A stretch of DNA of 64,000 nt from Alopecurus myosuroides (lineage: Eukaryota > Streptophyta > Magnoliopsida > Poales > Poaceae): positions 46,935,920-46,999,919 of the forward strand of contig CM054063.1 in NCBI GenBank assembly GCA_028641055.1, in the 5' to 3' direction. The translations under genes and the position numbers were made by a program. The notes beneath the pieces were generated by a model. It ran no database searches. It saw nothing but the letters and a program-made list of their open reading frames with translations, and had not been told where the DNA came from. Below, piece by piece: positions 1 through 64,000 of the stretch (its first letter is position 1; the number at the start of each line of letters is the position of its first letter).

Positions 1-784
1 GGTCTCCGGTGACAGATTCGAAGGGGAAGGAGTGTTGGGATATGCGTCTCACCTAGGGGAGCTCGGGGACGCAGCTGGACGGCTCGCGGCGAGGGAACTA
101 GAGCTGGAAGTAGAGGAAGAAGACGTGGCCTAGGCGACGACCATGCTCGGGCGGAGGTGGGGACGACCATGGCGGGGACGATTGGGGCTTCCTCGGGCGC
201 CGATCTTCCGCGTAGAGGATGAGGACATCGAGTTGGTTCCATTTCGGCAGCTAGCTTGGCTCGAGGTTGAGCATGGCGACGAGCGTCGGAGGGAACCTCC
301 GGTATCCTTTCTTGGTTCAGAAAAATTCAGAGAAAGGAAAATAGCAGAGGAGAAAGAAGGAGGGTGGCGGCGGCAGGGAGGGAAACAGAGATTGGTTAGG
401 GTTTGGGAAAGGAGGGAGGCCATCCTCGGGGCATATAGAGGAAGGGAGAGGGGACCATGGCCAGCTGGTGGTGCGGTGGTTGCTCCGCTTGGGAAAGCGA
501 CAGGAGGTCACGCCTCCTGCGTGATGGTCGTACGGAGGAGAAGGAGAAAGTGGGCTCGAGTTGGCTTGCTGGGCTAGGCCGGTTGGCCTAGCTGGTTTTC
601 CTCTTCTTAAAACGTTTTTTTATTGTAGAAAGCCTTTTCACAAAACAATTTCAGCACAAGATAAAAGGTGGGATTAAAAAAATTGGAAACAATTTTGTAA
701 AATCCATATTGAGTTTAGAAATTAATTTTGTGTGTCAAAATAATATATGATGGATGCATGATGCAATGATGATGCAACAAGAAA
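1..784. other. No recognisable gene (left edge)
   Basis: GC-rich sequence with short overlapping open frames on both strands (about 97 to 144 codons) and no domain I can recognise. The frames look like a by-product of base composition. A polypurine patch lies around 300-430. From about 600 the sequence becomes AT-rich. It could be the 5' region of a gene outside the window, but nothing here supports that directly. Confidence 0.4.
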
Positions 785-1446
785 AACAAACAAATCTAAT
801 TGGGAAAACCCCCGGGCGTTACAAAACCCCTGCGTGAATCTGACGACGGCGACATCCGCGGACACCGTCACCTCCTTGGAGGCGTCGTGGTGTTGTCTGT
901 GCGTTCCCACGTGAGACACCGGGGGAAGCCTTGATCCGACCTTCGGATCGGGCGGCGGCGGCGCAACTGCGTCGTTCACCTTCTTGGAGGCGTCGCCTAG
1001 ATGGTCATGGAGTCCTCAGAACGCCACTTGGAGTCGTTATTGGACGCTGCTTTGGGAGTGGCTTCGAGAGGGCTATGTACATCGTTGACGGTGCTTGTTT
1101 GGACGACGCCTCCCCCGCTGTGGTTCAGTCCCTCCGTCCACTCGCCGACTCTTAGGCGCTTATGGGCGGGCGGTGCGTTGGCTTGGGCCATCTTGGAGTT
1201 GGAGTAGGTCTCATGGAGTTCTGGTCTTCAGTGGTGACGCGGTCTAGAAGCTCGGTGCATCCCTTCCTCGCCATTCGCGGCCGGAGACATTGCAAGACGA
1301 GTCCTGTCGTTTAGCCGGTGTGGGTTGTGTTGTACTCTGTACGGCGTCGTGTTTGTATCGGTTAGCCTATTTGGCGTTGATTCGGCCGTCTTGGCCTCTT
1401 CTTCTATGAAATTGATACACCTCCCAGAGTGTATCCTTGAAAAAAA
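785..1446 (+). repeat. Possible non-LTR retroelement 3' end
   Basis: A GC-rich block with stop-broken frames passes into a T-rich tail and then TATCCTTGAAAAAAA at about 1432-1446. That A-rich end resembles the 3' ends of short plant non-LTR elements. I could not find a flanking target-site duplication, so both the boundaries and the class are uncertain. Confidence 0.3.
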
Positions 1447-1638
1447 TTCTAGGTTTGATACTTTGATCCCTACCACCTTTGTCTGTGTATCTCAACACCA
1501 AGAAGACGTCGGACTGCTCACGACGCTGACTTAGAATGGAGAAAATCTCAGACGATTTAAATTTAGCAAAATCGATTCTTCTATTTTGGTCATACCACAT
1601 ATTCTGTCACCACCTTAATTGGTTCAACGAAATAGATA

Positions 1639-3154
1639 GAGAGAATTCCTTATTTGGCCCTTACTCAAAACCTTGTTCCCTATTTGGCCCTAGAAAGAAA
1701 AGTCTTCCCTATTTGACACCTTAACTTCATTTTCTTCCTAACATGGCCCTATAATGCATTCTAAACACAAATAGGGGTGTAAAAAGATTCTTTTGTCCCT
1801 GATGAAGTTTTGTACCAAAATTCATAATAGAAGTTGAAATAAGCATAGTTAGATTTTATGTCATGTTAGTCCCACGGGATACAAATATTATTTGCACTCA
1901 TCGAAGACTAATTTTTCAATGTCGAATGCGTCAATGCCTTGTTGGCATGGTGTATGGCAGAAAAAGCATTCCCGTTACCGGAATATTCCACGTTGTTTTG
2001 AGAGACCAGATCGAGCGTGTCCGCATGCCATCTACTGGCCGGCCGGCTAGCTTGCCTTGACCAGGACGAAGCTGCATGCATGTGCATGAGTACCTACGTA
2101 CGTTGCTGGATGGCTAGCTATATCATCCTACGGTTAGCACATAGGATCGATCATCGATGCATGCACCATCATGATGCATGACTCTCTCCTTCTCGGAGAG
2201 AAAAAATGTCCACCTTTTCAACGCGGTGAGTTATGAGTTTTGTGTTTGGTCCAAGTCCAACGACGTGGTTAATAAGCGCTAGCGCTTCAGGCACGGTGCA
2301 GGTGGACGCGGCCGTGCACGAACCCGGTTTGGCCGCACCGCGAAAATCCGATATGTGGCGTTGCGGGCAAGCTGCAGAAAAGTAATTAAGCGAGCATCGC
2401 CCTCGCGGACCGTCCTGCGTTTCGTGCATGCCCGCATAGTCTGGAGAACCTTGCAACACAAAAACATATAGGACACATCTGCAGCCTATTTGGTTGCATA
2501 CGACTAGCTAAAACTTTGCACCACACACTGTTTAAAGTAGGCTAGCTTAAGTCAGCCCTGCTTATGGTTCAGTTTTAGCCGGTACTTGTACATCAGGAAT
2601 TTCCTTCAGGTCAGTGGCGGAGCCAGGGCCCGGCAACCCCGGGCAGCTGCCCGGGCTCCAATCAAAAAACTACTTTGAGGTCATGGAAGAAATTAGCTTG
2701 TGCTTAGCATCTCATTTGGGCAAATGGCCGCCGGCCGGATGCGTCGCGTACTCTGCCCGGGCTCTACATATCAGCTGGCTTCGCCACTGCTTCAGGTTAT
2801 ATACACAAGCAGTCTACCAAAATTGAAGTTCTACTAATAAAGTCTTCCATGATAAAACAAAAACTTTCGTGGATCAGTTTTAGCTTTAACCAACACAATA
2901 CAAATATTTGTATCGTGTGGGACCAACATGGTATAGAATCTAACTAAGCTTATTTTCAACTTCTATTATGAATTTTGGTACAAAAATTCATTAGGGGCAA
3001 AAGAGTCTTTTTTACATTCCCATCTGTGTTTAGAATGCACTATAGGGCCATGTTAGGAAGAAAATGAAGTTAAGATGTCAAATAGGGAAGAATTTTTTTT
3101 TAGGGCCAAATAGGGAACAAAATTGTAAGTAAGGGCCAAATAAGGAATTCTCTC
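1639..3154. mobile_element. Mutator-like non-autonomous element with long TIRs
   Basis: The 9-bp direct repeat AAATAGATA flanks the element at 1630-1638 and 3155-3163. The ends are long inverted repeats, about 255 bp each: 1639 to about 1893 matches the reverse complement of about 2897-3154, both starting GAGAGAATTCCTTATTTGGC. A 9-bp TSD with long TIRs is diagnostic of the Mutator superfamily. No transposase is encoded inside, so the element depended on a partner. It carries a nested hAT miniature element. The arms differ at roughly one position in ten by eye, so it is not very recent. Confidence 0.92.
2612..2789. mobile_element. hAT miniature element nested in the MULE
   Basis: Ends are CAGTGGCGGAGCCAGG on the left and the complement of CAGTGGCGAAGCCAG on the right, the typical CAGTGGCG terminus of plant hAT elements. 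The 8-bp TSD CTTCAGGT is present at 2604-2611 and 2790-2797. The element is 178 bp, non-coding, and inserted inside the Mutator-like element at 1639-3154, so it is the younger of the two. Confidence 0.92.
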
Positions 3155-3163
3155 AAATAGATA

Positions 3164-4080
3164 TTGCCGTTCGTCATGCTTGGGAAGAACCTCAGAATGC
3201 ATTGCCCAGTTTAAAGGTAAATAACGGGAAATGAGGTGATCAAATGTAAGCCAGTAGCCGGTCATATTCTTCTCCACAATGACTATTTCAAACTGATTAG
3301 GCCAACTTATGGAGCAGATAAGTTTCAGCGACGCTTCAGGTGTCTAGCCACATGTTCATAAGTCCTTTGGAGAGAGTGAGGGCCATGATGATTACTTGAG
3401 ATAGGAAAAGATGCCATCGTAAGGTTGTCTTATTTTTTTTCCTTCAGAAATGCACCCTTATTAGGATGCTTGCATATTGTGCTGCTGATCTCGTTGATGA
3501 GTATCTCCGCATGAGTGAGTCCACATGTTTTGAAACCATGTACACGTTTTGCAAACAAGTGGTGGTTGTCTTTGGCCCTGAATTTTAGATAACCCACTGT
3601 TGTTGACACGGCCTGACTCATGGCTATCGGAAATGGAAGAGGGTTTACGTGGAATGGTAGGATGCATCCATTACATGCATTGGGAGTGGAATAACTACCT
3701 AAAGAACATCTCGCAAAGTGTAGAGTCAAAATTGAAGTAATGGCATCACAATATATCTATATTTGACACTTCTACGACATGTAACGATCTCACGACGATA
3801 TCAACATGTTTGAATGTTCTCACGTGTTCTCCAGGTTTGCGGAAGGCAATGCTCCTGAATGCAACTATGGTATTAAGGGGCACAAATACAACAAAGGGTA
3901 CTACTGCTGATGGTATCAATCATGAGCGGTTGTGAAGACAATCTCCAACCCCCAAGGCAACAAAAGAGCGTGATTTGCAAAAGAGCAAGATGGTTGTAGC
4001 ACGAACATGGATAGAGCATTTTGTGTGCTTCAACTTGGTTGGGCTATTGTTGGGAACACTGCTAGAACATGGGATGTCGA
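3164..4080. other. No recognisable gene
   Basis: Continuation of the sequence left of the MULE. Minus-strand frames at 3053-3277 (running into the MULE end) and 3430-3729 contain no motif I can assign with confidence. They could be a decayed host gene on the minus strand, but there is not enough signal to name one. Confidence 0.3.
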
Positions 4081-4335
4081 CAGGGGTGTATCCAATGGGG
4101 GTGCCAGGTACCCCCTCCATATGCAAATTTTTTCTTTCCTATAAATATTCGGACTAGTCCTTTGTGTATTCGCGGTTTTTCTTTTTGCTAAATTGCTAAA
4201 TCTATGTGGTAAAAAAAAATCTAAACTAGTGAAGAAAACCATTGATTCGTAACTAAATGTGAAGTCCAACAAGCCTTAGTACGGGTTATGTTTATAGCTT
4301 GGCACCCCATCAGTCAGGTCCTAGATATGCCACTG
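4081..4335. mobile_element. Degenerate hAT-type miniature element (candidate)
   Basis: The right end reads as CAGTGGCATATCTAGG on the minus strand, followed inward by a block containing GGGGTGCCA. The left end begins CAGGGGTGTATCC and also leads into GGGGTGCCAGG. These resemble decayed hAT TIRs. The flanking 8-mers (GATGTCGA and CCCTATGA) do not match, so an intact TSD is absent. Confidence 0.38.
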
Positions 4336-5229
4336 CCCTATGACATGCATCTTGATATCCGTGATCGTTTTCATGTTCAACTTAACAATGATTTGATTGA
4401 GGATATGTCGACCCACAAAGAAAACTAGTACTTCTCATTTGATGTCTTGTGTTCGAAAATTTATGAAATTTAAGGATTATGGGAGTGATGCACGTGTAAC
4501 ACACATTCGTTGGGAGACCCCAAGAGGAAGATTTGATGAGCACATCAGCAAGTTTCACTCAGAAAGAAACCAAGGTTGAATAGACCAGTAGGAGGAAGGA
4601 GTAACTTCAGAAGGTTGATGAAGTTGAAATGGTAGGGCGCACTACCGGTTCAGCAGCAACGTGGAACCTACACAACACAATCAAATCGCTTTGCCCCAAC
4701 GAAGCAGTGAGGTTGTCAATCTCACCGGTTTTGCTGAACACAAAGAGGTTAAACGTATGGTGTGGAAAACGGTATGAAAATAATATGAAAACAGTAGCAG
4801 CAGTATAAAAACAGTAATTGCAGTGGTTGTATTATCAGTATGAGAAAATGGACCGGGGTCCATAGTTCACTAGTGGTGTCTCTCCAAAGAAGATAAATAA
4901 CATGTGTGGTGAACAAATTATAGCTGGCCAATTGATAGAAATGAAGGTTGCACCGTAGTGCATATGCATGACATGATGATTACTATGTGATTCATGCAGG
5001 CATTACAAAGATACATAGACCGTTATCCAACTGCGTCTATGACTAATAATCCACCCTTCGAATATCATATGAACAAACGTTGGGTATTAAGTTGTAAGAA
5101 ACAGATAATCACAGTAAGCAAAGTGTGTAATGTAAACAATGTAAACGAAGTAAACATCATTGTTTTCTCCCTAATGGCAACAACATATACTCCATCCGTC
5201 ACGTTTCTGTCACTCGAGCACAGATGCAA
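4336..5229. other. AT-rich intergenic DNA
   Basis: Only short frames under about 110 codons with no family resemblance. I see no TSD, terminal repeat or RNA gene signal here. Confidence 0.35.
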
Positions 5230-6001
5230 AGGAGGCATGAACCCACTATCGAGCATAAATACTCGCTCTTGGAGAGCATGCAAGATCATAAATAACATAT
5301 GGATGAAGATAACATGATAGATTGATAATCAAGAGACATATCATTCAACATTCATCGGATCTCAGCAAACACAAAATATAGCATTACAAATAGACGATCA
5401 TGTAAGGAAGCTCACGAGATCCAAACATGAGGCATAAAGTGGAGAGGACAACCATCTAGCTACTGCTATGAACCCGTAGTCCAGGGATGAACTACTCATG
5501 CATTACTCTGGAGCCGGGCATGGTAGTGTAGACCCCTCCAGTGATGAATTTCCCTCCCGGCAGGGTGTCGGAGAGAGCTCTAGAACCCTCCCGATCTCGG
5601 GCTGACGATGACAGCGTCCTCGGGTGTTTCTCGGGAAGAGGTGGTATATCTTTAGGGTTGACGTATCGGGGGAAATAAATAGGCGAAAGGGCGATGGCGG
5701 CAGACGCCCGAGGGACCCACACCACCCCAGACGCGGCCGGGGGGCGCCGCCCTATGGTGTGGCCCCCCTCCGGGCCTCTTCGGGACACCGTGGAACCTTT
5801 GGGAATTCTAAGACTTTCAGGCTTTGAATTTTCCAATTCCGAGAATATTTCCAGAACAACTTTTCTGAAACTAAAAACAGCAGAAAACATGAAACTGGCT
5901 CTCTGACATCTTGTCAATAGGTTAGTCCCGAAAAGTCGATAAAAATGAGATAAAGTGTATAGCAAACCTGTAGCAAATGGTATGAAAACAACATGGAACA
6001 T
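5230..6001. repeat. Retroelement-like non-coding repeat (unclassified)
   Basis: The block has the look of the untranslated internal part of a cereal retrotransposon: a long minus-strand open frame of 169 codons without recognisable domains, a GC-rich core (5640-5790) and flanking sequence rich in short AACAGCA/ATGAAAAC motifs. No LTR pair or TSD was found in the window, so it is at best a truncated copy. The assignment rests on general resemblance only. Confidence 0.3.
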
Positions 6002-7433
6002 CAGAAATTATGGATACTTTTATGACGTATAAGGGAGTTATTTGAATATTTTAATTATTAGATGATTAAGTTGAGTGTTCAATTTAGTTTTCAATAGTCC
6101 GTTTGTAAAAAAAAGAAATTGGTCACAAAAATCATGTAGCAATTGCACCCGCCACAAGGAGACCAGGCATCCTATTTAGGTCTCCATCCATGGGGCGTGA
6201 TACCCGTGGAGTCGCTCCAAAGTCTCCTCATTTCTTGATTAATATTCCCTATATGCTTAGAGAAAGTGACATTGTATATGATATTTAGCTTGACGTCGAA
6301 CCATTTGATGTCTGAATACTAAGTTTGATAAATAAGGAATTAAGAGATTAGAGGTTATAGTGTTGGACACACACATGTCATCGCCCATTACCGTCACCTT
6401 GCAAACTTGGATTGTATTATGTGCGTTTCTGCTCTCTTGTTTGGTTTATGGATTTTCTTTAGTCACTCTTTTAAGTTTTTTCTCTTGGCATGAATAGAGC
6501 CGAAAATCATCTTATGTGATGGCAAGAAAGGTAGAAAAAGGGGGTAGAATAGAAAATTCCAACACAAAAACATAGAAAACAAAATTTTCACAATGCTGAG
6601 AACATTAACTTTGTCGTCATATGTAAATATAAATCAATGCATTAGCTACTTTCATAGGGTGTTTTTCGTTGCTCGCGTGGTTTCCATATGGGTTGACTTG
6701 GTGCAAATTTGTGATGTTTCGCATCGGCACCAGAATTATGGCTTGCAAAAGATTTAAAACATCCCAAAACTTAGTCCGGTAGGGACATACGCTAGCGGAC
6801 GCCATGTGCCATCGCATTGTCACGACCCAAGAGCCACCCATTGTCATATTCGTTGCCAAACAAGAGGCAACACTGACTGTACCTAGGGAATTAAGCCGCC
6901 TCGGCACAACTGCGAGGCAGCCCAAAGTCGTCAATCTTTTTGTGTGAATACATCTCCAACTGAAGCGTTCAAGAACAACACCAATGCCATCGTGAGGCTA
7001 TCGCGCGATCTAGGAGTACATAGATGAAGGGGTTCCCTCGGAGCAGGGACTTCGGGAAGAGGACGTGATGCGGCACATACAATGTCTCCAAGAATGTGAG
7101 AATTCCCGCTAGGGCCGCTGCACCATACAGTTGGACCAAGACTTGGCCAGAGGTCTCCGTTCGTATAGAAAGAGGAAGGGAAACATTTACATCATTTTCA
7201 CTCCTAGGCGTACGGAACTTTTTATCTGAAATTTGTCCGACGATAATGGTTGTTTGTCGGGGAATCAAATAATCAACCGGGAGCATCGGATCCTTTTGTC
7301 GTACAAGAGTCGGATGGAAAACGTCAGACGCAAAGCAATTCCGTTCCGACATATACATCCAAGTATTACATGGTTTCAAATCACAAGTGGAAGACAAAGG
7401 ACAACTCTAGTTATTTCTACCTTCACTATATAC
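6002..7433. other. No recognised gene; one minus-strand ORF of unknown nature
   Basis: A 142-codon minus-strand frame at 6969-7397 (ending near a hydrophobic stretch, GAAALAGILTFLETLYVP) and a 105-codon frame at 6617-6934 are the only sizeable frames. I do not recognise either product. No splice pattern or promoter ties them together. They may be decayed coding sequence or chance. Confidence 0.25.
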
Positions 7434-7449
7434 AAAAATAATACTAGCG

Positions 7450-8098
7450 TCATGGCCCGGGGGATGGGCTTTGCCCCTTATGTAGGTGCCCGGAGTCCAG
7501 TACACACATCTTCTTTGTGTGTCCCGCTGCCCGGTTTCTGTGGAACTTCGCCCATGAGGCGCTGGGGCCGGCATGGCAGGCCTCGGAACTCGGCGAGTTT
7601 CTGGAGGACCAGGCACACCGAACCGGAGGGGGTACTCGCCTCTTCTGGCTGGTGTTCGCGGCTTTGATGTGGTCTCTGTGGACGACTCACAATAAGATGG
7701 TGACTGAGAAGATTTTTCTGCGACGTGCGTCTGACTCCTTGTTCAAATGTTTGGCTTTGTTGCAGCAGTGGTACCCGTTGTGTAGACAGCGGGACAGGGC
7801 GCGGCTAGATGGCTACATCGACAGACTCCTTGTTGCCGCGTGCCACATCGTTTCCTCGGTGCCCCCTGGGCGACACTCCCCTCCTCCCCCCCCCCGGCGG
7901 CTCTTCAGCTTATCTACCCACTCCACACCCCCCCTCCGCCCCCCTCTTGCTTCCTTGTGTTCCTTTTCTTTGTGCATTATTGTTTTCTGTTGCCCCAACA
8001 TGTGTTACTTCGTTGGGCTAGCATGTTGTATCTGGTACTCTGTATGGATGTTGTGGCGGTTGCTTTATTTATAAAGCGGGGCGAAAGTCTGTTTCGAG
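7450..8098 (+). mobile_element. 5'-truncated LINE with 16-bp target-site duplication
   Basis: The direct repeat AAAAATAATACTAGCG occurs at 7434-7449 and 8099-8114 and brackets the insert. Inside, the frame from about 7490 to 7830 encodes the C-terminal zinc-binding reverse-transcriptase domain (zf-RVT type): a VCPAARFLWN segment, then WLVFAALMWSLWTTHNK. Only the last part of ORF2 and the 3' UTR were copied, ending TATAAAGCGGGGCGAAAG just before an A-rich tail. Heavy 5' truncation plus a long TSD is the normal outcome of target-primed reverse transcription. It cannot be mobile by itself. Confidence 0.9.
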
Positions 8099-8114
8099 AA
8101 AAATAATACTAGCG

Positions 8115-9920
8115 CATCATTGTCCGACAAAATACATACTGTATTTATATTTTATTCAACTAGACACCGGAATGGGAACATACGAGATTCCGAATATGCT
8201 CTCCATCTTCGTCCTTTTTCAGTGCAGGCATGTGACAAATGACGGGTGGGCCCACTTTCCTGCACAGGCTATGTGTCGGCCGGAAGGGCCAAAATGATGT
8301 AGGCCCACGTACGGAAAGCATCACGCCAGATTCAGATTCCATTGGAGCCACACTAGCTGCAAATGAACGAATCTCTGAGCATGGGACGCAGCTCTCAAAG
8401 TGATGAGATGGTCACCAACCGGAAGAAAACAATCTCAGAATTGGACCAGTTATGGTTGTAGCATAATGTGTTCCTGTCCTAACTGATCTACTATAGTACT
8501 GATGCAAGTGACGCTAACGGTGGAGGAAACTTGTGCGCAGTGGTGTTAGACTGTTAGTAATGGACCTTAATTGCATATTCTGTTTGAGAACTTGTTGTCA
8601 GACTAGGATTTTGGATCATGGTTTCAGCTTTCATGAGAAGAACACGTATACATGCAAGTAGCTTCGATAACTGTGTCTAATTTCTAGGAGGACTAGTACT
8701 ACTTTAGCATGATAATTTCAAACAGGTTTTGGCAGCAAAATTTGAGATTTTTGAATTCGTGTGGACTTGGTCCAATCAGTACTTAGCCGGGTAATTTCGA
8801 CCAGTAACCAAAACCATGCCAGGTCGTCGTTTTGCAGAGAAATTTGAGGTCTATTAACACGGCATAGCTTGTCGTGACAAAACTAATCTGGCCTGAGGAG
8901 TAACTACGAATTATACTTCTCTGAGCTAGTTCTTCAACTTTATTGAAAAAAGCTAGTTATTCAAATTTATCGGAAAAAAACTAGTTATTCAAACTTGACG
9001 CATTCGAGTGGTGGAAAGGTAGGGCAACCACGCCACACACTTTGAAAAAGGAGTAACGTGGTTTGGAGTCCTCAAACAATTATAAGGGCTTACGTAGATT
9101 TTACTCTCTTGGTCTGGTTTTCAAGGGCTGTTAATTTTTCTTAAGTAAAATATTCGATATCTTGATTTTATAGGGACCAATATCAATATATACAATACAA
9201 AATCAATATTACGAGGTATATCATGGAATTTGTTTTCAAAATGTTTTCATAGGCTATTGTAGATGAATTAAGTTAAGCAAGTTTCAATTAAGACAGGGTG
9301 TAGGCTTTCTAAACCCGAACAGAGAAAGTACTTAGTTCTTTGAAATGTACCACTGAGCCTGGTTCGGAAGTATAATAGTTGAATTACTCATGTTATCATT
9401 ATGAAGGTATTGACTGCATTGACGCCGACATTTGCCGACAGGATAAGGGCAGTTGGTTTAGCAGGAGTTCTTCCTGTCCAAGGCATTTGCGAATTTTGCA
9501 GCTTAAAACTAAGTATACAAGGCATAAATGGAATGTTTCTTCACTTGTTACTTCGTTGCGACCTTCTTGAACATGTGACCATGGTCGAAGAGCTCGGTAA
9601 TTGATGATCGGAATGTTCACGTGATGGATATCACCTTTGTGGCATATCACATGATGTCTATCCCATCTTGGAATGTTCACATGATGGCTATCACCTTCGC
9701 GTTGCTCGACTATTGTAGCGGACATCTCTTATTTGGTTGTCATCGCTAGGAACCCTAGAACCACCTTCAGGATGGTCTTTGTTGTAAGGATATGCCTGCA
9801 AACATACAACACACCTCGCATTCGTTTTGCATGCAACTACTGATCTTACCGATGAATTGGCACTTAATCTTCTCTAGAAATAGAGAAAATCTCTTAGCAC
9901 TTAGACTTAATGAGGGAACT
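8115..9920. other. AT-rich DNA without recognisable genes
   Basis: No convincing coding frame. An imperfect direct repeat around GGAATGTTCACGTGATGG occurs near 9610 and again near 9670. Two copies of CTAGTTATTCAAA lie near 8950 and 8985. Otherwise nothing. Confidence 0.35.
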
Positions 9921-10060
9921 AGACAGTAGCCTAGTCGCAAAGGTCGCAGTGGGGTATCTCACTGCATCCAGGGTTCGACTCCCCTCGAGAGCGGATTTCT
10001 TGGTATCTCACCAGTGTGGGCTCTATCTATAAAAAGACTTTCTGAGTGCTACTGCCCATA
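9921..10060 (+). mobile_element. tRNA-derived SINE candidate
   Basis: A-box-like TAGCCTAGTCGC (9927-9938) is followed after 33 bp by the B-box GGTTCGACTCC (9972-9982), the two internal RNA polymerase III promoter parts of a tRNA-derived SINE. After them comes a non-tRNA body ending in a CTATCTATAAAAAGAC-like tract. The tRNA-like head does not fold into a full cloverleaf by eye, so I do not call a tRNA gene. No TSD was identified, so the limits are approximate. Confidence 0.45.
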
Positions 10061-10549
10061 GATCTAATTTTCCTTTGCGGTTATTTTGCGCTCTCGATTA
10101 AGATATTGTGTTCCAAAAGACAGAGACCCAAGTGTAACTCTAGCAATAGTTTGTGGACCTCTGATGCAAAATCTTAAAATGAAAATGGAAGCTGTTTGTA
10201 GACTACGGTAACAAACCGTGAGATAACCCCGTTATCAACGTTGACCTGTGTTCATGCGTGTAAGCTTCATCGCCATCTTCTTATTTTCTAACATATCCAC
10301 ACTCTCTTCCTGGTCAGTTTAATTAACTAGAGTTAGAAAGGTAACGCAACTGGTGGCCTCATACAACACGACCTATGAGGATTTACGCATCACTGCGCTA
10401 TGATTACAAAATGCTTTCTAACGAGCTAGTGCCTATCAGTAACTTCCGACATAGTTAACTGCAACATTTCAACTCTTAGGCCTCAAGATATGTACAAGAA
10501 GGGTTTGTTATTCACTTGAAGGGTAATTGTCGACGTCGACTGAGCACAA

Positions 10550-10720
10550 TCGTCCAATGTCATAACAATATCATAAGTTATTATCAAGATAGTGCTCACG
10601 GTTAATTTGTCCCGGCCACAAGTAGGGAAATCTATCATTAGGTCTCAGTCCGCCGACGAATATTTTTTGCCATATATAGTTTATGTTTAAGTGTTTGCTG
10701 ATTCTGATATGCACAAAGCG
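10550..10720. repeat. Diverged direct repeat, copy A
   Basis: Shares TTAATTTGTCCCG, then GAAATCTA, GTCTCAGTCCGC and a GCTGAT-ending block, in the same order, with about 12350-12560 (copy B). Roughly two-thirds of positions look alike by eye. The two copies lie about 1.8 kb apart on either side of the GTC-rich repeat region. Confidence 0.5.
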
Positions 10721-10737
10721 ATCGACCGGTTGATGTG

Positions 10738-10812
10738 TGTTAGGATAGGTACATGTTAGAAATATGACTAGGTTTAAACATATTCTATCTCTAACATGTA
10801 CCTATCCTAACA
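10738..10812. repeat. Perfect 23-bp-arm palindrome
   Basis: Arms 10738-10760 and 10790-10812 are exact reverse complements (TGTTAGGATAGGTACATG...), with a 29-bp spacer. The outer ends read TGTTAG and CTAACA. Directly to the right lies CCCCCCT, which on the minus strand is a polypurine AGGGGGGA abutting TGTTAG, as expected where a polypurine tract meets a Copia-type LTR. It may be a retroelement terminus or a very short foldback element. Confidence 0.6.
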
Positions 10813-11870
10813 TCCCCCCTCAGTCGTAGCGGGAGTAAAGCGGACGCTTGCGACTGGATTTGAAGTTTTGCGCTTTCGTCGCTTCCTCCTCTCCTCATCG
10901 TCATCTCTCCTCTCTTCCCTCCCGCAGTCACAGCGGGAGTGTCGTGGACAAGTGACGACACGGACGCTGTTGACTGGAGTTGTTGCCGATGTGTTGCTGT
11001 AGACGTATAGCCTGTGATGTCGATGTCGAGGTAGATGATCGTGATGTAGCCGTAGTCGAGGTAGTAGTGGTCGATGTAATACTCATCGTAGTTGTTGTAG
11101 CCGCAATGCCGGAGGCGCAAAAAATTGCGCGATGTGTATGACGGTGCTGCAGTTGTGTTTTTTTTACGACGTTTCGCACCTTGAGAGGTACCGTCGCGGG
11201 GGCGTCTTGAAAATGTCAGAGGACGCGGTCGTGGGTCATAAGTGAGTCCACCAGTTTTGCCAGGACTGGAAGAAACTCACCAAACACACATGGTTTTGCC
11301 AGAACCGTGTGCGCGGTTGTAGGGGCTTTCACCGTAGTGATGCCGGGTTGTTGATGCAGTCTTAGCCGTCGGACGCGGTCAATGCCGTCGTCGTTGTTGT
11401 GGCGTCTTGCAGTTGTACTGTCAGAGGACGCGTGTCCAGCCTTGTGGACGTCGTAGTTGTAGCGGCAGCGGCGGTGTGTTGACGAGGTTGTTGATGAAGA
11501 CCACGTGAGGTAGACCTTGACGATGTGATGTCGATGATGAGGCGTGATGTAGTCCGTCGCTTGGAGGCGTCCCTCGTGGCGACGATGATGTAGATGTCAT
11601 GGTGTCGGAGAAGTCGACGAAGTTCCACACCGGCCTACGTGTGGTGTCGCTTCTCGTAGATGTGCTCGACGAAGATATTGACGTGTAGTCTGGCGTAGTC
11701 GTACAGGTTGATATCGATGTTCGGCTCGATGCAGTCTGGACATATGGCATGGCTAGACGTAGACGGCGCTTGATGTAGGCGTAGACGATGTCGGTGTTGA
11801 CGTGTTGTAGATCCGAACGGCTGTAGCAGCAGATCCAGGTGTTGGTACATCCTGGCTTTTTCTTTAATTT
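10813..11870 (-). repeat. GTC/GAT trinucleotide-rich repeat, probably retroelement-derived
   Basis: About 1 kb dominated by GATGTAGxCG and GTCGTxGT words, giving long minus-strand frames of Thr/Ser/Arg-rich low-complexity peptide that I reject as genes. Its position next to the polypurine and TGTTAG junction at 10812 suggests the untranslated 3' region of a minus-strand retroelement. No pol domain is present. Confidence 0.4.
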
Positions 11871-12079
11871 TGGTCATCTGATGGAAGGAAACCACGTCTG
11901 CTTGGCGTGGCTCCATGGGCACGTACGCATCCAGCCGTATCGTGGCGATGCCTGCATGTGCTTGCCGCCTGGAGTCCCTGAAAAGGAGTGCATGGACATA
12001 CGTGGCTTCCTGACCTTGCGCAGCACCTGCTCGTGAAGGACCCTGGCTTGTTTGGCACGCGCGTGTTTCATTTGCATCC

Positions 12080-13415
12080 TCGACCCCTCCTGTTCAATTT
12101 ACTATAGCTAGAGTAATTAACACGGTTACAATGGTGATCATGCATGCATGCGTAAGACACAGCCAAAATATTTACAATGAAAATAAGAAGCAAACAATCA
12201 CCAAGTAGCACAATGCGGCGATCGAGTCGTATGTATATCAATCGGCAAGTTGGAGCACAATTGACTACAACATGTTGTTCTTATAACTCTTAAAATATGT
12301 ACGTGAATGATTAAATAGTCTCCTTGCTGGAGCAGCAAGAACCAACGGACAACAATGCTCTGGTATCACATCAATATCACACTGATAAATTATCAAGTGA
12401 TGATCAGGATTAATTTGTCCCGATCAGCCGGCACAAGCAGGAAAATCTAGGCTTAGATCTCAGTCCGCGGTTGAGGTTTTCTTGGCCATAGTTTTTATAA
12501 TAAAAAATCAAGACAAAAGATTGTCCATAGTTTTTGTTTTGTGGGTATTGCTGATGTTGTAATGTTGACATTGACGTTGGTGGACATAATTGCAAGCATA
12601 TAAGTAGAGATGTCCAGGTTTAGATCTCGGTTCGTCGTTGAGGATCTTCACACAATTTTCAGCATTCTATCATGTCATGGTCTAGCTGATGATGATGGTG
12701 ATACTTTGCTACTTAATTACTGATCGCTAGTAATTAAGTTAGGCCTAACCACACTATGCGAAGGACTAGTGGTGCCCATCAAAAGTTCCAAACTGTTGCC
12801 ATGCATGATCAGCAAGTGCCTCGCATGAATTGGAACGGTGTTTTTCTGGTTTTTTAATCGAAGATATATTTTTATCTGCAAGGATATCAGTTTTTTTTTT
12901 GGGGTGTAATGCAGATGAACTAGATTTTTTGTTTTTGCTTGGGAAGAATGCAAACGGGCCAGATATTGGCAATGGACGGTAACTGGGCCGAATAATTTCC
13001 GGCCTTGACCACTACCGAGGCTGACACAGCCTCATGCTGGTGTTGTCTTAAAAGAAAACTTCTTGTAGTAGATGTTGGGTTGAGGTCTCGGTAGCTATAC
13101 CCAGTTTCGTGTGTGCGCGTGCCCTGCTGGACAACGGAATTTCCTAATTTCATCTGTGAGATTGGGGCCCTGTGGCTCCAAAAATAAATAAATAACAAGA
13201 TAGCACAATGCGAGTCCTTATTATAATTTCAGATCATAAGACTCTGACACAGCCATAGAGCGGATTACACATGATTAAACGACTACTTGTTCCTGTCTCT
13301 CTAAAACAAAAAGGACTAGCTAATTCTCTGAAAAACACAGTGTGCAACCTATCATGGAACTAACTAATAATCTACTACTCCTAGCTCTTTCTGAAATGTA
13401 AGACTTTTTAGCAGG
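12080..13415. other. No recognised gene; contains diverged repeat copy B
   Basis: AT-rich, with the copy-B block of the direct repeat at about 12350-12560 and a shorter third echo (TTTAGATCTCGGTTCG...GTTGAGGAT) at about 12618-12645. A T11 run lies near 12890. The stretch lies 3' of the minus-strand ubiquitin-like ORF and may hold decayed downstream copies of that locus, which is only a guess. Confidence 0.35.
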
Positions 13416-13667
13416 CTAAACTAGTTTATTTGGAGTGGAGGTAGCCTTTGCTCGGATGTCGACTTTGAGGTAAAGGGTTGCCCCGTCCTCAATTTTGTAG
13501 TCGGCGAGTGTGCGTTGGTCGTCGAGCAATTGTTTGCGGAAGACGAGGCGCTGCATGCACACGTCGACATTCTCGATCTTGGCCTTGACGCTGGCGATGG
13601 TGTCCGAGCTCTCGACCTCGAGTGTGGTATAGGGCGTTACGACCAGGCTCTTGAGGTGGATTTTCAT
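13416..13667 (-). CDS. Orphan ubiquitin-like domain protein (83 aa)
   Basis: The product reads MKIHLKSLVVT...TLEVESSDTIASVKAKI...QRLVFRKQLLDDQRTLADYKIEDGATLYL, which follows the ubiquitin fold from beta1 to beta5. Ubiquitin's own landmarks are visible: TLEVESSDTI, VKAKI and DxRTLADY. The loop after VKAKI is about two residues shorter than in ubiquitin. The C-terminal Gly-Gly needed for conjugation is absent, being replaced by a 16-residue tail. The start is set at the ATG immediately after TTCGACAG on the minus strand, which could be a splice acceptor, so upstream exons are possible. It may be a non-conjugated ubiquitin-like protein, a piece of a larger gene, or a decaying duplicate. Confidence 0.55.
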   Translation of the reverse strand: MKIHLKSLVVTPYTTLEVESSDTIASVKAKIENVDVCMQRLVFRKQLLDDQRTLADYKIEDGATLYLKVDIRAKATSTPNKLV

Positions 13668-13761
13668 CTGTCGAAGGGAAGAAGGACTCGGAACATGAGC
13701 AATAGTCATAATCATGCATGATAGCCAGTAGTAAATCATGCAGCAGCTAATCAGATGCTAA

Positions 13762-14034
13762 GACTTGCCACAATGGGAGTAACATAGGTGGTATCATAAG
13801 TGCCACATAAGCAAAAAAGATGATGTGGCAGTCATTTAATGAGGAGAGAGGTGTTAGTGGTATCATAGGTAGATACCGTAACATAACGCTTTTCAAGACA
13901 AGATGGGTCTATAAGCTAATAAATATACTAGTATATGATACCACAAATATGTTACTATGCATTGTGGAAGTGGTAACATACACTAGTATCATATGCATGA
14001 TACTAGTATATGATACTCCCCATTGTGACTAGTC
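13762..14034. mobile_element. Tourist-type (PIF/Harbinger) MITE
   Basis: 273 bp with TIRs GACTTGCCACAATGGGAGTA on the left and, on the minus strand, GACTAGTCACAATGGGGAGT on the right. The 3-bp TSD TAA is at 13759-13761 and 14035-14037. Internally it repeats GGTATCATA and CATAGGTAGATACCGT words. A fragment of the same family lies at about 30830-30945 and a stub at 22925. Confidence 0.88.
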
Positions 14035-14212
14035 TAATAAGAGTAGACGTGATCGAATCAGCGATCGTACAACCGCTACCTTGAACTAGGACGAGACGGC
14101 GGGGCACCTGTGCGTTGATTCCTGGTCTGCGCGGGGCGTTGGTTAGCGTGCAGACTTTTACTGTGCTAAATCTCGGTTTCAATGGTGGTGGGAGGAAGCC
14201 GCTAGATCTGGC

Positions 14213-14222
14213 ATATAAATAT
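14213..14222 (+). promoter_or_regulatory. TATA box of the gene split by the CACTA element
   Basis: ATATAAATAT within GGCATATAAATATAGCCCC. It lies upstream of potential 5' UTR exons (donor-like AGGTACGCG near 14519 and ATGTAAGTTG near 14817) and the coding exon at 15101. Inferred from position only. Confidence 0.4.
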
Positions 14223-14239
14223 AGCCCCAACATCGTTCC

Positions 14240-15161
14240 AGCGTCCGAGTTGGACTGAACTCCATGGGAAAGTTGGGCTATCCGCTGGCCGGAAGCAGGA
14301 CGGACTCGGAGTAACGGCGGCGCTGGGGGTATTCACATGTATTCGAGTTGAGAAAATATCGACTGCGTAGGGAATTGTGGCTATCCAGATTCCAGAACCA
14401 GCACGGAGTCGGTGCATGTCGGGCAACCCGAAATCTCGATGAGTGACCGGTGCATACAGATGCAGTGATGCAGCAACGCATATCTGCATATCAAGCAAGC
14501 GAATCGCCTTCTCCTCCAGGTACGCGGTAGAGCTAGCGCCGCCGCCGTGGTCGCAGGTCTGTTGCTTTTGCGTGTACAGAGATTGTGCGATCGGTTGCTT
14601 TGACTGTCAGTTCCCGTAATTTCTGGGCATAAAAAAAGGAAGGGTTGGAGGAAACAATTATGAATCGTCGGATTGCAACCTGAAAATTTTCCTCTAGGGC
14701 ACCATCGCAATCCAAATTTTCCCCCACAAGAGCGGCTACGCCCCGTTTCCTCCGGATCCACCGCTGCTAAGCCTAAGCCACGCCAACATCCCTTGCTCGC
14801 TCCGCCTGCGATCCATGTAAGTTGCGAGATGTGAGTTCTCAGTTCAAGTTGATCCCTCTGGCTATGATTCTAACTCTGTTCTGTTTTACTTTCCGTCAGT
14901 CCTAGTACCCTCTCTCTCAATAACTAAATTTAAAGTATGAATAGCCATCATGGATTTTGGATTTTAGTTTCTAGGTTGCCATGAAGCTAACTCTCCGATT
15001 TGCCATGTACCACGAAACACTAGGATTTCCTCAAGTTTGTTTATTGAAATAGGTACATATTGTCTAAGATACGTTATATGTTTCAGGAATCCAGAGACCA
15101 TGGATAAAGTTGCCTGCAGGGAGGAGAGCAGCAGCAGCAGTAGTGGGATAGCCTTTCGTGT
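14240..15161 (+). pseudogene. 5' part of an unidentified host gene, cut by the CACTA insertion
   Basis: A TATA box at 14213, two donor-like sites and an acceptor (TTTCAG, about 15081-15086) outline a spliced 5' region leading to ATG at 15101. The exon encodes MDKVACREESSSSSSGIAFR and is then interrupted by the CACTA element at 15162. If the 7.7-kb insert and one TGT are removed, the frame continues from 22908 as V-K-Q-S-V-L-R before meeting a MITE stub. A short serine-rich N-terminus does not identify the family. The gene model is inference, but the exactly joined frame and TSD show what was there before insertion. The 14.4-14.5 kb part is echoed in opposite orientation at 53.88-53.94 kb. Confidence 0.4.
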
Positions 15162-15219
15162 CACTAGTGAAAACAACCCCTCTCGTCCAGGGGGCCGGGG
15201 GGCAGCTGTCCCGGTTGCA

Positions 15220-15425
15220 ACCAAATCCGGGACAAATGCCCTGCATTGGTCCCGGTTCGTGCGCCCGGGGCAACAGGAATCGCCTGGGCGCATTGGTCCC
15301 GGTTCGTGGGGGCATATCCGTCCCGGCTCGTGCCACGGACCGGGACCAATGCCTAGCCACAGGCCACGTGGCACGCGCATGACCTGTTGTCCCGGTTCAG
15401 TCCACGAACCGGGACCAATGCCCCC
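15220..15425. repeat. Left subterminal repeats of the CACTA element
   Basis: Several copies in both orientations of CCGGTTCGTG, CCGGGAC and GGACCAATGC-type words. In CACTA elements such subterminal repeats bind the element-encoded DNA-binding protein. The matching right-end set is at about 22690-22890. Confidence 0.75.
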
Positions 15426-15431
15426 TTCCCC

Positions 15432-15439
15432 TATATATA
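15432..15439 (+). promoter_or_regulatory. TATA box of the CACTA transposase gene
   Basis: TATATATA in CCCCTATATATACTGCC, just inside the left subterminal repeats and about 270 bp upstream of the likely transposase ATG. Confidence 0.55.
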
Positions 15440-15707
15440 CTGCCCCAGCCCCCCCCTCCTTCCATCTTTTTTTTTGCTTGGAGGTGTGAGAGAGTGTGGT
15501 GTTGCTGTTTTTTTTTTACTATGCACACGAGGTGTTCGACGAAATTCCCGAGACGCACACAAGCTCACTGAAAATGGTTTCTTCGACCGAGGTTAACAAA
15601 TTATCTTTTTCATCTGTAACTGATACATAAAAAAGTATTATTTGTCGATGTACTGTGGTTATCTCTGTATTAATATGTATTTTGATAAACTTAATTATAT
15701 GATGCAG

Positions 15708-17579
15708 ATGGATGCACGGCAGCGATGGATGTACGGTGACCGACGCACCTCCGAGTATATGGCAGGCCTGAATGCATTTCTTGCTGTAGCTCAGGCGAAC
15801 AAAGATAATGGCTTCATGTGTTGCCCATGTGTTGATTGTCGGAACGTCAGAGAACATTCTTCCGAAAGAATCCTTCACGGCCATCTACTTCGGAGAGGTT
15901 TCATGCCCAGCTATAATTGCTGGACCAAGCATGGAGAAAGAGGGGTTGTGATGGAAGACGATGAAGAAGAAGAAGAAGATCCTTTGTTCCCTGAATACGA
16001 CGATACTGCAATGGAAGAGAATGCAGAAGAAGGAGGTGATCAAGAACAGGCATCAGAAGAGCCCGATGATGATCTTGGCCGAGTTATTGCTGATGCAAGG
16101 GAAGACTGTGAAAATAGATTGGAGAGGTTGAAACTGGACAACATGTTACAGGATCACAAAAAATTGTTATACCCAAATTGCGAAGATGGTAGCACAAAGC
16201 TCGGTACCACACTGGAGTTGCTGAAATGGAAGGCACAAAACGGTGTGACTGACAAGGCATTTGAGACTTTACTTCAACTAATGAAGCCAAAACTTCCAAA
16301 GGATAACGAATTGCCTGAGAGTACGTACGAAGCAAAGAAAGCTCTCTGCCCTCTAGGATTAGATGTGCAGAAGATACATGCATGCATTAATGACTGCATT
16401 CTCTTCCGCGGTGAGAAGTACGAGAATTTGGATGAATGTCCGATATGCACTGCACTGCGGTATAAGATCAGAGCAGATGATCCTGGTGATGTTGACGGCG
16501 AGCCCCCCCGTAAGAGGGTTCCTGCTAAGGTGATGTGGTATGCTCCTATAATACCACAGCTGAAACGTCTGTTTAGAAACAAAGAGCATGCTAGGTTGTT
16601 GCGATGGCACAAAGAAGACCGTAAGAAAGATGGAAAGTTGAGGCACCCCGCCGATGGATCGCAGTGGAGAAAGATCGAGAGAGACTTTCCAGACTTTGCA
16701 GGAGAGGCGAGAAACTTATGGTTTGGTCTAAGTACAGATGGCTTTAATCCTTTTGGGGAGCAGAGCTCCAGTCATAGCACTTGGCCTGTAACTCTATGTA
16801 TGTACAACCTTCCTCCTTGGTTGTGCATGAAGCGCAAGTTCATTATGATGCCAGTTCTCATCCAAGGCCCGAGGCAACCTGGCAACGACATTGATGTGTA
16901 TCTAAGGCCATTAGTGGAAGAACTCTTAGAACTGTGGGGCAAACCAGGTGTACGTGTGTGGGATGAGAACGAACAAAAACCATTTGACCTACGGGCGTTG
17001 CTTTTCGTGACCATCAATGATTGGCCAGCTCTTAGTAACATTTCCGGTCATACAAACAAGGGATACAATGCATGCACACACTGTTTAGATAAGACTGACA
17101 GTGTTTTTTTGGATAAATGTAAAAAGGTTGTATACCTGGGGCATCGTAGATTTCTTCCGATCAAGCATCCCTTAAGGAAAAAAGGAGGGAAGCATTTCAG
17201 AGGTGAGGCAGATAACCGAAAGAAGCCTGAGCTCCGTAGTGGTAATGATATATTCGATATGGTCAAGGACCTAGAAGTAATCTTTGGTAAGGCTGCTGGC
17301 AGCCAACCAGTTCCGTACGGCCCTGATAAGCGGGCACCCATGTGGAAGAAGAAATCTATATTTTGGGAGCTACCCTATTGGAAAGTTTTAGATGTCCGGT
17401 CTTCGATCGACGTGATGCACGTGACAAAGAATCTATGTGTCAATCTGCTATGCTTCCTGGGCGTGTATGGGAAGTCAAAAGATACGCCTGAAGCACGGGA
17501 GGACCAGCAACGTATGAAAGACCCAAGCAACAAGCACACAGATACAGGGCGCCATTCCTTAAGCAGCTACGCGGCATGA
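15708..17579 (+). CDS. TNP2-like CACTA transposase, C-terminally truncated
   Basis: About 623 residues from MDARQRWMYGDRRTSEYMAG. The start was chosen because a TGATGCAG acceptor-like site abuts this ATG and family members begin in this way. Order: transposase-associated N-terminal domain with a Cys/His signature (FMCCPCVDCRN, residues about 36-46); an acidic linker (EDDEEEEEDP); then the Transposase_21 catalytic region (VMWYAPIIPQLKRLF, FGLSTDGFNPFG, FLGVYGKSKDT). The protein normally excises and integrates CACTA elements by binding their termini in the nucleus. Here the reading frame stops at 17577, shortly after the Transposase_21 block, and most of the DUF4218 region expected next is gone: the next recognisable segment, at 17620, belongs much further downstream in the family. 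I read this as an internal deletion of roughly a kilobase. The protein is unlikely to be active. Confidence 0.85.
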   Translation: MDARQRWMYGDRRTSEYMAGLNAFLAVAQANKDNGFMCCPCVDCRNVREHSSERILHGHLLRRGFMPSYNCWTKHGERGVVMEDDEEEEEDPLFPEYDDTAMEENAEEGGDQEQASEEPDDDLGRVIADAREDCENRLERLKLDNMLQDHKKLLYPNCEDGSTKLGTTLELLKWKAQNGVTDKAFETLLQLMKPKLPKDNELPESTYEAKKALCPLGLDVQKIHACINDCILFRGEKYENLDECPICTALRYKIRADDPGDVDGEPPRKRVPAKVMWYAPIIPQLKRLFRNKEHARLLRWHKEDRKKDGKLRHPADGSQWRKIERDFPDFAGEARNLWFGLSTDGFNPFGEQSSSHSTWPVTLCMYNLPPWLCMKRKFIMMPVLIQGPRQPGNDIDVYLRPLVEELLELWGKPGVRVWDENEQKPFDLRALLFVTINDWPALSNISGHTNKGYNACTHCLDKTDSVFLDKCKKVVYLGHRRFLPIKHPLRKKGGKHFRGEADNRKKPELRSGNDIFDMVKDLEVIFGKAAGSQPVPYGPDKRAPMWKKKSIFWELPYWKVLDVRSSIDVMHVTKNLCVNLLCFLGVYGKSKDTPEAREDQQRMKDPSNKHTDTGRHSLSSYAA

Positions 17580-17619
17580 GGGGAGACTGAGGGGAAAAGG
17601 AACGCTGGGAAAGAAAACA

Positions 17620-18441
17620 ATGATACCTAGGGACGGGCATTCTTTGACCAAAGCACACTACATAGTTCTACAAAATTCTATGTTCATGGCTACGTATGTC
17701 GAGGAACACAAGAATATTGTACGGTCTGCAAACCCGGGGAAGGATGACTCATGGATTAAACGCGAACACATGGAGACTTTCGGAAGTTGGTTGCAAACAC
17801 GTCTTATAAATGACACCACTGTTGAAGATCAGCTATACATGTTGGCAGGGTCACCATCTTCGACTATTGGGAGTTTTCAAGGGTACGAGATAAATGGAAA
17901 TACATTTTACACGAGCTCCCAAGATAAGAAGAGCACCAACCAAAACAGTGGTGTCCGCTTTGATACAACAAACGAGAATGGAAAAACTGACACATACTAT
18001 GGTTACATAGAGGAGATATGGGAACTTGACTATGGACCTTCTTTTAAGGTCCCTTTGTTCAAGTGCAAATGGGTCAACCTGAATGGAGAAGGGGTAAAGG
18101 TAGACCCGCTTTATGGAATGACAACAGTGGATCTCAACTGTATTGGTTACAATGACGAACCATTCGTTCTAGCCAATGATGTGGCTCAGGTCTTCTATGT
18201 GAAGGACATGTCTTCCAGACCGAAGAAAAGAAAAAATAAGGGAACAATTTCATCATACGATGAGCCGAAGCGTCACATAGTTCTCTCAGGGAAAAGAAAC
18301 ATTGTGGGAATCGAGGACACGACAGACATGTCAGAAGATTATAATAAGTTTGTTGAAATTCCACCCTTCACAGTGAAATCTGACCCCACCATCCCGTTAA
18401 ATAATGAAGATGCTCCATGGTTACGGCCGAAGCGATCATAA
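17620..18441 (+). pseudogene. 3' half of the CACTA transposase gene (DUF4216 region)
   Basis: A 273-codon frame starting beyond the deletion scar. It begins with the segment that precedes DUF4216 in CACTA proteins (AHYIVLQNSMFMATYVEEHK) and continues through the DUF4216 core (YYGYIEEIWELDYGP, LFKCKWVNLNGEGVKVD, FVLANDVAQVFYVKDM), ending WLRPKRS. It lies in a different frame from the upstream ORF and would need splicing or a frameshift to be joined to it. The sequence is otherwise free of stops over 822 bp, so decay after the deletion has been limited. Confidence 0.75.
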
Positions 18442-18634
18442 GCAAGGGACACGAAGAAAATTCAGAAGACTAGATAGGGATGTTGTTGGTGATGTGTAAT
18501 AATAAACGTGGAATACATGATCATAGTTCTTATAACGTAGTATGAACGAGATTTTGTTAACCAAAATGATATTTATACATATTATGTGATTATGAATGGA
18601 GTAGGTGCAAGTTTGACCAATAATTTGTATTGAT

Positions 18635-18908
18635 CGGTGTTGAAGAACATGTTTCCCAATGGTGTTAATGTGGTGTCCTTATTCTCCGGTATTGGAGGAG
18701 GAGAGATAGCTTTGCACAGGCTTGGCATCCACATGAAGACAGTGATTTCAGTTGAGATAGGTGAAGTTAATAGGAGGATTTTGAGGAGTTGGTGGGATCA
18801 GACACAAACTGGCACTTTAATTGAGATTGCCGACGTGAAGTCTCTCACTAATGATAGCGTACACGGAATGCAATTCATTCCAAATTGATACTGTGGGTTG
18901 CCACTTGT
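18635..18908 (+). pseudogene. DRM-type DNA methyltransferase fragment, tandem copy 1
   Basis: The frame (first ATG at 18649) reads FPNGVNVVSLFSGIGGGEIA, then a stretch including HRLGIHMKTVISVE and LRSWWDQTQTGTLIEIADV. This matches plant DRM de novo cytosine methyltransferases across the S-adenosylmethionine-binding motif I (LFSGIGG) and the following SVE segment. DRM proteins methylate DNA in all contexts under small-RNA guidance. The catalytic Pro-Cys motif, the rest of the methyltransferase fold and the UBA domains are absent, so it cannot be an enzyme. A non-DRM tail (VHGMQFIPN, stop at 18886-18888) follows. It is cargo captured inside the CACTA element. Confidence 0.85.
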
Positions 18909-19182
18909 CGGTGTTGAAGAACATGTTTCCCAATGGTGTTAATGTGGTGTCCTTATTCTCCGGTATTGGAGGAGGAGAGATAGCTTTGCACAGGCTTGGC
19001 ATCCACATGAAGACAGTGATTTCAGTTGAGATAGGTGAAGTTAATAGGAGGATTTTGAGGAGTTGGTGGGATCAGACACAAACTGGCACTTTAATTGAGA
19101 TTGCCGACGTGAAGTCTCTCACTAATGATAGCGTACACGGAATGCAATTCATTCCAAATTGATACTGTGGGTTGCCACTTGT
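18909..19182 (+). pseudogene. DRM-type DNA methyltransferase fragment, tandem copy 2
   Basis: An exact 274-bp tandem copy of copy 1: I see no differences from 18635-18908. Because 274 is not a multiple of 3, each copy is read in a shifted frame. A 103-codon ATG frame (18851-19162) starts in the tail of copy 1 and reads through the DRM segment of copy 2. The identity implies very recent duplication. Confidence 0.85.
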
Positions 19183-19381
19183 CGGTGTTGAAGAACATGT
19201 TTCCCAATGGTGTTAATGTGGTGTCCTTATTCTCCGGTATTGGAGGAGGAGAGATAGCTTTGCACAGGCTTGGCATCCACATGAAGACAGTGATTTCAGT
19301 TGAGATAGGTGAAGTTAATAGGAGGATTTTGAGGGGTTGGTGGGATCAGACACAAATTGGCACTTTAATTGAGATTGCCGA
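19183..19381 (+). pseudogene. DRM-type DNA methyltransferase fragment, partial tandem copy 3
   Basis: Third copy, 199 bp, ending after GAGATTGCCGA where the sequence departs from the repeat. It carries two substitutions relative to copies 1 and 2 (LRGWW instead of LRSWW, and QTQIGT instead of QTQTGT). A 92-codon frame (19125-19403) spans it. Having both the truncation and the differences in this copy suggests it is the oldest unit and that copies 1 and 2 arose later by duplication. Confidence 0.8.
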
Positions 19382-19598
19382 GACAGATATTGCAGGATTA
19401 TAACTACTTTCGAGATGTAGTATGTGTTGACACACGGTATAGAACAAGTGATTATGGCAGGCCTCTATTGTTATTCATTGGAGTAATCACCATAAACAAC
19501 CCAAAAAAGTTTTGACTGACTGCTTTACATCGATAGGGGATGCAGTTGCTTCTGCTTGGCCAGGGACTGTCCACCGCTCGGATATATATCTGTCAACG

Positions 19599-20271
19599 TC
19601 AGTCCTGGCTGCTTGTTCATCCTCTAGAGTCTGCTCTGCTCTGCTCTACTGCTCGTTGCGGCTCAGGTTGGTAACGGTCCATGTTTGCGTATGCTTTGTG
19701 AACTTATGGTTTGATTTGAGAATTTCAAAACTTTGATTTGATAATCTTTTGGCCGGAAGCACCTAGCAATATCTTTTAAACCTTGTTTCTCTCCATATGC
19801 TATTTGTACTTCTCATCGGCTGTAATGTTTCTCTACCTGATTCTACTTCTCCTCTGCCTAGTTTACAGATGTTTGCTCTTTTCTGTAGATGTTTCTACAC
19901 TGTAAAATGGACATGTCCTGCGAAACATGCAGACAAGGCGCTGATCACCACTACTGGGACATGCCCATTTTACAGTGTAGAAACATCTACAGAAAAGAGC
20001 AAACATCTGTAAACTAGGCAGAGGAGAAGTAGAATCAGGTAGAGAAACATTAGAGCCGATGAGAAGTACAAATAGCATAGGGAGAGAAACAAGGTTTAAA
20101 AGATATTGCTAGGTGCTTCCGGCCAAAAGATTATCAAATCAAAGTTTTGAAATTCTCAAATCAAACCATAAGTTCACAAAGCATACGCAAACATGGACCG
20201 TTACCAACCTGAGCCGCAAGGAGCAGTAGAGCAGAGCAGACTGTAGAGGATGGACAAGCAGCCAGGACTGA
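19599..20271. repeat. Long inverted repeat with hairpin potential, inside the CACTA element
   Basis: Arm 19599-19918 is the reverse complement of 19957-20271, with a 38-bp loop. Differences are scattered single bases plus one small indel near the outer end, so identity is well above 90 percent by eye. Landmarks in both arms: CTGTAGATGTTTCTACACTG next to the loop, and GGCCGGAAGCACCTAGC mid-arm. A transcript through it would fold into a stem of about 315 bp, a good Dicer-like substrate. The arm matches no coding family I recognise and looks like UTR or intron sequence. A further partial echo of the outer end (CTCTAGAGGATGAACAAGC) follows at 20278-20296. Confidence 0.92.
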
Positions 20272-20694
20272 CATCGACTCTAGAGGATGAACAAGCCACC
20301 CTACTTCTACTATGAAAATGAGGCCCTAGCTCCAAAAAGTGTATAGGTGGAAATTTCCAGAAATTTGTATGACACAGAGCCGGAGTTTGTGGATTCTAAG
20401 CACTTCTGTGCAGCTGCTCAAGAAATAGGCTACATCCATAATTTCCATAATTTATATTCAAATTATATACAAATGAAAAAATAATTAATAGTTTCAATAG
20501 TTAGAATAATTATTTAGTTAAACGAAAAATGGATTTAAATTAGTTTTGCAAATTCTAGCATTTTTCATGTTGGAATTTTTGTCAAATTTGGAAGTATATA
20601 AAAGTTGCTAATGTGCAAACTTAACACTTTTCAAATTTTGGCGCTAAAAAATTTTGGGCGCGCAGAGGTGCCACTGAAATTCGAAATTTGTTTT

Positions 20695-20775
20695 TGGTCC
20701 CGGGCCGTGGTACCAACCGGGACCAAAGGGCTCTAGTCCCGGTTGGTGGCACGGGCCGGGACTAAAGGCCCAAGT
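20695..20775. repeat. Internal CACTA subterminal-type block
   Basis: CCAACCGGGACCAAAGGGCT followed by CCGGTTGGTGGCACGGGCCG and GGACTAAAGG. This is the kind of sequence normally found at CACTA ends, yet it lies 2.1 kb from the right end. It may mark the fossil end of a second CACTA element fused into this one, or simply an internal repeat. Confidence 0.5.
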
Positions 20776-21114
20776 GTATAAAAAAAGCGCGGCCCTCTCT
20801 CCAGGCCGAGCGGACACCCCAGGGGCGGGCACGAGTGGATATGGCTGGGCGAAGCCCTGCCGGCGGCGGGAACGAGTGGACAGATTCGCCGGCGGAACGC
20901 CGGCGGGGATGGACTAGGGGCACAGTAGATTAGGGGAACACAACTTATATTAAAATAGGGCCAGGGGCCTTGCTTACATAGGGGCGGCGCGGCCACAGGC
21001 GGCCGGCCGTACTTGCATAAGGGGCGGCGGCGCGGCCACAGGCGGGCCGGCCGTTTCTTGGGGGGGTAGCTAGCTAGGGGCGTTGTCTATATAGAATAGG
21101 GGGGCGGCGGCGAC

Positions 21115-22170
21115 CTAGTCGTCCTCGTCGTCGGAGAGGTGTACATACGCGGGTGGCTGCCACAGGTGGGCAGGCGGCTGGGCCGGGCTCGCCGGGGGGG
21201 GGGGGGGCATCGGGGGCGCGTACGGCGGCGGCGGGGGCAGTACCTCCTGTGGCAGCGGCGGCGGCGGGGGCAGCTCCTCCTCCTGCTCCGGCGACCCCGG
21301 CGCCCAAACGCCGCCGGTCCAGGCCCAGGTCATGCCATACTCCAGGCCTGGTGGGAGCGGCTGCGGCTCCGGCATGTCCTCGGACGCCTCCAGCTCGGCG
21401 TTCATGGCCTGCCACCAGGGGATGGCAGGCTCGTTAGGGGGTGGCGGCGGCGGTGGCATGGCAGCGGCGTCGGCGGCGGCGGCGGCCACGACACGCTCCC
21501 ACCTCTTGATCTCGTCGTCGACGAGGGAGCGGCGGGAGCGCTCGCAGGCCTCCTCCAGTTGGGCCCGGAGCTCGGGGTCCTGCTCCCCGGAGAAGTCCTC
21601 CGGCTCGTCCACGAGGAGCCATAGCTCCCTCTCCCGGCCGGGCGCTGGCGGGGGGTAGTCGTCCACGTTGGCCTCGAGGGGGGCGGGGATGAAGGAGCGG
21701 CGGCGCTGCTCGTGCTCCTGCTCGAGCCAGGCGGCCCAGTAGGGGGAGCCGCGCGCGTACATCCGCTCCCTGCGGACGGGGGCCGGCAGGAGCTCGCGGC
21801 GGCGCTCGATCTCCTCGAGCAGCGCCGCGCCGGTCGGGGCCGGCGGCACTGGGATCCGCTGGGGATTCAGGTGCCAGCCGTCCGGGAGGTGCACGTCGTT
21901 GTAGAACACCGGAGTGGCATTGTTCCAGTGCCACTCCGCCTCGTCCACCCGGACGTACCGGCGGAACCGCTTGCCCGGGGGCGCGGCGCGGGGCGGCGGT
22001 CGTGCAGCCGGTGGTGGCGCGGGGACGCGTGGCACCCCGCCGAGGCGGACACCTCCAGGGCCGTAGCCGAAGGCCTGCGCCGGCGGGGGCGGGATGCGGC
22101 CTGCGCCGCTCGACGAGCCTCCGTCGTTGTTCCTTGGGCGTTTGCCGGAGTTCGAGAACCAGCGGGACAT
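21115..22170 (-). CDS. Proline-rich accessory ORF of the CACTA element (351 aa)
   Basis: Starts MSRWFSNSGKRPRNNDGG at 22170, the first ATG after a GC-rich leader, and ends YVHLSDDEDD. The N-terminus is basic and Pro-rich. A middle block contains PDGWHLNPQRIPVPPAP, then YWAAWLEQEHEQRRRSFIP, then acidic WLLVDEPEDFSGEQDPELRA and a charged helix RRSLVDDEIKRWERV. The C-terminal third is poly-Pro. The frame stays open over 1.05 kb of GC-rich DNA. It is transcribed towards the transposase gene from near the right end. The order of its middle blocks resembles the pseudogene at 59962-60955, suggesting a family of transposon-carried proteins. The function is unknown to me; DNA binding at the subterminal repeats is a possibility without direct support. 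Confidence 0.6.
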   Translation of the reverse strand: MSRWFSNSGKRPRNNDGGSSSGAGRIPPPPAQAFGYGPGGVRLGGVPRVPAPPPAARPPPRAAPPGKRFRRYVRVDEAEWHWNNATPVFYNDVHLPDGWHLNPQRIPVPPAPTGAALLEEIERRRELLPAPVRRERMYARGSPYWAAWLEQEHEQRRRSFIPAPLEANVDDYPPPAPGRERELWLLVDEPEDFSGEQDPELRAQLEEACERSRRSLVDDEIKRWERVVAAAAADAAAMPPPPPPPNEPAIPWWQAMNAELEASEDMPEPQPLPPGLEYGMTWAWTGGVWAPGSPEQEEELPPPPPLPQEVLPPPPPYAPPMPPPPPASPAQPPAHLWQPPAYVHLSDDEDD

Positions 22171-22689
22171 GGTGGCGGCTAGGGTTGCTTTGCCAGGGAC
22201 GCGTCCGGGGTGGGTGGGTTGTACGGGCGGCGGGGGGCCTTTAAAAAGGACCCGGGGTGGGCTGGCATGCCAACCGGCGGCCTGAACGTGGCGGCGGTTG
22301 CAGGCGGCCATGAATGCGGGGAGCCGAGGCGTGGCGCGTGGGGAGTGGGGCGTGGGAAGCCGAGGCGGGGCGGGAAGACGAGGCGGGGCGGGAAGACGAG
22401 GCGGACAGCGGCCCTTTGACAGTCCTTCGGTCTTAGTTTAATGGACCAGGCGAACCAGCCACCAGGCCGCTGGCCAGTGGCCCCTTCGAACCGTTGACTG
22501 TCCATAAATAAAAGACGCGGGCCAGTGGGCCTTTTTGACTAAAAAATGTGTCAGTGGGCTTAATTAAAGACGTGGGCCTGGAGCGGAGGGAAGGGGAGGC
22601 CGGTTGGCGATTGCGAGGCAGGAGAAAAAAAAACGAACAAAAAAAACCTGCCGCGGCAGGGAAAATGGGCGGACTTTATTCTTTTTTTA

Positions 22690-22890
22690 AGAAGGCATCC
22701 ATCCCGGTCCCTAAAACGAATCGGGACGAACTCCCTCGCGGTCCCTGGCCCAGAGTCGCCACGTGGGCCAGCCTTACCATCCCGGGTGCTGGCACAACCG
22801 GGACCAATGGGGAGGGCCATTTGTCCCGGCTAGCCCATCCCGGTTGCGCAACCGGGACAAATGGCCCTTACGACCCGGGACAAAAGGCCC
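22690..22890. repeat. Right subterminal repeats of the CACTA element
   Basis: CCGGGACCAATGG, CATTTGTCCCGG and the palindromic CCCGGTTGCGCAACCGGGAC at about 22829-22848, repeated in both orientations next to the right terminus. They correspond to the set at the left end. Confidence 0.75.
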
Positions 22891-22924
22891 TGTTTCAACT
22901 AGTGTGTGAAGCAATCTGTTTTAA

Positions 22925-22956
22925 GACTAGCCATAGTGGTGGTATCATGGACGGGG
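22925..22956. repeat. Stub of a Tourist MITE
   Basis: GACTAGCCATAGTGGTGGTA follows TAA and resembles the terminus of the MITE at 13762-14034 (GACTTGCCACAATGG). Only about 30 bp remain before the similarity ends. Confidence 0.35.
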
Positions 22957-23346
22957 CTTGCCTGCGCCCAACGTGTCTATCATCCGATGGTTCGCTAGGC
23001 AGTAGTTTTCTGGCGCCCAAAGAAAAAAAAAATTACCGAAAGCAATACGAAACGACACATACGAGTGCCCCGTATGCTCGGCTTCGTCTATCTTCTCGTC
23101 CTAGCTCGAAACGGAGAGCAGCAAGCAGAGCAGTGGAAGGCGGAGGGGATAAATCGCCGGGACGACCTCCACCGCGCACCTCCTGCCGGTCCCCTTCCTC
23201 TCTTGGTCGCCCCAGGAATCCTTCCTGCCGCTGGCTTGATTCTTCTCTCGCCGGACGCAAAGGTAGGCGACGGATCAAGTGAGGGAGCCCGGACCTGGAG
23301 GACGGGGCTTCCCGTGCGGGCGCAACAGCTGAGAACAGCGAGACCA
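22957..23346 (+). other. Gene-like 5' region without an identified product
   Basis: CT-rich leader-like sequence with a donor-like CGCAAAGGTAGGCG around 23260. A 207-codon plus-strand frame (23065-23688) runs through the minisatellite but has no recognisable domain and changes peptide register at each repeat. I would not call it a gene. Confidence 0.3.
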
Positions 23347-23630
23347 CGGAAGCCTGGACCTGGAGGAGGCGAATCCCATGTGGGCGGCACATCTGCTGCG
23401 AGTTCGAGCGCGGAAGCCTGGACATGGAGGTGGCGAATCCCATGTGGGCGGCACATCTGCTGCGAGCTCGAGCGCGGAAGCCCGGACATAGAGACGGCGA
23501 TCCCATGTGGGCGGCACATCTGCTGCGAGCTTGAGCGCGGAAGCCCGGAGACAGAGGCGGCAAATCCCATGTGGGCGTCACATCTGCTGCGAGCTCGAGC
23601 GCGGAAGCCCGGACATGGAGGCGTCAGATC
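23347..23630. repeat. 64-bp minisatellite, about 4.4 copies
   Basis: Units start with CGGAAGCC at 23347, 23411, 23475, 23538 and 23602 (spacing 64, 64, 63, 64) and contain ATCCCATGTGGGCGGCACAT. The palindrome CCCATGTGGG lies in each complete unit. The spacing is not a multiple of three, arguing against protein-coding selection. Confidence 0.85.
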
Positions 23631-23639
23631 CTGGACGGC

Positions 23640-24061
23640 GCAGCGCCTTCCTCTGGCTCGACGGCGACGGCTGCTGGCTGTAGCCTAACGCAGCTAACCT
23701 GGAGGTTACAGAAGCCCATGGACAAGCCTACAATTTGTTGAGTTGGCTCCACCTCCACCGTCGTACACAGGTTAGAGGTTATATTATGTTCTTGCTTTCC
23801 TGCTAGTAGTTTTGATTTCCTGCTTTCTGAATAAGAGCACGATGGATGGTTTGTGGACATTGAGCTAATTTGGTTCGATATGCCCAGGCTGAGTCAATAG
23901 TTAGTACCTACAAGTTATAATGGAAATTATTTGTAGCTACGAAATTGATTGGGATAGATTCAGTACATCACATAAAACTACATATTATTTTATTTATTAG
24001 TAAGTATGATTTGAACCTTGGATGCACGACAGTGACATAGATAACAAATTTATTAATCTGA
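23640..24061. other. No recognised feature
   Basis: AT-rich sequence between the minisatellite and the C-terminal exon of the FAR1-type gene. It probably includes the 3' UTR and end of that mobile element, but I could not find the terminal inverted repeat. Confidence 0.3.
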
Positions 24062-24247
24062 CTACGGTTGATGGAAGAGGGCTTGATTTTGTCCAGTGAT
24101 CATAGTAGATGTAGAGGTCCCAGTCGACGACATCGGTTGGTTTTGTCCTATCATCATAGTAGAGGTCCCCATTGTGTGTTGTTGTGAGGTATTTAGACAT
24201 GAGTTGCGCTGTGGTAAATAGGTGTACATCTGATTTGTCGGAGGACC
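24062..24247 (-). pseudogene. C-terminal exon remnant of the FAR1/MULE transposase
   Basis: On the minus strand an ACACAG acceptor precedes GGTCCTCC, and the frame reads GPPTNQMYTYLPQRNSCLN, then a Ser/Thr/Gln-rich stretch to a TAG at 24062-24064. Gln/Ser-rich tails of this kind end FAR1-type MULE transposases. It lies just beyond the 3' end of the LINE that interrupts the main part of the gene. The SWIM zinc finger expected in between is missing. Confidence 0.45.
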
Positions 24248-24296
24248 CTGTGTAAAAATTAATTCAATGACAATGCGGTTTCAAAATGGTAAAACC

Positions 24297-27200
24297 TTTT
24301 TTTTAACGAAAATGTAGTTTGTCTGCCTTTCATTGCGAATAGGGGAGAGTATCCAAAGGTTACAATTGGTAACCCTTAGGGTTAGGATTTGAGCAGCAAG
24401 GAAAAAGGATCGGAACAGAACAGCTAAATGATCTAGGGTATTCCTCCTGCAATCGCTTTGCGACCACAGATACAGCAATAACTCCGAGACCCTTAGTCTG
24501 GCTCGAGGGGTCTGTTAGCCAGTAGGTTCACCGATCTCCTGCCTGCGGCCACCCAAGATGTTGCCTCGTTGCAGATCGAGCTGAACACATCCGTGGCCGT
24601 GGTGCTTCTGCTATTGAACGTGCGCTCGTTCCGCTCGATCCAAATACTCCACCAAACAAGCGAGATGATGGACCGCCAGGACTTGGCAGTCTTCCTGTCG
24701 AGTCTTGATGTCGAACTTAGGGCCCAGTCCGTGAGCGAAACTGCATCAGTCGGTGGCGCCAGGGAAGCAAGGAGGCGGGCACGGTGCAGAACCTTTAACC
24801 AGATGGCGCGCGCGAATGGACAGGAGGCCAACATATGGAGCGCCGTCTCCGGAGCAGCGTTGCAGAGCGAGCAATAGGTGTTATGGGGCCAACCACGCCT
24901 CGCCAGCACGTCTGCCGTCAGACACCTGCCCTGAACCGCAAGCCAGGCAAAGAACTTGAACTTCGGTGGGGCGTCCGAATGCCAAACGATCGAAGGGTAA
25001 TCCGGCTGGATCGTTCCGATGAATTGCGCTTCGTATGCCGATCGGGCAGAGTACATCCCGTTTGCCGTCCACCTCCAGGCAATCGTGTCCTGTTCAGCCG
25101 TCAGTTGGATATGCTGTGACATGTTCCAAAGCTTAACGAACTGCAGCATGGCCTGCCCGTTCAAGTCTTGCTTGAGATGCCGCAACCACTTGCCGTTGGA
25201 TAGAGCGTCGTGGATGGAAATCCTCCTGAGGGTGCACTTACTGAAAAGCTCTGGGAAAACCGATCTGAAACTGCCGACCTCGTGCCACGGATCCGTCCAG
25301 AACTGCGTGGTTTTCCCATCCCCGATCTTGAACTTGACAGACGCCTCGAAGAGTGCGCGTACACGGCTATCAATGGGAAGAGGAAGATCCGCCCATGGCT
25401 TGGTAGGCGACATCCACGAGTGCCAGAGCCAACGACACCGTAGCGCCACGCTGCGCGCTGCCAGGTTGGGAACCCCCAGGCCTCCAAATGACTTGGGCGA
25501 GCACACCTTCTTCCAATTGACGAGGCATTTTCCCCCCGTAGCAATCTCTTTGTTTTCCCAAAGGAACCCGCGGGCTGCCTTGTTGATTTTCTTGATCAGC
25601 CAGCACGGAGGATGCACTGACATGATCTGGAACACCGGCATAGCATAGATCACCGAGGTTAGTAACGTGAGTCTTCCAGCTGCCGTGTTGATCCTTTTCC
25701 ATCTCAGCATTGCGTTCTGAATCCTGTCTAGGATCGGCTGTAAGTGTGCGCGGGTGAGCCTCGAAATTGACAGTGGCACGCCAAGGTAGTTGATGGGGAA
25801 ATTAGTGACCGGGGCAGTGCAGAGAGTGGACTATGCTCTGCACGTCGATCCCTTCGCAACGAATTGGTGAAACTGTGCTCTTGGTAAAATTTGTGAGAAG
25901 ACCCGAGGCCTGTCCGAAGGCCTCCAAGATCGAGCGCACCGCATAGACATCCTGGATCATCGGGCTGATGAACAAGACCGCGTCATCAGCATATAGCGAA
26001 GCTCTGAATCGTGGTATCTTCCCTCCGATAGGGCTGAGCACTCCCTCGCGATCAGCCTTGGCGAGCAGCGCTGCCAGCACATCCATTGCGATCACGAAGA
26101 GCAGCGGCGACAGGGGGTCTCCCTGGCGGAGGCCACGTCGATGTCGGATGCTGTCTGATAGTTCTCCATTAACTAGGATCTTGGAGGAGGACGATGCCAG
26201 AATCAATGCCATCCAATCACGCCATCTCTGACCAAAACCCTTTGCTTTGAGCACCTCAATCAGGAATTCCCACGAAAGGCTGTCAAAAGCCTTCTCGATA
26301 TCAAGTTTGACAAGCAGAGCGGGGGACTTTTTCAGGAAGTAGGACCTTGCCAAACCCTTGACGTAGCTGAAATTGTCGTGGATCACCCGTTTCTTGATGA
26401 AAGCAGATTGAGATGGCAGTACCAGAGCATCCATCTTAGGCTGGAGACGCGTGGCCAGTATCTTCATCACAAGTTTACCGAAAAAGCATATCAGGCTTAT
26501 CGGCCTGTAGTCCTTGGCGGCGGTAGCGTCCGGTCTCTTAGGCAAAAGGATCATCGTGGCGGTGTTGAGAGCATGGAACTTGGTACAATTGAGGCAGGCG
26601 AAAGCATGGATCGCGGCCATCAAGTCCGACTTGATAATGGACCAGCACGACTGGTAGAACAGGCCAGAGTATCCGTCAGGCCCCGGCGCCTTATCGCTGC
26701 CCACCTCAAATACCGCCGCCTTGACCTCCTCCTCCGTGATGTCGTCGTCTAGATCGAGGAGTGATGATCGCCTGATATCCAGCTCGTGCAGATCAAGAGT
26801 GTGTTCTCTGTTCTTCTTGAGACCAAACAATTCCTCGAAAAACCCCAGCAGTAACTCCATCTTCTCGTCCTGTCCTATGACGATGACGTCGTCCTTGGCG
26901 ATAGCGAGAACCAAGTTCTTTCTTCTCCGCGCGGATGCCGTAGCATGGAAGAACGCCGTGTTGGCGTCCCCCTCCTTTAACCAAGTCAATCTCGAGCGCT
27001 GCCTCCACTGAGAACGTTGAAGGGCGGCGATGCCTAGGAGGTTTAGCTTCAACATATTACGGAATTGGCTCTCCGCAGCCGACAGCTGTCTTGAGTCCAT
27101 GGCGACATCCAGTCTACCAATTAGCTCACTGGTAATTGCCGCACGGATCTTTAGGTCCCCGACGTTGTTGCTGTTCCATTCCCGCGGTGCCTTGGCCAAT

Positions 27201-28218
27201 CTGGTGAGCTTGCAGTGCAGCACAAGAAAAGGATCAGAGCAGTTGGAGGGCCTGTCCCAAGACGTACGGACCGCATCATGGAATCCATCTAATTTTGTCC
27301 AAAAGTTCTGAAACCGAAAATGTCTAGGCGGGTTGAAGGCCGCATCCGTGTTCAGAAGGAGTGGACAGTGGTCCGACAAATCGGAAGACAGCGCCTGCAA
27401 TAAGCAGCGTGGATGCTCCTCTTCCCAGCCATCATTCATAAGAACACGATCCAACTTCACCTTGATAGCGTCCGCCTGCTCGTTGGACCATGTAAAGTGG
27501 CGACCATGCAGGTGAATGTCGCTAAGGTTTTGCTCGGTAAGGAATCCGCGGAAGGCAGCCATTGAACGGCGATTGTAATTGGTGGTGCTCTTATCGGATG
27601 CTTGCAGGATGAGGTTGAAATCTCCAGCTAAGATCGCAGGCGCAGCTGGGTCACAATGGTTCTTGAGGTCCTCAAGGAATTGCAGCTTGTCTGGCACGGT
27701 CTGGGGGCCGTACACTGTAACCAAGTTGAAACTGAAACCTGACAGCCTCCACGAACAGGTCGCTGCGATAAACGAGGGGCAGATGTGCGAAGGGGTGATC
27801 GTGGCCACATCGGGGTCCCAAGCCACGATGATACCACCTCTGGTTCCGTTGGAAGGAGCAAAGGCAAATTGTGTGTACCTGTTGCCGCAGCATTCAGAGA
27901 TAGTGGAAGCATCAACAACTGATAATTTAGACTCCTGAAGACAGATAACAGCGGGACGGTGCAGCGAGATGACCCCCCTAGCCACAGCACGACGGGTGAG
28001 GCAGTTGAGACCTCTGACGTTCCAAACTAAGATAGAGACAGTAATCATGGACACAAGGTCGATGCGGCGGCAGCAAATACGCCTAGACGCGGCGGCCCTG
28101 TCGGCGTGGCTTTCCGTGGCCAGATTTGGCCAGGGCAGTGAGAGCCTCCAGACTTGCCTCGTCGAGAGGGTCCTCGAATGCCTTGACATATCTCTGCAGG
28201 GCCTGCTCTTCTTCCTCC
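24297..28218 (-). mobile_element. LINE retrotransposon inserted in the FAR1/MULE gene
   Basis: Runs on the minus strand from a truncated ORF1 end (about 28218) to a short A tail seen as T8 at 24297-24304. It contains an ORF2 with endonuclease, reverse transcriptase and zf-RVT domains (24493-28048). The right junction lies where the FAR1 frame (FICASDQ) gives way to EEEEEQALQRYVKAF, probably the end of LINE ORF1. I found no target-site duplication, and host sequence appears to be missing at the insertion, so integration may have been accompanied by a deletion. Confidence 0.85.
24493..28048 (-). pseudogene. LINE ORF2 polyprotein (endonuclease, RT, zf-RVT), frameshifted
   Basis: ATG at 28048 opens MITVSILVWNVRGLNC, the start of an apurinic-type endonuclease domain (VICLQESKL, ILAGDFNLI, SDHCPLLL). 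The reverse transcriptase follows (DKAPGPDGYSGLFYQ, VKLDIEKAFDSLSWEFL, RQGDPLSPLLF, SLYADDAVLFISP), with the catalytic YADD intact. The frame breaks in a CCCC run near 25800 (…SLHCP/VTNFPINYLGVPLS), and the rest (24493-25779) contains the thumb and a C-terminal zf-RVT zinc-binding domain (FFAWLAVQGRC, CSLCNAAPETALHML). This single frameshift is the only break I see in about 1180 codons. It nicks and reverse-transcribes at chromosomal targets when intact. Confidence 0.85.
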
Positions 28219-29943
28219 TCCCCTGGTCCGAAGCACAAATGAATGTGTCATAGTTCATGGTCCGAAGCACTTGTTCCTGAAACATCTTGAAAACTGCAGG
28301 AGTATATGTAGTTGCAGCCTGCCTTAAAATATAGCTAGCTTCTGTTTTCATCTTGGGAGTTGTTTGTGTTGCTTTGAAGTCACACCTCCCCTCTTCAAAT
28401 CTTTTATCAGCAACTAGCCTTTCAAAATGGTGGAAAAAAGTAAGCATGTCATATTTTATACTAATGTATCTCTTCGGTTCGTTGTTCATACTTTCACTTC
28501 TTTGGGTAGTGCTCATGTGGGCAGAGAACATATTTCTACCATACACTTGTGCCCAGTGCTCCCTTTTCGTAAACCACCTTTGAAGCCACTTGTTCTCATG
28601 TAGTCCGTACTTGTCAAGCATTCCATTCCATGCACTTATGAATTCATCTTCTTCCTCTATGTCATAGATACAATGTTGAAAATTAGTACTACCTCCGGTC
28701 CGAATTAATGGTCGCACATTCACACAAGGCTTAGGCAAAACTTTGGTTAGCCGTCCGACCATTAATTCGGATCGGAGGGAGTATTGAACTTCTTATATTC
28801 TGGAACAACTCCACCAAGGTGCTTACAAGCATTTTGATTCATATGCCACACGCAAAGTTTATGATGAGAATGAGGTAAGACTATGCTGATTGCCTTGGCC
28901 ATTGCTGCATCTTCATCAGTTAGAATTGTCTGCGGATGTTTACCAGACATAGCATTTAGAAAAGTTCTAAATAGCCAACCAAAACTTTCAGCGGCTTCAT
29001 CATATAGAAGTGCAGCACCAAAGACAACTGTTTTCTTGTGATTATTAACCCCAACAATCAAGCCAAAAGGACGCCCATCATCTAGTTTCCTATATGTGGT
29101 GTCAAAACAAATAACATCACCAAAAGTGGCATAGTCTGAGACCATTTTGGAGTCAGCCCAAAAAATATTAGTTACCAAATCATCTGCATATACTTGAATT
29201 GAATAGAACAACTTAGCATCTTCTGCCACCTTTTTCTCCATATATTCTAATACTCCTCCGGTGTCACCTTGCTTTGCTTGTAGTGTTCTCTTTGTATACA
29301 GACGATTTTTCATATCTTCACGTGTACAACCAATATTTTCAATTCCACCTGCTTGTTTGGCCATAAGATCAATAGTTGCTTTATTTGAAATGCCTACAGC
29401 CTTTGCGACCTCTGCAGATGCTATTTGTGCTTCGGTTACTTTCCTATAAGATCTCAAGTATTGGGTCATGTCCCCTGTAGCAAGACTATGGTTATGTGTC
29501 TCGTCAAATTGATATACATGATAAAGTCCATTCCTAAGACTTATTTTCATGTGTGCACCACAACCACATCGTGATTCAGGCCTACTATATTTGAATGTAT
29601 CTTCTCTTTTATCTTCACGACGGGCTCCTGGAAATTGTAGTTAATGTCAGTGCACCTGAAATGATTATACACAATAAACGAATTACGACTAGTCTATACC
29701 TTGACGAGAACAATAAAATGTCCTTTGTTGTATTGCAAATGTGTTCTTTACATAGCATTTACTGCCTTTTCGAACACTAAAACCAATATCTTCCGCATAA
29801 TTGTTATAAAAGGAATAAGCTTCCTCTTCAGATAAAAAAATCCATGCCAACCTTTGGCACCTTTTTATTAACACGATATGCGGTATTACTAGCCGTAGTT
29901 TCTTGCACATCCTGTAAAAGTAAACATTCACATTAGTTCTCAC
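28219..29943 (-). pseudogene. FAR1-type MULE transposase gene, disrupted
   Basis: Minus-strand exons: 29700 to about 29928, opening after a TTTTACAG acceptor, with the FAR1 DNA-binding domain (EEEAYSFYNNYAEDIGFSVR, TFYCSRQG); then from 29627 the rest of that domain (ESRCGCGAH, DETHNHSLA) and the MULE transposase core (GDVICFDTTYR with the first catalytic Asp; TDEDAAMAKAI with the second; CVWHMNQN). The intron 29628-29699 is bounded by GT and AG. The core is cut at 28782 by a Stowaway element, resumes as NFQHCIYDIEEEDEFISAWN and YGRNMFSAHMSTTQRSESMN, and ends at FICASDQ where the LINE begins. An extra T near 29850 also shifts the frame in the first domain. FAR1-type MULEs gave rise to the host light-signalling factors FHY3/FAR1; this copy looks like a transposon gene rather than a domesticated one. 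Confidence 0.85.
28689..28781. mobile_element. Stowaway (mariner-type) MITE in the FAR1/MULE gene
   Basis: 93 bp with TIRs CTACCTCCGGTCCGAATTAA and, on the minus strand, CTCCCTCCGATCCGAATTAA. The TA TSD is at 28687-28688 and 28782-28783. It interrupts the transposase frame between PEYKKFNT and NFQHCIYD. Confidence 0.9.
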
Positions 29944-30340
29944 AGATGATTGGCAACAATTATAGAAAAAAATGATTCGTGACCATAGATTTATGATTTT
30001 GATGGTACTCTTGTTTAAAGATAAATACTAATTTCTTATGCATACTCTTGTTCTGAAAGTATTTATATCACATAAGATAGGAGGTTGTGGGAAATTATGT
30101 TCTGAAAGTATTTATATCACATACTGGTCAATTTAATTCTGTTCACACAGCTTGCATTTGATGTTTAAAGAAAAATATAAATACTAGCAACTCTTCCTTT
30201 TGTTGCTTCTGATCCACCAGCATCCTCATGGTTCCTAGCACCAACGCGTGGAGAAGACATCAGTGATTCTCCGCCTCGCCCGCTAGATCGTCGACTCCTC
30301 GTAATTTGCCTCTACGCTATGTGCAGAGTTGGAAGATGAT
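29944..30340. other. No recognised feature
   Basis: AT-rich sequence upstream of the FAR1-type gene. TCTGAAAGTATTTATATCAC occurs twice (near 30053 and 30101). Any earlier exon or terminal inverted repeat of the MULE would lie here or beyond, but I could not identify one. Confidence 0.3.
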
Positions 30341-30544
30341 GCAGGAATCGCTGGTTATGTCCCTGAGAACTCCAATTACAGGGCATTCATGGAGCTGGCA
30401 TTGGCCATGGCCGATTTATACTGGGAACTCCAATTAGCGGACGCAGGAATCGCTGGTTACTTACCTGAGAATTCCAATTACAGGGCGGTCATGGAGCTGG
30501 GATTCGCTATGGCCTATTTCTCCTGGGAACTCCAACCACTGGAC
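30341..30544 (+). repeat. Two tandem 102-bp units encoding a 34-aa repeat
   Basis: Units begin GCAGGAATCGCTGGTTA at 30341 and 30443. A plus-strand frame (30329-30628, 99 codons) reads the repeated peptide DAGIAGYVPENSNYRAFMEL twice with substitutions. The period is an exact multiple of three and most differences leave similar residues, which is compatible with coding. I do not recognise the family. Confidence 0.55.
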
Positions 30545-30834
30545 GTGCGTGGCGTTGGGATTTCCCTCCTGTTCTTGTTTCCAATAGCGGTAGATCAGAA
30601 TATTTGGCGTGCAGCTATGTGTTTGTAGCGCGAAGGAGGCATTTTCCCTCCAGTTTTTTGTACGGTTTTAATAACATGCTTATATTACGGGATGGATTAG
30701 TATTAGCCCGTATCATTGATTTTTTTGCGTGGAAAATACTGTGACGGCCCAAAAAGGAGGAGACCATAGGATGATAGCCACGTTGAAGGGCGCACGGATG
30801 GTCACATGAACAGCGCGTATGCAAGCCCTGTCCG

Positions 30835-30945
30835 TGGTATCATAGCTAGTATCATGCAACTTGGACCCACAAAAAATCTGATGTGCCAGGTAATTAATGA
30901 GGAGAGAGATTGTTATAGTAACATAGGTAGATACCATCGATGGAT
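30835..30945. repeat. Fragment of a Tourist MITE
   Basis: GGTATCATAGCTAGTATCAT, then a variable block, TAATGAGGAGAGAGATTGTT and CATAGGTAGATACCATC follow in the same order as in the intact MITE at 13762-14034. Terminal repeats are lost. Confidence 0.6.
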
Positions 30946-31077
30946 TCAGAAACTCGGGCCAGACCGAGCCAGGCTCGGCCCAAGGCTGCAGTGGTCGAGT
31001 AAAACAGGCCCGGCTCGGTCCATCAGCACAGCGGGCCGAGTCACGGACCGGGCGAGCCGGCTGAAACTCGGTGTGAG

Positions 31078-31434
31078 ATGAAAAGCTCGGTTCGAGTGGT
31101 CGTCGTAATGGTATATAAATGCACCGGAACCGTTGTACGCCACAAGCATAAAAATATAGGAGGTCACCACAATATATTTGTGACTCCGGCAGGTTTGGGA
31201 CACAAATTTGAAAATAATAGAACAAGAGATGATAATATAAGAGTTGGTGCTGTTGCTCACTGTTTTATTATTCGTTTTTCTTAGTTTATCTTCAAGCTAG
31301 TTGGGGTCTCAATCAATTCTTTGATGTTGTACTAAGGGATTTCTCACTACATACCGATTGAAGTGCGTACTTCTGATAATAAAACTCATGTTGGGTTCTT
31401 GGGACTATATGATGATGCTATTGGTATCGCTATT
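31078..31434 (+). pseudogene. Trypsin-like (DegP-type) protein pseudogene, part left of the Gypsy element
   Basis: The frame from 31078 reads VVVVMVYKCTGTVVRHKHKN and FVTPAGLGHKFENNRTRDDN, the usual CTGxxI/V...TSASLVRT...DENKI strand pattern of the grass trypsin-like family related to DegP/HtrA proteases. A second exon (about 31272-31434) reads EVRTSDNKTHVGFLGLYDDA and is interrupted at 31434 by the 12.9-kb Gypsy element. Removing it and one CTATT restores a continuous frame into 44331-44522. A TAA in the second exon and the loss of a recognisable catalytic Ser motif argue that the gene was already decaying, or that it belongs to the many inactive members of this family. Confidence 0.55.
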
Positions 31435-31926
31435 TGTCGAATCTGCATCTCAACAAGTCCCTCGAGTGAACCCATAGGGTTTCGATTAGGAGAACCTGTG
31501 GGCGCTGGTGACAATCGTCGGCTAAACAGGGGGCACGATTTACCCAGGTTCGGGGCCCTCGTAGAGGTAAAACCATTACTCCTGCTTCTGTCGATCTGTA
31601 TCCACGAGTAGATCGGTTACAATGGGGGGGTTGCTCAAGTCGAGAGTATGATCTCGATCTCAAGGCTTGGTGGTGCGGTATTGCTTGTCCTCTCCTGGTG
31701 GTTCTCCTGGCCTTATATAGGTGGCCAGGTCTCAAATCTCACCCGGGGAGGACTCGAACTCTAATCCTAAGTCGGTTACAATTTTCCTATCTTGACTCGC
31801 AAGGCTTTGCGGGTGGGCTTCAACTGGGCCTTCTAGAATAGTGTAAGGCATCTCCTCTTGGGCTCCAGTCCTGGGCCTTGGACCGGGTATCCTTACTCGA
31901 CAGGTCCAAGGTCCATCCCTTCGTTA
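31435..31926 (-). repeat. 3' LTR of the Gypsy element
   Basis: 492 bp, matching 43835-44325. Its minus-strand TATA (CTATATAAGG) is at 31711-31720. The inner end abuts the polypurine tract. Confidence 0.93.
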
Positions 31927-31940
31927 GTAGCCCCCGAACG
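31927..31940 (-). promoter_or_regulatory. Polypurine tract of the Gypsy element
   Basis: On the minus strand CGTTCGGGGGCTAC directly precedes the 3' LTR. It primes plus-strand DNA synthesis in LTR retrotransposons. Similar GGGGGCTACT tracts recur within the antisense gene region. Confidence 0.75.
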
Positions 31941-33032
31941 TTTGCTCGATTGGGATTTCCCTATCGGGTAGACGCTCAAAGTTTCATCTTGCTTTTTCTC
32001 GGATGGTCGTTTTAGTCGTTTTCCGATTGGAGGGCGTATACCCTGTGTGATGAGTTTTTTACGCCCGAGTATCGAGCGATGAAAGTGCCTGGGGTTTTTG
32101 GCTATTTTCGCAGAAAGATATGGCTCAGCAGCTTGGCTCTCCGGAAAGATCAGGGCCAATTAATTGCATCTAGGGCAAAAATAGTTCTGGCCTACACAGA
32201 TTCGAGACCTCCGACTCGAACCCGATGAGGTGATCATTGCGACTGGGCCGTAGAGGTCTTATCGAGTCGAATTTAACCTATAGGGGTACCCGGCGCGTCC
32301 GCTAGGATTTTTCTTCGTGTTGTTGACACGGAATTTTACCGGAGGACGCAGCTTGAGTGCGATTCCAGGCCCTCAAGAAAGATCTTTTGGGTCTTACCTT
32401 AATATCCAAAAGAATATGGCATCCGGATGTGCCTAGTCGGCCGAACGATCCAGGTCTGTGATATGCGTACATCGTATGATAGAGTGGCATGAGCTGCTCA
32501 CTCACGAGTTTTGTCTAGAGACATCTCGAGTAGGAAAATCTCTCTTTCTTTTTATGTACAAGGATTTTTTTTCCTTGTAGTCTTCTATCCATACGAAAGA
32601 GTTTTCGTGTCTGGAAAAATTGTTGTACCCATACGAAAGAAAATTTCGTGTTTGGGGTTTTTGTGCGAAAAAAATTTCGCGTTCCGATTTGCCCATACGA
32701 AGTTTTTTCATGTTTTGGGATCTTACCCGAAAGATTTTTGGGCCTGATGATGTTTACAATGACGTCATAGCGCACGTTGTTCGTTCTGACTCCTCCCGAT
32801 GGGACGTGACGAAGCGAAAGCAGGATACGCTGGCCCACCTTGTCAGCTTTTTACCGTAAAACGAGACGTCCTTTCCGGTTTTCCCGTGAGCTGCGTGCAG
32901 TAAATGCGCACGGTCTGTTGTTAAGATCGTGGCACGAAAGAGCTTTCACCGTCCCTTCGCTTCCGCTTCATGCGTGGCGGCCGCGATGGGTGCCATGTTG
33001 CCTGACGAACGGCAAGGATCGAGTGGCCCCGT

Positions 33033-33040
33033 GTATATAT
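33033..33040 (+). promoter_or_regulatory. TATA box of the antisense gene
   Basis: GTATATATAC in GCCCCGTGTATATATACGG, about 105 bp upstream of the ATG at 33141 and facing into the Gypsy element. Confidence 0.55.
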
Positions 33041-33140
33041 ACGGTCCTTAGGTGGAAAGTAAAAATTTCCCGGTCATTCGCTTTCCATCCTTCTTCTTCT
33101 TCGCGCTCCTCTCTTCCTTCGCAAGCTCGCACCGGTTTTC

Positions 33141-36113
33141 ATGGCGGGAGGGAAGAAGCGCAGTGCAGCCGTCTCCTCCTCGCAAGCGCCGGAAGATGTT
33201 CCCGCGCCACCTGCTCCGCGCTCAGGCGACTGGCTCTCTACCAACACGACGCAGAGGAGCATCAAGGAGATGCAGAGGGAGGGGCTGCTGCCCCCCGACG
33301 CCGAGAAGCGAGTTCGCCTCGGCAAAAAAGATGAGGTACCAAATCCCCACGCGAACAAGAGCGTGATCTTCGCGGATCACGTCTCGCGCGGGCTGTCACT
33401 CCCCCTCCATCCTTTCTTCGTGGCATTGCTGTATGTCTACGACATACAGCTCCACGACCTGCCTCCATACGCGGTGCAGCACATCTCGTGCTTCATCATG
33501 CTCTGCGAGTGCTTCCTGGGCATCCGCCCGCACTAGGGCCTTTGGAAAGCCCTGTTCAAGGTGCGGGCCTTCCACGATAAATCACGGGTAGAGACCGAGC
33601 TTGGAGAGACGCTGCGCACCGGCGGCTTCGGAATCCAGGCGAAGTCGGATAGCCTGTACTTTGACATGCACCTCATCAACTCCGCACAAGGGTGGAGGAA
33701 GAAGTGGTTCTACATCGTCGATAACAGCGCGGGTGGAGTTCACGAATTCCACCCGTTCGCTGTCTTGAAGGGGCAAAAATCCTGGGTGCACAAGCTTTCA
33801 GTCGAAGAAAACCGAGTCGTCGCCCCGCTACTCGCCAAGGTGGCAACCTTCCGCGACCAAACCGCAGGGATCGCGCTGAACGGCTTGCATATGGCGAGTG
33901 TGTTCCTCAAGAGGATTCAGCCTCTGCAGGAGAGGCCCTCCACCACGTGGGAGTATCAGGGTGTCGAAGACCCCAGCCGTGTGAGCCGAGAAGAACTCTC
34001 GAATGCTGAATTCGAGAAGAAAGTCGCGGCCATCACCAAGCTGAAAGTGGGCGAGGACTTCCCCGATTTCCCTATCGCAGCATTCGAAGCTTCGAGAACT
34101 CCTTCATCCGAAGTAAGTTCAATTCTTTTTCTGTCCTAACTTTTTCCTTTATTCGAGAGTTCGTCGACTGAGTTTTTTCTTCTTTTCTTCTTCTTGTTTC
34201 CCTTCTGTAGAGCCTAGGGGTAGCAACCTGCTACCCGCCAGTTTCTGGTGAAGAGGCCTCGGACTTGTTGGCGAGCAATCTGGATGTCCCTGCTGCCACC
34301 AGTGTTGCCGACGCCGACTCGAGCTCCGATCATGGCTCTTCGGATCATGTGGAGGAATCAGGTAGCGATCTCCACCACCGCAAGCGCCGCAGAGCGGGAG
34401 GCGATGAAGCCACCTCCAAGGACAATTCCTTGGGTGGAGGATCTGATAAAGAACCTCTCGTCGTGACCCCGCTGAGTGCGCGCGCTCCTGTTGCTCTTAA
34501 GTCGAAGATCCAAACCGCCTGGAATGCGGATATGTTGGATGACGACGATGATGAGTAAGTTTCTTCCTTCTTTAAACGCTCTAGTCGAAAGTTTTCTTCT
34601 CGCTCTTCCTTATGCTTTTGTTTCTTTCATGACAGGCTTCAGTCCATCATCCCCAGCCAGTTTGCTTATTCCCTTCCTCCCGAGAAGAGGAAGGATGTTG
34701 CTGCGGGTGAAACCCCAACCGCTAGGACCGTCCAGAACTCGCCCAGCCCCAACAGCTGCGGCTACGGATTATAGGCTGCCTAGCTTTGCGGGTAGAGCCT
34801 CGGCATCGAAGGAAGTATCGGGTATCTCGGCTGATCCTTTGTGCATTGCCCAGGGCCAGGTACACTTTACCGTTTTCCTTGTATTCTGTACTTCGTTTAT
34901 TTCTTGATTTTATCGGGTGCACGGCAGTTCTCCCGATGGGAGTAGCCCCCGAGGCTGTGGTCAATCTCTTGCGATTGGCTGCAGGCTCAAAAACTTAGGC
35001 TTCTTTCTTTTCTTGATTTTATCGGGTGCACGGCAGTTCTCCCGATGGGAGTAGCCCCCGAGGCCATACTCGACTGTTTACAGTCGTGAATACGCTCAAT
35101 TTCCTTCCACTTTCGCTGACTTCTTCATCATCGTGTTTTGCAGTCTCTGCTTGACTCTCTCGTAGCCATTGGTCGCCGCGTGATTTCGGCTGAGGCAGAT
35201 TGCGTAACCCTTCAGGCGGATCGCGATTGGCTCGTCACGGAAGGCCAAGTTCTCCAAGGTAAGTTGATCCGTTCCTTCTACTTATTCTTTCTGGTCGTGT
35301 GAATCCCTTTGGATTTGAAATTTATTGCTGTGTAGCCCAAGTCGAACTTCTGAAGGCTGAGAAGACTGATGCTATCACTCGGGTGAACACCCTTGAGGCT
35401 GAGTTGGAGGCTGCTCGAAAGGAACTTGAATCCTCTCGCAATTAGTCGACTGACTTCGAGGGGAAGCTCGCTGATGCCCAGGACGCTCTGAAGAAATTGG
35501 AGGAGGCTGGTGCCAAACAAGACAATGATCTTGTTGACTTCCTTCGCCCTATGGCCTAGAACTTCGCAAGTAAGTTGTACTTGGCCTCTGTTGTTTTTCG
35601 ACTAGCCTGGTGTGTCTTTGGAATTAATGTTGTCTCTTTGCAGATGTGCTTGGCGTTGCGCTGGAGCTGCCCGGGGTTCCTCGAGTGGATGCGCTGACGG
35701 ATTCCTGCGCTCAACTTCGGAAGCACGCGAGTGGGATCTGCTCCCTCATTGGCGATGTCGTTCAAGTGCTTACGCAACTCCACGAGCGCCTTCTGGTGGA
35801 TGTTTCAGTTCCGCCTACGCTGGGTGGTCTCCTGAAGGTTTTCCTGGAGGATGATCTCCTTCAGGCCTACTCGGTTGCCCAATCTGAGTGCGGGGCGAAG
35901 ACTGCCATCGAGTTCGCGTTGGCGCACGGAGTCGAAGGCTTGGACGAAGCGTACTCGAACCTTCCTGTCGATGCTTCTACGGGCAGAAAGGTAGCACTTC
36001 GTCCTTTCGGCGATCCGGCTGGAGTCCTTGCTCGGAAGCTAGCTGCTTTGATTACTCATGCTAGTCGCAAGGGGCAACCTGCTGCGAGTGGCAGCAGTTC
36101 CGCAGTTCCATAG
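33141..36113 (+). pseudogene. Antisense multi-exon gene of the Gypsy element (PF04195-like, coiled coil)
   Basis: ATG at 33141. Exons by GT-AG sites: 33141-34112, 34211-34554, 34637-34858, 35144-about 35259, about 35336-35568, 35642-36113. Exon 1 carries the plant 'putative gypsy type transposon' domain (GLSLPLHPFFVALLYVYDIQ, HISCFIMLCECFLGI, KKWFYIVDN). Middle exons are acidic and low complexity with a basic HHRKRRRAGG patch. The last two encode a coiled coil (LKAEKTDAITRVNTLEAELE) and a C-terminal helical domain. Breaks: TAG at about 33535, a frameshift near 34745, and two stops in the coiled-coil exon. The gene is carried between integrase and 3' LTR with its own promoter; its role in the retrotransposon is not known to me. 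Confidence 0.75.
34900..35062. repeat. 109-bp tandem duplication inside an intron of the antisense gene
   Basis: The block from TTCTTGATTTTATCGGGTGC to AGTAGCCCCCGAG occurs at 34900-34953 and again at about 35009-35062. Both copies contain the polypurine-like tract (minus strand CTCGGGGGCTACT). Confidence 0.8.
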
Positions 36114-36339
36114 GATAGATTTTATTTAGTTTGCTCTTCCGATGTAATGAACCTTGGGATGTATTCTCGTATTTCTGCCTTCAATCAAAACGTCCTTTTG
36201 ATATCTGAGATGTGATTTTTGCACTTGATTGTTATGAGCTCCTCCCGATGGGAGTAGCCCCCGAGCACCTATCGAATAGGCGGTTTATGTCTCGAGTGTG
36301 GTGCGTTGAATTCTTCCTTAACTTTTCTTATCTCTTTCC

Positions 36340-37156
36340 AGGTAACAGGTGTTGCCGCGGAGTCTTCGAGTGGATCTGTTGTACGATTGGATCCCCTTGT
36401 CGCTGCTGCTAGTACATTTTCTTCTCTTCGTGATCGTGTCGTAGATGGTGAACGCAAGTTGAAAGCTTTGCGTGGAGTGGCTGATGTAGCCAAGTCTAAA
36501 CAAAAACTTGCGGCTGACCGTGAACAGTTTGTAATGGAAGAGTTGGCATATGTCGCCTAAGATATGCTCTGTAAGCACGTGAGCCCCCTAGCATTTTGTT
36601 TGATTTCAACTTTTCCCTTTTCCTGACCTTCTGTATCTTTGCTTATAGTTGTTGAGCCCGTCGGGCAATGTGAAGCGCATTGGGTAGATAACCATATTGC
36701 CCATGAAGCTGGTAGTTCAAAGCCACATGCAAACAATTTTTGATCCGGCCGCAGTCGAGGCTTCGTTCTGGCTACGTTGAAGTATCGAGTGGGCCAGGCG
36801 AAGATACTCATTGATTCCTGTCACGAGGCCCTGATAGCTTTGAACCGTGCTTTCTATCCGCTGGAGAGGGGTCCAGAAGATTTGCGTCACTTGCTCGGAA
36901 CTTTCGGTCGAGTGGGTGAGATTCGCGAGTGCGTCCGCCAACAGCTGGTCTGCGGGTCCTTAGTAGCACTCTCTTTTGTCCGATTATGGCATCCTGATGC
37001 TAATTTCAACTCTGTACCTAGGCTTCCAAATGCTTCAATCGATATGACCTCTCATTATACAGTCGTTCGTCCTGCAGCAGAGGAGATTATTCGATTGACT
37101 TCTGAAGAGGTTAATCGAGTGTTAGCAGAGGAAACTGCTCGTCGCCATATGTAATT
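36340..37156 (+). pseudogene. Second, partial antisense module of the Gypsy element
   Basis: After a CTTTCCAG acceptor a frame reads VTGVAAESSSGSVVRLDPLV and a coiled coil (LRDRVVDGERKLKALRGVAD) to a stop at 36558. Another exon after CTTATAG (36649) leads, past a TGA, to RAFYPLERGPEDLRHLLGTF and ends EETARRHM before 37154. The layout (coiled coil, then C-terminal helical domain) parallels the end of the first antisense gene, so this may be the 3' half of a tandem copy or an alternative end. A GT-rich separator with AGTAGCCCCCGAG lies between them. Confidence 0.5.
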
Positions 37157-37440
37157 GTAGGATGTACGTATCCTGTTGCTTTATATAGTTATCCCGAAAC
37201 TTTTTAAGGTATCAACCTTGTTTATAACTTTGTATTTGGAAATTTTCTGACGATGCCAAGTTAGGCGTAGCCCCCGTGTGTTTGGGGTGTATACCTGTTA
37301 TTCAGCGTGAAAAGATGAAGAACATGAGTAGCTATGGTTGAGAAACCATATTTTTTTTTATTAATATGACTGAGAAGCCATGTATTTTATTCTAGCTACA
37401 AGATGGCTTGTATAGCCTTATTTCTGCGAGTAAGATAATC

Positions 37441-38297
37441 CTAAGGATAGAATTTGCGTAGGTGCGCAACATTCCATGGGTTGGAGTAGATGCCACCACT
37501 CTTCGGGTTCTTCAGTCGATAGGCGCCACCCGGGATAACTTCGTGTATTATGAAGGGTCCTTCCCATGGTGGTTCGAGCTTGTGCCATTCCTTCTGTTTG
37601 AGCCGCAGCACCAAATCTCCTACCACGAAGGCTCTATGTCATATACGGCGACTCTGATAGTTTCGCAACGACTGTTGGTATATTGCAGATCGTGCGAGTG
37701 CAATATCGCGTATCTCGTCGAGTGCGTCTATATCTTTCGCGAGTGCCCTGTTAGAGGTTTCTTCGCTGTAAGCGACGACTCGCGGGGCACTGAATTTGAC
37801 ATCCTCGGGAAGGACTGCTTCAACCCCGTATACCATGAAAAATGGCGTGTATTTTGTTGATTGATTTGGGGTTGTGGGAGGCTCCATAGCACGGAGGGTA
37901 GCTCTTCTTCCCAATGTCCTGCTGCTGGGTGTAGGCGGTCGAGTAGCCGTTTCTTTATGCCAGCTGATACCAATCCGTTGGATCGTTCCACCTGGCCGTT
38001 GGTTTGCGGGTGAGCCACCGAAGCGAAGCTGAAGGTGATCCCCTTCTCTTCGCAGAACTGCTGTGTTTCCTTGGCCGTGAAATTGCTTCCGTTGTCGGTG
38101 ATGATGTTATGTGGTATGCCAAATCTGCACACAATGGAGTCGAGGAATTTGACAGTGCATTGGGTGATAGCCGAGGTAACTGGCATCGCTTTGATCCACT
38201 TCGTGAATTTGTCGACTGCGACGAGCAAGTGTGTATACCCTCCAGGTGTAGACTTGCGTAATGGTCCTACCATGTCTAGCCCCCATTGTGCAAAGGG
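37441..38297 (-). pseudogene. Gypsy integrase
   Basis: Catalytic core with first Asp in GLDMVGP, second in IITDNGSNFTA and the Glu in NGQVERSNG. The zinc-finger part (HHASWKAIVGKAFRAGFYW, CNACQRFAPK) is upstream, in the same frame, at about 38330-38460. A frameshift near 37880 separates the core from its continuation (PNQSTKYTPFFMVYGVEAVL). The C-terminal chromo-like strand segment (VGDLVLRLKQKEWHKLEPPW, ending LRKFYP) closes the polyprotein at 37441. All three catalytic acids are present, but the frameshift and the TGA at 38298 (Trp to stop by G-to-A) inactivate it. Confidence 0.85.
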
Positions 38298-39314
38298 TCA
38301 GGCGATTGGTATCATGTGTAGTTCCGTGGCAGGGACGTGTTGTTTTGGCGCGAATCGTTGACAAGCGTTGCACCTATCGACTAGGTTCTTTGCGTCTCTG
38401 GCTGCTGTGAGCCAGTAGAATCCTGCTCGAAAAGCTTTGCCCACAATCGCCTTCCAGCTGGCGTGGTGTCCGCAATCTCCTTGGTGTATGTCTCGCAGCA
38501 ACTCTTTGCCATCTTCGGGTGCGATGCATCTTTGCAATATTCCTGTGATGCTCTGTTTGTATAACTCTCCGTTGAGTACCCGAAAAGATTTTTTGTGTCG
38601 TACTATTTCTCGAGCCTCGCGAGCGTCTGCTGGGAGCTGTTTGGTGGACAAGTAGTCGAGGTATTTCTGCGTCCAGACTGGATCGACCAGAAAAACTTGT
38701 CTTGAAATATTATGGCTGAGCTCGATGATAGTAACTTGCGGGCTGACTTCTGTCTCCAATGTTGTGGGTGCTCCTGCAGTCTTCTTGATCTTCACTGATC
38801 GTTTGATCATCCTCGCGAAGTATATTCCTGGCGGTATGGGTGTATTTGTGGACCCCATGTTCGCCAGCCTATCTGCTTCTTCGTTGCTGAATCTTGTGAT
38901 GTGTTTCAGCTCACACCCTTTGAAACTTCCTTCGAGTAGATTGTACATGTCCCGATAGGCGACCATGTTTTCCGCGATAGCATCGCATTCCTTCATTGTC
39001 TGTTTTACGATGAGGTTGGAGTCGCCATAGATCATCAATCGGGTGGCTCCACATGCAATCGCCATCTTCATGCCATGTAACTAGGCCTTGTATTCTGCGT
39101 CGTTGGATGCTGGATCGTCGGGTGGGAAATCCAATCTCAGGACATACTGCAACTTGTCTCCTCTAGGTGATATGAGGACGATCCCAGCTCCTGCTCCTTC
39201 GTTTCTTTTGGATCCGTCGAAGTACATGATCCAGTTACTCGTGTATTCTGGTGGTCCAGGTATTTGCAATTCTGTCCACTCGCCCAGGAATTCCACGAGT
39301 ACCTGTGATTTCAC
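38298..39314 (-). pseudogene. Second (archaeal-type) RNase H and integrase zinc finger
   Basis: The four-acid RNase H pattern is visible: Asp in WIMYFDGSK, Glu in NDAEYKA, Asp in LMIYGDSN, and Asp in SNEEADRLANMGS. It is additional to the degenerate RNase H that follows the reverse transcriptase, the dual arrangement known from plant Tat-type Gypsy elements. A TAG at 39081-39083 interrupts it between EYKA and LHGM. After it the frame continues through the linker into the integrase HHCC finger. Confidence 0.8.
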
Positions 39315-39323
39315 TGAATTGCG

Positions 39324-40607
39324 TCATGCGTATACGATGTCCCAAGCGCCTAGCTCGATGCTCCATTTTGCAATTCTTCCGGATGCCATGGGATTATTCA
39401 TGATGGTACCGAGTGATGCGTCGTTTAGCACCGTTACGGTATGTTCCTGGAAGTAGTGTTTGAGCTTTCGAGCTGTGAGGACGACCCCGTATGCGAGCTT
39501 CTGGTAGTCAGGGTATCGTTGTTTGCACGGCGAAAGCACCTTGCTGATGTAGTAGATTGGCCTTTGAACTCCATATGCCTTGGCTTCCTCCGGTCGTTCG
39601 ACCACGATGGACGTGCTGATGACCTGGTTTGTTGCGGCTAGGTGTAGGTACAATGGCTCCCTTTCTTGTGGTGTAGCCAGAACACGCCTGCTCTGTAGCG
39701 TTCGCTTCAGATCTGCGAATGCCTGTTTTACTTCGGGTGTCCACTCGAATTTATCTGTCTTTTTCAACAGCTTGTAGAAGGGCAGTGCTTGCTTGCCCAA
39801 TCGTGCGATGAATCTGCTCAAGGAGGCCAGTCGCCCGGCGAGCTGTTGTACCCCGCGAAGATTGGTGGGCTCCTTCATTGTTAAGATCGCTTGTATCTTC
39901 TCTGGGTTGGCTTCAATTCCTCTGGCGGACACCAGGGACCCGAGAAGTTGTCCTGCAGGCACGCCGAAGACGCATTTTGTCGGGTTGAGCTTGATCCTAT
40001 ATGCGTTTAGAGCATCGAATGTTTCTGTGATATCCTCGAGGAGCGTGTCCTCTACTCGAGTCTTGATGACGATGTCGTCAACGTACACTTGTACGTTATT
40101 GCCAATGAGCTTGGCGAGGCATTTTTGCATGCAGCGCTGATATGTTGCGCCTGCGTTTTTGAGCCCAAAAGGCATTGTCGTGTAGAAGTATACACCATGA
40201 GGTGTAATGAATGCTATATTTTCCTTGTCTTCCTTCTTCATCCTGATCTGGTTATATCCCGAGTAGGCATCTAGGAAGGAGAGGCGTTGGCAGCCTGTAG
40301 TAGAATCTACAATCTGGTCGATCCGTGGGAGGGGAAAGTTATCCTTGGTGCAGTGCTTGTTCAACGACGTGTAGTCGATGCACACGCGAAGGTTGTCCGT
40401 ATTTTTCTTCGGGACCAGCACTGGGTTTGCTAGCCAAGTGCATATTTTGATCTCTCTGATGAATTTTGCTGCGAGTAGCCTGTTAACTTCTTCTCCGAGC
40501 ACTTTCTGCTTGGGCTCTGAGAACCGTCGGGTGGTCCGCTTGATGGGTTTGGCGTCTTTGTAAACTTCGAGTGAGTGCTCGGCGAACTCCCTGGGTATTC
40601 CTGGCAT
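39324..40607 (-). pseudogene. Gypsy reverse transcriptase and first RNase H
   Basis: The RT core is intact: VLVPKKNTDNLRVCIDYTSL, LPRIDQIVDSTTGCQRLSFL, FGLKNAGATYQRCM and the catalytic VYVDDIVIKT. The first RNase H follows (LHLAATNQVISTSIVVERP, QKLAYGVVLTARKLKHYFQ), with catalytic acids largely lost. The frame ends at a TGA at 39324-39326 that reads as C-to-T from CGA. Protease, RT, both RNases H and the integrase core share one reading frame, broken only by nonsense codons. Confidence 0.88.
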
Positions 40608-40670
40608 ATCTGAGGGCTGCCAGGCGAAAATTTCCCAGTACTCACGGAGGAGCTCGACGAGCGCGCCTTC

Positions 40671-41540
40671 CTATGATTGCGAGAGGGTAGTGGAAACCAT
40701 CGCCGTCTTCCCAGATTCTGTCGGGTGCACTTGGTGTTTGCGAGTGTCGCTGTTGGCACTGAACTCTAGCTCTGGGGCGTTCTTCTTCGTGAGGGGCATC
40801 ACGGAGTGGTCCGTGGTTTTTGCTATCTCCTCTAATTCTTCCTGCATCCCGAAAGATTTAGCGATTTCGTTGAACTCGATGTCGCACTTGTTGGATTTTA
40901 GGAAATAACCGTCGATGGTGATTGTGCCATATTCTCCGGGTAGCTTGAGCTTCAAGTAGGCATAATGTAGTACTGCCATGAATCTTGCGAACGTTGTTCG
41001 ACCAAGAATGGCGTGGTACTGTGAAGGCCAATTGACTACTTCGAAGTCGAGGAATTCTCGCCTGTAGTTGCTTCGGTTGCCTAACACCACTTCCAGATTG
41101 ATTGTTCCGAGTGGGCGGGTCGCTTTTCCTGGAACTATCCCGTGGAAGTATGTTTCTGATTCTGCGATTCCGTCTAAGTTTCTGTTCATCCGACGGAGTG
41201 TGTCCGCGTAGATGATGTTGATTCCACTGCCTCCGTCCATGAACACGCGAGCCAGCTCGTAGTTGCCGATTTGCGTCTGGATGACCAGCGCAGCGTGCCC
41301 TGGTCGATAGACTCGTGGGGGGTGGTCTTCCTTGGAGAAAGTGATTAGTTGATCTGCCATCTTCAGGTTTTCGGGCCTTGCCAGTGGAGTTTGTACAGCC
41401 ATGCACAATTGTCGTGTGTTCTCCTTCTGGGCCCTGCGGGATGGGCAGACCTTTTGTATCATCCCCAAGAGTCCTGCAGGGTTCGGATATGCGTTGCCTC
41501 CCTGGTTGGCGGCGGGTGGTGCAGGTAGTGCGGCTAGCAC
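40671..41540 (-). pseudogene. Gypsy protease region
   Basis: Aspartic protease with ARVFMDGGSGINIIY, where the Asp-Gly-Gly replaces the more usual Asp-Ser/Thr-Gly, followed by the flap and the ILGRTTF strand (YHAILGRTTFARFMAVL). The ORF start overlaps the end of the gag core frame by 7 nt, in a different frame. A TAG at 40671-40673 separates it from the RT in the same frame. Confidence 0.8.
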
Positions 41541-42559
41541 CGCGTTTTATTGCCCGGTGGAGGCAGGGGTTGTGGTGGTTGAAATCCTTGGTGTCCTCCT
41601 CCTGGAAGTTGCGGGTAGCCTTGACCAACTGTTGTTCTGTTTTTCTTCGAGAAGGCCTCGTGTATTTCAATGAACTTTTGGCAATCCTTGAGAAGGTAGG
41701 TTGCCTTAGTTTTTCCTGTACGCTTATCTGTAAATAGATGTAGCATGTAGTATCCATCGAGGTCCTCCTCGGCAGTTTTATCCTCTGCCTTTGGTTTCCA
41801 TTCGCGATTTCCGCGGCGTCCACTATCGCGGTTTCGCGTGAATTCTGCCGCCACTAGTTCCTCTCGGTCGTCGTGATCATAGTACTTCCTTCTTTTCTTT
41901 CGACTGTGGCGATCGGCTTCGGGTGCGGGCGAGGATGCCCTCTCGTTGCGCACTGAGTCCTCTCCGTTAGCCCACCTATCGGCTATGATCATTAGCTCTC
42001 CAATAGTTTTGGGCGCAGCTCGTCCCAGTTCTTCTCTGAAAACAGTTCGTCGAGCGCCTTTCACGAGAGCTTCGACTGCTACTTCCTCTGATATGTTTCC
42101 GGCTGTGTTCCTAAGTGTGGTCCATCGCTGGATATATTCTCGAGTGGACTCGCCACTCTTCTGCTTGCAGGCTCGCAGTTCCTCGATGGTCGTCGGTCTT
42201 TTGTATGTTGCTTCGAAGTTTTTGCAGAAAACGAAGTGTAGATCGTCCCATGACCCGTAGCAGGACTTCGGTCTCGCTTCCATCCAACTGCGTGCCGCTC
42301 CTACCAGGTGTAGGTTGAGGTACTACATAGCCGTGTTCTTGTTCCCACGTTGGCATTTTACTGCCGTGAGGTAATCCAACAGCCATGACGAAGGTTCGAG
42401 TGAACCATCGTATTTTGTTACTTCCGTACTGAGTTTGAATCTTTTGGGTAGAGGCGCCTCACGTATGCTGGGAGCGAAGCATAGCGCTTCGCAGGTTTTG
42501 TCGTCAGAAGAGCCGGATGAGGAGTGCGTGCGGTTCCTCGCTGCTCTTGTCTTGTCCAC
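41534..42559 (-). pseudogene. Gypsy gag, retrotransposon gag core
   Basis: Two adjacent frames. The first (42323-42559) reads LSTEVTKYDGSLEPSSWLLD and ends with TAG, a likely C-to-T change at a Gln codon. The second (41534-42283) continues with SWDDLHFVFCKNFEATYKRP, LRACKQKSGESTREYIQRWT and TIGELMIIADRWANGEDS, the standard retrotransposon gag domain, then a basic KKRRKYYDHDD stretch. Gag forms the particle that packages the element RNA. Confidence 0.82.
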
Positions 42560-42594
42560 TTTATTTTGCGCGATATCTGATCGCGCGTTGTATC

Positions 42595-43914
42595 CTAGCT
42601 GGTCACGATCAATTTCCTTCCTTGGCTCCTCGCTGCGATTTCGCGAGCGGCCGCTATGATGTCGCGGGCCGCGGTCTCGGTTCCTCGGGATACCTTCACT
42701 GCTACTCCGGCTATCGTCACGCTGCCGGGCTTCTTTCCCTCGGCCACGACGAGGCGATTTTTCCCTCCTGGGGAAGTACTCCTTCGCCTGCGGGATGCTT
42801 CCTTTTCCTTCTGTGCAGCTGCTTTCCTGCGATCGTAGGAGGCAAGCTTTGAGGCTGCCATGCCCAATTCCTTCTGCACTTGCTTGTATTGCTCCGCTCG
42901 GGGGTCGTTTTCCCCTGGTTGATTTATCTGCATGTAGGTTGCTGCGGCTAGGACCGCGGCATCGGGAGTTTGCGGATAAATGTTTCCGTCCTCGTCGACC
43001 CGCATGAGGGAAGGTCCGAGTGACTTGCTTTTTTTGGTTAGGGACTCGTCATCCATGGTCGCGGTTCTTGAGGCGTATCCTTTCCTTGCGGGACGATTCC
43101 CGACAGAATGTGTTAAGGACAGCGCGACGCGGCGTTGACTCGACTCGTCTGCCAATCTCTTCCGATTGGCTAGATCTATGCGAGCTTCCTTGATTGCAGT
43201 GGCCGCTCTCACTAGATGATAGTGGTAGGCGGTCATGTCTTCGTGTGGAGCTCCGACTGCAGGTCGTTTGCTCGTGCGGATAGCCTCCTTTCCTCGGACC
43301 CAAACGTCTCGCGAGACGCCGATCTCAGCGTGTTCCCTTGCATTGTGTTCAGTTTCTTCGGGTGGATCTCCTGATCCTGCCATGCAGACCTGAGCCAGAT
43401 ATGGCTCGCGGGTCCTAGGCGTAACTTGGAAGGCTTTCCTAACCCGAGAAGTTTCCTCTGTGGAGAGGGTATGGAAGTTACTGCTGTTGAGGCGGATGGA
43501 TTCGCCGCTTTTCGCCAAGTCGCGATCTGCGCGGTAGGGTCGTGAATCGACAGCTCCTGGGCTGGAGATCGATTCAGATCCCGATCCTTCGGGGAAGTGA
43601 AGTATCCCGTCCTTGTTGGTGTAGAACTTGAAGCTCCCGAACGTCAGGGTGACGCTCTTCTCCAGATCGCTGAATACCGGGCGTGATTCCGGCGAGTGAG
43701 GGGTGACGATGACTGACCCGATTCGGATCGGATTGGTCGGAGTCGAAGTCGCGGGGTTCCAACGTGAGTTCGTTGTCGATGAAGCAGAAGATGCCGGAGA
43801 TCCAACGCCCGCCGTTCCCACAGACGGCGCCAATTGTCGAATCTGCATCTCAACAAGTCCCTCAGGTGAACCCATAGGGTTTCGATTAGGAGAACCTGTG
43901 GGCGCTGGTGACAA
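42595..43914 (-). CDS. Gag N-terminal region, open into the 5' LTR
   Basis: A 439-codon frame without stops. Its first 27 codons lie inside the 5' LTR (43835-43914), and it then crosses the primer-binding region. The middle has a helical segment (YHYHLVRAATAIKEARIDLA), and the C-terminus is Arg/Lys-rich (ASYDRRKAAAQKEKEASRRR). No ATG lies close to the start of the internal region: the next Met codons are about 180 residues in. The true translation start is therefore unclear. Stops separate it from the gag core at 42559. Confidence 0.6.
   Translation of the reverse strand: MSPAPTGSPNRNPMGSPEGLVEMQIRQLAPSVGTAGVGSPASSASSTTNSRWNPATSTPTNPIRIGSVIVTPHSPESRPVFSDLEKSVTLTFGSFKFYTNKDGILHFPEGSGSESISSPGAVDSRPYRADRDLAKSGESIRLNSSNFHTLSTEETSRVRKAFQVTPRTREPYLAQVCMAGSGDPPEETEHNAREHAEIGVSRDVWVRGKEAIRTSKRPAVGAPHEDMTAYHYHLVRAATAIKEARIDLANRKRLADESSQRRVALSLTHSVGNRPARKGYASRTATMDDESLTKKSKSLGPSLMRVDEDGNIYPQTPDAAVLAAATYMQINQPGENDPRAEQYKQVQKELGMAASKLASYDRRKAAAQKEKEASRRRRSTSPGGKNRLVVAEGKKPGSVTIAGVAVKVSRGTETAARDIIAAAREIAARSQGRKLIVTS
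43816..43834 (-). promoter_or_regulatory. Primer-binding region of the Gypsy element
   Basis: On the minus strand TTGGCGCCGTCTGTGGGAA starts one base inside the 5' LTR, as expected for a tRNA-primed minus-strand start. I did not determine which tRNA. Confidence 0.6.
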
Positions 43915-44325
43915 ATCGTTGGCTAAACAGGGGGCACGATTTACCCAGGTTCGGGGCCCTCGTAGAGGTAAAACCCTTACTCCTGCTTCTGTCGATCTGT
44001 ATTCACGAGTAGATCGGTTACAATGGGGGGTTGCTCAAGTTGAGAGTATGATCTCGATCTCAAGGCTTGGTGGTGCGGTATTGCTTGTCCTCTCCTGGTG
44101 GTTCTCCTGGCGTTATATAGGTGGCCAGGTCTCAAATCTCACCCAGGGAGGACTCGAACTCTAACCCTAAGTCGGTTACAAGTTCCTATCTTGACCCGCA
44201 AGGCTTTGCGGGTGGGCTTCAACTGGGACTTCTAGAATAGTATAAGGCATCTCCTCTTGGGCTCCAGTCCTGGGCCTAGGACCGGGTATCCTTACTCGGC
44301 AGGTCCAAGGTCCATCCCTTCGTCA
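43835..44325 (-). repeat. 5' LTR of the Gypsy element
   Basis: 491 bp, TGTCGA to CGTCA in plus orientation, with minus-strand TATA at 44111-44120. It is followed by the TSD CTATT at 44326-44330. Confidence 0.93.
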
Positions 44326-46333
44326 CTATTGTCACGTCATTTTGCCTCGAATGTGTCTACACGGCGGATACATGTAATCCTGTGAATTTGTCCCGACGCA
44401 GACTCAATAATCAGCTACATGCATTTGGTTGTACCTCCTATGGAAATTTGATGGGAGCAAATTGTTCAAATCCGGTTTTTGAGGATAAAGTCCTTGTGTC
44501 GGTCAATTGTAAGATAACAGAGGTACACTCTTGGATTTGGGTTCTTACCTTTCTGCATTATATGTGTGAACATTTTCCTTTCTAACCCCTTACACATCGA
44601 CTAGAGTGGACTTGAGGGCCAGTTCTATATTTTGGTCCTCATGGATATGTACACATGGCTGGGCCTATCACTGAATCTTGTGGTGACAAGGATCGTGTTG
44701 CTACCAACAAAGAAACTTCATGAATGGTTGCAGCGTATTCTTCTGATAACAAGGTATATCTTGTGCGTAACTCTAATATTTATGAGCCACTAGTAAATCT
44801 CCCGGGCGAAAAACATGATTTAAATTGTTGTCCTAATTTTTAAATGACTACTTAGAGAAGGTTTAATGCACATGACAAACTATGGCTTCAACAAATTTGT
44901 CTCCCTACTTCGGTGCTGACCAACCGAATCCGGGGCTCCCTTACCTCCGGCTACATTTCTTCCTCCTCTCTTCCATGTCGACCCCTGGAGCAGGATACCA
45001 GTGTTAAATTTAATTCTCTTACTTTAAGCTTGTGTATTTATCTAACGAAAGAAGAGCACAGTGAAGTGTAGAAAAAGTGACTCGCTTTTTTTGTTCTGAA
45101 ATCTCCATCCTCGTGTCATGAATATGTATAAGCTGATACCCAAGTATTTTGTTTACATGTTTCCTTTGGTAAATTTTGTTTTGTTTACTTTTTTACTCAT
45201 TGTAGTAATACTTCCCACTTTCGTGGATATTCCTTGCCCGAGGGAGTAAAAACAATCATCCCTTCAGGTGTGAATTATCATGTTGCCATCATTCTAAACA
45301 TTACTTGTTGGCCATTAATTTTGCACACCATATCGATTATTTGAACCTTATTGCATCATGATTTATGGTAGAGTCTAAGATTCTTCAATCCTTGGGCTAT
45401 CCCCTACCACCGCCACTCTTATTTGAGCGTAAGTGGTGCTTTATATTTCTCACTTCTCCCTTGTTGTTTATTGCCAACTTATACATTTCTGTCCTAATTA
45501 TAAACAGTCAATGGGAGAATTGGCGGTAGGTTTGAAGAACATTTTGGTCAACTTCATTATTGGGAAGGGTATCCTTGCGATATCCTTATAATTATGGATC
45601 AAAGCCTATATGGGATCAACTTGGGGAAGGAGTAGCTCAGAAAATATCCCAAAGTGTGATCTCAATTGCTTCATTCAAGGGTGATATTTACATTTATATG
45701 CTTATTACACTTCTATGATATTCTATCCTCGGTAACCAATACCCAAAGTTAGGGTGTACAGATAACAAGAGGTGTTTTGCTTCCACGGGACTTCTTTTTT
45801 TTTTTTTTTGAGGCAAAGAACCGTAGAACAAATTGTTCTACGGTATATATATTAATAATATGTACAAATACATCCAAGCCCCAAAAATTATAACAGGGAG
45901 AGACCGCCCGCTTGTCCTTACTTCGGCTAGTTTGGTCAGGACTAGTGATGCTGAAGGTAAGATTGATGAGACATTGACCATTCGTTACTGCCCCTATTCA
46001 GTTTTCTTGGTCGTTTAAGTTATGGGATGGTTAAATTATTTGAGCTTGTTCACTATGTTTGTTGCAGATTGATGTGTTCCTCCCGCCAACCAATTCTGTG
46101 GAGGGGAAACTGGAACTGTATGATCTAAATTACAACATTGCCATTCTCAGTCTAAAACATGGTTTCAGTACCACGATTTGTCCACAAGATATCTCGAAGT
46201 TCAGTCAGCCTAGAAATAAGATATCTGTAGTAGCTATTGCACGGGCGACTAAAGTATGTTATGGATTATTAATGGCCTCAATGGGCGAAGTGAAGGGTAA
46301 ATATAAGGCTGTGATGTCCAACAGGAAAATGCA
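44326..46333 (+). pseudogene. Trypsin-like (DegP-type) protein pseudogene, part right of the Gypsy element
   Basis: Continues the gene begun at 31078. Exon 44331-44522 reads FCLECVYTADTCNPVNLSRR...FEDKVLVSVNCKITE with a GT donor; about 44615-44730 resembles the GGPLxDFDGxxIGM strand region (GPVLYFGPHGYVHMAG) but contains a TGA. Then a fresh N-terminal part: KILQSLGYPLPPPLLFE (about 45375-45425), GRIGGRFEEHFGQ (about 45515-45555), EGVAQKISQSVISIASFKGD (about 45627-45690), LTSASLVRTSDAEGKIDETL (about 45917-45976) and, after TTGCAG, IDVFLPPTNSVEGKLELYDL and YNIAILSLKHGF (46069-46300). So two trypsin-like domains lie in tandem, as one two-domain gene or two adjacent copies. A LINE cuts it at about 46333. 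Stops and missing parts make it a pseudogene. Confidence 0.6.
45787..45900 (-). repeat. Short retroposed fragment with poly-T and palindrome
   Basis: A T-run of about 16 at 45789-45804 is followed by GAGGCAAAGA and the palindrome ACCGTAGAACAA/TTGTTCTACGGT. On the minus strand this looks like the hairpin-containing 3' end and A tail of a short non-LTR element. It replaces part of the trypsin-like pseudogene between SFKGD and TSASLV. Confidence 0.45.
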
Positions 46334-46336
46334 AAA

Positions 46337-49300
46337 ATGTTTCGCTCTCTCCCCTCCCCTTCCTCGCGTCCGCCCCGCCCCCCTGCCCGTGGGCCTTCCC
46401 CGTCGGAGCTTTCCCCCCCCCCCTCGCCCGCGGTCCTCCCGGCGTCCAGGTCGCCTGCTGCTCGCCCGGAGGGTAGGGGGTTGGAGCGGCGTGCTATTGC
46501 TTCGCGGGATGGCGCGAGCGAGGCCGCGCAGATCGGGATCTCGCGGGTGCGGGATCTGGGTGAGGAGGTGGATTGGAGGTTCACGGAGGAGGAGGTCTCC
46601 GCGGAGGAGGAGGACTCCGCGGAGGAGGAGGTGGCCTGGGGCCGGGAGCTAGCGGCGATGTCGGACGGAGAGCTGGAGCGGGTGGCGAAGGCTGGTTCTG
46701 ATTTCCTGCGCAAAGCTGATGCGGAGAGGGGGTCCATGTGCATAGGCAAATGGAGCTCCAGTTTCGTGTTGCTGCGCGATTCGTCGGTGGTCAATCTCGG
46801 TGAGCTAGCTTTATTTTTCGGTGGTCGAATTCTTCTATCGGATTCTAGAGGCTTGGTGGTGGATGCGCGCTGGAGAAAGGAAGACGAAATCATCTGTGTG
46901 GGCACAAAAATAATTTTCACGCACTATCGCGCCGTGGTGGGCGCGGTGATGCTGCCGATGGAGGTTCCCGTCGCAGGGGAGAGGTCCGCTCGGGCAGGGC
47001 CGAGCTCGAAGACCAAGTTACTCCAGATCAGGGGAGAGCGTATAGGAGCGGCAAGCAATTGTCAGTTTAGGGAGACGGGTCTAGCTTTCGACGAAGAGGT
47101 TGATGCTGAATTCCGTCGAGCGGTGCTGCCCAAGCCATTGGATGAGCTAATCACTGCTAAATCCAATTCTCCTCAAGTTTGCGAGGTAGGTCGCAGGATC
47201 ACGGCGGAGGAGAGACAAAGTATTATCACAGGGCATGATATCATTAAGGTTTCGCAGCAAGGTGGAGCGCCACTGTTGACAGCAAAGGTAGGTGGGGACG
47301 ATCTAGCTGAGGGTCCTGGCGCAGATAGAGGGCTGCCTGCACTGGGATTACAGAGTGCTTCGAAGGAATTTCTGAGCAGGGTGCGTCGGGCTTCATTTGG
47401 AGCGAAAGAACGAGTTGAAGCGAGCTCATCGGCGGGGATGGCCGCTGGCGATGGGGACGGTGGGGGAAAGGCGGAGAGGATAATTCCCTCTGATCAGTCT
47501 CGTGGTTCTGTGACTTTGGAGGTTGGGCCGGGTGAGGCCCACGAGGTATCTGAGACAGGTGGCTTGCTGTGGGACGGGAGGCCCAAAACGATTCGCGAAT
47601 GGGCCGCCATTTCGGGTACTAAAGGGGCATGGGTCTGGGTCAACCGTAAGTCTCCCGTATCTCATTCTTCTCTAGGGTTTCTTGCTTCCAGGGAGGAGAT
47701 CAGGCGATTTGGCGGCGGGGCTAGGCGGCTAACGCGTACGGAGGAGAGAAAGATTGATAGCAGATCCTTTGCACAAGTGGTGCAGGGGACGTATCGGCAG
47801 GAGAGGGATGGACGCTTCCCACCGAAGAGGGTGGGGGAGTTCCAGCGCCAGATTGGGCAGGGCTCGGGCTATGGAGGGCAACGAGATATGGAAGGAGAGC
47901 ACAGGGACAAGAGACGCCCAGATATGCGCGATGACAGGCGTTGGGAGGAACAGCGCAGGCAGTTCCCTCGACCGCCGCTGCAAGCTCCTTTCAGGGGGCG
48001 CGAGGAGGCGCCACCGCCTAGAGGGGGAGGGGGGCAGATGAGGAGATCTGACCCTCCTCCTTCAGCTGAGGTTCTTGCGGAGCGGGCCTTGAGAGAGAAG
48101 GCTCTTCGTTCTATTGATAAGCAGACTGATGGAAACTCAAGCAAGGGGGAGGGGTCCATGTTGGATCCATCTAAGAAGAGGGAACTAGCATACATGGTGG
48201 GGGACCCGAGGGAGTTTGGGCAGGAGAGGGATGGACGCTGTCCAAACTCTATGACCTGCCGAAGTGGGCTAGGTTTGAGCTGGCCGTGTGGGAACTAGCA
48301 TACATGGTGGGGGAACCGAGGGAGGTGGACACAGAAGCTCTCAAGGGGGAGGCCCCGGTGAGAGTTAAAATTGCTTGCAAGGATAAAAATCAGGTAGATG
48401 GTTATTATAATGTTTAAATCAATGGCAGGGGGTTTCATCTTGAGTGGGAGGTGGAGAAAGAATTGGGGGAGCATTCCTCTAGTGTTCACTCACCGCCCCA
48501 AGATGACAAAGGAGATGATGAGGAACAAAGTGACGGTGAGGAGGAGAGAGATAGGAGCAAGGAACGGAGGTCCAAACAGAAGGAAGATAGGCTCAAAGAG
48601 GTTGACCGAGACGAGGAATTGTCTATCAGTAGCCATAACCCGAAGAGGGGGACAGATACCGGTAAATCTAAAAAAGCTGCGTGCCTTGTGCCTGAAGTGA
48701 AGTACTCGTTGGCTAGCTCGGGAGACAGCAGTGAGCGCACGATGAGTGGGGGGGACATAGGCACAAGTGTGAAAGATTCAGTGAACAACGCCAGGGTGCA
48801 GGCGCAAGAGACTTTGGATGTGGGAGGTGCAAAGATTAAGATCGATCAGCTTAGGCTTGAAGGAGAGTACCAGTTGGAGGCAGAGGGAGATACTGGGGCT
48901 GTGAAACCTCAAGCCCAGGCTGAGAAGCAAGAGATGGATATTGCAGGGGAAGGCCAAGCTGCTTGGACCATGGTGGCTCACAACAAAAAGATTTCGGGTG
49001 GAGGTCAGAAGACGAAGGCTCCGGCTGTAGCAGAGACACAAAGCGAGAGGATCTCAAACAAGAACGATGGGCTGTCCATTCTGACGAGGGCAGAACAGAG
49101 GGCATCCAAGAAGAATGACATCTCAGGTACGCTTAATGCTTTCCATGTTTTTAATTCGGTCCCGAATGCATGTCTAGTGGATATTGCTAGGAATAGTCAT
49201 GTGGTCCTTGAGGGCTCCCAGGAGAATATAAATCAGCAAATAAACATTTTTAAAGCTAAAGAACTAGCAGAGGCAGTGCTGGCGGCAGCTAGAGATAAGA

Positions 49301-49455
49301 TTAGGAGGGAAGAAGATGAAAATAAGGCTAACAAGACTCAGGTAACAACTGCACCAGTGAATGGTCAGAAGGAAGACAGGGTGAAGAGTGACGCGGTGAT
49401 GGAAGATGTAATACCTGTTTCCCCTCTCCGTTCGATGGAACTGGAGGTGGAATGA
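46337..49455 (+). pseudogene. LINE ORF1 (RNA-binding/gag-like), broken
   Basis: The first frame (46337-48298) begins MFRSLPSPSSRPPRPP, a Pro/Ser-rich region, then an acidic VSAEEEDSAEEEVAWG patch, a beta-strand-like GRILLSDSRGLVVDARWRKE, and an Arg/Gly/Gln-rich RRQFPRPPLQAPFRGREEAP tail. It ends after an internal 110-bp repeat disturbance. A second frame (48451-49455) continues with KEDRLKEVDRDEELSISSHN and charged helices, ending SPLRSMELEVE. ORF1 proteins coat LINE RNA. The amino-terminal part is not strongly diagnostic; assignment relies on the ORF2 that follows. Confidence 0.65.
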
Positions 49456-49585
49456 GACATGGAGGTGGATGAGCAGTCGCCAATCCTGAGGTCTCGGTTG
49501 AGAACTGCCCGTAGTGGGAGCAGTTCTCACAATAAGAAAGGAGGGAAAAACGGAAAGGCGGAGGAGGTAGGAAAAAAAGATCTAA

Positions 49586-51465
49586 ATGAAAATTTTATTC
49601 TATAATGTGATGGGTGTTGGGGGCGTTGGTAGGAGGCAGCAGGTTTGGGACATAGTCCAGCAGAAAAAGGTGTCTATCATTTGTTTGCAAGAAACGATCA
49701 AAGCTAAGTTGTCCTGGAAGGTAATGAGAGATATTGGGGGAGGTTTTACTTATGATTGGGCTGTGAAACCTGCGAGTGGCCACTCGGGGGGGGGGGGGGG
49801 GGCTGGCCATGGCTATCAGGAAGGATTTCTTTGAGGTAGAATCCAAGGAGCAAGGAGATTTCTTCATTAGCGTGGTCGTAAGGGACCTGGCCAATGGGTG
49901 CAGATGGGAAGTGATCAACGTGTATGGTCCAGTTGATATGGATAAGAAGGATAGTTTCTTCGCTGAAATTACTGACAAAGTTCTTAGGGCAGGTGTCCCA
50001 GTGTGCTTGGGAGGTGATTTCAATTTAATCAGATTTGCTCATGAAAAATCAAGTGGCCTTTTACACAGATCCCTAATGCAAAAATTTAATGTGATGATTG
50101 ATTTGCTTCAGCTCAAGGAACCGCACCGGGGTGGGTGCAAGTATACTTGGACTAACAAGCAAACTAACCCTACAATGGAGGTATTGGACCGTTTTCTTGC
50201 GACGCAAGCTTGGGAAAACTTATACCCGCTGTTTACGGTGGATACTCTGGTGAGGTCTGGATCTGATCACTGTCCGGTGGTGGTGGATCTGGGGCTTACG
50301 AGGCAAATGAGTACTAGAAAGTTTCGTGTGGAAACTGCCTGGTTTACTCATCCAAATTTTAAAGAAATTGTACTCGCCAAGTGGCCGGTTAGGTTTCATA
50401 ACAATGTGCTGGACTACTGGAAAAAGCAACAAGGGGATTTGAGGAAATTTTTGAAGGGATGGTCTCTTAATGAGAGGGGGGAGACCCGCAGGGAGAAACT
50501 AGCGCTAACTAGTGAACTCCAAGGGTTAGACTGGGCAGGGGAAGAAGGTTTGCTTTTGGAAGAAGGATGGAAGAGAAGGTACCACGTGGAAGATAAACTT
50601 TCTAGGTTGCTTGTCGAAGAGGAAATCTACTGGCAAAGAAGAGGGGGTGAACAATGGCTGGCAAAAGGGGACAATAATACAGCGTTTTTTCACGCCATTG
50701 CTAATGGGAGGAAAAGACGCACAACGATCATGTCGTTGGAGGATGAAGGGGAGATCATAGATGATTTAGGAGATTTAAGAAGGTATGTGGACGAATTCTA
50801 TAGGAATTTGTTTGGTAAGGAACCGACCTCTCCTGTGACGATTAATGATGCGGCTTGGGAATCAGAGGGGAGAATCTCCTTGGAGGAACGTTTGGATCTG
50901 GTTAAACCTTTCTCGATGGGAGAAATTGAAGAAGCTATCAAGGAAATGAAAACCAATACGGATCCGGGACCTGATGGTTTCTCTGTTCAATTTTATAAGG
51001 AGTTTTGGCCAAAGCTTAAAAATAACATCAAGGAAATGTTCGATGATTTCCATGATGGTAGGCTAAATCTGGGGAGATTGAATTATGGGGTGATAATTCT
51101 TCTTCCAAAAATCAAGGATGCTAATATGATTAAACAATTTCGTCCTATCTGTCTGATTAATGTAATCTTCAAAATCATTACGAAAGTTCTCACCAGGCGG
51201 CTCACGGTGGTAGCTCATAAAATCATCCACCCAACTCAGACGGCTTTTGTGCCTGGCAGGAATATACTTGACGGGGTGAACGTGTTGCACGAGGTGGTGC
51301 ATGAACTTAAAATAACCAAAGCAAAAGGCATTATTCTGAAACTAGATTTCGAAAAAGCGTATGACAAGATTCAATGGTCTTTTCTTAAGGATGTGCTTAA
51401 GAAGAAAGGCTTTTGTGATAAGTGGATTTCCTGGGTGGCTATGGCTGTGCAAACCGGGAAAGCAT
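49586..51465 (+). pseudogene. LINE ORF2, endonuclease plus truncated reverse transcriptase
   Basis: ATG at 49586: MKILFYNVMGVGGVGRRQQV, the endonuclease start, with SIICLQETIKAK. A G18 run (49784-49801 region) shifts the frame, and the domain continues as VCLGGDFNLIRF and SGSDHCPVVVDL. The RT follows (TNTDPGPDGFSVQFYKEFWP, QFRPICLINVIFKIITKVL, TQTAFVPGRNILDGVNVLH, ILKLDFEKAYDKIQWSFLKD) but is lost after about 51465. The catalytic YADD, thumb and zf-RVT domains are absent, so it is inactive. Confidence 0.85.
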
Positions 51466-52407
51466 TACGGGAGCAGTTATTATGGAAGCATGCAAATGCA
51501 ATCAAGTCCTCTTTTCACGGAACAAGTCACGCGGGCATACTTGAATATCCAACGTCCATGATGCTTCCAATCAGACGACTAGATACTAGTCCGATCGGAA
51601 TCCATATATCGGCTGCCGATTCCTAGTAATCGCCCAAGAAAAAACAAGTCCTGCATGGATGCATTCATTGATATGTTACTTGGTGCTGATTAGATCAAAG
51701 AAGAAGAACAAGTCCTCCTTGATGATCGGATCGAGCACTGCTCCGTCCTGCCTTGCCCCAACGCCATGCTCTCCTCTCCTCTCCAAATCCAAACTCCAAA
51801 CTCCAAAGTCACTAGTCACGCACACGCACCCGCATTGCCGTTTGCTCGCAATCACCTCGTATATGTAGGGGTAACTAGGCAGAAGGTAAAAAGAGGTGTG
51901 TAGGGTTTATCTCGCTCTTCTCTCTCTTCTTGTTGCTGGCTTGTTGAGTGAGGATGGACGGTTAAGATGTGTTTGTGGAGCAGGATCGATGACGTGGCGG
52001 GCGCTTCAATGGCATGTAAAATTCGACAGCACACTGATCCAACATTTCCAGGAGTCGCGGTAAATTCGCGCGCTGTAAAACTGATTTGCAGCGCCATATT
52101 AGTGCTAAAAAATAGTTTGCAGCGCACGCTATGCGGTAGCTATTTCAGATGATTTAAAATTGGGCGTTTTGCTGGTTGGGACTTTTTCAGACGTCGCAAA
52201 ATGGTGCGCGCGCATGCACAAACCTCAAACAACCAACTACATAGAACAAAATAGATCAAACACACATAGAAAATTAAGTTAAAACGTCGTTTAATTATTA
52301 TTACAACACAAACAAATAGTTTATACAAATACAAACAATAGTTCATCAACAATACAACAAATAGTTCGTCAACAATACAACAAATAGTCCATCAACAATA
52401 CAATACA
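51466..52407. other. No recognised gene; transposon-like GC words
   Basis: CT-rich around 51740-51800. At 52050-52150 phrases such as GTAAATTCGCGCGCTGTAAA and TTTGCAGCGCACGCTATGCG look like the end region of a DNA transposon, preceding the transposase remnant on the minus strand. AACAATAGTTCATCAACAAT-type words repeat at 52330-52400. Confidence 0.35.
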
Positions 52408-52550
52408 AATTAGTAGACTTGTTGTCCATACCATTTCCACTACTCCTCCATGATGTCTTCTTGAAGATCATGATACACATCATTGTGACGAATGGCATGG
52501 TACGACGCAATGAAGCGGGCAACCTCAAAAATTGTAGCTCTCAATGTTTG
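52408..52550 (-). pseudogene. C-terminal remnant of a plant DNA-transposon protein (Harbinger-like)
   Basis: The minus-strand frame reads LRATIFEVARFIASYHAIRH, then NDVYHDLQEDIMEE, stop, WKWYGQQVY, stop. The xxxLQEDIMEEWWxWxGQQ ending is reminiscent of plant PIF/Harbinger-type transposase or partner proteins. One TAG replaces the expected Trp. The fragment is too short for a firm family call. Confidence 0.35.
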
Positions 52551-52659
52551 CAACATATTTGTGGTTGGTGCTTCATAAAAAAACCGATTTTTGCATTTGG
52601 ACACTGCAAAATGACTTTTTTGGAGTGAAAAGGAAAACTTTCTTAGTCAACATTGTCCG

Positions 52660-53830
52660 TGACTCCAAGATGCACGTTTGTGTATAATATGGGCATATTT
52701 TAACAAACTATGCCATCGATGTATCCATAACACCCGTCATTCGACTCGAAAGTCAAGAATCTTCGTAGAAGATATCTCATTTGCTTGGGGGTGACCCTGT
52801 ACTGCACACCCAACTACACAAACCTATGTCTATGTTTGTTTTCAATACAATTGTGCTTCCCTTTGCCATATGTTGGCATATTCCAACATGGTTTGGTCAT
52901 TTGGTTCCCAAGTTTGGCCCGTTTTCTCCATAAATCCTAATTTTGACGCCTAATTTGGTTGGGTGACCATATACCACACACTAAACACCTCACTTATTAA
53001 AGTCATATACATGATGAAAAATATTATATGGATGTCATATTTGAATTTCTCTCATTTTTCTAATCGATTTAGACATATTATTTGTCAAATTTCGATTTAC
53101 GGATTTGTAGATATAAAGTATTCAATATTAAATTGAAAAAACAAAAATATTAATTATTATTTAAATTTAAATTTATTTGAATTTAAGAATATTATTAGTT
53201 ATTATTTTTTTACTTAAATAATTATTTGGATTCATAAAATAAAGGAGTTTGACATGACAATCAGAGGGTTAACATGATAGATTGGATAGTATTATCAGCA
53301 AAACATCTATTAATTGTTTCTAGGCAGCTCACAGGTAAAGAACTAAGAAGTTAAGCGTGCTGGAACAGGAGTAGTCTGAGGATGAGTGACCGATCAGGAA
53401 GTGTTAGTAGAAGCGAGCGATTAAAATTAAAAGCTTCTCAAGGCCTCGTCCACCTCACCGTGCAAGCATGGGAAAACCGTTATGTGATATTGTGGCGGGG
53501 AGAAGGGTCATCTTGCGGAGATCTGCAGAAAAGAGGCGACCCGCTTCGAAATTAAGAATGATTATAAAAAATATAAATAAATATAGTCGATTAACGGGTA
53601 AAAAAAATTCAAATAAAAAATAAAAAAATATGCCTATCCTCCAAACGCCAACAGGGTTGTCGTCGATGTAGACTGTACGCCGACGGTTCCCGTCGGCCTA
53701 GGCTAAACCATAGTGTATTCATATTTTCTACTTCATCTAGTATGTTCAAGTTTCATATGCTAATAGCTTCATATGTTAATAGCTGCTATTGTCGTTATTT
53801 ATATTCTAAATTTAATCATGAAAATGATGC
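52660..53830. other. AT-rich DNA, no genes
   Basis: Very AT-rich between 53030 and 53260. A short GCCGACGGTTCCCGTCGGC palindrome near 53680 recalls the ends of some CACTA elements, but no terminus or TSD goes with it. Confidence 0.4.
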
Positions 53831-54191
53831 CTAATTATTCAACACTATGTGCAGAGAGAGAGAGGGGGCGTGGAGGAGGCTCGCTTGATATGCATGGACC
53901 GGCCTCTTCGGATTGTCTTGCACCGACTCCGTGCTGATTAGGGCGGATATATAGCCCAACTTGGCCTCGGGGTCGGACTCGGACTTGCTCGGAGTCGGAC
54001 TCGGACTCTGTCCCCGTTTCAAACAGCCGCGCGCACTTGACTTGGCCACGGAGTCGGACTCGATGGTGGCACTGTATATATATCCACGCCACAGTGGCTT
54101 TCTCGGCCTAGCGACCCAACCCAATCGAGCTCGAGATTTACTGCAGAGCCAAAAGTTACTGCAGAGCACGCCGTCTTCGTCAGAGATCAAG
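53831..54191. promoter_or_regulatory. Promoter-like block, partly duplicated from the 14.4-kb locus
   Basis: Contains TATA-like TATATATAT (54075-54083, plus) and GATATATAGCCC (53945), repeated GTCGGACTCGG words (53970-54060), and a donor-like CAAGGTACGC at 54189. On the minus strand AGCACGGAGTCGGTGCA (53919-53935) and GCATATCAAGC (53883-53893) occur in the same order as at 14400-14416 and 14486-14496. It looks like the 5' region of a relative of the gene split at 15161, here in opposite orientation. No coding exon is recognisable. Confidence 0.4.
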
Positions 54192-54636
54192 GTACGCTAG
54201 CTAGCTGTTGCACGATTGCTAGATGCATGCTTGGGGTCTACTAGCTACTCCCTCCGTCCGGGTTTGTTAGTCCTCTGCTAATTTGCAGCGCGACCAAAGC
54301 GTGAGCCTACTGGCCTATTTAATCGATGCGAAATCTCCTTAGCAACCAATCAAGCGACAGTAATAAAAGCCTAATTATGTTTGCCATGCAAACCGTCGCA
54401 TAGAAAAAGGAAGCAAAACCGGAAAGAAAAATTGCCTAGCGCCTTTTCCGTGCATGCACTGGTCCGTTTCTTCTGCGCGCTATTTCCCTCCCCGATCCCG
54501 CGCCCATTCAGGCAAAAAAGGATCGAAATTTTCGTTTGATTTCTAATTCGCCCGCTCCAATCTTGGATGTTAAATACGGCATGGCGTCTCCTCATATTTC
54601 TGCATCTCATCTCGCCCTCTACCTCTCCCGTTTCCA

Positions 54637-55606
54637 ATGGCGGAAGAACCACCAGGGAGCTCTTCACGGCGGCCGGCAGTGCGCACACTAGGCTCGTCTG
54701 GTCTTCGATCTGTGGCACCGTTCATCAAGGGTACGATCCTTGAGAGATCATGGGGTCGCAGCGTCGATGTACCGTCCAAGCCTGTGCGGCGCGTCGGCCT
54801 CATGCGCCCGCACGGTTCTTCTCTCGGCGGCGGTACCGGCTCTTCGTTCTCTGCTCCTTCCGCGGCCGCAAGTGGGAGCAGTGGTGAAATAACGAGGTGT
54901 GCTGGCGACCTACAGGGCAAAGGTCCTTTGATCGGGGACGGGAAACGGCTGTGTTCCCTGTCGTCACAGCAAGCGGGAAGGACGCCGGGGAACCGAGCGG
55001 CAGCGGCGTTGTGCAGGAAGTCGGCAACGTGGGCGGAGAAGAGATGGGTCGCGGATCATGTCGTCGACGCCGTCAACAAGTGAAGGGCAAAAAAACACCC
55101 ACTGTCGCCAAGGTTTCTGCATCGACATGGACTCAAGTTTCTTCAACACTAGAGGTTAGATCCGTTTGCCAATTATAGAGTTTTCTGTTTTGGGTACTGA
55201 TCCGCATGCTTATAGATGTGTTTTCTGTTTTAGATTGTGATCTTGAGATGGTAAGAAGTTGCATGCTTGTACATGCTTCTGTTTTAGGTTCAAAGATGGT
55301 GCATGCTTATATTTTTCTGTTTTAGGTTCAAAGAAGTTGCATGCTTATATATTTCTGTTTGAGAAGATAAAATGGTGCATGCTTACAGCTTCAAAGATGG
55401 TGCATGCTTATATTTTTCTGTTTTAGGTTCTCATGTTTAGATGACAAGATCGTGCATGCATGTACCACTGTGTTCTCCGTTTGATGTTCTTATTATCACT
55501 TTGTACAATTGTTAAGACAAAGTTAATTTGCATGTAGAACTGGCAATGGCAACACAAGCACACAATACTGACCAAGGTGCTGGCCTAGAGACAGAGATAA
55601 ATTTGA
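54637..55606 (+). other. Probable 5' exons of the mariner-like transposase gene
   Basis: From ATG 54637 a 148-codon frame (MAEEPPGSSSRRPAVRTLGS) and an overlapping frame at 54897-55178 could be joined through a frameshift to an exon ending TWTQVSSTLE|GTTAG (about 55154). A further short exon follows TGCATGTAG (55536): AMATQAHNTDQGAGLETEIN, to a GTATGT donor near 55608. N-terminal extensions differ widely among plant mariner proteins, so I hold this loosely. Confidence 0.35.
55200..55440. repeat. Imperfect tandem repeats in a mariner intron
   Basis: Several copies of a unit of about 40-60 bp containing GGTGCATGCTTATATTTTTC and TGTTTTAGGTTCAAAGA. Confidence 0.75.
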
Positions 55607-55689
55607 GTATGTCTCTTCACTTTTGTACATGTGCGATAAATGGATTAATCTACAATTTAAATTTAAAAACATTTGTTTTTGTTCCAAGA

Positions 55690-56889
55690 AGGGTAGTGAC
55701 AAGAATTTGGAGGCAAGTAATAAACGGAGGTGGGATCAACAGTGTCATTTGTCGAAGGATCGGGAAGGTTGGTAGAAAGAAGAAACATCTGGACATCGAA
55801 GCAATGGAAGCTGTCCCTACTGCCGAACGCACCACTATACGTCAACTAGCTGAAGCTATTAACATGTACAAGTCTACTGTTTTTCAAAAGTAAAAACTTT
55901 CTATGTTCAATTGTTTGTTTAGTACAATACCGACATGTAGTTGTCACTTACCAAAATATTTGTTCATTCGGTTTTGACAGGTTAAAAGAGAAGGAAATAA
56001 GAAGGGTAACAAGTGATGTCAAGCCCATGTTGACACAAGAGAACGAGAAGCAACGTTTGGTATATGCTATATATCAAGTTGAGCCCTCTACCTTCGATAA
56101 TGTTCCAAGTATGAAGGCCGGATTCAATGTTTGTCATTACGATGAGAAGTGGTTCTATAGAATTAGGAGGACTGAAAATGTATATTTGAGCAGTAGAGAG
56201 GAAGCACCAAAAAGAGAGACGAAAAGCAAGGGTCATATCCAGAAGATAATGTTTGTTTCCGCAATGGCTAGACCAAGATATGATGCCAACGGTAATTGCA
56301 CATTTGATGGGAAGATAGGCGTTTGGGCTTATGTCGAATGGGTTCAAGCACAAAAGAAAAGTCCTAATAGGTATGCACATTTTACCACATGTAAATTGAG
56401 AAGCTTATTCTATTTTACCTTTCTCTTCCACATAATATAAGTGATAATTGTTATGCTTCAAACAGGGATAAGGGAGATTGGGTGCTCAAGCCATGTGATC
56501 ACGTTGACAAGGATAAGAGTATGGAGTACCTTGCTAAATGTGTTCTTCCTGCGATCAAGGCCAAGTGGCCGGCTAGTGACAGGCACAACACCATTTTTAT
56601 CCAGCAAGATAACGCTAGAACTCATATTCAACCCAATGATCCATTATTTGTTAGTGAGGCTGCAAGGGATGGTTGGGACATTCAGATGGTGTATCAACCT
56701 CCTAACTCATCGGACTGTAATATTTTGGATCTTGGTTGGTTTGCTTCTATTCAATCTTTGTTTCAAAAGAAAATGCCAAAAACTCTTCAAGAAATACTAG
56801 CAAAAGTTAATCAGTCTTTAGCGGAATATCCACATCAAAAATTGAATAGGTACGACGCACAACAAATTTACTCGTGGATCATCCATTAG
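55690..56889 (+). CDS. Mariner-like transposase, DD39D, three exons
   Basis: Exons (about 55690)-55889, 55981-56370 and 56466-56889, with GT-AG introns 55890-55980 and 56371-56465 that join the frame exactly (FQ|K|LKEKE and PN|R|DKGDW). Domains: the second half of the DNA-binding region (TTIRQLAEAINMYKSTVFQK), then the catalytic core with first Asp in CHYDEKWFYRI, second in IFIQQDNARTH and third in CNILDLGWFAS. There are 39 residues between the last two, the plant mariner signature. The C-terminus ends YSWIIH. Cut-and-paste transposase acting at TA sites and a potential source of activity for Stowaway MITEs. The catalytic triad is complete and the core has no stops, but the first half of the helix-turn-helix region (usual motif before RTVQRIW) is not visible upstream of VVTRIWRQ, so DNA binding is probably lost. 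Confidence 0.82.
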
Positions 56890-57150
56890 TATGCATGTGT
56901 ATATGCATATGCATGCGCATGTGCTCAGCCTTATGCATGAAATAACGAACGGCATGCATATGCGGGATACGAGGTGCGATCGGTAACATGCAGCTTGTGT
57001 TCAGACCACATGCAAACAACCTGGTTCACACACGGGAGAGAAAACCGGAAACAAACTGACGAGGAGAGGAAGGAGCAGCCGAGTGGGACCAGGCCATAAA
57101 TTTCGCCACGGTTATTGAGGAAATTAAATTTTTACGGGCCTTGTGGGGGC
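56890..57150. other. 3' flank of the mariner gene
   Basis: Runs of alternating ATGCAT and CATATGCATG just after the stop codon (56890-56960), then a GGGACCAGGCCATAAATTTC segment. No inverted terminus matching 54248 is seen. Confidence 0.35.
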
Positions 57151-58061
57151 TTAGGGTGTGTTTGGTTGAGACGATATGATTCAGTGGATAAGCGCATCTC
57201 CAACCACCTGGTTAGGGATAGCCATTTTTTCTGTTTGGTTGGAAAGACAAGAAGAGGTTAGGGATAACCAATTTTTTGTTTGGTTGGAGGGACAAAAGTG
57301 GCTACATGGTTGTGATGACTCGCTTTGGTTGAGGCGGTGAGATTACACTCTACGTCACATTTGACCAACAAAAATATTTCACAAGCTTCAAATAGAAATT
57401 TTACAAGTATAATCCATGTATTAACCAAACTGCATATATGGGAAGAATCACCGTAGCATAACAAATATTCAGCAATAATAGTGAATGGCTAGCATTTCTC
57501 AGATCTCAAGTAGAGCTAATCCCGATTAAGGTGTGTCGATCACAAGTAGAGCAAAGCCCGATTCAGGTGTCCCCAGCTATCGCTAGTATTCAAGTAAAAA
57601 AAAACAATGGATATGATTCAGATTTGAGCCAACGCTGTCGACCGGTGCATCCCAGATGCAGCCCGCTGCAGAGTCAACTATCTAAAGATTCCCGGAGCAG
57701 CCCGAGGCAGCCGCCGCCTCCTTCGTCTGCTAGCTTTACCGCCGCTCCTCCTGGCTGATCTCGCCTAGTGCAACGTTAGCAGCGGTCGTGGCGGGCTCCA
57801 AAGGCTACGATGCTGCCCCGTGCTAGCCTTCGGGCTCTACGCCGTGGATGCGCCCACCGTGCTGGGAAGCAGTAGGGGCTCAGAATATCCCGCTGCGGCG
57901 GCGCGTACATGGCAGTCTGAGACTTGCCGGTACCCAAGGGCACGGCTGCGAGGAGACCGGAGATGGGGAGGGGAAATGGGTTTTTTCTTTTGCGGGAGGG
58001 ACGGGTGAGCGAACGGGAGGTTTTTTGAACAGGGAATGGCCCCGAAGGACCCAGAGCTGCA

Positions 58062-58844
58062 TTACTTTAGCGGTAAGATTACATAGAGGGGCTTAAAAGA
58101 AAAGAAAATTACAACTGAGCCCTTAGAAATTACAACCAGGACCCTGCAAAGATTGCCAAAAAAGCAATCCGGTCCTCCACCATTACCGCAGCTACCGGAC
58201 CTCCAGACGCAGGCGAAGACGACATCGCCGGGGACAAGACCACTTGGGACAGCACCTCCGTAGATCCCCACGCCGAGATCCTCCAAGATCTTCCAGCAAA
58301 GGAAGATGAAGCTCGGAGATCGAAAGAATCCGAGCGCGGAGTGGCCTCCTTGGCCTAGCATAGCCTCATCACTTGGGAGCTTGGGCTTGGAACCTCCGCA
58401 GATCGCAGCTCGTGAAGGAGGCAACGCATCACCTACTCCACCTTCCCTCCACAGCCGAGCTTGAAGAAACGGAAACGTACCTGCATCTTGAATCCCCCCA
58501 CCCTGCGGGCATCCGAGAGGAAGAGAACGCTCCAGATCTTGCTTAGCACGACCGCAAACGAGCTTATTTGAGAAGACGCCGCCATCTCCATCCCGCCTCA
58601 CTGCCTCCCGCCATGAGAGGAGATCTTCAGAGATAGAGAGGAGATCCAAGCCATGGCTCGGGGATGACCTAGACGAACGACGCAGCGGCATAACGCCGAA
58701 AACCACGAAGGAAAAACATCTAGTAAATCCTACTGCTACACCTCTATACACAGGGGACCGGCATCCCAGCCCGTCTCGACGCCTACCAGCAAGAACGCGG
58801 GCGGCGGGAGAGGCCGAAGACGGGAGCTGACGGCTGACTCTCAA
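58062..58844 (-). other. Open frame of unknown nature inside the Harbinger-type element
   Basis: 260 codons from MRVSRQLPSSASPAARVLAG to PLYVILPLK, Arg/Gly/Ser-rich, with hydrophobic patches near the C-terminus (VVISKGSVVIFFSF). No motif is recognised. GC-rich composition can keep a frame open by chance, so coding status is doubtful. It may derive from a captured host sequence. Confidence 0.25.
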
Positions 58845-58999
58845 AGCGGTGGAAGCGATAAGGTAGTCTCCTCCCGATTACTAGTTCGCAGCACTCAGAA
58901 GTAACAAAAAGGCTCCGTCGAGCGAACGGGAGGTGAGCCGGCCGAAAGCGGCTGCCCTCATCCGCCACTTTTCGTCGGATCAGCTCAACCACCCTTTTA

Positions 59000-59266
59000 G
59001 GGCTCATTAGATTCAAAGGAAATCCATAGGATTTTTTGTAGGAAAAAATCCTATAGGAAATTTTCCTTTAGTATAGGAAATATTCCTATAGGAATTTTGT
59101 AGGGTAAATCCTATAGGAAACTAACATGAGGTCCAACCTCATGGAAAAATTCCTTTACACAATCAAATAGAACCACTCTTTCCATAGGATTCAACTTGAC
59201 ATGTCATTCCAATCCTATAGGATTGCTATTCATGTGTTTTTCCTATCCTACAAATCAAAGAAGCCC
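59000..59266. mobile_element. Tourist MITE nested in the Harbinger-type element
   Basis: TIRs GGGCTCATTAGATTCAAAGG and, on the minus strand, GGGCTTCTTTGATTTG. The TTA TSD is at 58997-58999 and 59267-59269. The interior is packed with TCCTATAGGA palindromes. Confidence 0.88.
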
Positions 59267-59430
59267 TTAGACGAATATTCCCTAAATCTGGTTATCCCTG
59301 CCACTTTCATCCTTCCAACCAAACGGAGGGCAACCACAAAAAAATGGCTACCCCTAGCCAGTTGAGGGATAGCCACTGAACCAAACACACCCTTAGTTTC
59401 CGGACAAATAGATTTTTATTAGGGGACTAA

Positions 59431-59640
59431 GGGCATCTCCGGTCGCCCCCCCCCCCCCCCAAGAGCCCCCCAGGCGGCCTTTTTAGCGCCGGAAGCGGCG
59501 AATAGCGTTGTTTCCGCACCAGTCGCCGCCCAGAAGTCCAAATAGCGCCGTTTCGGCGCTATTTCGCGCCGCGGCACCCAGGCCAAACCCAGCCCGCTGG
59601 GTTCGGTTTGGGGGGGGGGGCGAAACTGCGCTGCAGCCCG
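59431..59640. repeat. Possible left end of a DNA transposon
   Basis: GGGCATCTCCGGTCGCCCCC follows CTAA and is like the GGGCATCTCCAACxG ends of common cereal DNA transposons. A C16 run (about 59446-59461) and a G10 run (about 59611-59620) follow. The opposite end was not found. Confidence 0.4.
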
Positions 59641-59961
59641 CGCGGGCCAGCTCTATCAGTGACGCGGCGCAAAAACGCGGGAACAGAAACCCCCCGTGAT
59701 CATCTTCTCGGCTCCCGCGTCGGTCAAAGGCTGCCGGCGTTTATGGCGTGGCGGCCGCCCAGTGCATGCGCCCGTTCAAAGGCTGCCGGCGTAATGGCGT
59801 GGCGGGCGGCAGCGGGGGGACGCGCGCGCAGTAAATGCCCGGCAGGCTACAAAAGCCCCCCGCCGCTCGCCGCCCGCCCCATTCTTCCACCTCGCTGCTC
59901 CCTCGCCCTTCTTCCTCGGCGCTCTCCTCTCTTCCCCGTGCTCTCTCCTCCCTCCACGCAG

Positions 59962-60955
59962 ATGGCCAACTACGACGACGCCGCAGCCGCCAACGGATGG
60001 CGCCGCCGCCACCTTCGCCGGAACGAGGCGTCGGCGCTGTACCGGGCGTACTACCCGTGCCCGCCGGACATGCGCCTCCCGAGTTCCGGCGGAGGCCAGC
60101 CTCGCTGGACCCTCAGCGTGGGCGGGGTGCCCGTGCCCCCGATCCCTTCAACGGACGCGGAGTTCCGGCAGGCCATCGCCGAGGTGCGCCAAGGCCTGCC
60201 GGCGGACGAGGCCGCGCGGCTCCACTGGAGGCCGCACGGCCAGGACGTCTTTTGGTGGCAAGAGCTCCAGCGCCGCCGACCTCGCCGCCCAGGGCAACAA
60301 CAGCCCCGTCGAGGGTCGCGCCAACAGCCACGGGCGCAAGCGCTGGTGGGGAGGCCAGCACCGCACTCTCGAGTGGGTGCTGGATTACATCCACGCCGGC
60401 AACGAGCCCCGGCTGGAGATGCCGCCCCGCCAGAACCCCTCGTGGAATCCGCGGCGGATGGGCGGCGGCTCGTCGTCGGCCACGTCGTCCTCCTCCGGCG
60501 CGCAGTCCATGTCGCTCACCCCTCCTCTTCTAAACTCCGGCGCGCCAGTCCCCAGGCGCGGCGGCGGCGCCCTGCGCATCGGCGAGCCACGCTAGCGGCA
60601 GGACGCCGGCTTCGAGCGCACCGTCCGCCCGAAGACGGAGGCGGACGAGGATGAGGACGACGAGGAGTGGCCCGACCTCAAGTTCGCCGAGGAGCTGTCG
60701 GGCAACACGCTCCAGTCCGTCGCCGAAGACGTCGCCGAGGACTGGAGCCAGCGTGACAGCACCGCCGAGGAGCTGGAGCTCCAGCGCCGCTTGCTCGCTG
60801 AGGCCGAGCAGCGCAAGGCGGCGCGCGAGCAAGAGGCTGCCGCCAACGCGGCCCGCCGCCGCATTCCTCTCCCGCCGCAGACGAGGGAGATCCCGTACGT
60901 CGTGTTCGACCCCGACTCCGACGAAGAAGCCGAGGTCCTGCGAGCCCTCGCGGTG
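59962..60955 (+). pseudogene. Transposon-associated accessory protein, frameshifted
   Basis: ATG at 59962: MANYDDAAAANGWRRRHLRR, then YYPCPPDMRLPSSGG, LSVGGVPVPPIPSTDAEFRQ and HGQDVFWWQELQRRR. A frameshift near 60260 is followed by NSHGRKRWWGGQHRTLEWVL and NPSWNPRRMGGGSSSATSSS, a TAG at 60592-60594, and then an acidic and coiled tail (DEDEDDEEWPDLKFAEELSG, ELELQRRLLAEAEQRKAARE, VVFDPDSDEEAEVLRAL). The block order (basic start, P-W-x-L-x-V/P-VPP, W-rich charged block, acidic tail) parallels the CACTA accessory ORF at 21115-22170. Function unknown. Sequence after about 60955 belongs to a Gypsy gag. Confidence 0.45.
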
Positions 60956-61010
60956 AGCAGGTGGGCCTGCGTCCAAAGGTGCTTACATCACGGGAGAAGC
61001 TCGGAAGAGC

Positions 61011-62327
61011 ATGGAGAATCTTGTCGTCGGCGAGATCTACATCGACCACAAAGGAGAGAAGACGGTGGACGATTCCGGCTGGGGGCCAGAGTCGGATCAC
61101 CTCGAATCCGGATCCGTCGTGACAATAGGCCGGATCAGCGTCTTCATCGGTATGGTATGTGCTTCTGGTTCGATCCCTGACAATTTTGAATCTGATTCTG
61201 TGCCAGGGGAGGCCGCCTATATCCCGTCAGATGAAGAAGAATCAGTTGGAACTACATATTCAACAGAAGAGCCCATCACGAAGTGGGAACAGCCGGAGGA
61301 GCCGGCATGGACCCCGCGTGACCGGGTCGATAGAGAGGATGATACCGAGTCCATCCTGGATCTGCTGGAAAACCGGTATGAGGAGAATAACAGCGAAGGG
61401 GAACAGCATGAATTCGCGCCAAGCATCATACGCCGAGCCGCGGTTTACACGGCTCCCGCGACCAATCTCAACCAAGAGACCGTAACCGCGGCCGCGGCCG
61501 GGTCAGCACAAGTATTAACCCGGCAGCAGGGGCCGGCTAACGGAAACACGGTTTTGGCCCAGATTGACGGAGAGTCGGCATCGGTCACCAGTCAAGCACC
61601 AGAAAATGAGCTACACGCGAACACGTTCGGATTCCTAGCAAACCGGACGCCAGGAGCGGGTCCCTCCAATCCGCAACACCCGGCCTTGTTCGATAACAAT
61701 CTGATCCTAGATCCGACGGTTCTCGCCACAGTTATTACTCCAGAAAACGCGGCAGAACGTGTTAGGGATTTGGACGTAGCCCGTCGTGCATTGGAGCAGC
61801 AGAGGAGGCAAGTGGAAGCAGAAAGGCAAGGGATGGCCACACGGCAATGTGAGCTGGATGCACTGGAAACTCGGCTCCGAGAGGAAACGACTAGAATACA
61901 TCAAAGGCATCAAACTAGATTACCAGCATTGGGAGGAGTCATAAACCCGGCCGCGCTATTTATCACGCCTCAGGATCAGCCGATTCCAGCGGCAAATCCA
62001 GGGACTGCCCCTCAGCCGACAACCGGAAGAGTACAACCGGCAGATGTGCAGGCCGGATTACCTGCACCGCAGACTGGAGTCATTGCCGGCAACGTTGTAC
62101 CACCACCGCCACCATCGCGTTTTCGCACACCAACGGGTCATTACAACAATCCCATGGACAACGTGTACGCGGCAACGCTTGCACTAAATCAAATCCCCGT
62201 GAGAGAGTCACCCCACGCAGAGGAGACCCGGCGGGCGATAGATATGCTGCGCACCGCGGTGGCGCAACAGGTTAATTACCCGGATCACAGAAGTGGAATG
62301 CATGGGACGCCATATGTCGTGGGATAA
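61011..62327 (+). pseudogene. Gag N-terminal fragment of a second Gypsy element
   Basis: 438 codons starting MENLVVGEIYIDHKGEKTVD, acidic in the first 150 residues, with a coiled coil in the middle (VRDLDVARRALEQQRRQVEA, ELDALETRLREETTRIHQRH) and a Pro-rich, DNVYAATLALNQIPV-containing end. This arrangement is that of the long gag leader regions of cereal Gypsy elements. It lacks the gag core, protease and pol. Eleven bases after its stop codon the LTR of another element begins (62339), so the rest was probably displaced by that insertion, to the right of the window. Confidence 0.55.
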
Positions 62328-62338
62328 TCACGGCAGAT

Positions 62339-62788
62339 GTTACCAGGGGTAACTGATCTTGGGGCAAGTCGACACAGGCGTTTGGGAGAGGGTTTAGCTC
62401 AAGGGAAGACATGGTATAACTTGATCTGACAGCCGGCAATCGAAGTCGCCGGATCTCTATTCTCGATACAATAACTCGATTAGGGTTTACACTGGATACT
62501 CGATACCACACGATATTGCTAGGGTTCTTAGATCTCTCTCAATCTATACCCGGGGGTCGGTTTATATAGCTCCCGTACCCCCTAACTTACTTTACAAGGC
62601 ACACCCGGGTCCTACCCAGACACGGCGTGCTAACCCTAACTTTCCTTTACAACACCCACAATCCGGGTCACTAGGCCCACGAGCTTGGGACTCCACAAAC
62701 ATCTTTATCCCTAGCCGTATCCTGCTCACTGTCTCTGGGCCGGGTTATTCCTCGGATCTTGACATACCGGGTTAGCATCCCCCCATCA
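62339..62788 (-). repeat. LTR of a third Gypsy element (3' LTR, minus orientation)
   Basis: Begins TGTTACCAGGGG and ends CCCCCCATCA, 450 bp. A minus-strand TATA (CTATATAAACC) lies at about 62561-62571. To the right GTAGTCCCCAGAATAGCC is, on the minus strand, a purine-rich tract abutting the LTR, the same LTR/polypurine layout as at 31926/31927. The partner LTR and TSD are outside the window. Confidence 0.65.
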
Positions 62789-63171
62789 GTAGTCCCCAGA
62801 ATAGCCTGGGCTTCACGGATCTCCTTGAAGCGCTAGCTATTCCTGAAAAGATATCAATCACACGGGCACATGGAAACCGGGTTAAGATGTTTCAACATTC
62901 AGCTAGGCCTTGCTCCTTGGTGGCCATGCGATAATTCAGGTTTTTCCCTCCAAACACCTTGGTTCAAACTTCTGGGTCCAAATCATAGTAGCAACGCCAA
63001 GATCCTATGCTTGACAGTTAATCCCATCATCGCGGGACGAATCCCCTTCTCTCTTTATCCGGATGCTTTACTCAATACTGGGCGCATATCTCGCAGGAAC
63101 TTTAAATAAATAGCCGTTTTACCCCCACAATTCCCGGCCTCCACTCACCGAACCGGGCTTACCCAGTCGCA

Positions 63172-63179
63172 CTATAAAA
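63172..63179 (+). promoter_or_regulatory. TATA box of the antisense gene in the third Gypsy element
   Basis: TATAAAAA in GTCGCACTATAAAAAAGCTC, about 800 bp upstream of the ATG at 63970 and facing into the element. Confidence 0.5.
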
Positions 63180-63199
63180 AAGCTCCTTAGGAGTGACTC

Positions 63200-64000
63200 G
63201 AACCCTAACGGCTCATTTCCCCCACTCCATTCCTTTCTCCCTTTGAGCTCTCTTTCCTCCTGAGCGCCACCACGGATCTTCCACGCACGTCACCGGAACC
63301 CATTGCCCGAAGGCTACGCTCCGCCACCGGTCACTCCGCGCCGCCGCCAAGATCCGCCGGCGAATCCTCATCCGGCCCGCCAAGAACCGCGAAAGGACAC
63401 CAGGCCTGCGCCATCTGCCTCCGCAAGGCCTCCCTCGGATCTCCTCCGGTAAGCCTTTTGCGTTCATCAACTTTCCCTCGCAACCTCTGATTTTTTTCCT
63501 CAGATTAGATCTAGATCCGTCCGCCTCAGATTTCTTGGCTAGACCGGATTAGGCTACCCATAGTCTCTTTTAGTTCGCACAAAGGATAAAGCGCATACTC
63601 CAACCAACTCGTCTACCGCCCACAATCATTGCCCTCGCCACAAACTTGAAAATAAAACTTCCAATCTAGGCTCGTACTGCCCAAGATTTCCGCCTCTGCA
63701 TCAATCACTCGGCTGGACTGCTTCTTTTTAATCCCCTTTATTCACGTTTGGCGCTTAATCCACTGCCCATTGTTTTCAAAAAGCTTCTTTACCATTTAGA
63801 CCCCATAAATTTCTCCATAATACGCAATACCCGGAACTTCCGAGCTTGATTCTACGGGCTAACACCCGGATCTTCTGCCATACCTCAATACCATCCGGCT
63901 GATACTTGACCGTTTCGTAACTTCCATGTCTTAATCTTCTTCTTATTTGGTGCCTTGCAGGTCAACCTCATGGCTCCCAAGAAACAGGTGAAAACCCCAA
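63200..64000 (+). CDS. Antisense gene of the third Gypsy element, 5' end
   Basis: A CT-rich leader (63200-63449) ends at a donor (CTCCGGTAAGCC), and an intron of about 500 bp runs to the acceptor CCTTGCAG at 63953-63960. ATG at 63970 opens MAPKKQVKTP and runs off the window. The position (3' LTR, purine tract, promoter, spliced plus-strand gene) mirrors the first Gypsy element's antisense gene, whose product begins MAGGKKRSA. That the product carries the same PF04195-type domain is an inference from this position. Confidence 0.5.

Follow-up and report, generated by a model that had tools for sequence, protein, structure and literature searches.

The locus analyzed here raised the question of how a CACTA transposon came to carry a tandemly repeated piece of a DRM-type DNA methyltransferase gene, and what such cargo might do. 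To our knowledge, few transposons contain pieces of the apparatus by which they are silenced, the best plant case being miR820 in rice CACTA elements. The window, i.e. the whole stretch of 64,000 nucleotides under analysis, corresponds to C7:46935920-46999919 of the 3.57-Gb genome of Alopecurus myosuroides (blackgrass). Its initial annotation had proposed a complete CACTA element that captured part of the silencing enzyme, amplified it recently and might turn it, together with a neighboring hairpin, against the host DRM gene.

The CACTA element and its DRM array

The element (15162-22904, + strand) proved to be complete, as proposed: its termini, CACTAGTGAAAACA and CACTAGTTGAAACA, form the terminal inverted repeat I3 and are flanked on both sides by the 3-bp target duplication TGT (15159-15161 and 22905-22907). 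It has the terminal inverted repeats beginning with CACTA and the 3-bp target duplication of CACTA (En/Spm) elements, and also a TNP2-type transposase, albeit with a broken frame in the window copy. The N-terminal part of the transposase (Transpos_assoc and Transposase_21) is located at 15648-17576 (+; Pfam E 5e-85 and 3e-20, the former for Transposase_21), while the C-terminal part (DUF4216; 17563-18441, +) is out of frame, and approximately 0.57 kb is deleted near 17571. The relatives L013, L041 and L042 have about 566 bp extra between both transposase matches compared with the window copy, which, because of the deletion and the frame shift, cannot encode the whole transposase. The full frame of 1120 aa was kept in half of the relatives (10/20); both ends were found in 17/20, of which 16 had perfect 3-bp target duplications (the exception being L027). 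An AATAAA at 18501, upstream of the array, may terminate the transposase transcript ahead of it. The 3' part of the element also contains a 440-aa proline-rich frame (21118-22437, - strand) without a Pfam match at E up to 0.1, and a similar frame is present in L041. A TNP2-type protein recorded under Proteus mirabilis (P0233) probably reflects plant contamination of the bacterial record. Features beyond the initial annotation were the transposase deletion, a FAR1/MULE-like piece, a further DRM piece at 20296-20444 and the whole-domain DRM frames in relatives of the element.

The array occupies positions 18634-19381 and consists of 2.73 direct copies (Tandem Repeats Finder: period 274, 2.7 copies, 99% matches). 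Units 1 (18634-18907, +) and 2 (18908-19181, +), of 274 bp each, are identical (0/274 differences), which agreed with the proposed recent amplification, and the partial unit 3 (19182-19381, +; 200 bp) has two differences from both. The proposed DRM-type nature of the cargo was confirmed by matches of the unit translation to PDB chains named DRM2 (best E 1.4e-27). Since the end of unit 2 encodes NSFQIDTVGCHL, which in DRM proteins lies upstream of SVLK, the unit represents one contiguous 88-codon DRM segment with its end joined to its start. The TCGGT at the left edge of unit 1 is common to the array-free relative L042, which reads TTGTATTGATCGGTCAAAAG at this position.

An array was present after the same 5' half of the element at all 20 further loci fetched (9.9 kb each), and at 18 of these the 3' half was matched as well, the exceptions within the fetched stretch being L015 and L017. 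These long loci, taken from the 40 scored of 298 first-look candidates and, hence, biased towards young, near-identical copies, all had the same structure of n x 274 bp plus 197-200 bp, with n equal to 1 in seven, 2 in six, 3 in six and 4 in one of them. The array started at the identical base in all 20 and ended 197-200 bases into the unit (at 185 in the short locus L004); the constant start and near-constant end fit a single rearrangement, after which whole units were gained or lost. The junction between units occurred 1,703 times genome-wide with up to 2 mismatches, the reversed-pattern control giving 0, so that many other copies share the cargo. The array is neither a product of chance nor an artefact of a single locus. 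Long arrays were noticed at G000:C1:221202855-221205632 (8 listed junctions over 2.8 kb) and C1:16972876-16974557, with some of the spacings at 548 or 1096 bp. Another tandem repeat in the window (23347-23623; 64 bp, 4.3 copies) is located outside the element, and a ubiquitin-like reading frame was recognized by eye at 13350-13700 (-).

Immediately downstream of the array lies a FAR1/MULE-transposase-like piece with stops (19382-19591, or approximately 19382-19590, +), which is 50% identical over 42 aa to a FAR1-like frame at 29148-29032; its Pfam MULE match (E 0.036) was below the cut-off. Pieces matching this stretch were also found in L041 and L042. Elsewhere in the window (25805-29640, -), a FAR1-like frame with MULE and FAR1 domains (28765-29640) is located beside a LINE-type endonuclease/reverse transcriptase frame (25805-28792). 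The next feature is a long hairpin (19592-20278) with arms at 19635-19918 and 19957-20240 (284 bp, 99% complementary) and outer extensions, whose predicted fold is very stable (MFE -602 kcal/mol, z -52 relative to 20 shuffled sequences). A TATA-like stretch upstream of it falls inside the FAR1-like piece and is not taken as a promoter; five Rfam matches at E up to 1 within 15000-23200 were all below the gathering score (best mir-4716, 42 of 76 bits), which gave no known miRNA or structured RNA.

With a 50-base arm probe, L041 and L042 gave a match to the right-hand arm only, whereas both arms were present in all 12 hairpin loci (L029-L040), and these comparisons identify the hairpin as an inverted duplicate of the leader that precedes the DRM frame. 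The array adjoins the hairpin in 12/12 of these loci, which were taken from 40 scored of 737 first-look candidates for one arm and are biased towards near-identical copies. Thus, the hairpin that the initial annotation placed beside the array does exist, but its left arm has no common run longer than 11 bases with the fetched 5.9-kb locus of the DRM donor gene described below; derivation from the DRM gene was rejected on this basis, and it is not a DRM-derived foldback precursor of the miR820 type. At the junction of leader and DRM sequence, ATG AAC AAG (20287-20295, +), placed with the help of the host sequence at this point, corresponds to the position where the DRM frames of L041 and L042 start. 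It is followed by a DRM stub (20296-20444, +) covering approximately the first 49 codons of the methyltransferase domain (264-312 of the Alopecurus aequalis protein P0033) with one in-frame stop, while the remaining ca. 1 kb of the frame is missing from the window copy. Every DRM piece found in the window has the same orientation, which is also that of the transposase.

Frame-bearing relatives and the donor gene

In contrast to the window copy, L041 and L042 contained one continuous DRM methyltransferase-domain frame of 343 and 389 aa, respectively, beginning with RMNK-PPYFYYEN. Their transposase half was 98.4-98.9% identical to the window element and they had a single leader arm; the 3' part of L041 was just 85% identical. 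The 5' ends of both were outside the fetched stretches, and the 3' end of L042 was outside or not found there. The L042 frame aligned to the crystallized DRM domain (4onj, E 9e-127; DRM2 chain 7l4n, E 2e-117), leaving a 16-residue gap that coincides exactly with the catalytic motif IV. The structure prediction for P0033, used for the core fold alone, gave pLDDT of about 81-94 over 361-410 and 85-91 over 471-530, with a weak model overall (mean pLDDT 62.6, pTM 0.49) and values below 50 at 539-542, i.e. at the deletion point.

The frame part missing from the window (P0033 315-433) was matched at every one of the 150 places scored from 553 first-look candidates, the donor gene included, with 92-96% identity, and 127 of the 150 matches had no stop by a manual table count. 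A mid-frame 38-mer occurred 246 times genome-wide with up to 2 mismatches (control 0), the host gene possibly being among these. From 12 frames chosen across the ranking of the 150 scored of 553 candidates, with L041 as the top match, five were intact over 264-563 and four were homologous only to codon 519 (one of them with a stop); of the other three, one had a 1-bp gap, one differed in its 5' part and one combined a stop with an early loss of homology. Membership in the CACTA family was read in context for L041 and L042, while the other 10 short loci were read as frame stretches alone.

The captured piece still exists elsewhere in the same genome: the donor gene L043, at approximately C4:291.763-291.769 Mb, has a last exon open for 382 aa through the methyltransferase domain, which is contained entirely in this single exon, and matches the L042 frame over 897 bp with 98.3% identity and no gaps. 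The array units are 97.5-98.7% identical to this host gene and share with it an exact run of 95 bases, compared with the approximately 20 contiguous identical bases to an expressed host DRM gene on which the initial annotation had made its proposal depend. From these comparisons, what the family carries is copied from the single last exon of a motif-IV-less host DRM-family gene, with the start codon at the leader junction, while in the window form part of the frame reads as a tandem array in the 3' region of the transposase, the leader as inverted-duplicated and the original frame as collapsed to a stub.

Both the donor and the frames in L041 and L042 read VIGGLEGEQ at the motif IV position, so that motif IV is lacking in the transposon-encoded domain as well. 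Among 120 listed relatives, PCNN was found in 102 and the same deletion in seven; 11 were unclassified, four of them with a similar gap by eye. In a tree built with 40 relatives out of 120 listed (168 in total), with DRM3 rows not knowingly included, the cargo grouped with P0033 (100/93) inside an 8-row clade of the seven motif-IV-less relatives (100/99), and the donor grouped among the grass DRM2-like rows. The closest of the 40 compared was P0033, with 92.7% identity over 137 residues. The N-terminal part of P0033 had 47 matches in the blackgrass genome, and one or more DRM-like paralogues are located about 68 kb upstream of the window (G000:C7:46856678-46868068; 81% to P0033 192-263, one TAG). 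The motif IV Pro-Cys was lost from the donor lineage by the 16-residue deletion, and the donor is, therefore, probably not an active methyltransferase. Thus, the DRM-family origin of the cargo was upheld, but its description as part of the silencing enzyme is doubtful.

Copy numbers, ages and selection

The number of arrays was estimated at approximately 730, from 2.33 junctions per array in the first 100 of the 1,703 junctions, which fall into 43 groups and are all located on C1, so that the array form is commoner than the 246 mid-frame matches. The mean pairwise difference was 0.35% in the 5' part of the 20 array elements, a sample biased to near-identical copies, 1.2% among the 12 frames and 2.0% between host and frames. 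With a substitution rate of 1.3e-8 per site and year, this would correspond to ages of about 0.13, 0.45 and 0.75 million years, respectively. Diversity was lowest in the partial array unit (0.0015; 3 variable of 200 sites), compared with 0.0023-0.0053 in other stretches upstream, which may be due to either homogenization or constraint; downstream of the array it was highest in the DRM stub (0.030 at 17/20 loci, with L015, L017 and L026 dropped).

In the coding part of the array units of 274 or 200 length (other lengths were skipped), none of 15 distinct changes was synonymous (expected 27%, P 0.009; P 0.012 without a site common to many units). The frame polymorphism, with 14/45 synonymous changes (expected 28%, p 0.62), looks neutral, and 7/16 changes from host to frame were synonymous (p 0.17). 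No protein-level constraint was seen on the cargo; the power of these tests is low, since the transposase itself reached just 14/34 synonymous changes in 10 intact copies (p 0.08), and selection on the cargo may have escaped them.

Origin and possible role of the cargo

The initial annotation had implied an independent capture of the DRM exon fragment directly from the host gene, followed by its amplification. The capture as such was corroborated for the family and the high identity of the units to the host gene is in line with it, but a direct origin of the array itself is very improbable: the unit has only 2/258 differences from the frame majority state (one from L045), compared with 6/258 from the host gene, it shares with the frames the states at codons 434, 438, 440 and 463 which the host gene lacks, and it sits in a frame-carrying family. 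The array is closer to the frame of the element than to the donor and, hence, was probably made inside the element. Moreover, L032, one of the 12 hairpin loci, still holds the mid-frame segment together with array and hairpin and is a possible intermediate between the frame and array forms. Taken together, the shared frame states, L032 and the single leader arm in L041 and L042 against both arms in 12/12 hairpin loci point to array and hairpin having most likely been made within the element, with its own DRM frame and its leader as the sources. A retrocopy origin is unnecessary with the donor domain in one exon, and horizontal transfer is not needed with donor gene and element in the same genome.

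The TCGGT at the array edge, the single unit junction recurring so many times and the inverted leader copy suggest template switching during repair of the element as the source of the rearrangement, with later slippage altering the unit number. Array and hairpin would then be replicated with the element as non-coding cargo and, if transcribed, might feed siRNAs to the RNA-directed DNA methylation pathway, the main target of the hairpin siRNAs being sibling elements, while array siRNAs could hit the donor DRM gene. We consider it probable that the feature represents what rearrangement has left of a captured gene in a high-copy CACTA family, and that it is non-coding passenger cargo which might give siRNAs. 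This was rated highest because the DRM pieces are on a single strand, the hairpin has no match to the donor and the AATAAA at 18501 precedes the array. The higher number of arrays than of mid-frame matches is, however, not required of a pure passenger, the lowest diversity in the partial unit possibly indicates constraint, and the limited similarity of the L041 3' part and the incompletely fetched ends of L041 and L042 also weigh against it.

The remaining explanations assign the cargo an active role. The exact run of 95 bases makes RNA cross-talk between array and donor possible, and thus keeps alive as a hypothesis the initial idea of an anti-silencing role; small RNAs from the array, or spreading from the adjacent hairpin, would lower expression of the donor DRM gene or its paralogues and relax the silencing of the family, as with rice miR820. 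The array adjoins the hairpin at all 12 hairpin loci, the array form is the most numerous, and there are precedents in the CACTA-borne, DRM2-derived miR820 (PMC3459959) and in TART-A/nxf2 (PMC7785250). Such a role is nonetheless unlikely, considering that the left hairpin arm has no run above 11 bases in common with the 5.9-kb donor locus, that the single-strand arrangement leaves no built-in DRM double-stranded RNA and that the donor itself is probably catalytically inactive. About as doubtful is that the hairpin from the leader duplication would make siRNAs silencing the frame-bearing siblings. This would parallel Mu killer, which acts on MuDR, and is consistent with the nearly perfect arms, the very stable predicted fold and the same leader preceding the frames of L041 and L042, but the hairpin elements are numerous (737 first-look candidates, 40 scored) and the sampled ones, from a biased sample, are near-identical.

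Ranked after these is interference at the protein level, in which the domain of the frame-bearing relatives, lacking both UBA domains and motif IV, would serve as a decoy partner of host DRM2, leaving the window array as a broken by-product. The frame is intact in 5/12 sampled copies, starts with an ATG at the leader junction in both relatives read in context and aligns to the crystallized DRM domain with a gap at motif IV, and the P0033 core is predicted well; this explanation is still improbable given the outnumbering arrays, the weak overall P0033 model and no purifying selection detected on the frame, whether the copies were compared with each other (p 0.62) or the host with the element (7/16, p 0.17). 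A two-stage counter-silencing cargo, with the motif-IV-less decoy domain first and then a subfamily in which an RNA module (the DRM array beside the leader hairpin) took the place of the protein, is likewise improbable; if true, the RNA module would have reached roughly three times as far because it damped either DRM-family genes or sibling elements in competition with it. The passenger cargo with siRNA potential therefore precedes, in our rating, RNA-based anti-silencing and self-silencing, placed about equal, and the protein decoy.

In blackgrass, hundreds of sites have received the methyltransferase domain of a DRM paralogue through a CACTA family. One genome thus contains the donor gene together with intact frames, the array form and a possible intermediate, a natural series which could separate the protein decoy, RNA interference, self-silencing and passenger explanations. 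In practice, DRM gene counts and DRM probes in blackgrass can be swamped by the transposon copies. Among titles and abstract beginnings of the literature on DRM or DNA methyltransferase cargo in CACTA elements, only rice miR820, TART-A and general papers were encountered and none described a CACTA family spreading a DRM domain; a search joining Alopecurus, genome assembly, CACTA and transposable elements found none, and the main text of two blackgrass genome papers had 0 occurrences of CACTA or methyltransferase.

Of the systems compared, the nearest precedent is miR820, followed by TART-A/nxf2, the DNMT-carrying retrotransposons and gene capture by wheat CACTA elements. In the rice CACTA elements the miR820 precursor probably originated from a DRM gene and was amplified with the element; its stem-loop is itself similar to OsDRM2, with homology extending into the second exon and third intron, and the OsDRM2 mRNA is cleaved (Nosaka et al., 2012; PMC3459959). 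Both systems have a CACTA transposon with DRM-derived cargo amplified together with it, but the blackgrass family, described here from its sequence, has taken the exon for the methyltransferase domain from a paralogue without motif IV and carries it as a tandem array, and its hairpin has no DRM match. In Drosophila, TART-A captured nxf2, and piRNAs antisense to nxf2 were reported (Ellison et al., 2020; PMC7785250), similarly to the present combination, also read from DNA only, of a transposon with a piece of a host silencing gene and small-RNA potential against that gene. The retrotransposons of dinoflagellates and charophytes encode DNMTs that can methylate (de Mendoza et al., 2018; PMC5890265) and likewise acquired and spread a cytosine methyltransferase domain, in contrast to the blackgrass family, in which a DNA transposon carries a DRM-type domain without motif IV that is broken in many copies. 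CACTA elements in wheat capture host gene pieces which are sometimes transcribed (PMC4290129; reviewed in PMC13317346), and such Pack-CACTA capture is common to both, while here one captured piece is present at hundreds of sites and was re-amplified inside the element. Finally, the donor lineage resembles DRM3, the catalytically mutated DRM paralogue without the motif IV Pro-Cys (Henderson et al., 2010; PMC2965745), in the absence of this dipeptide, but differs from it in grouping among the grass DRM2-like rows, in a tree with DRM3 rows not knowingly included, and in having lost the motif by a 16-residue deletion.
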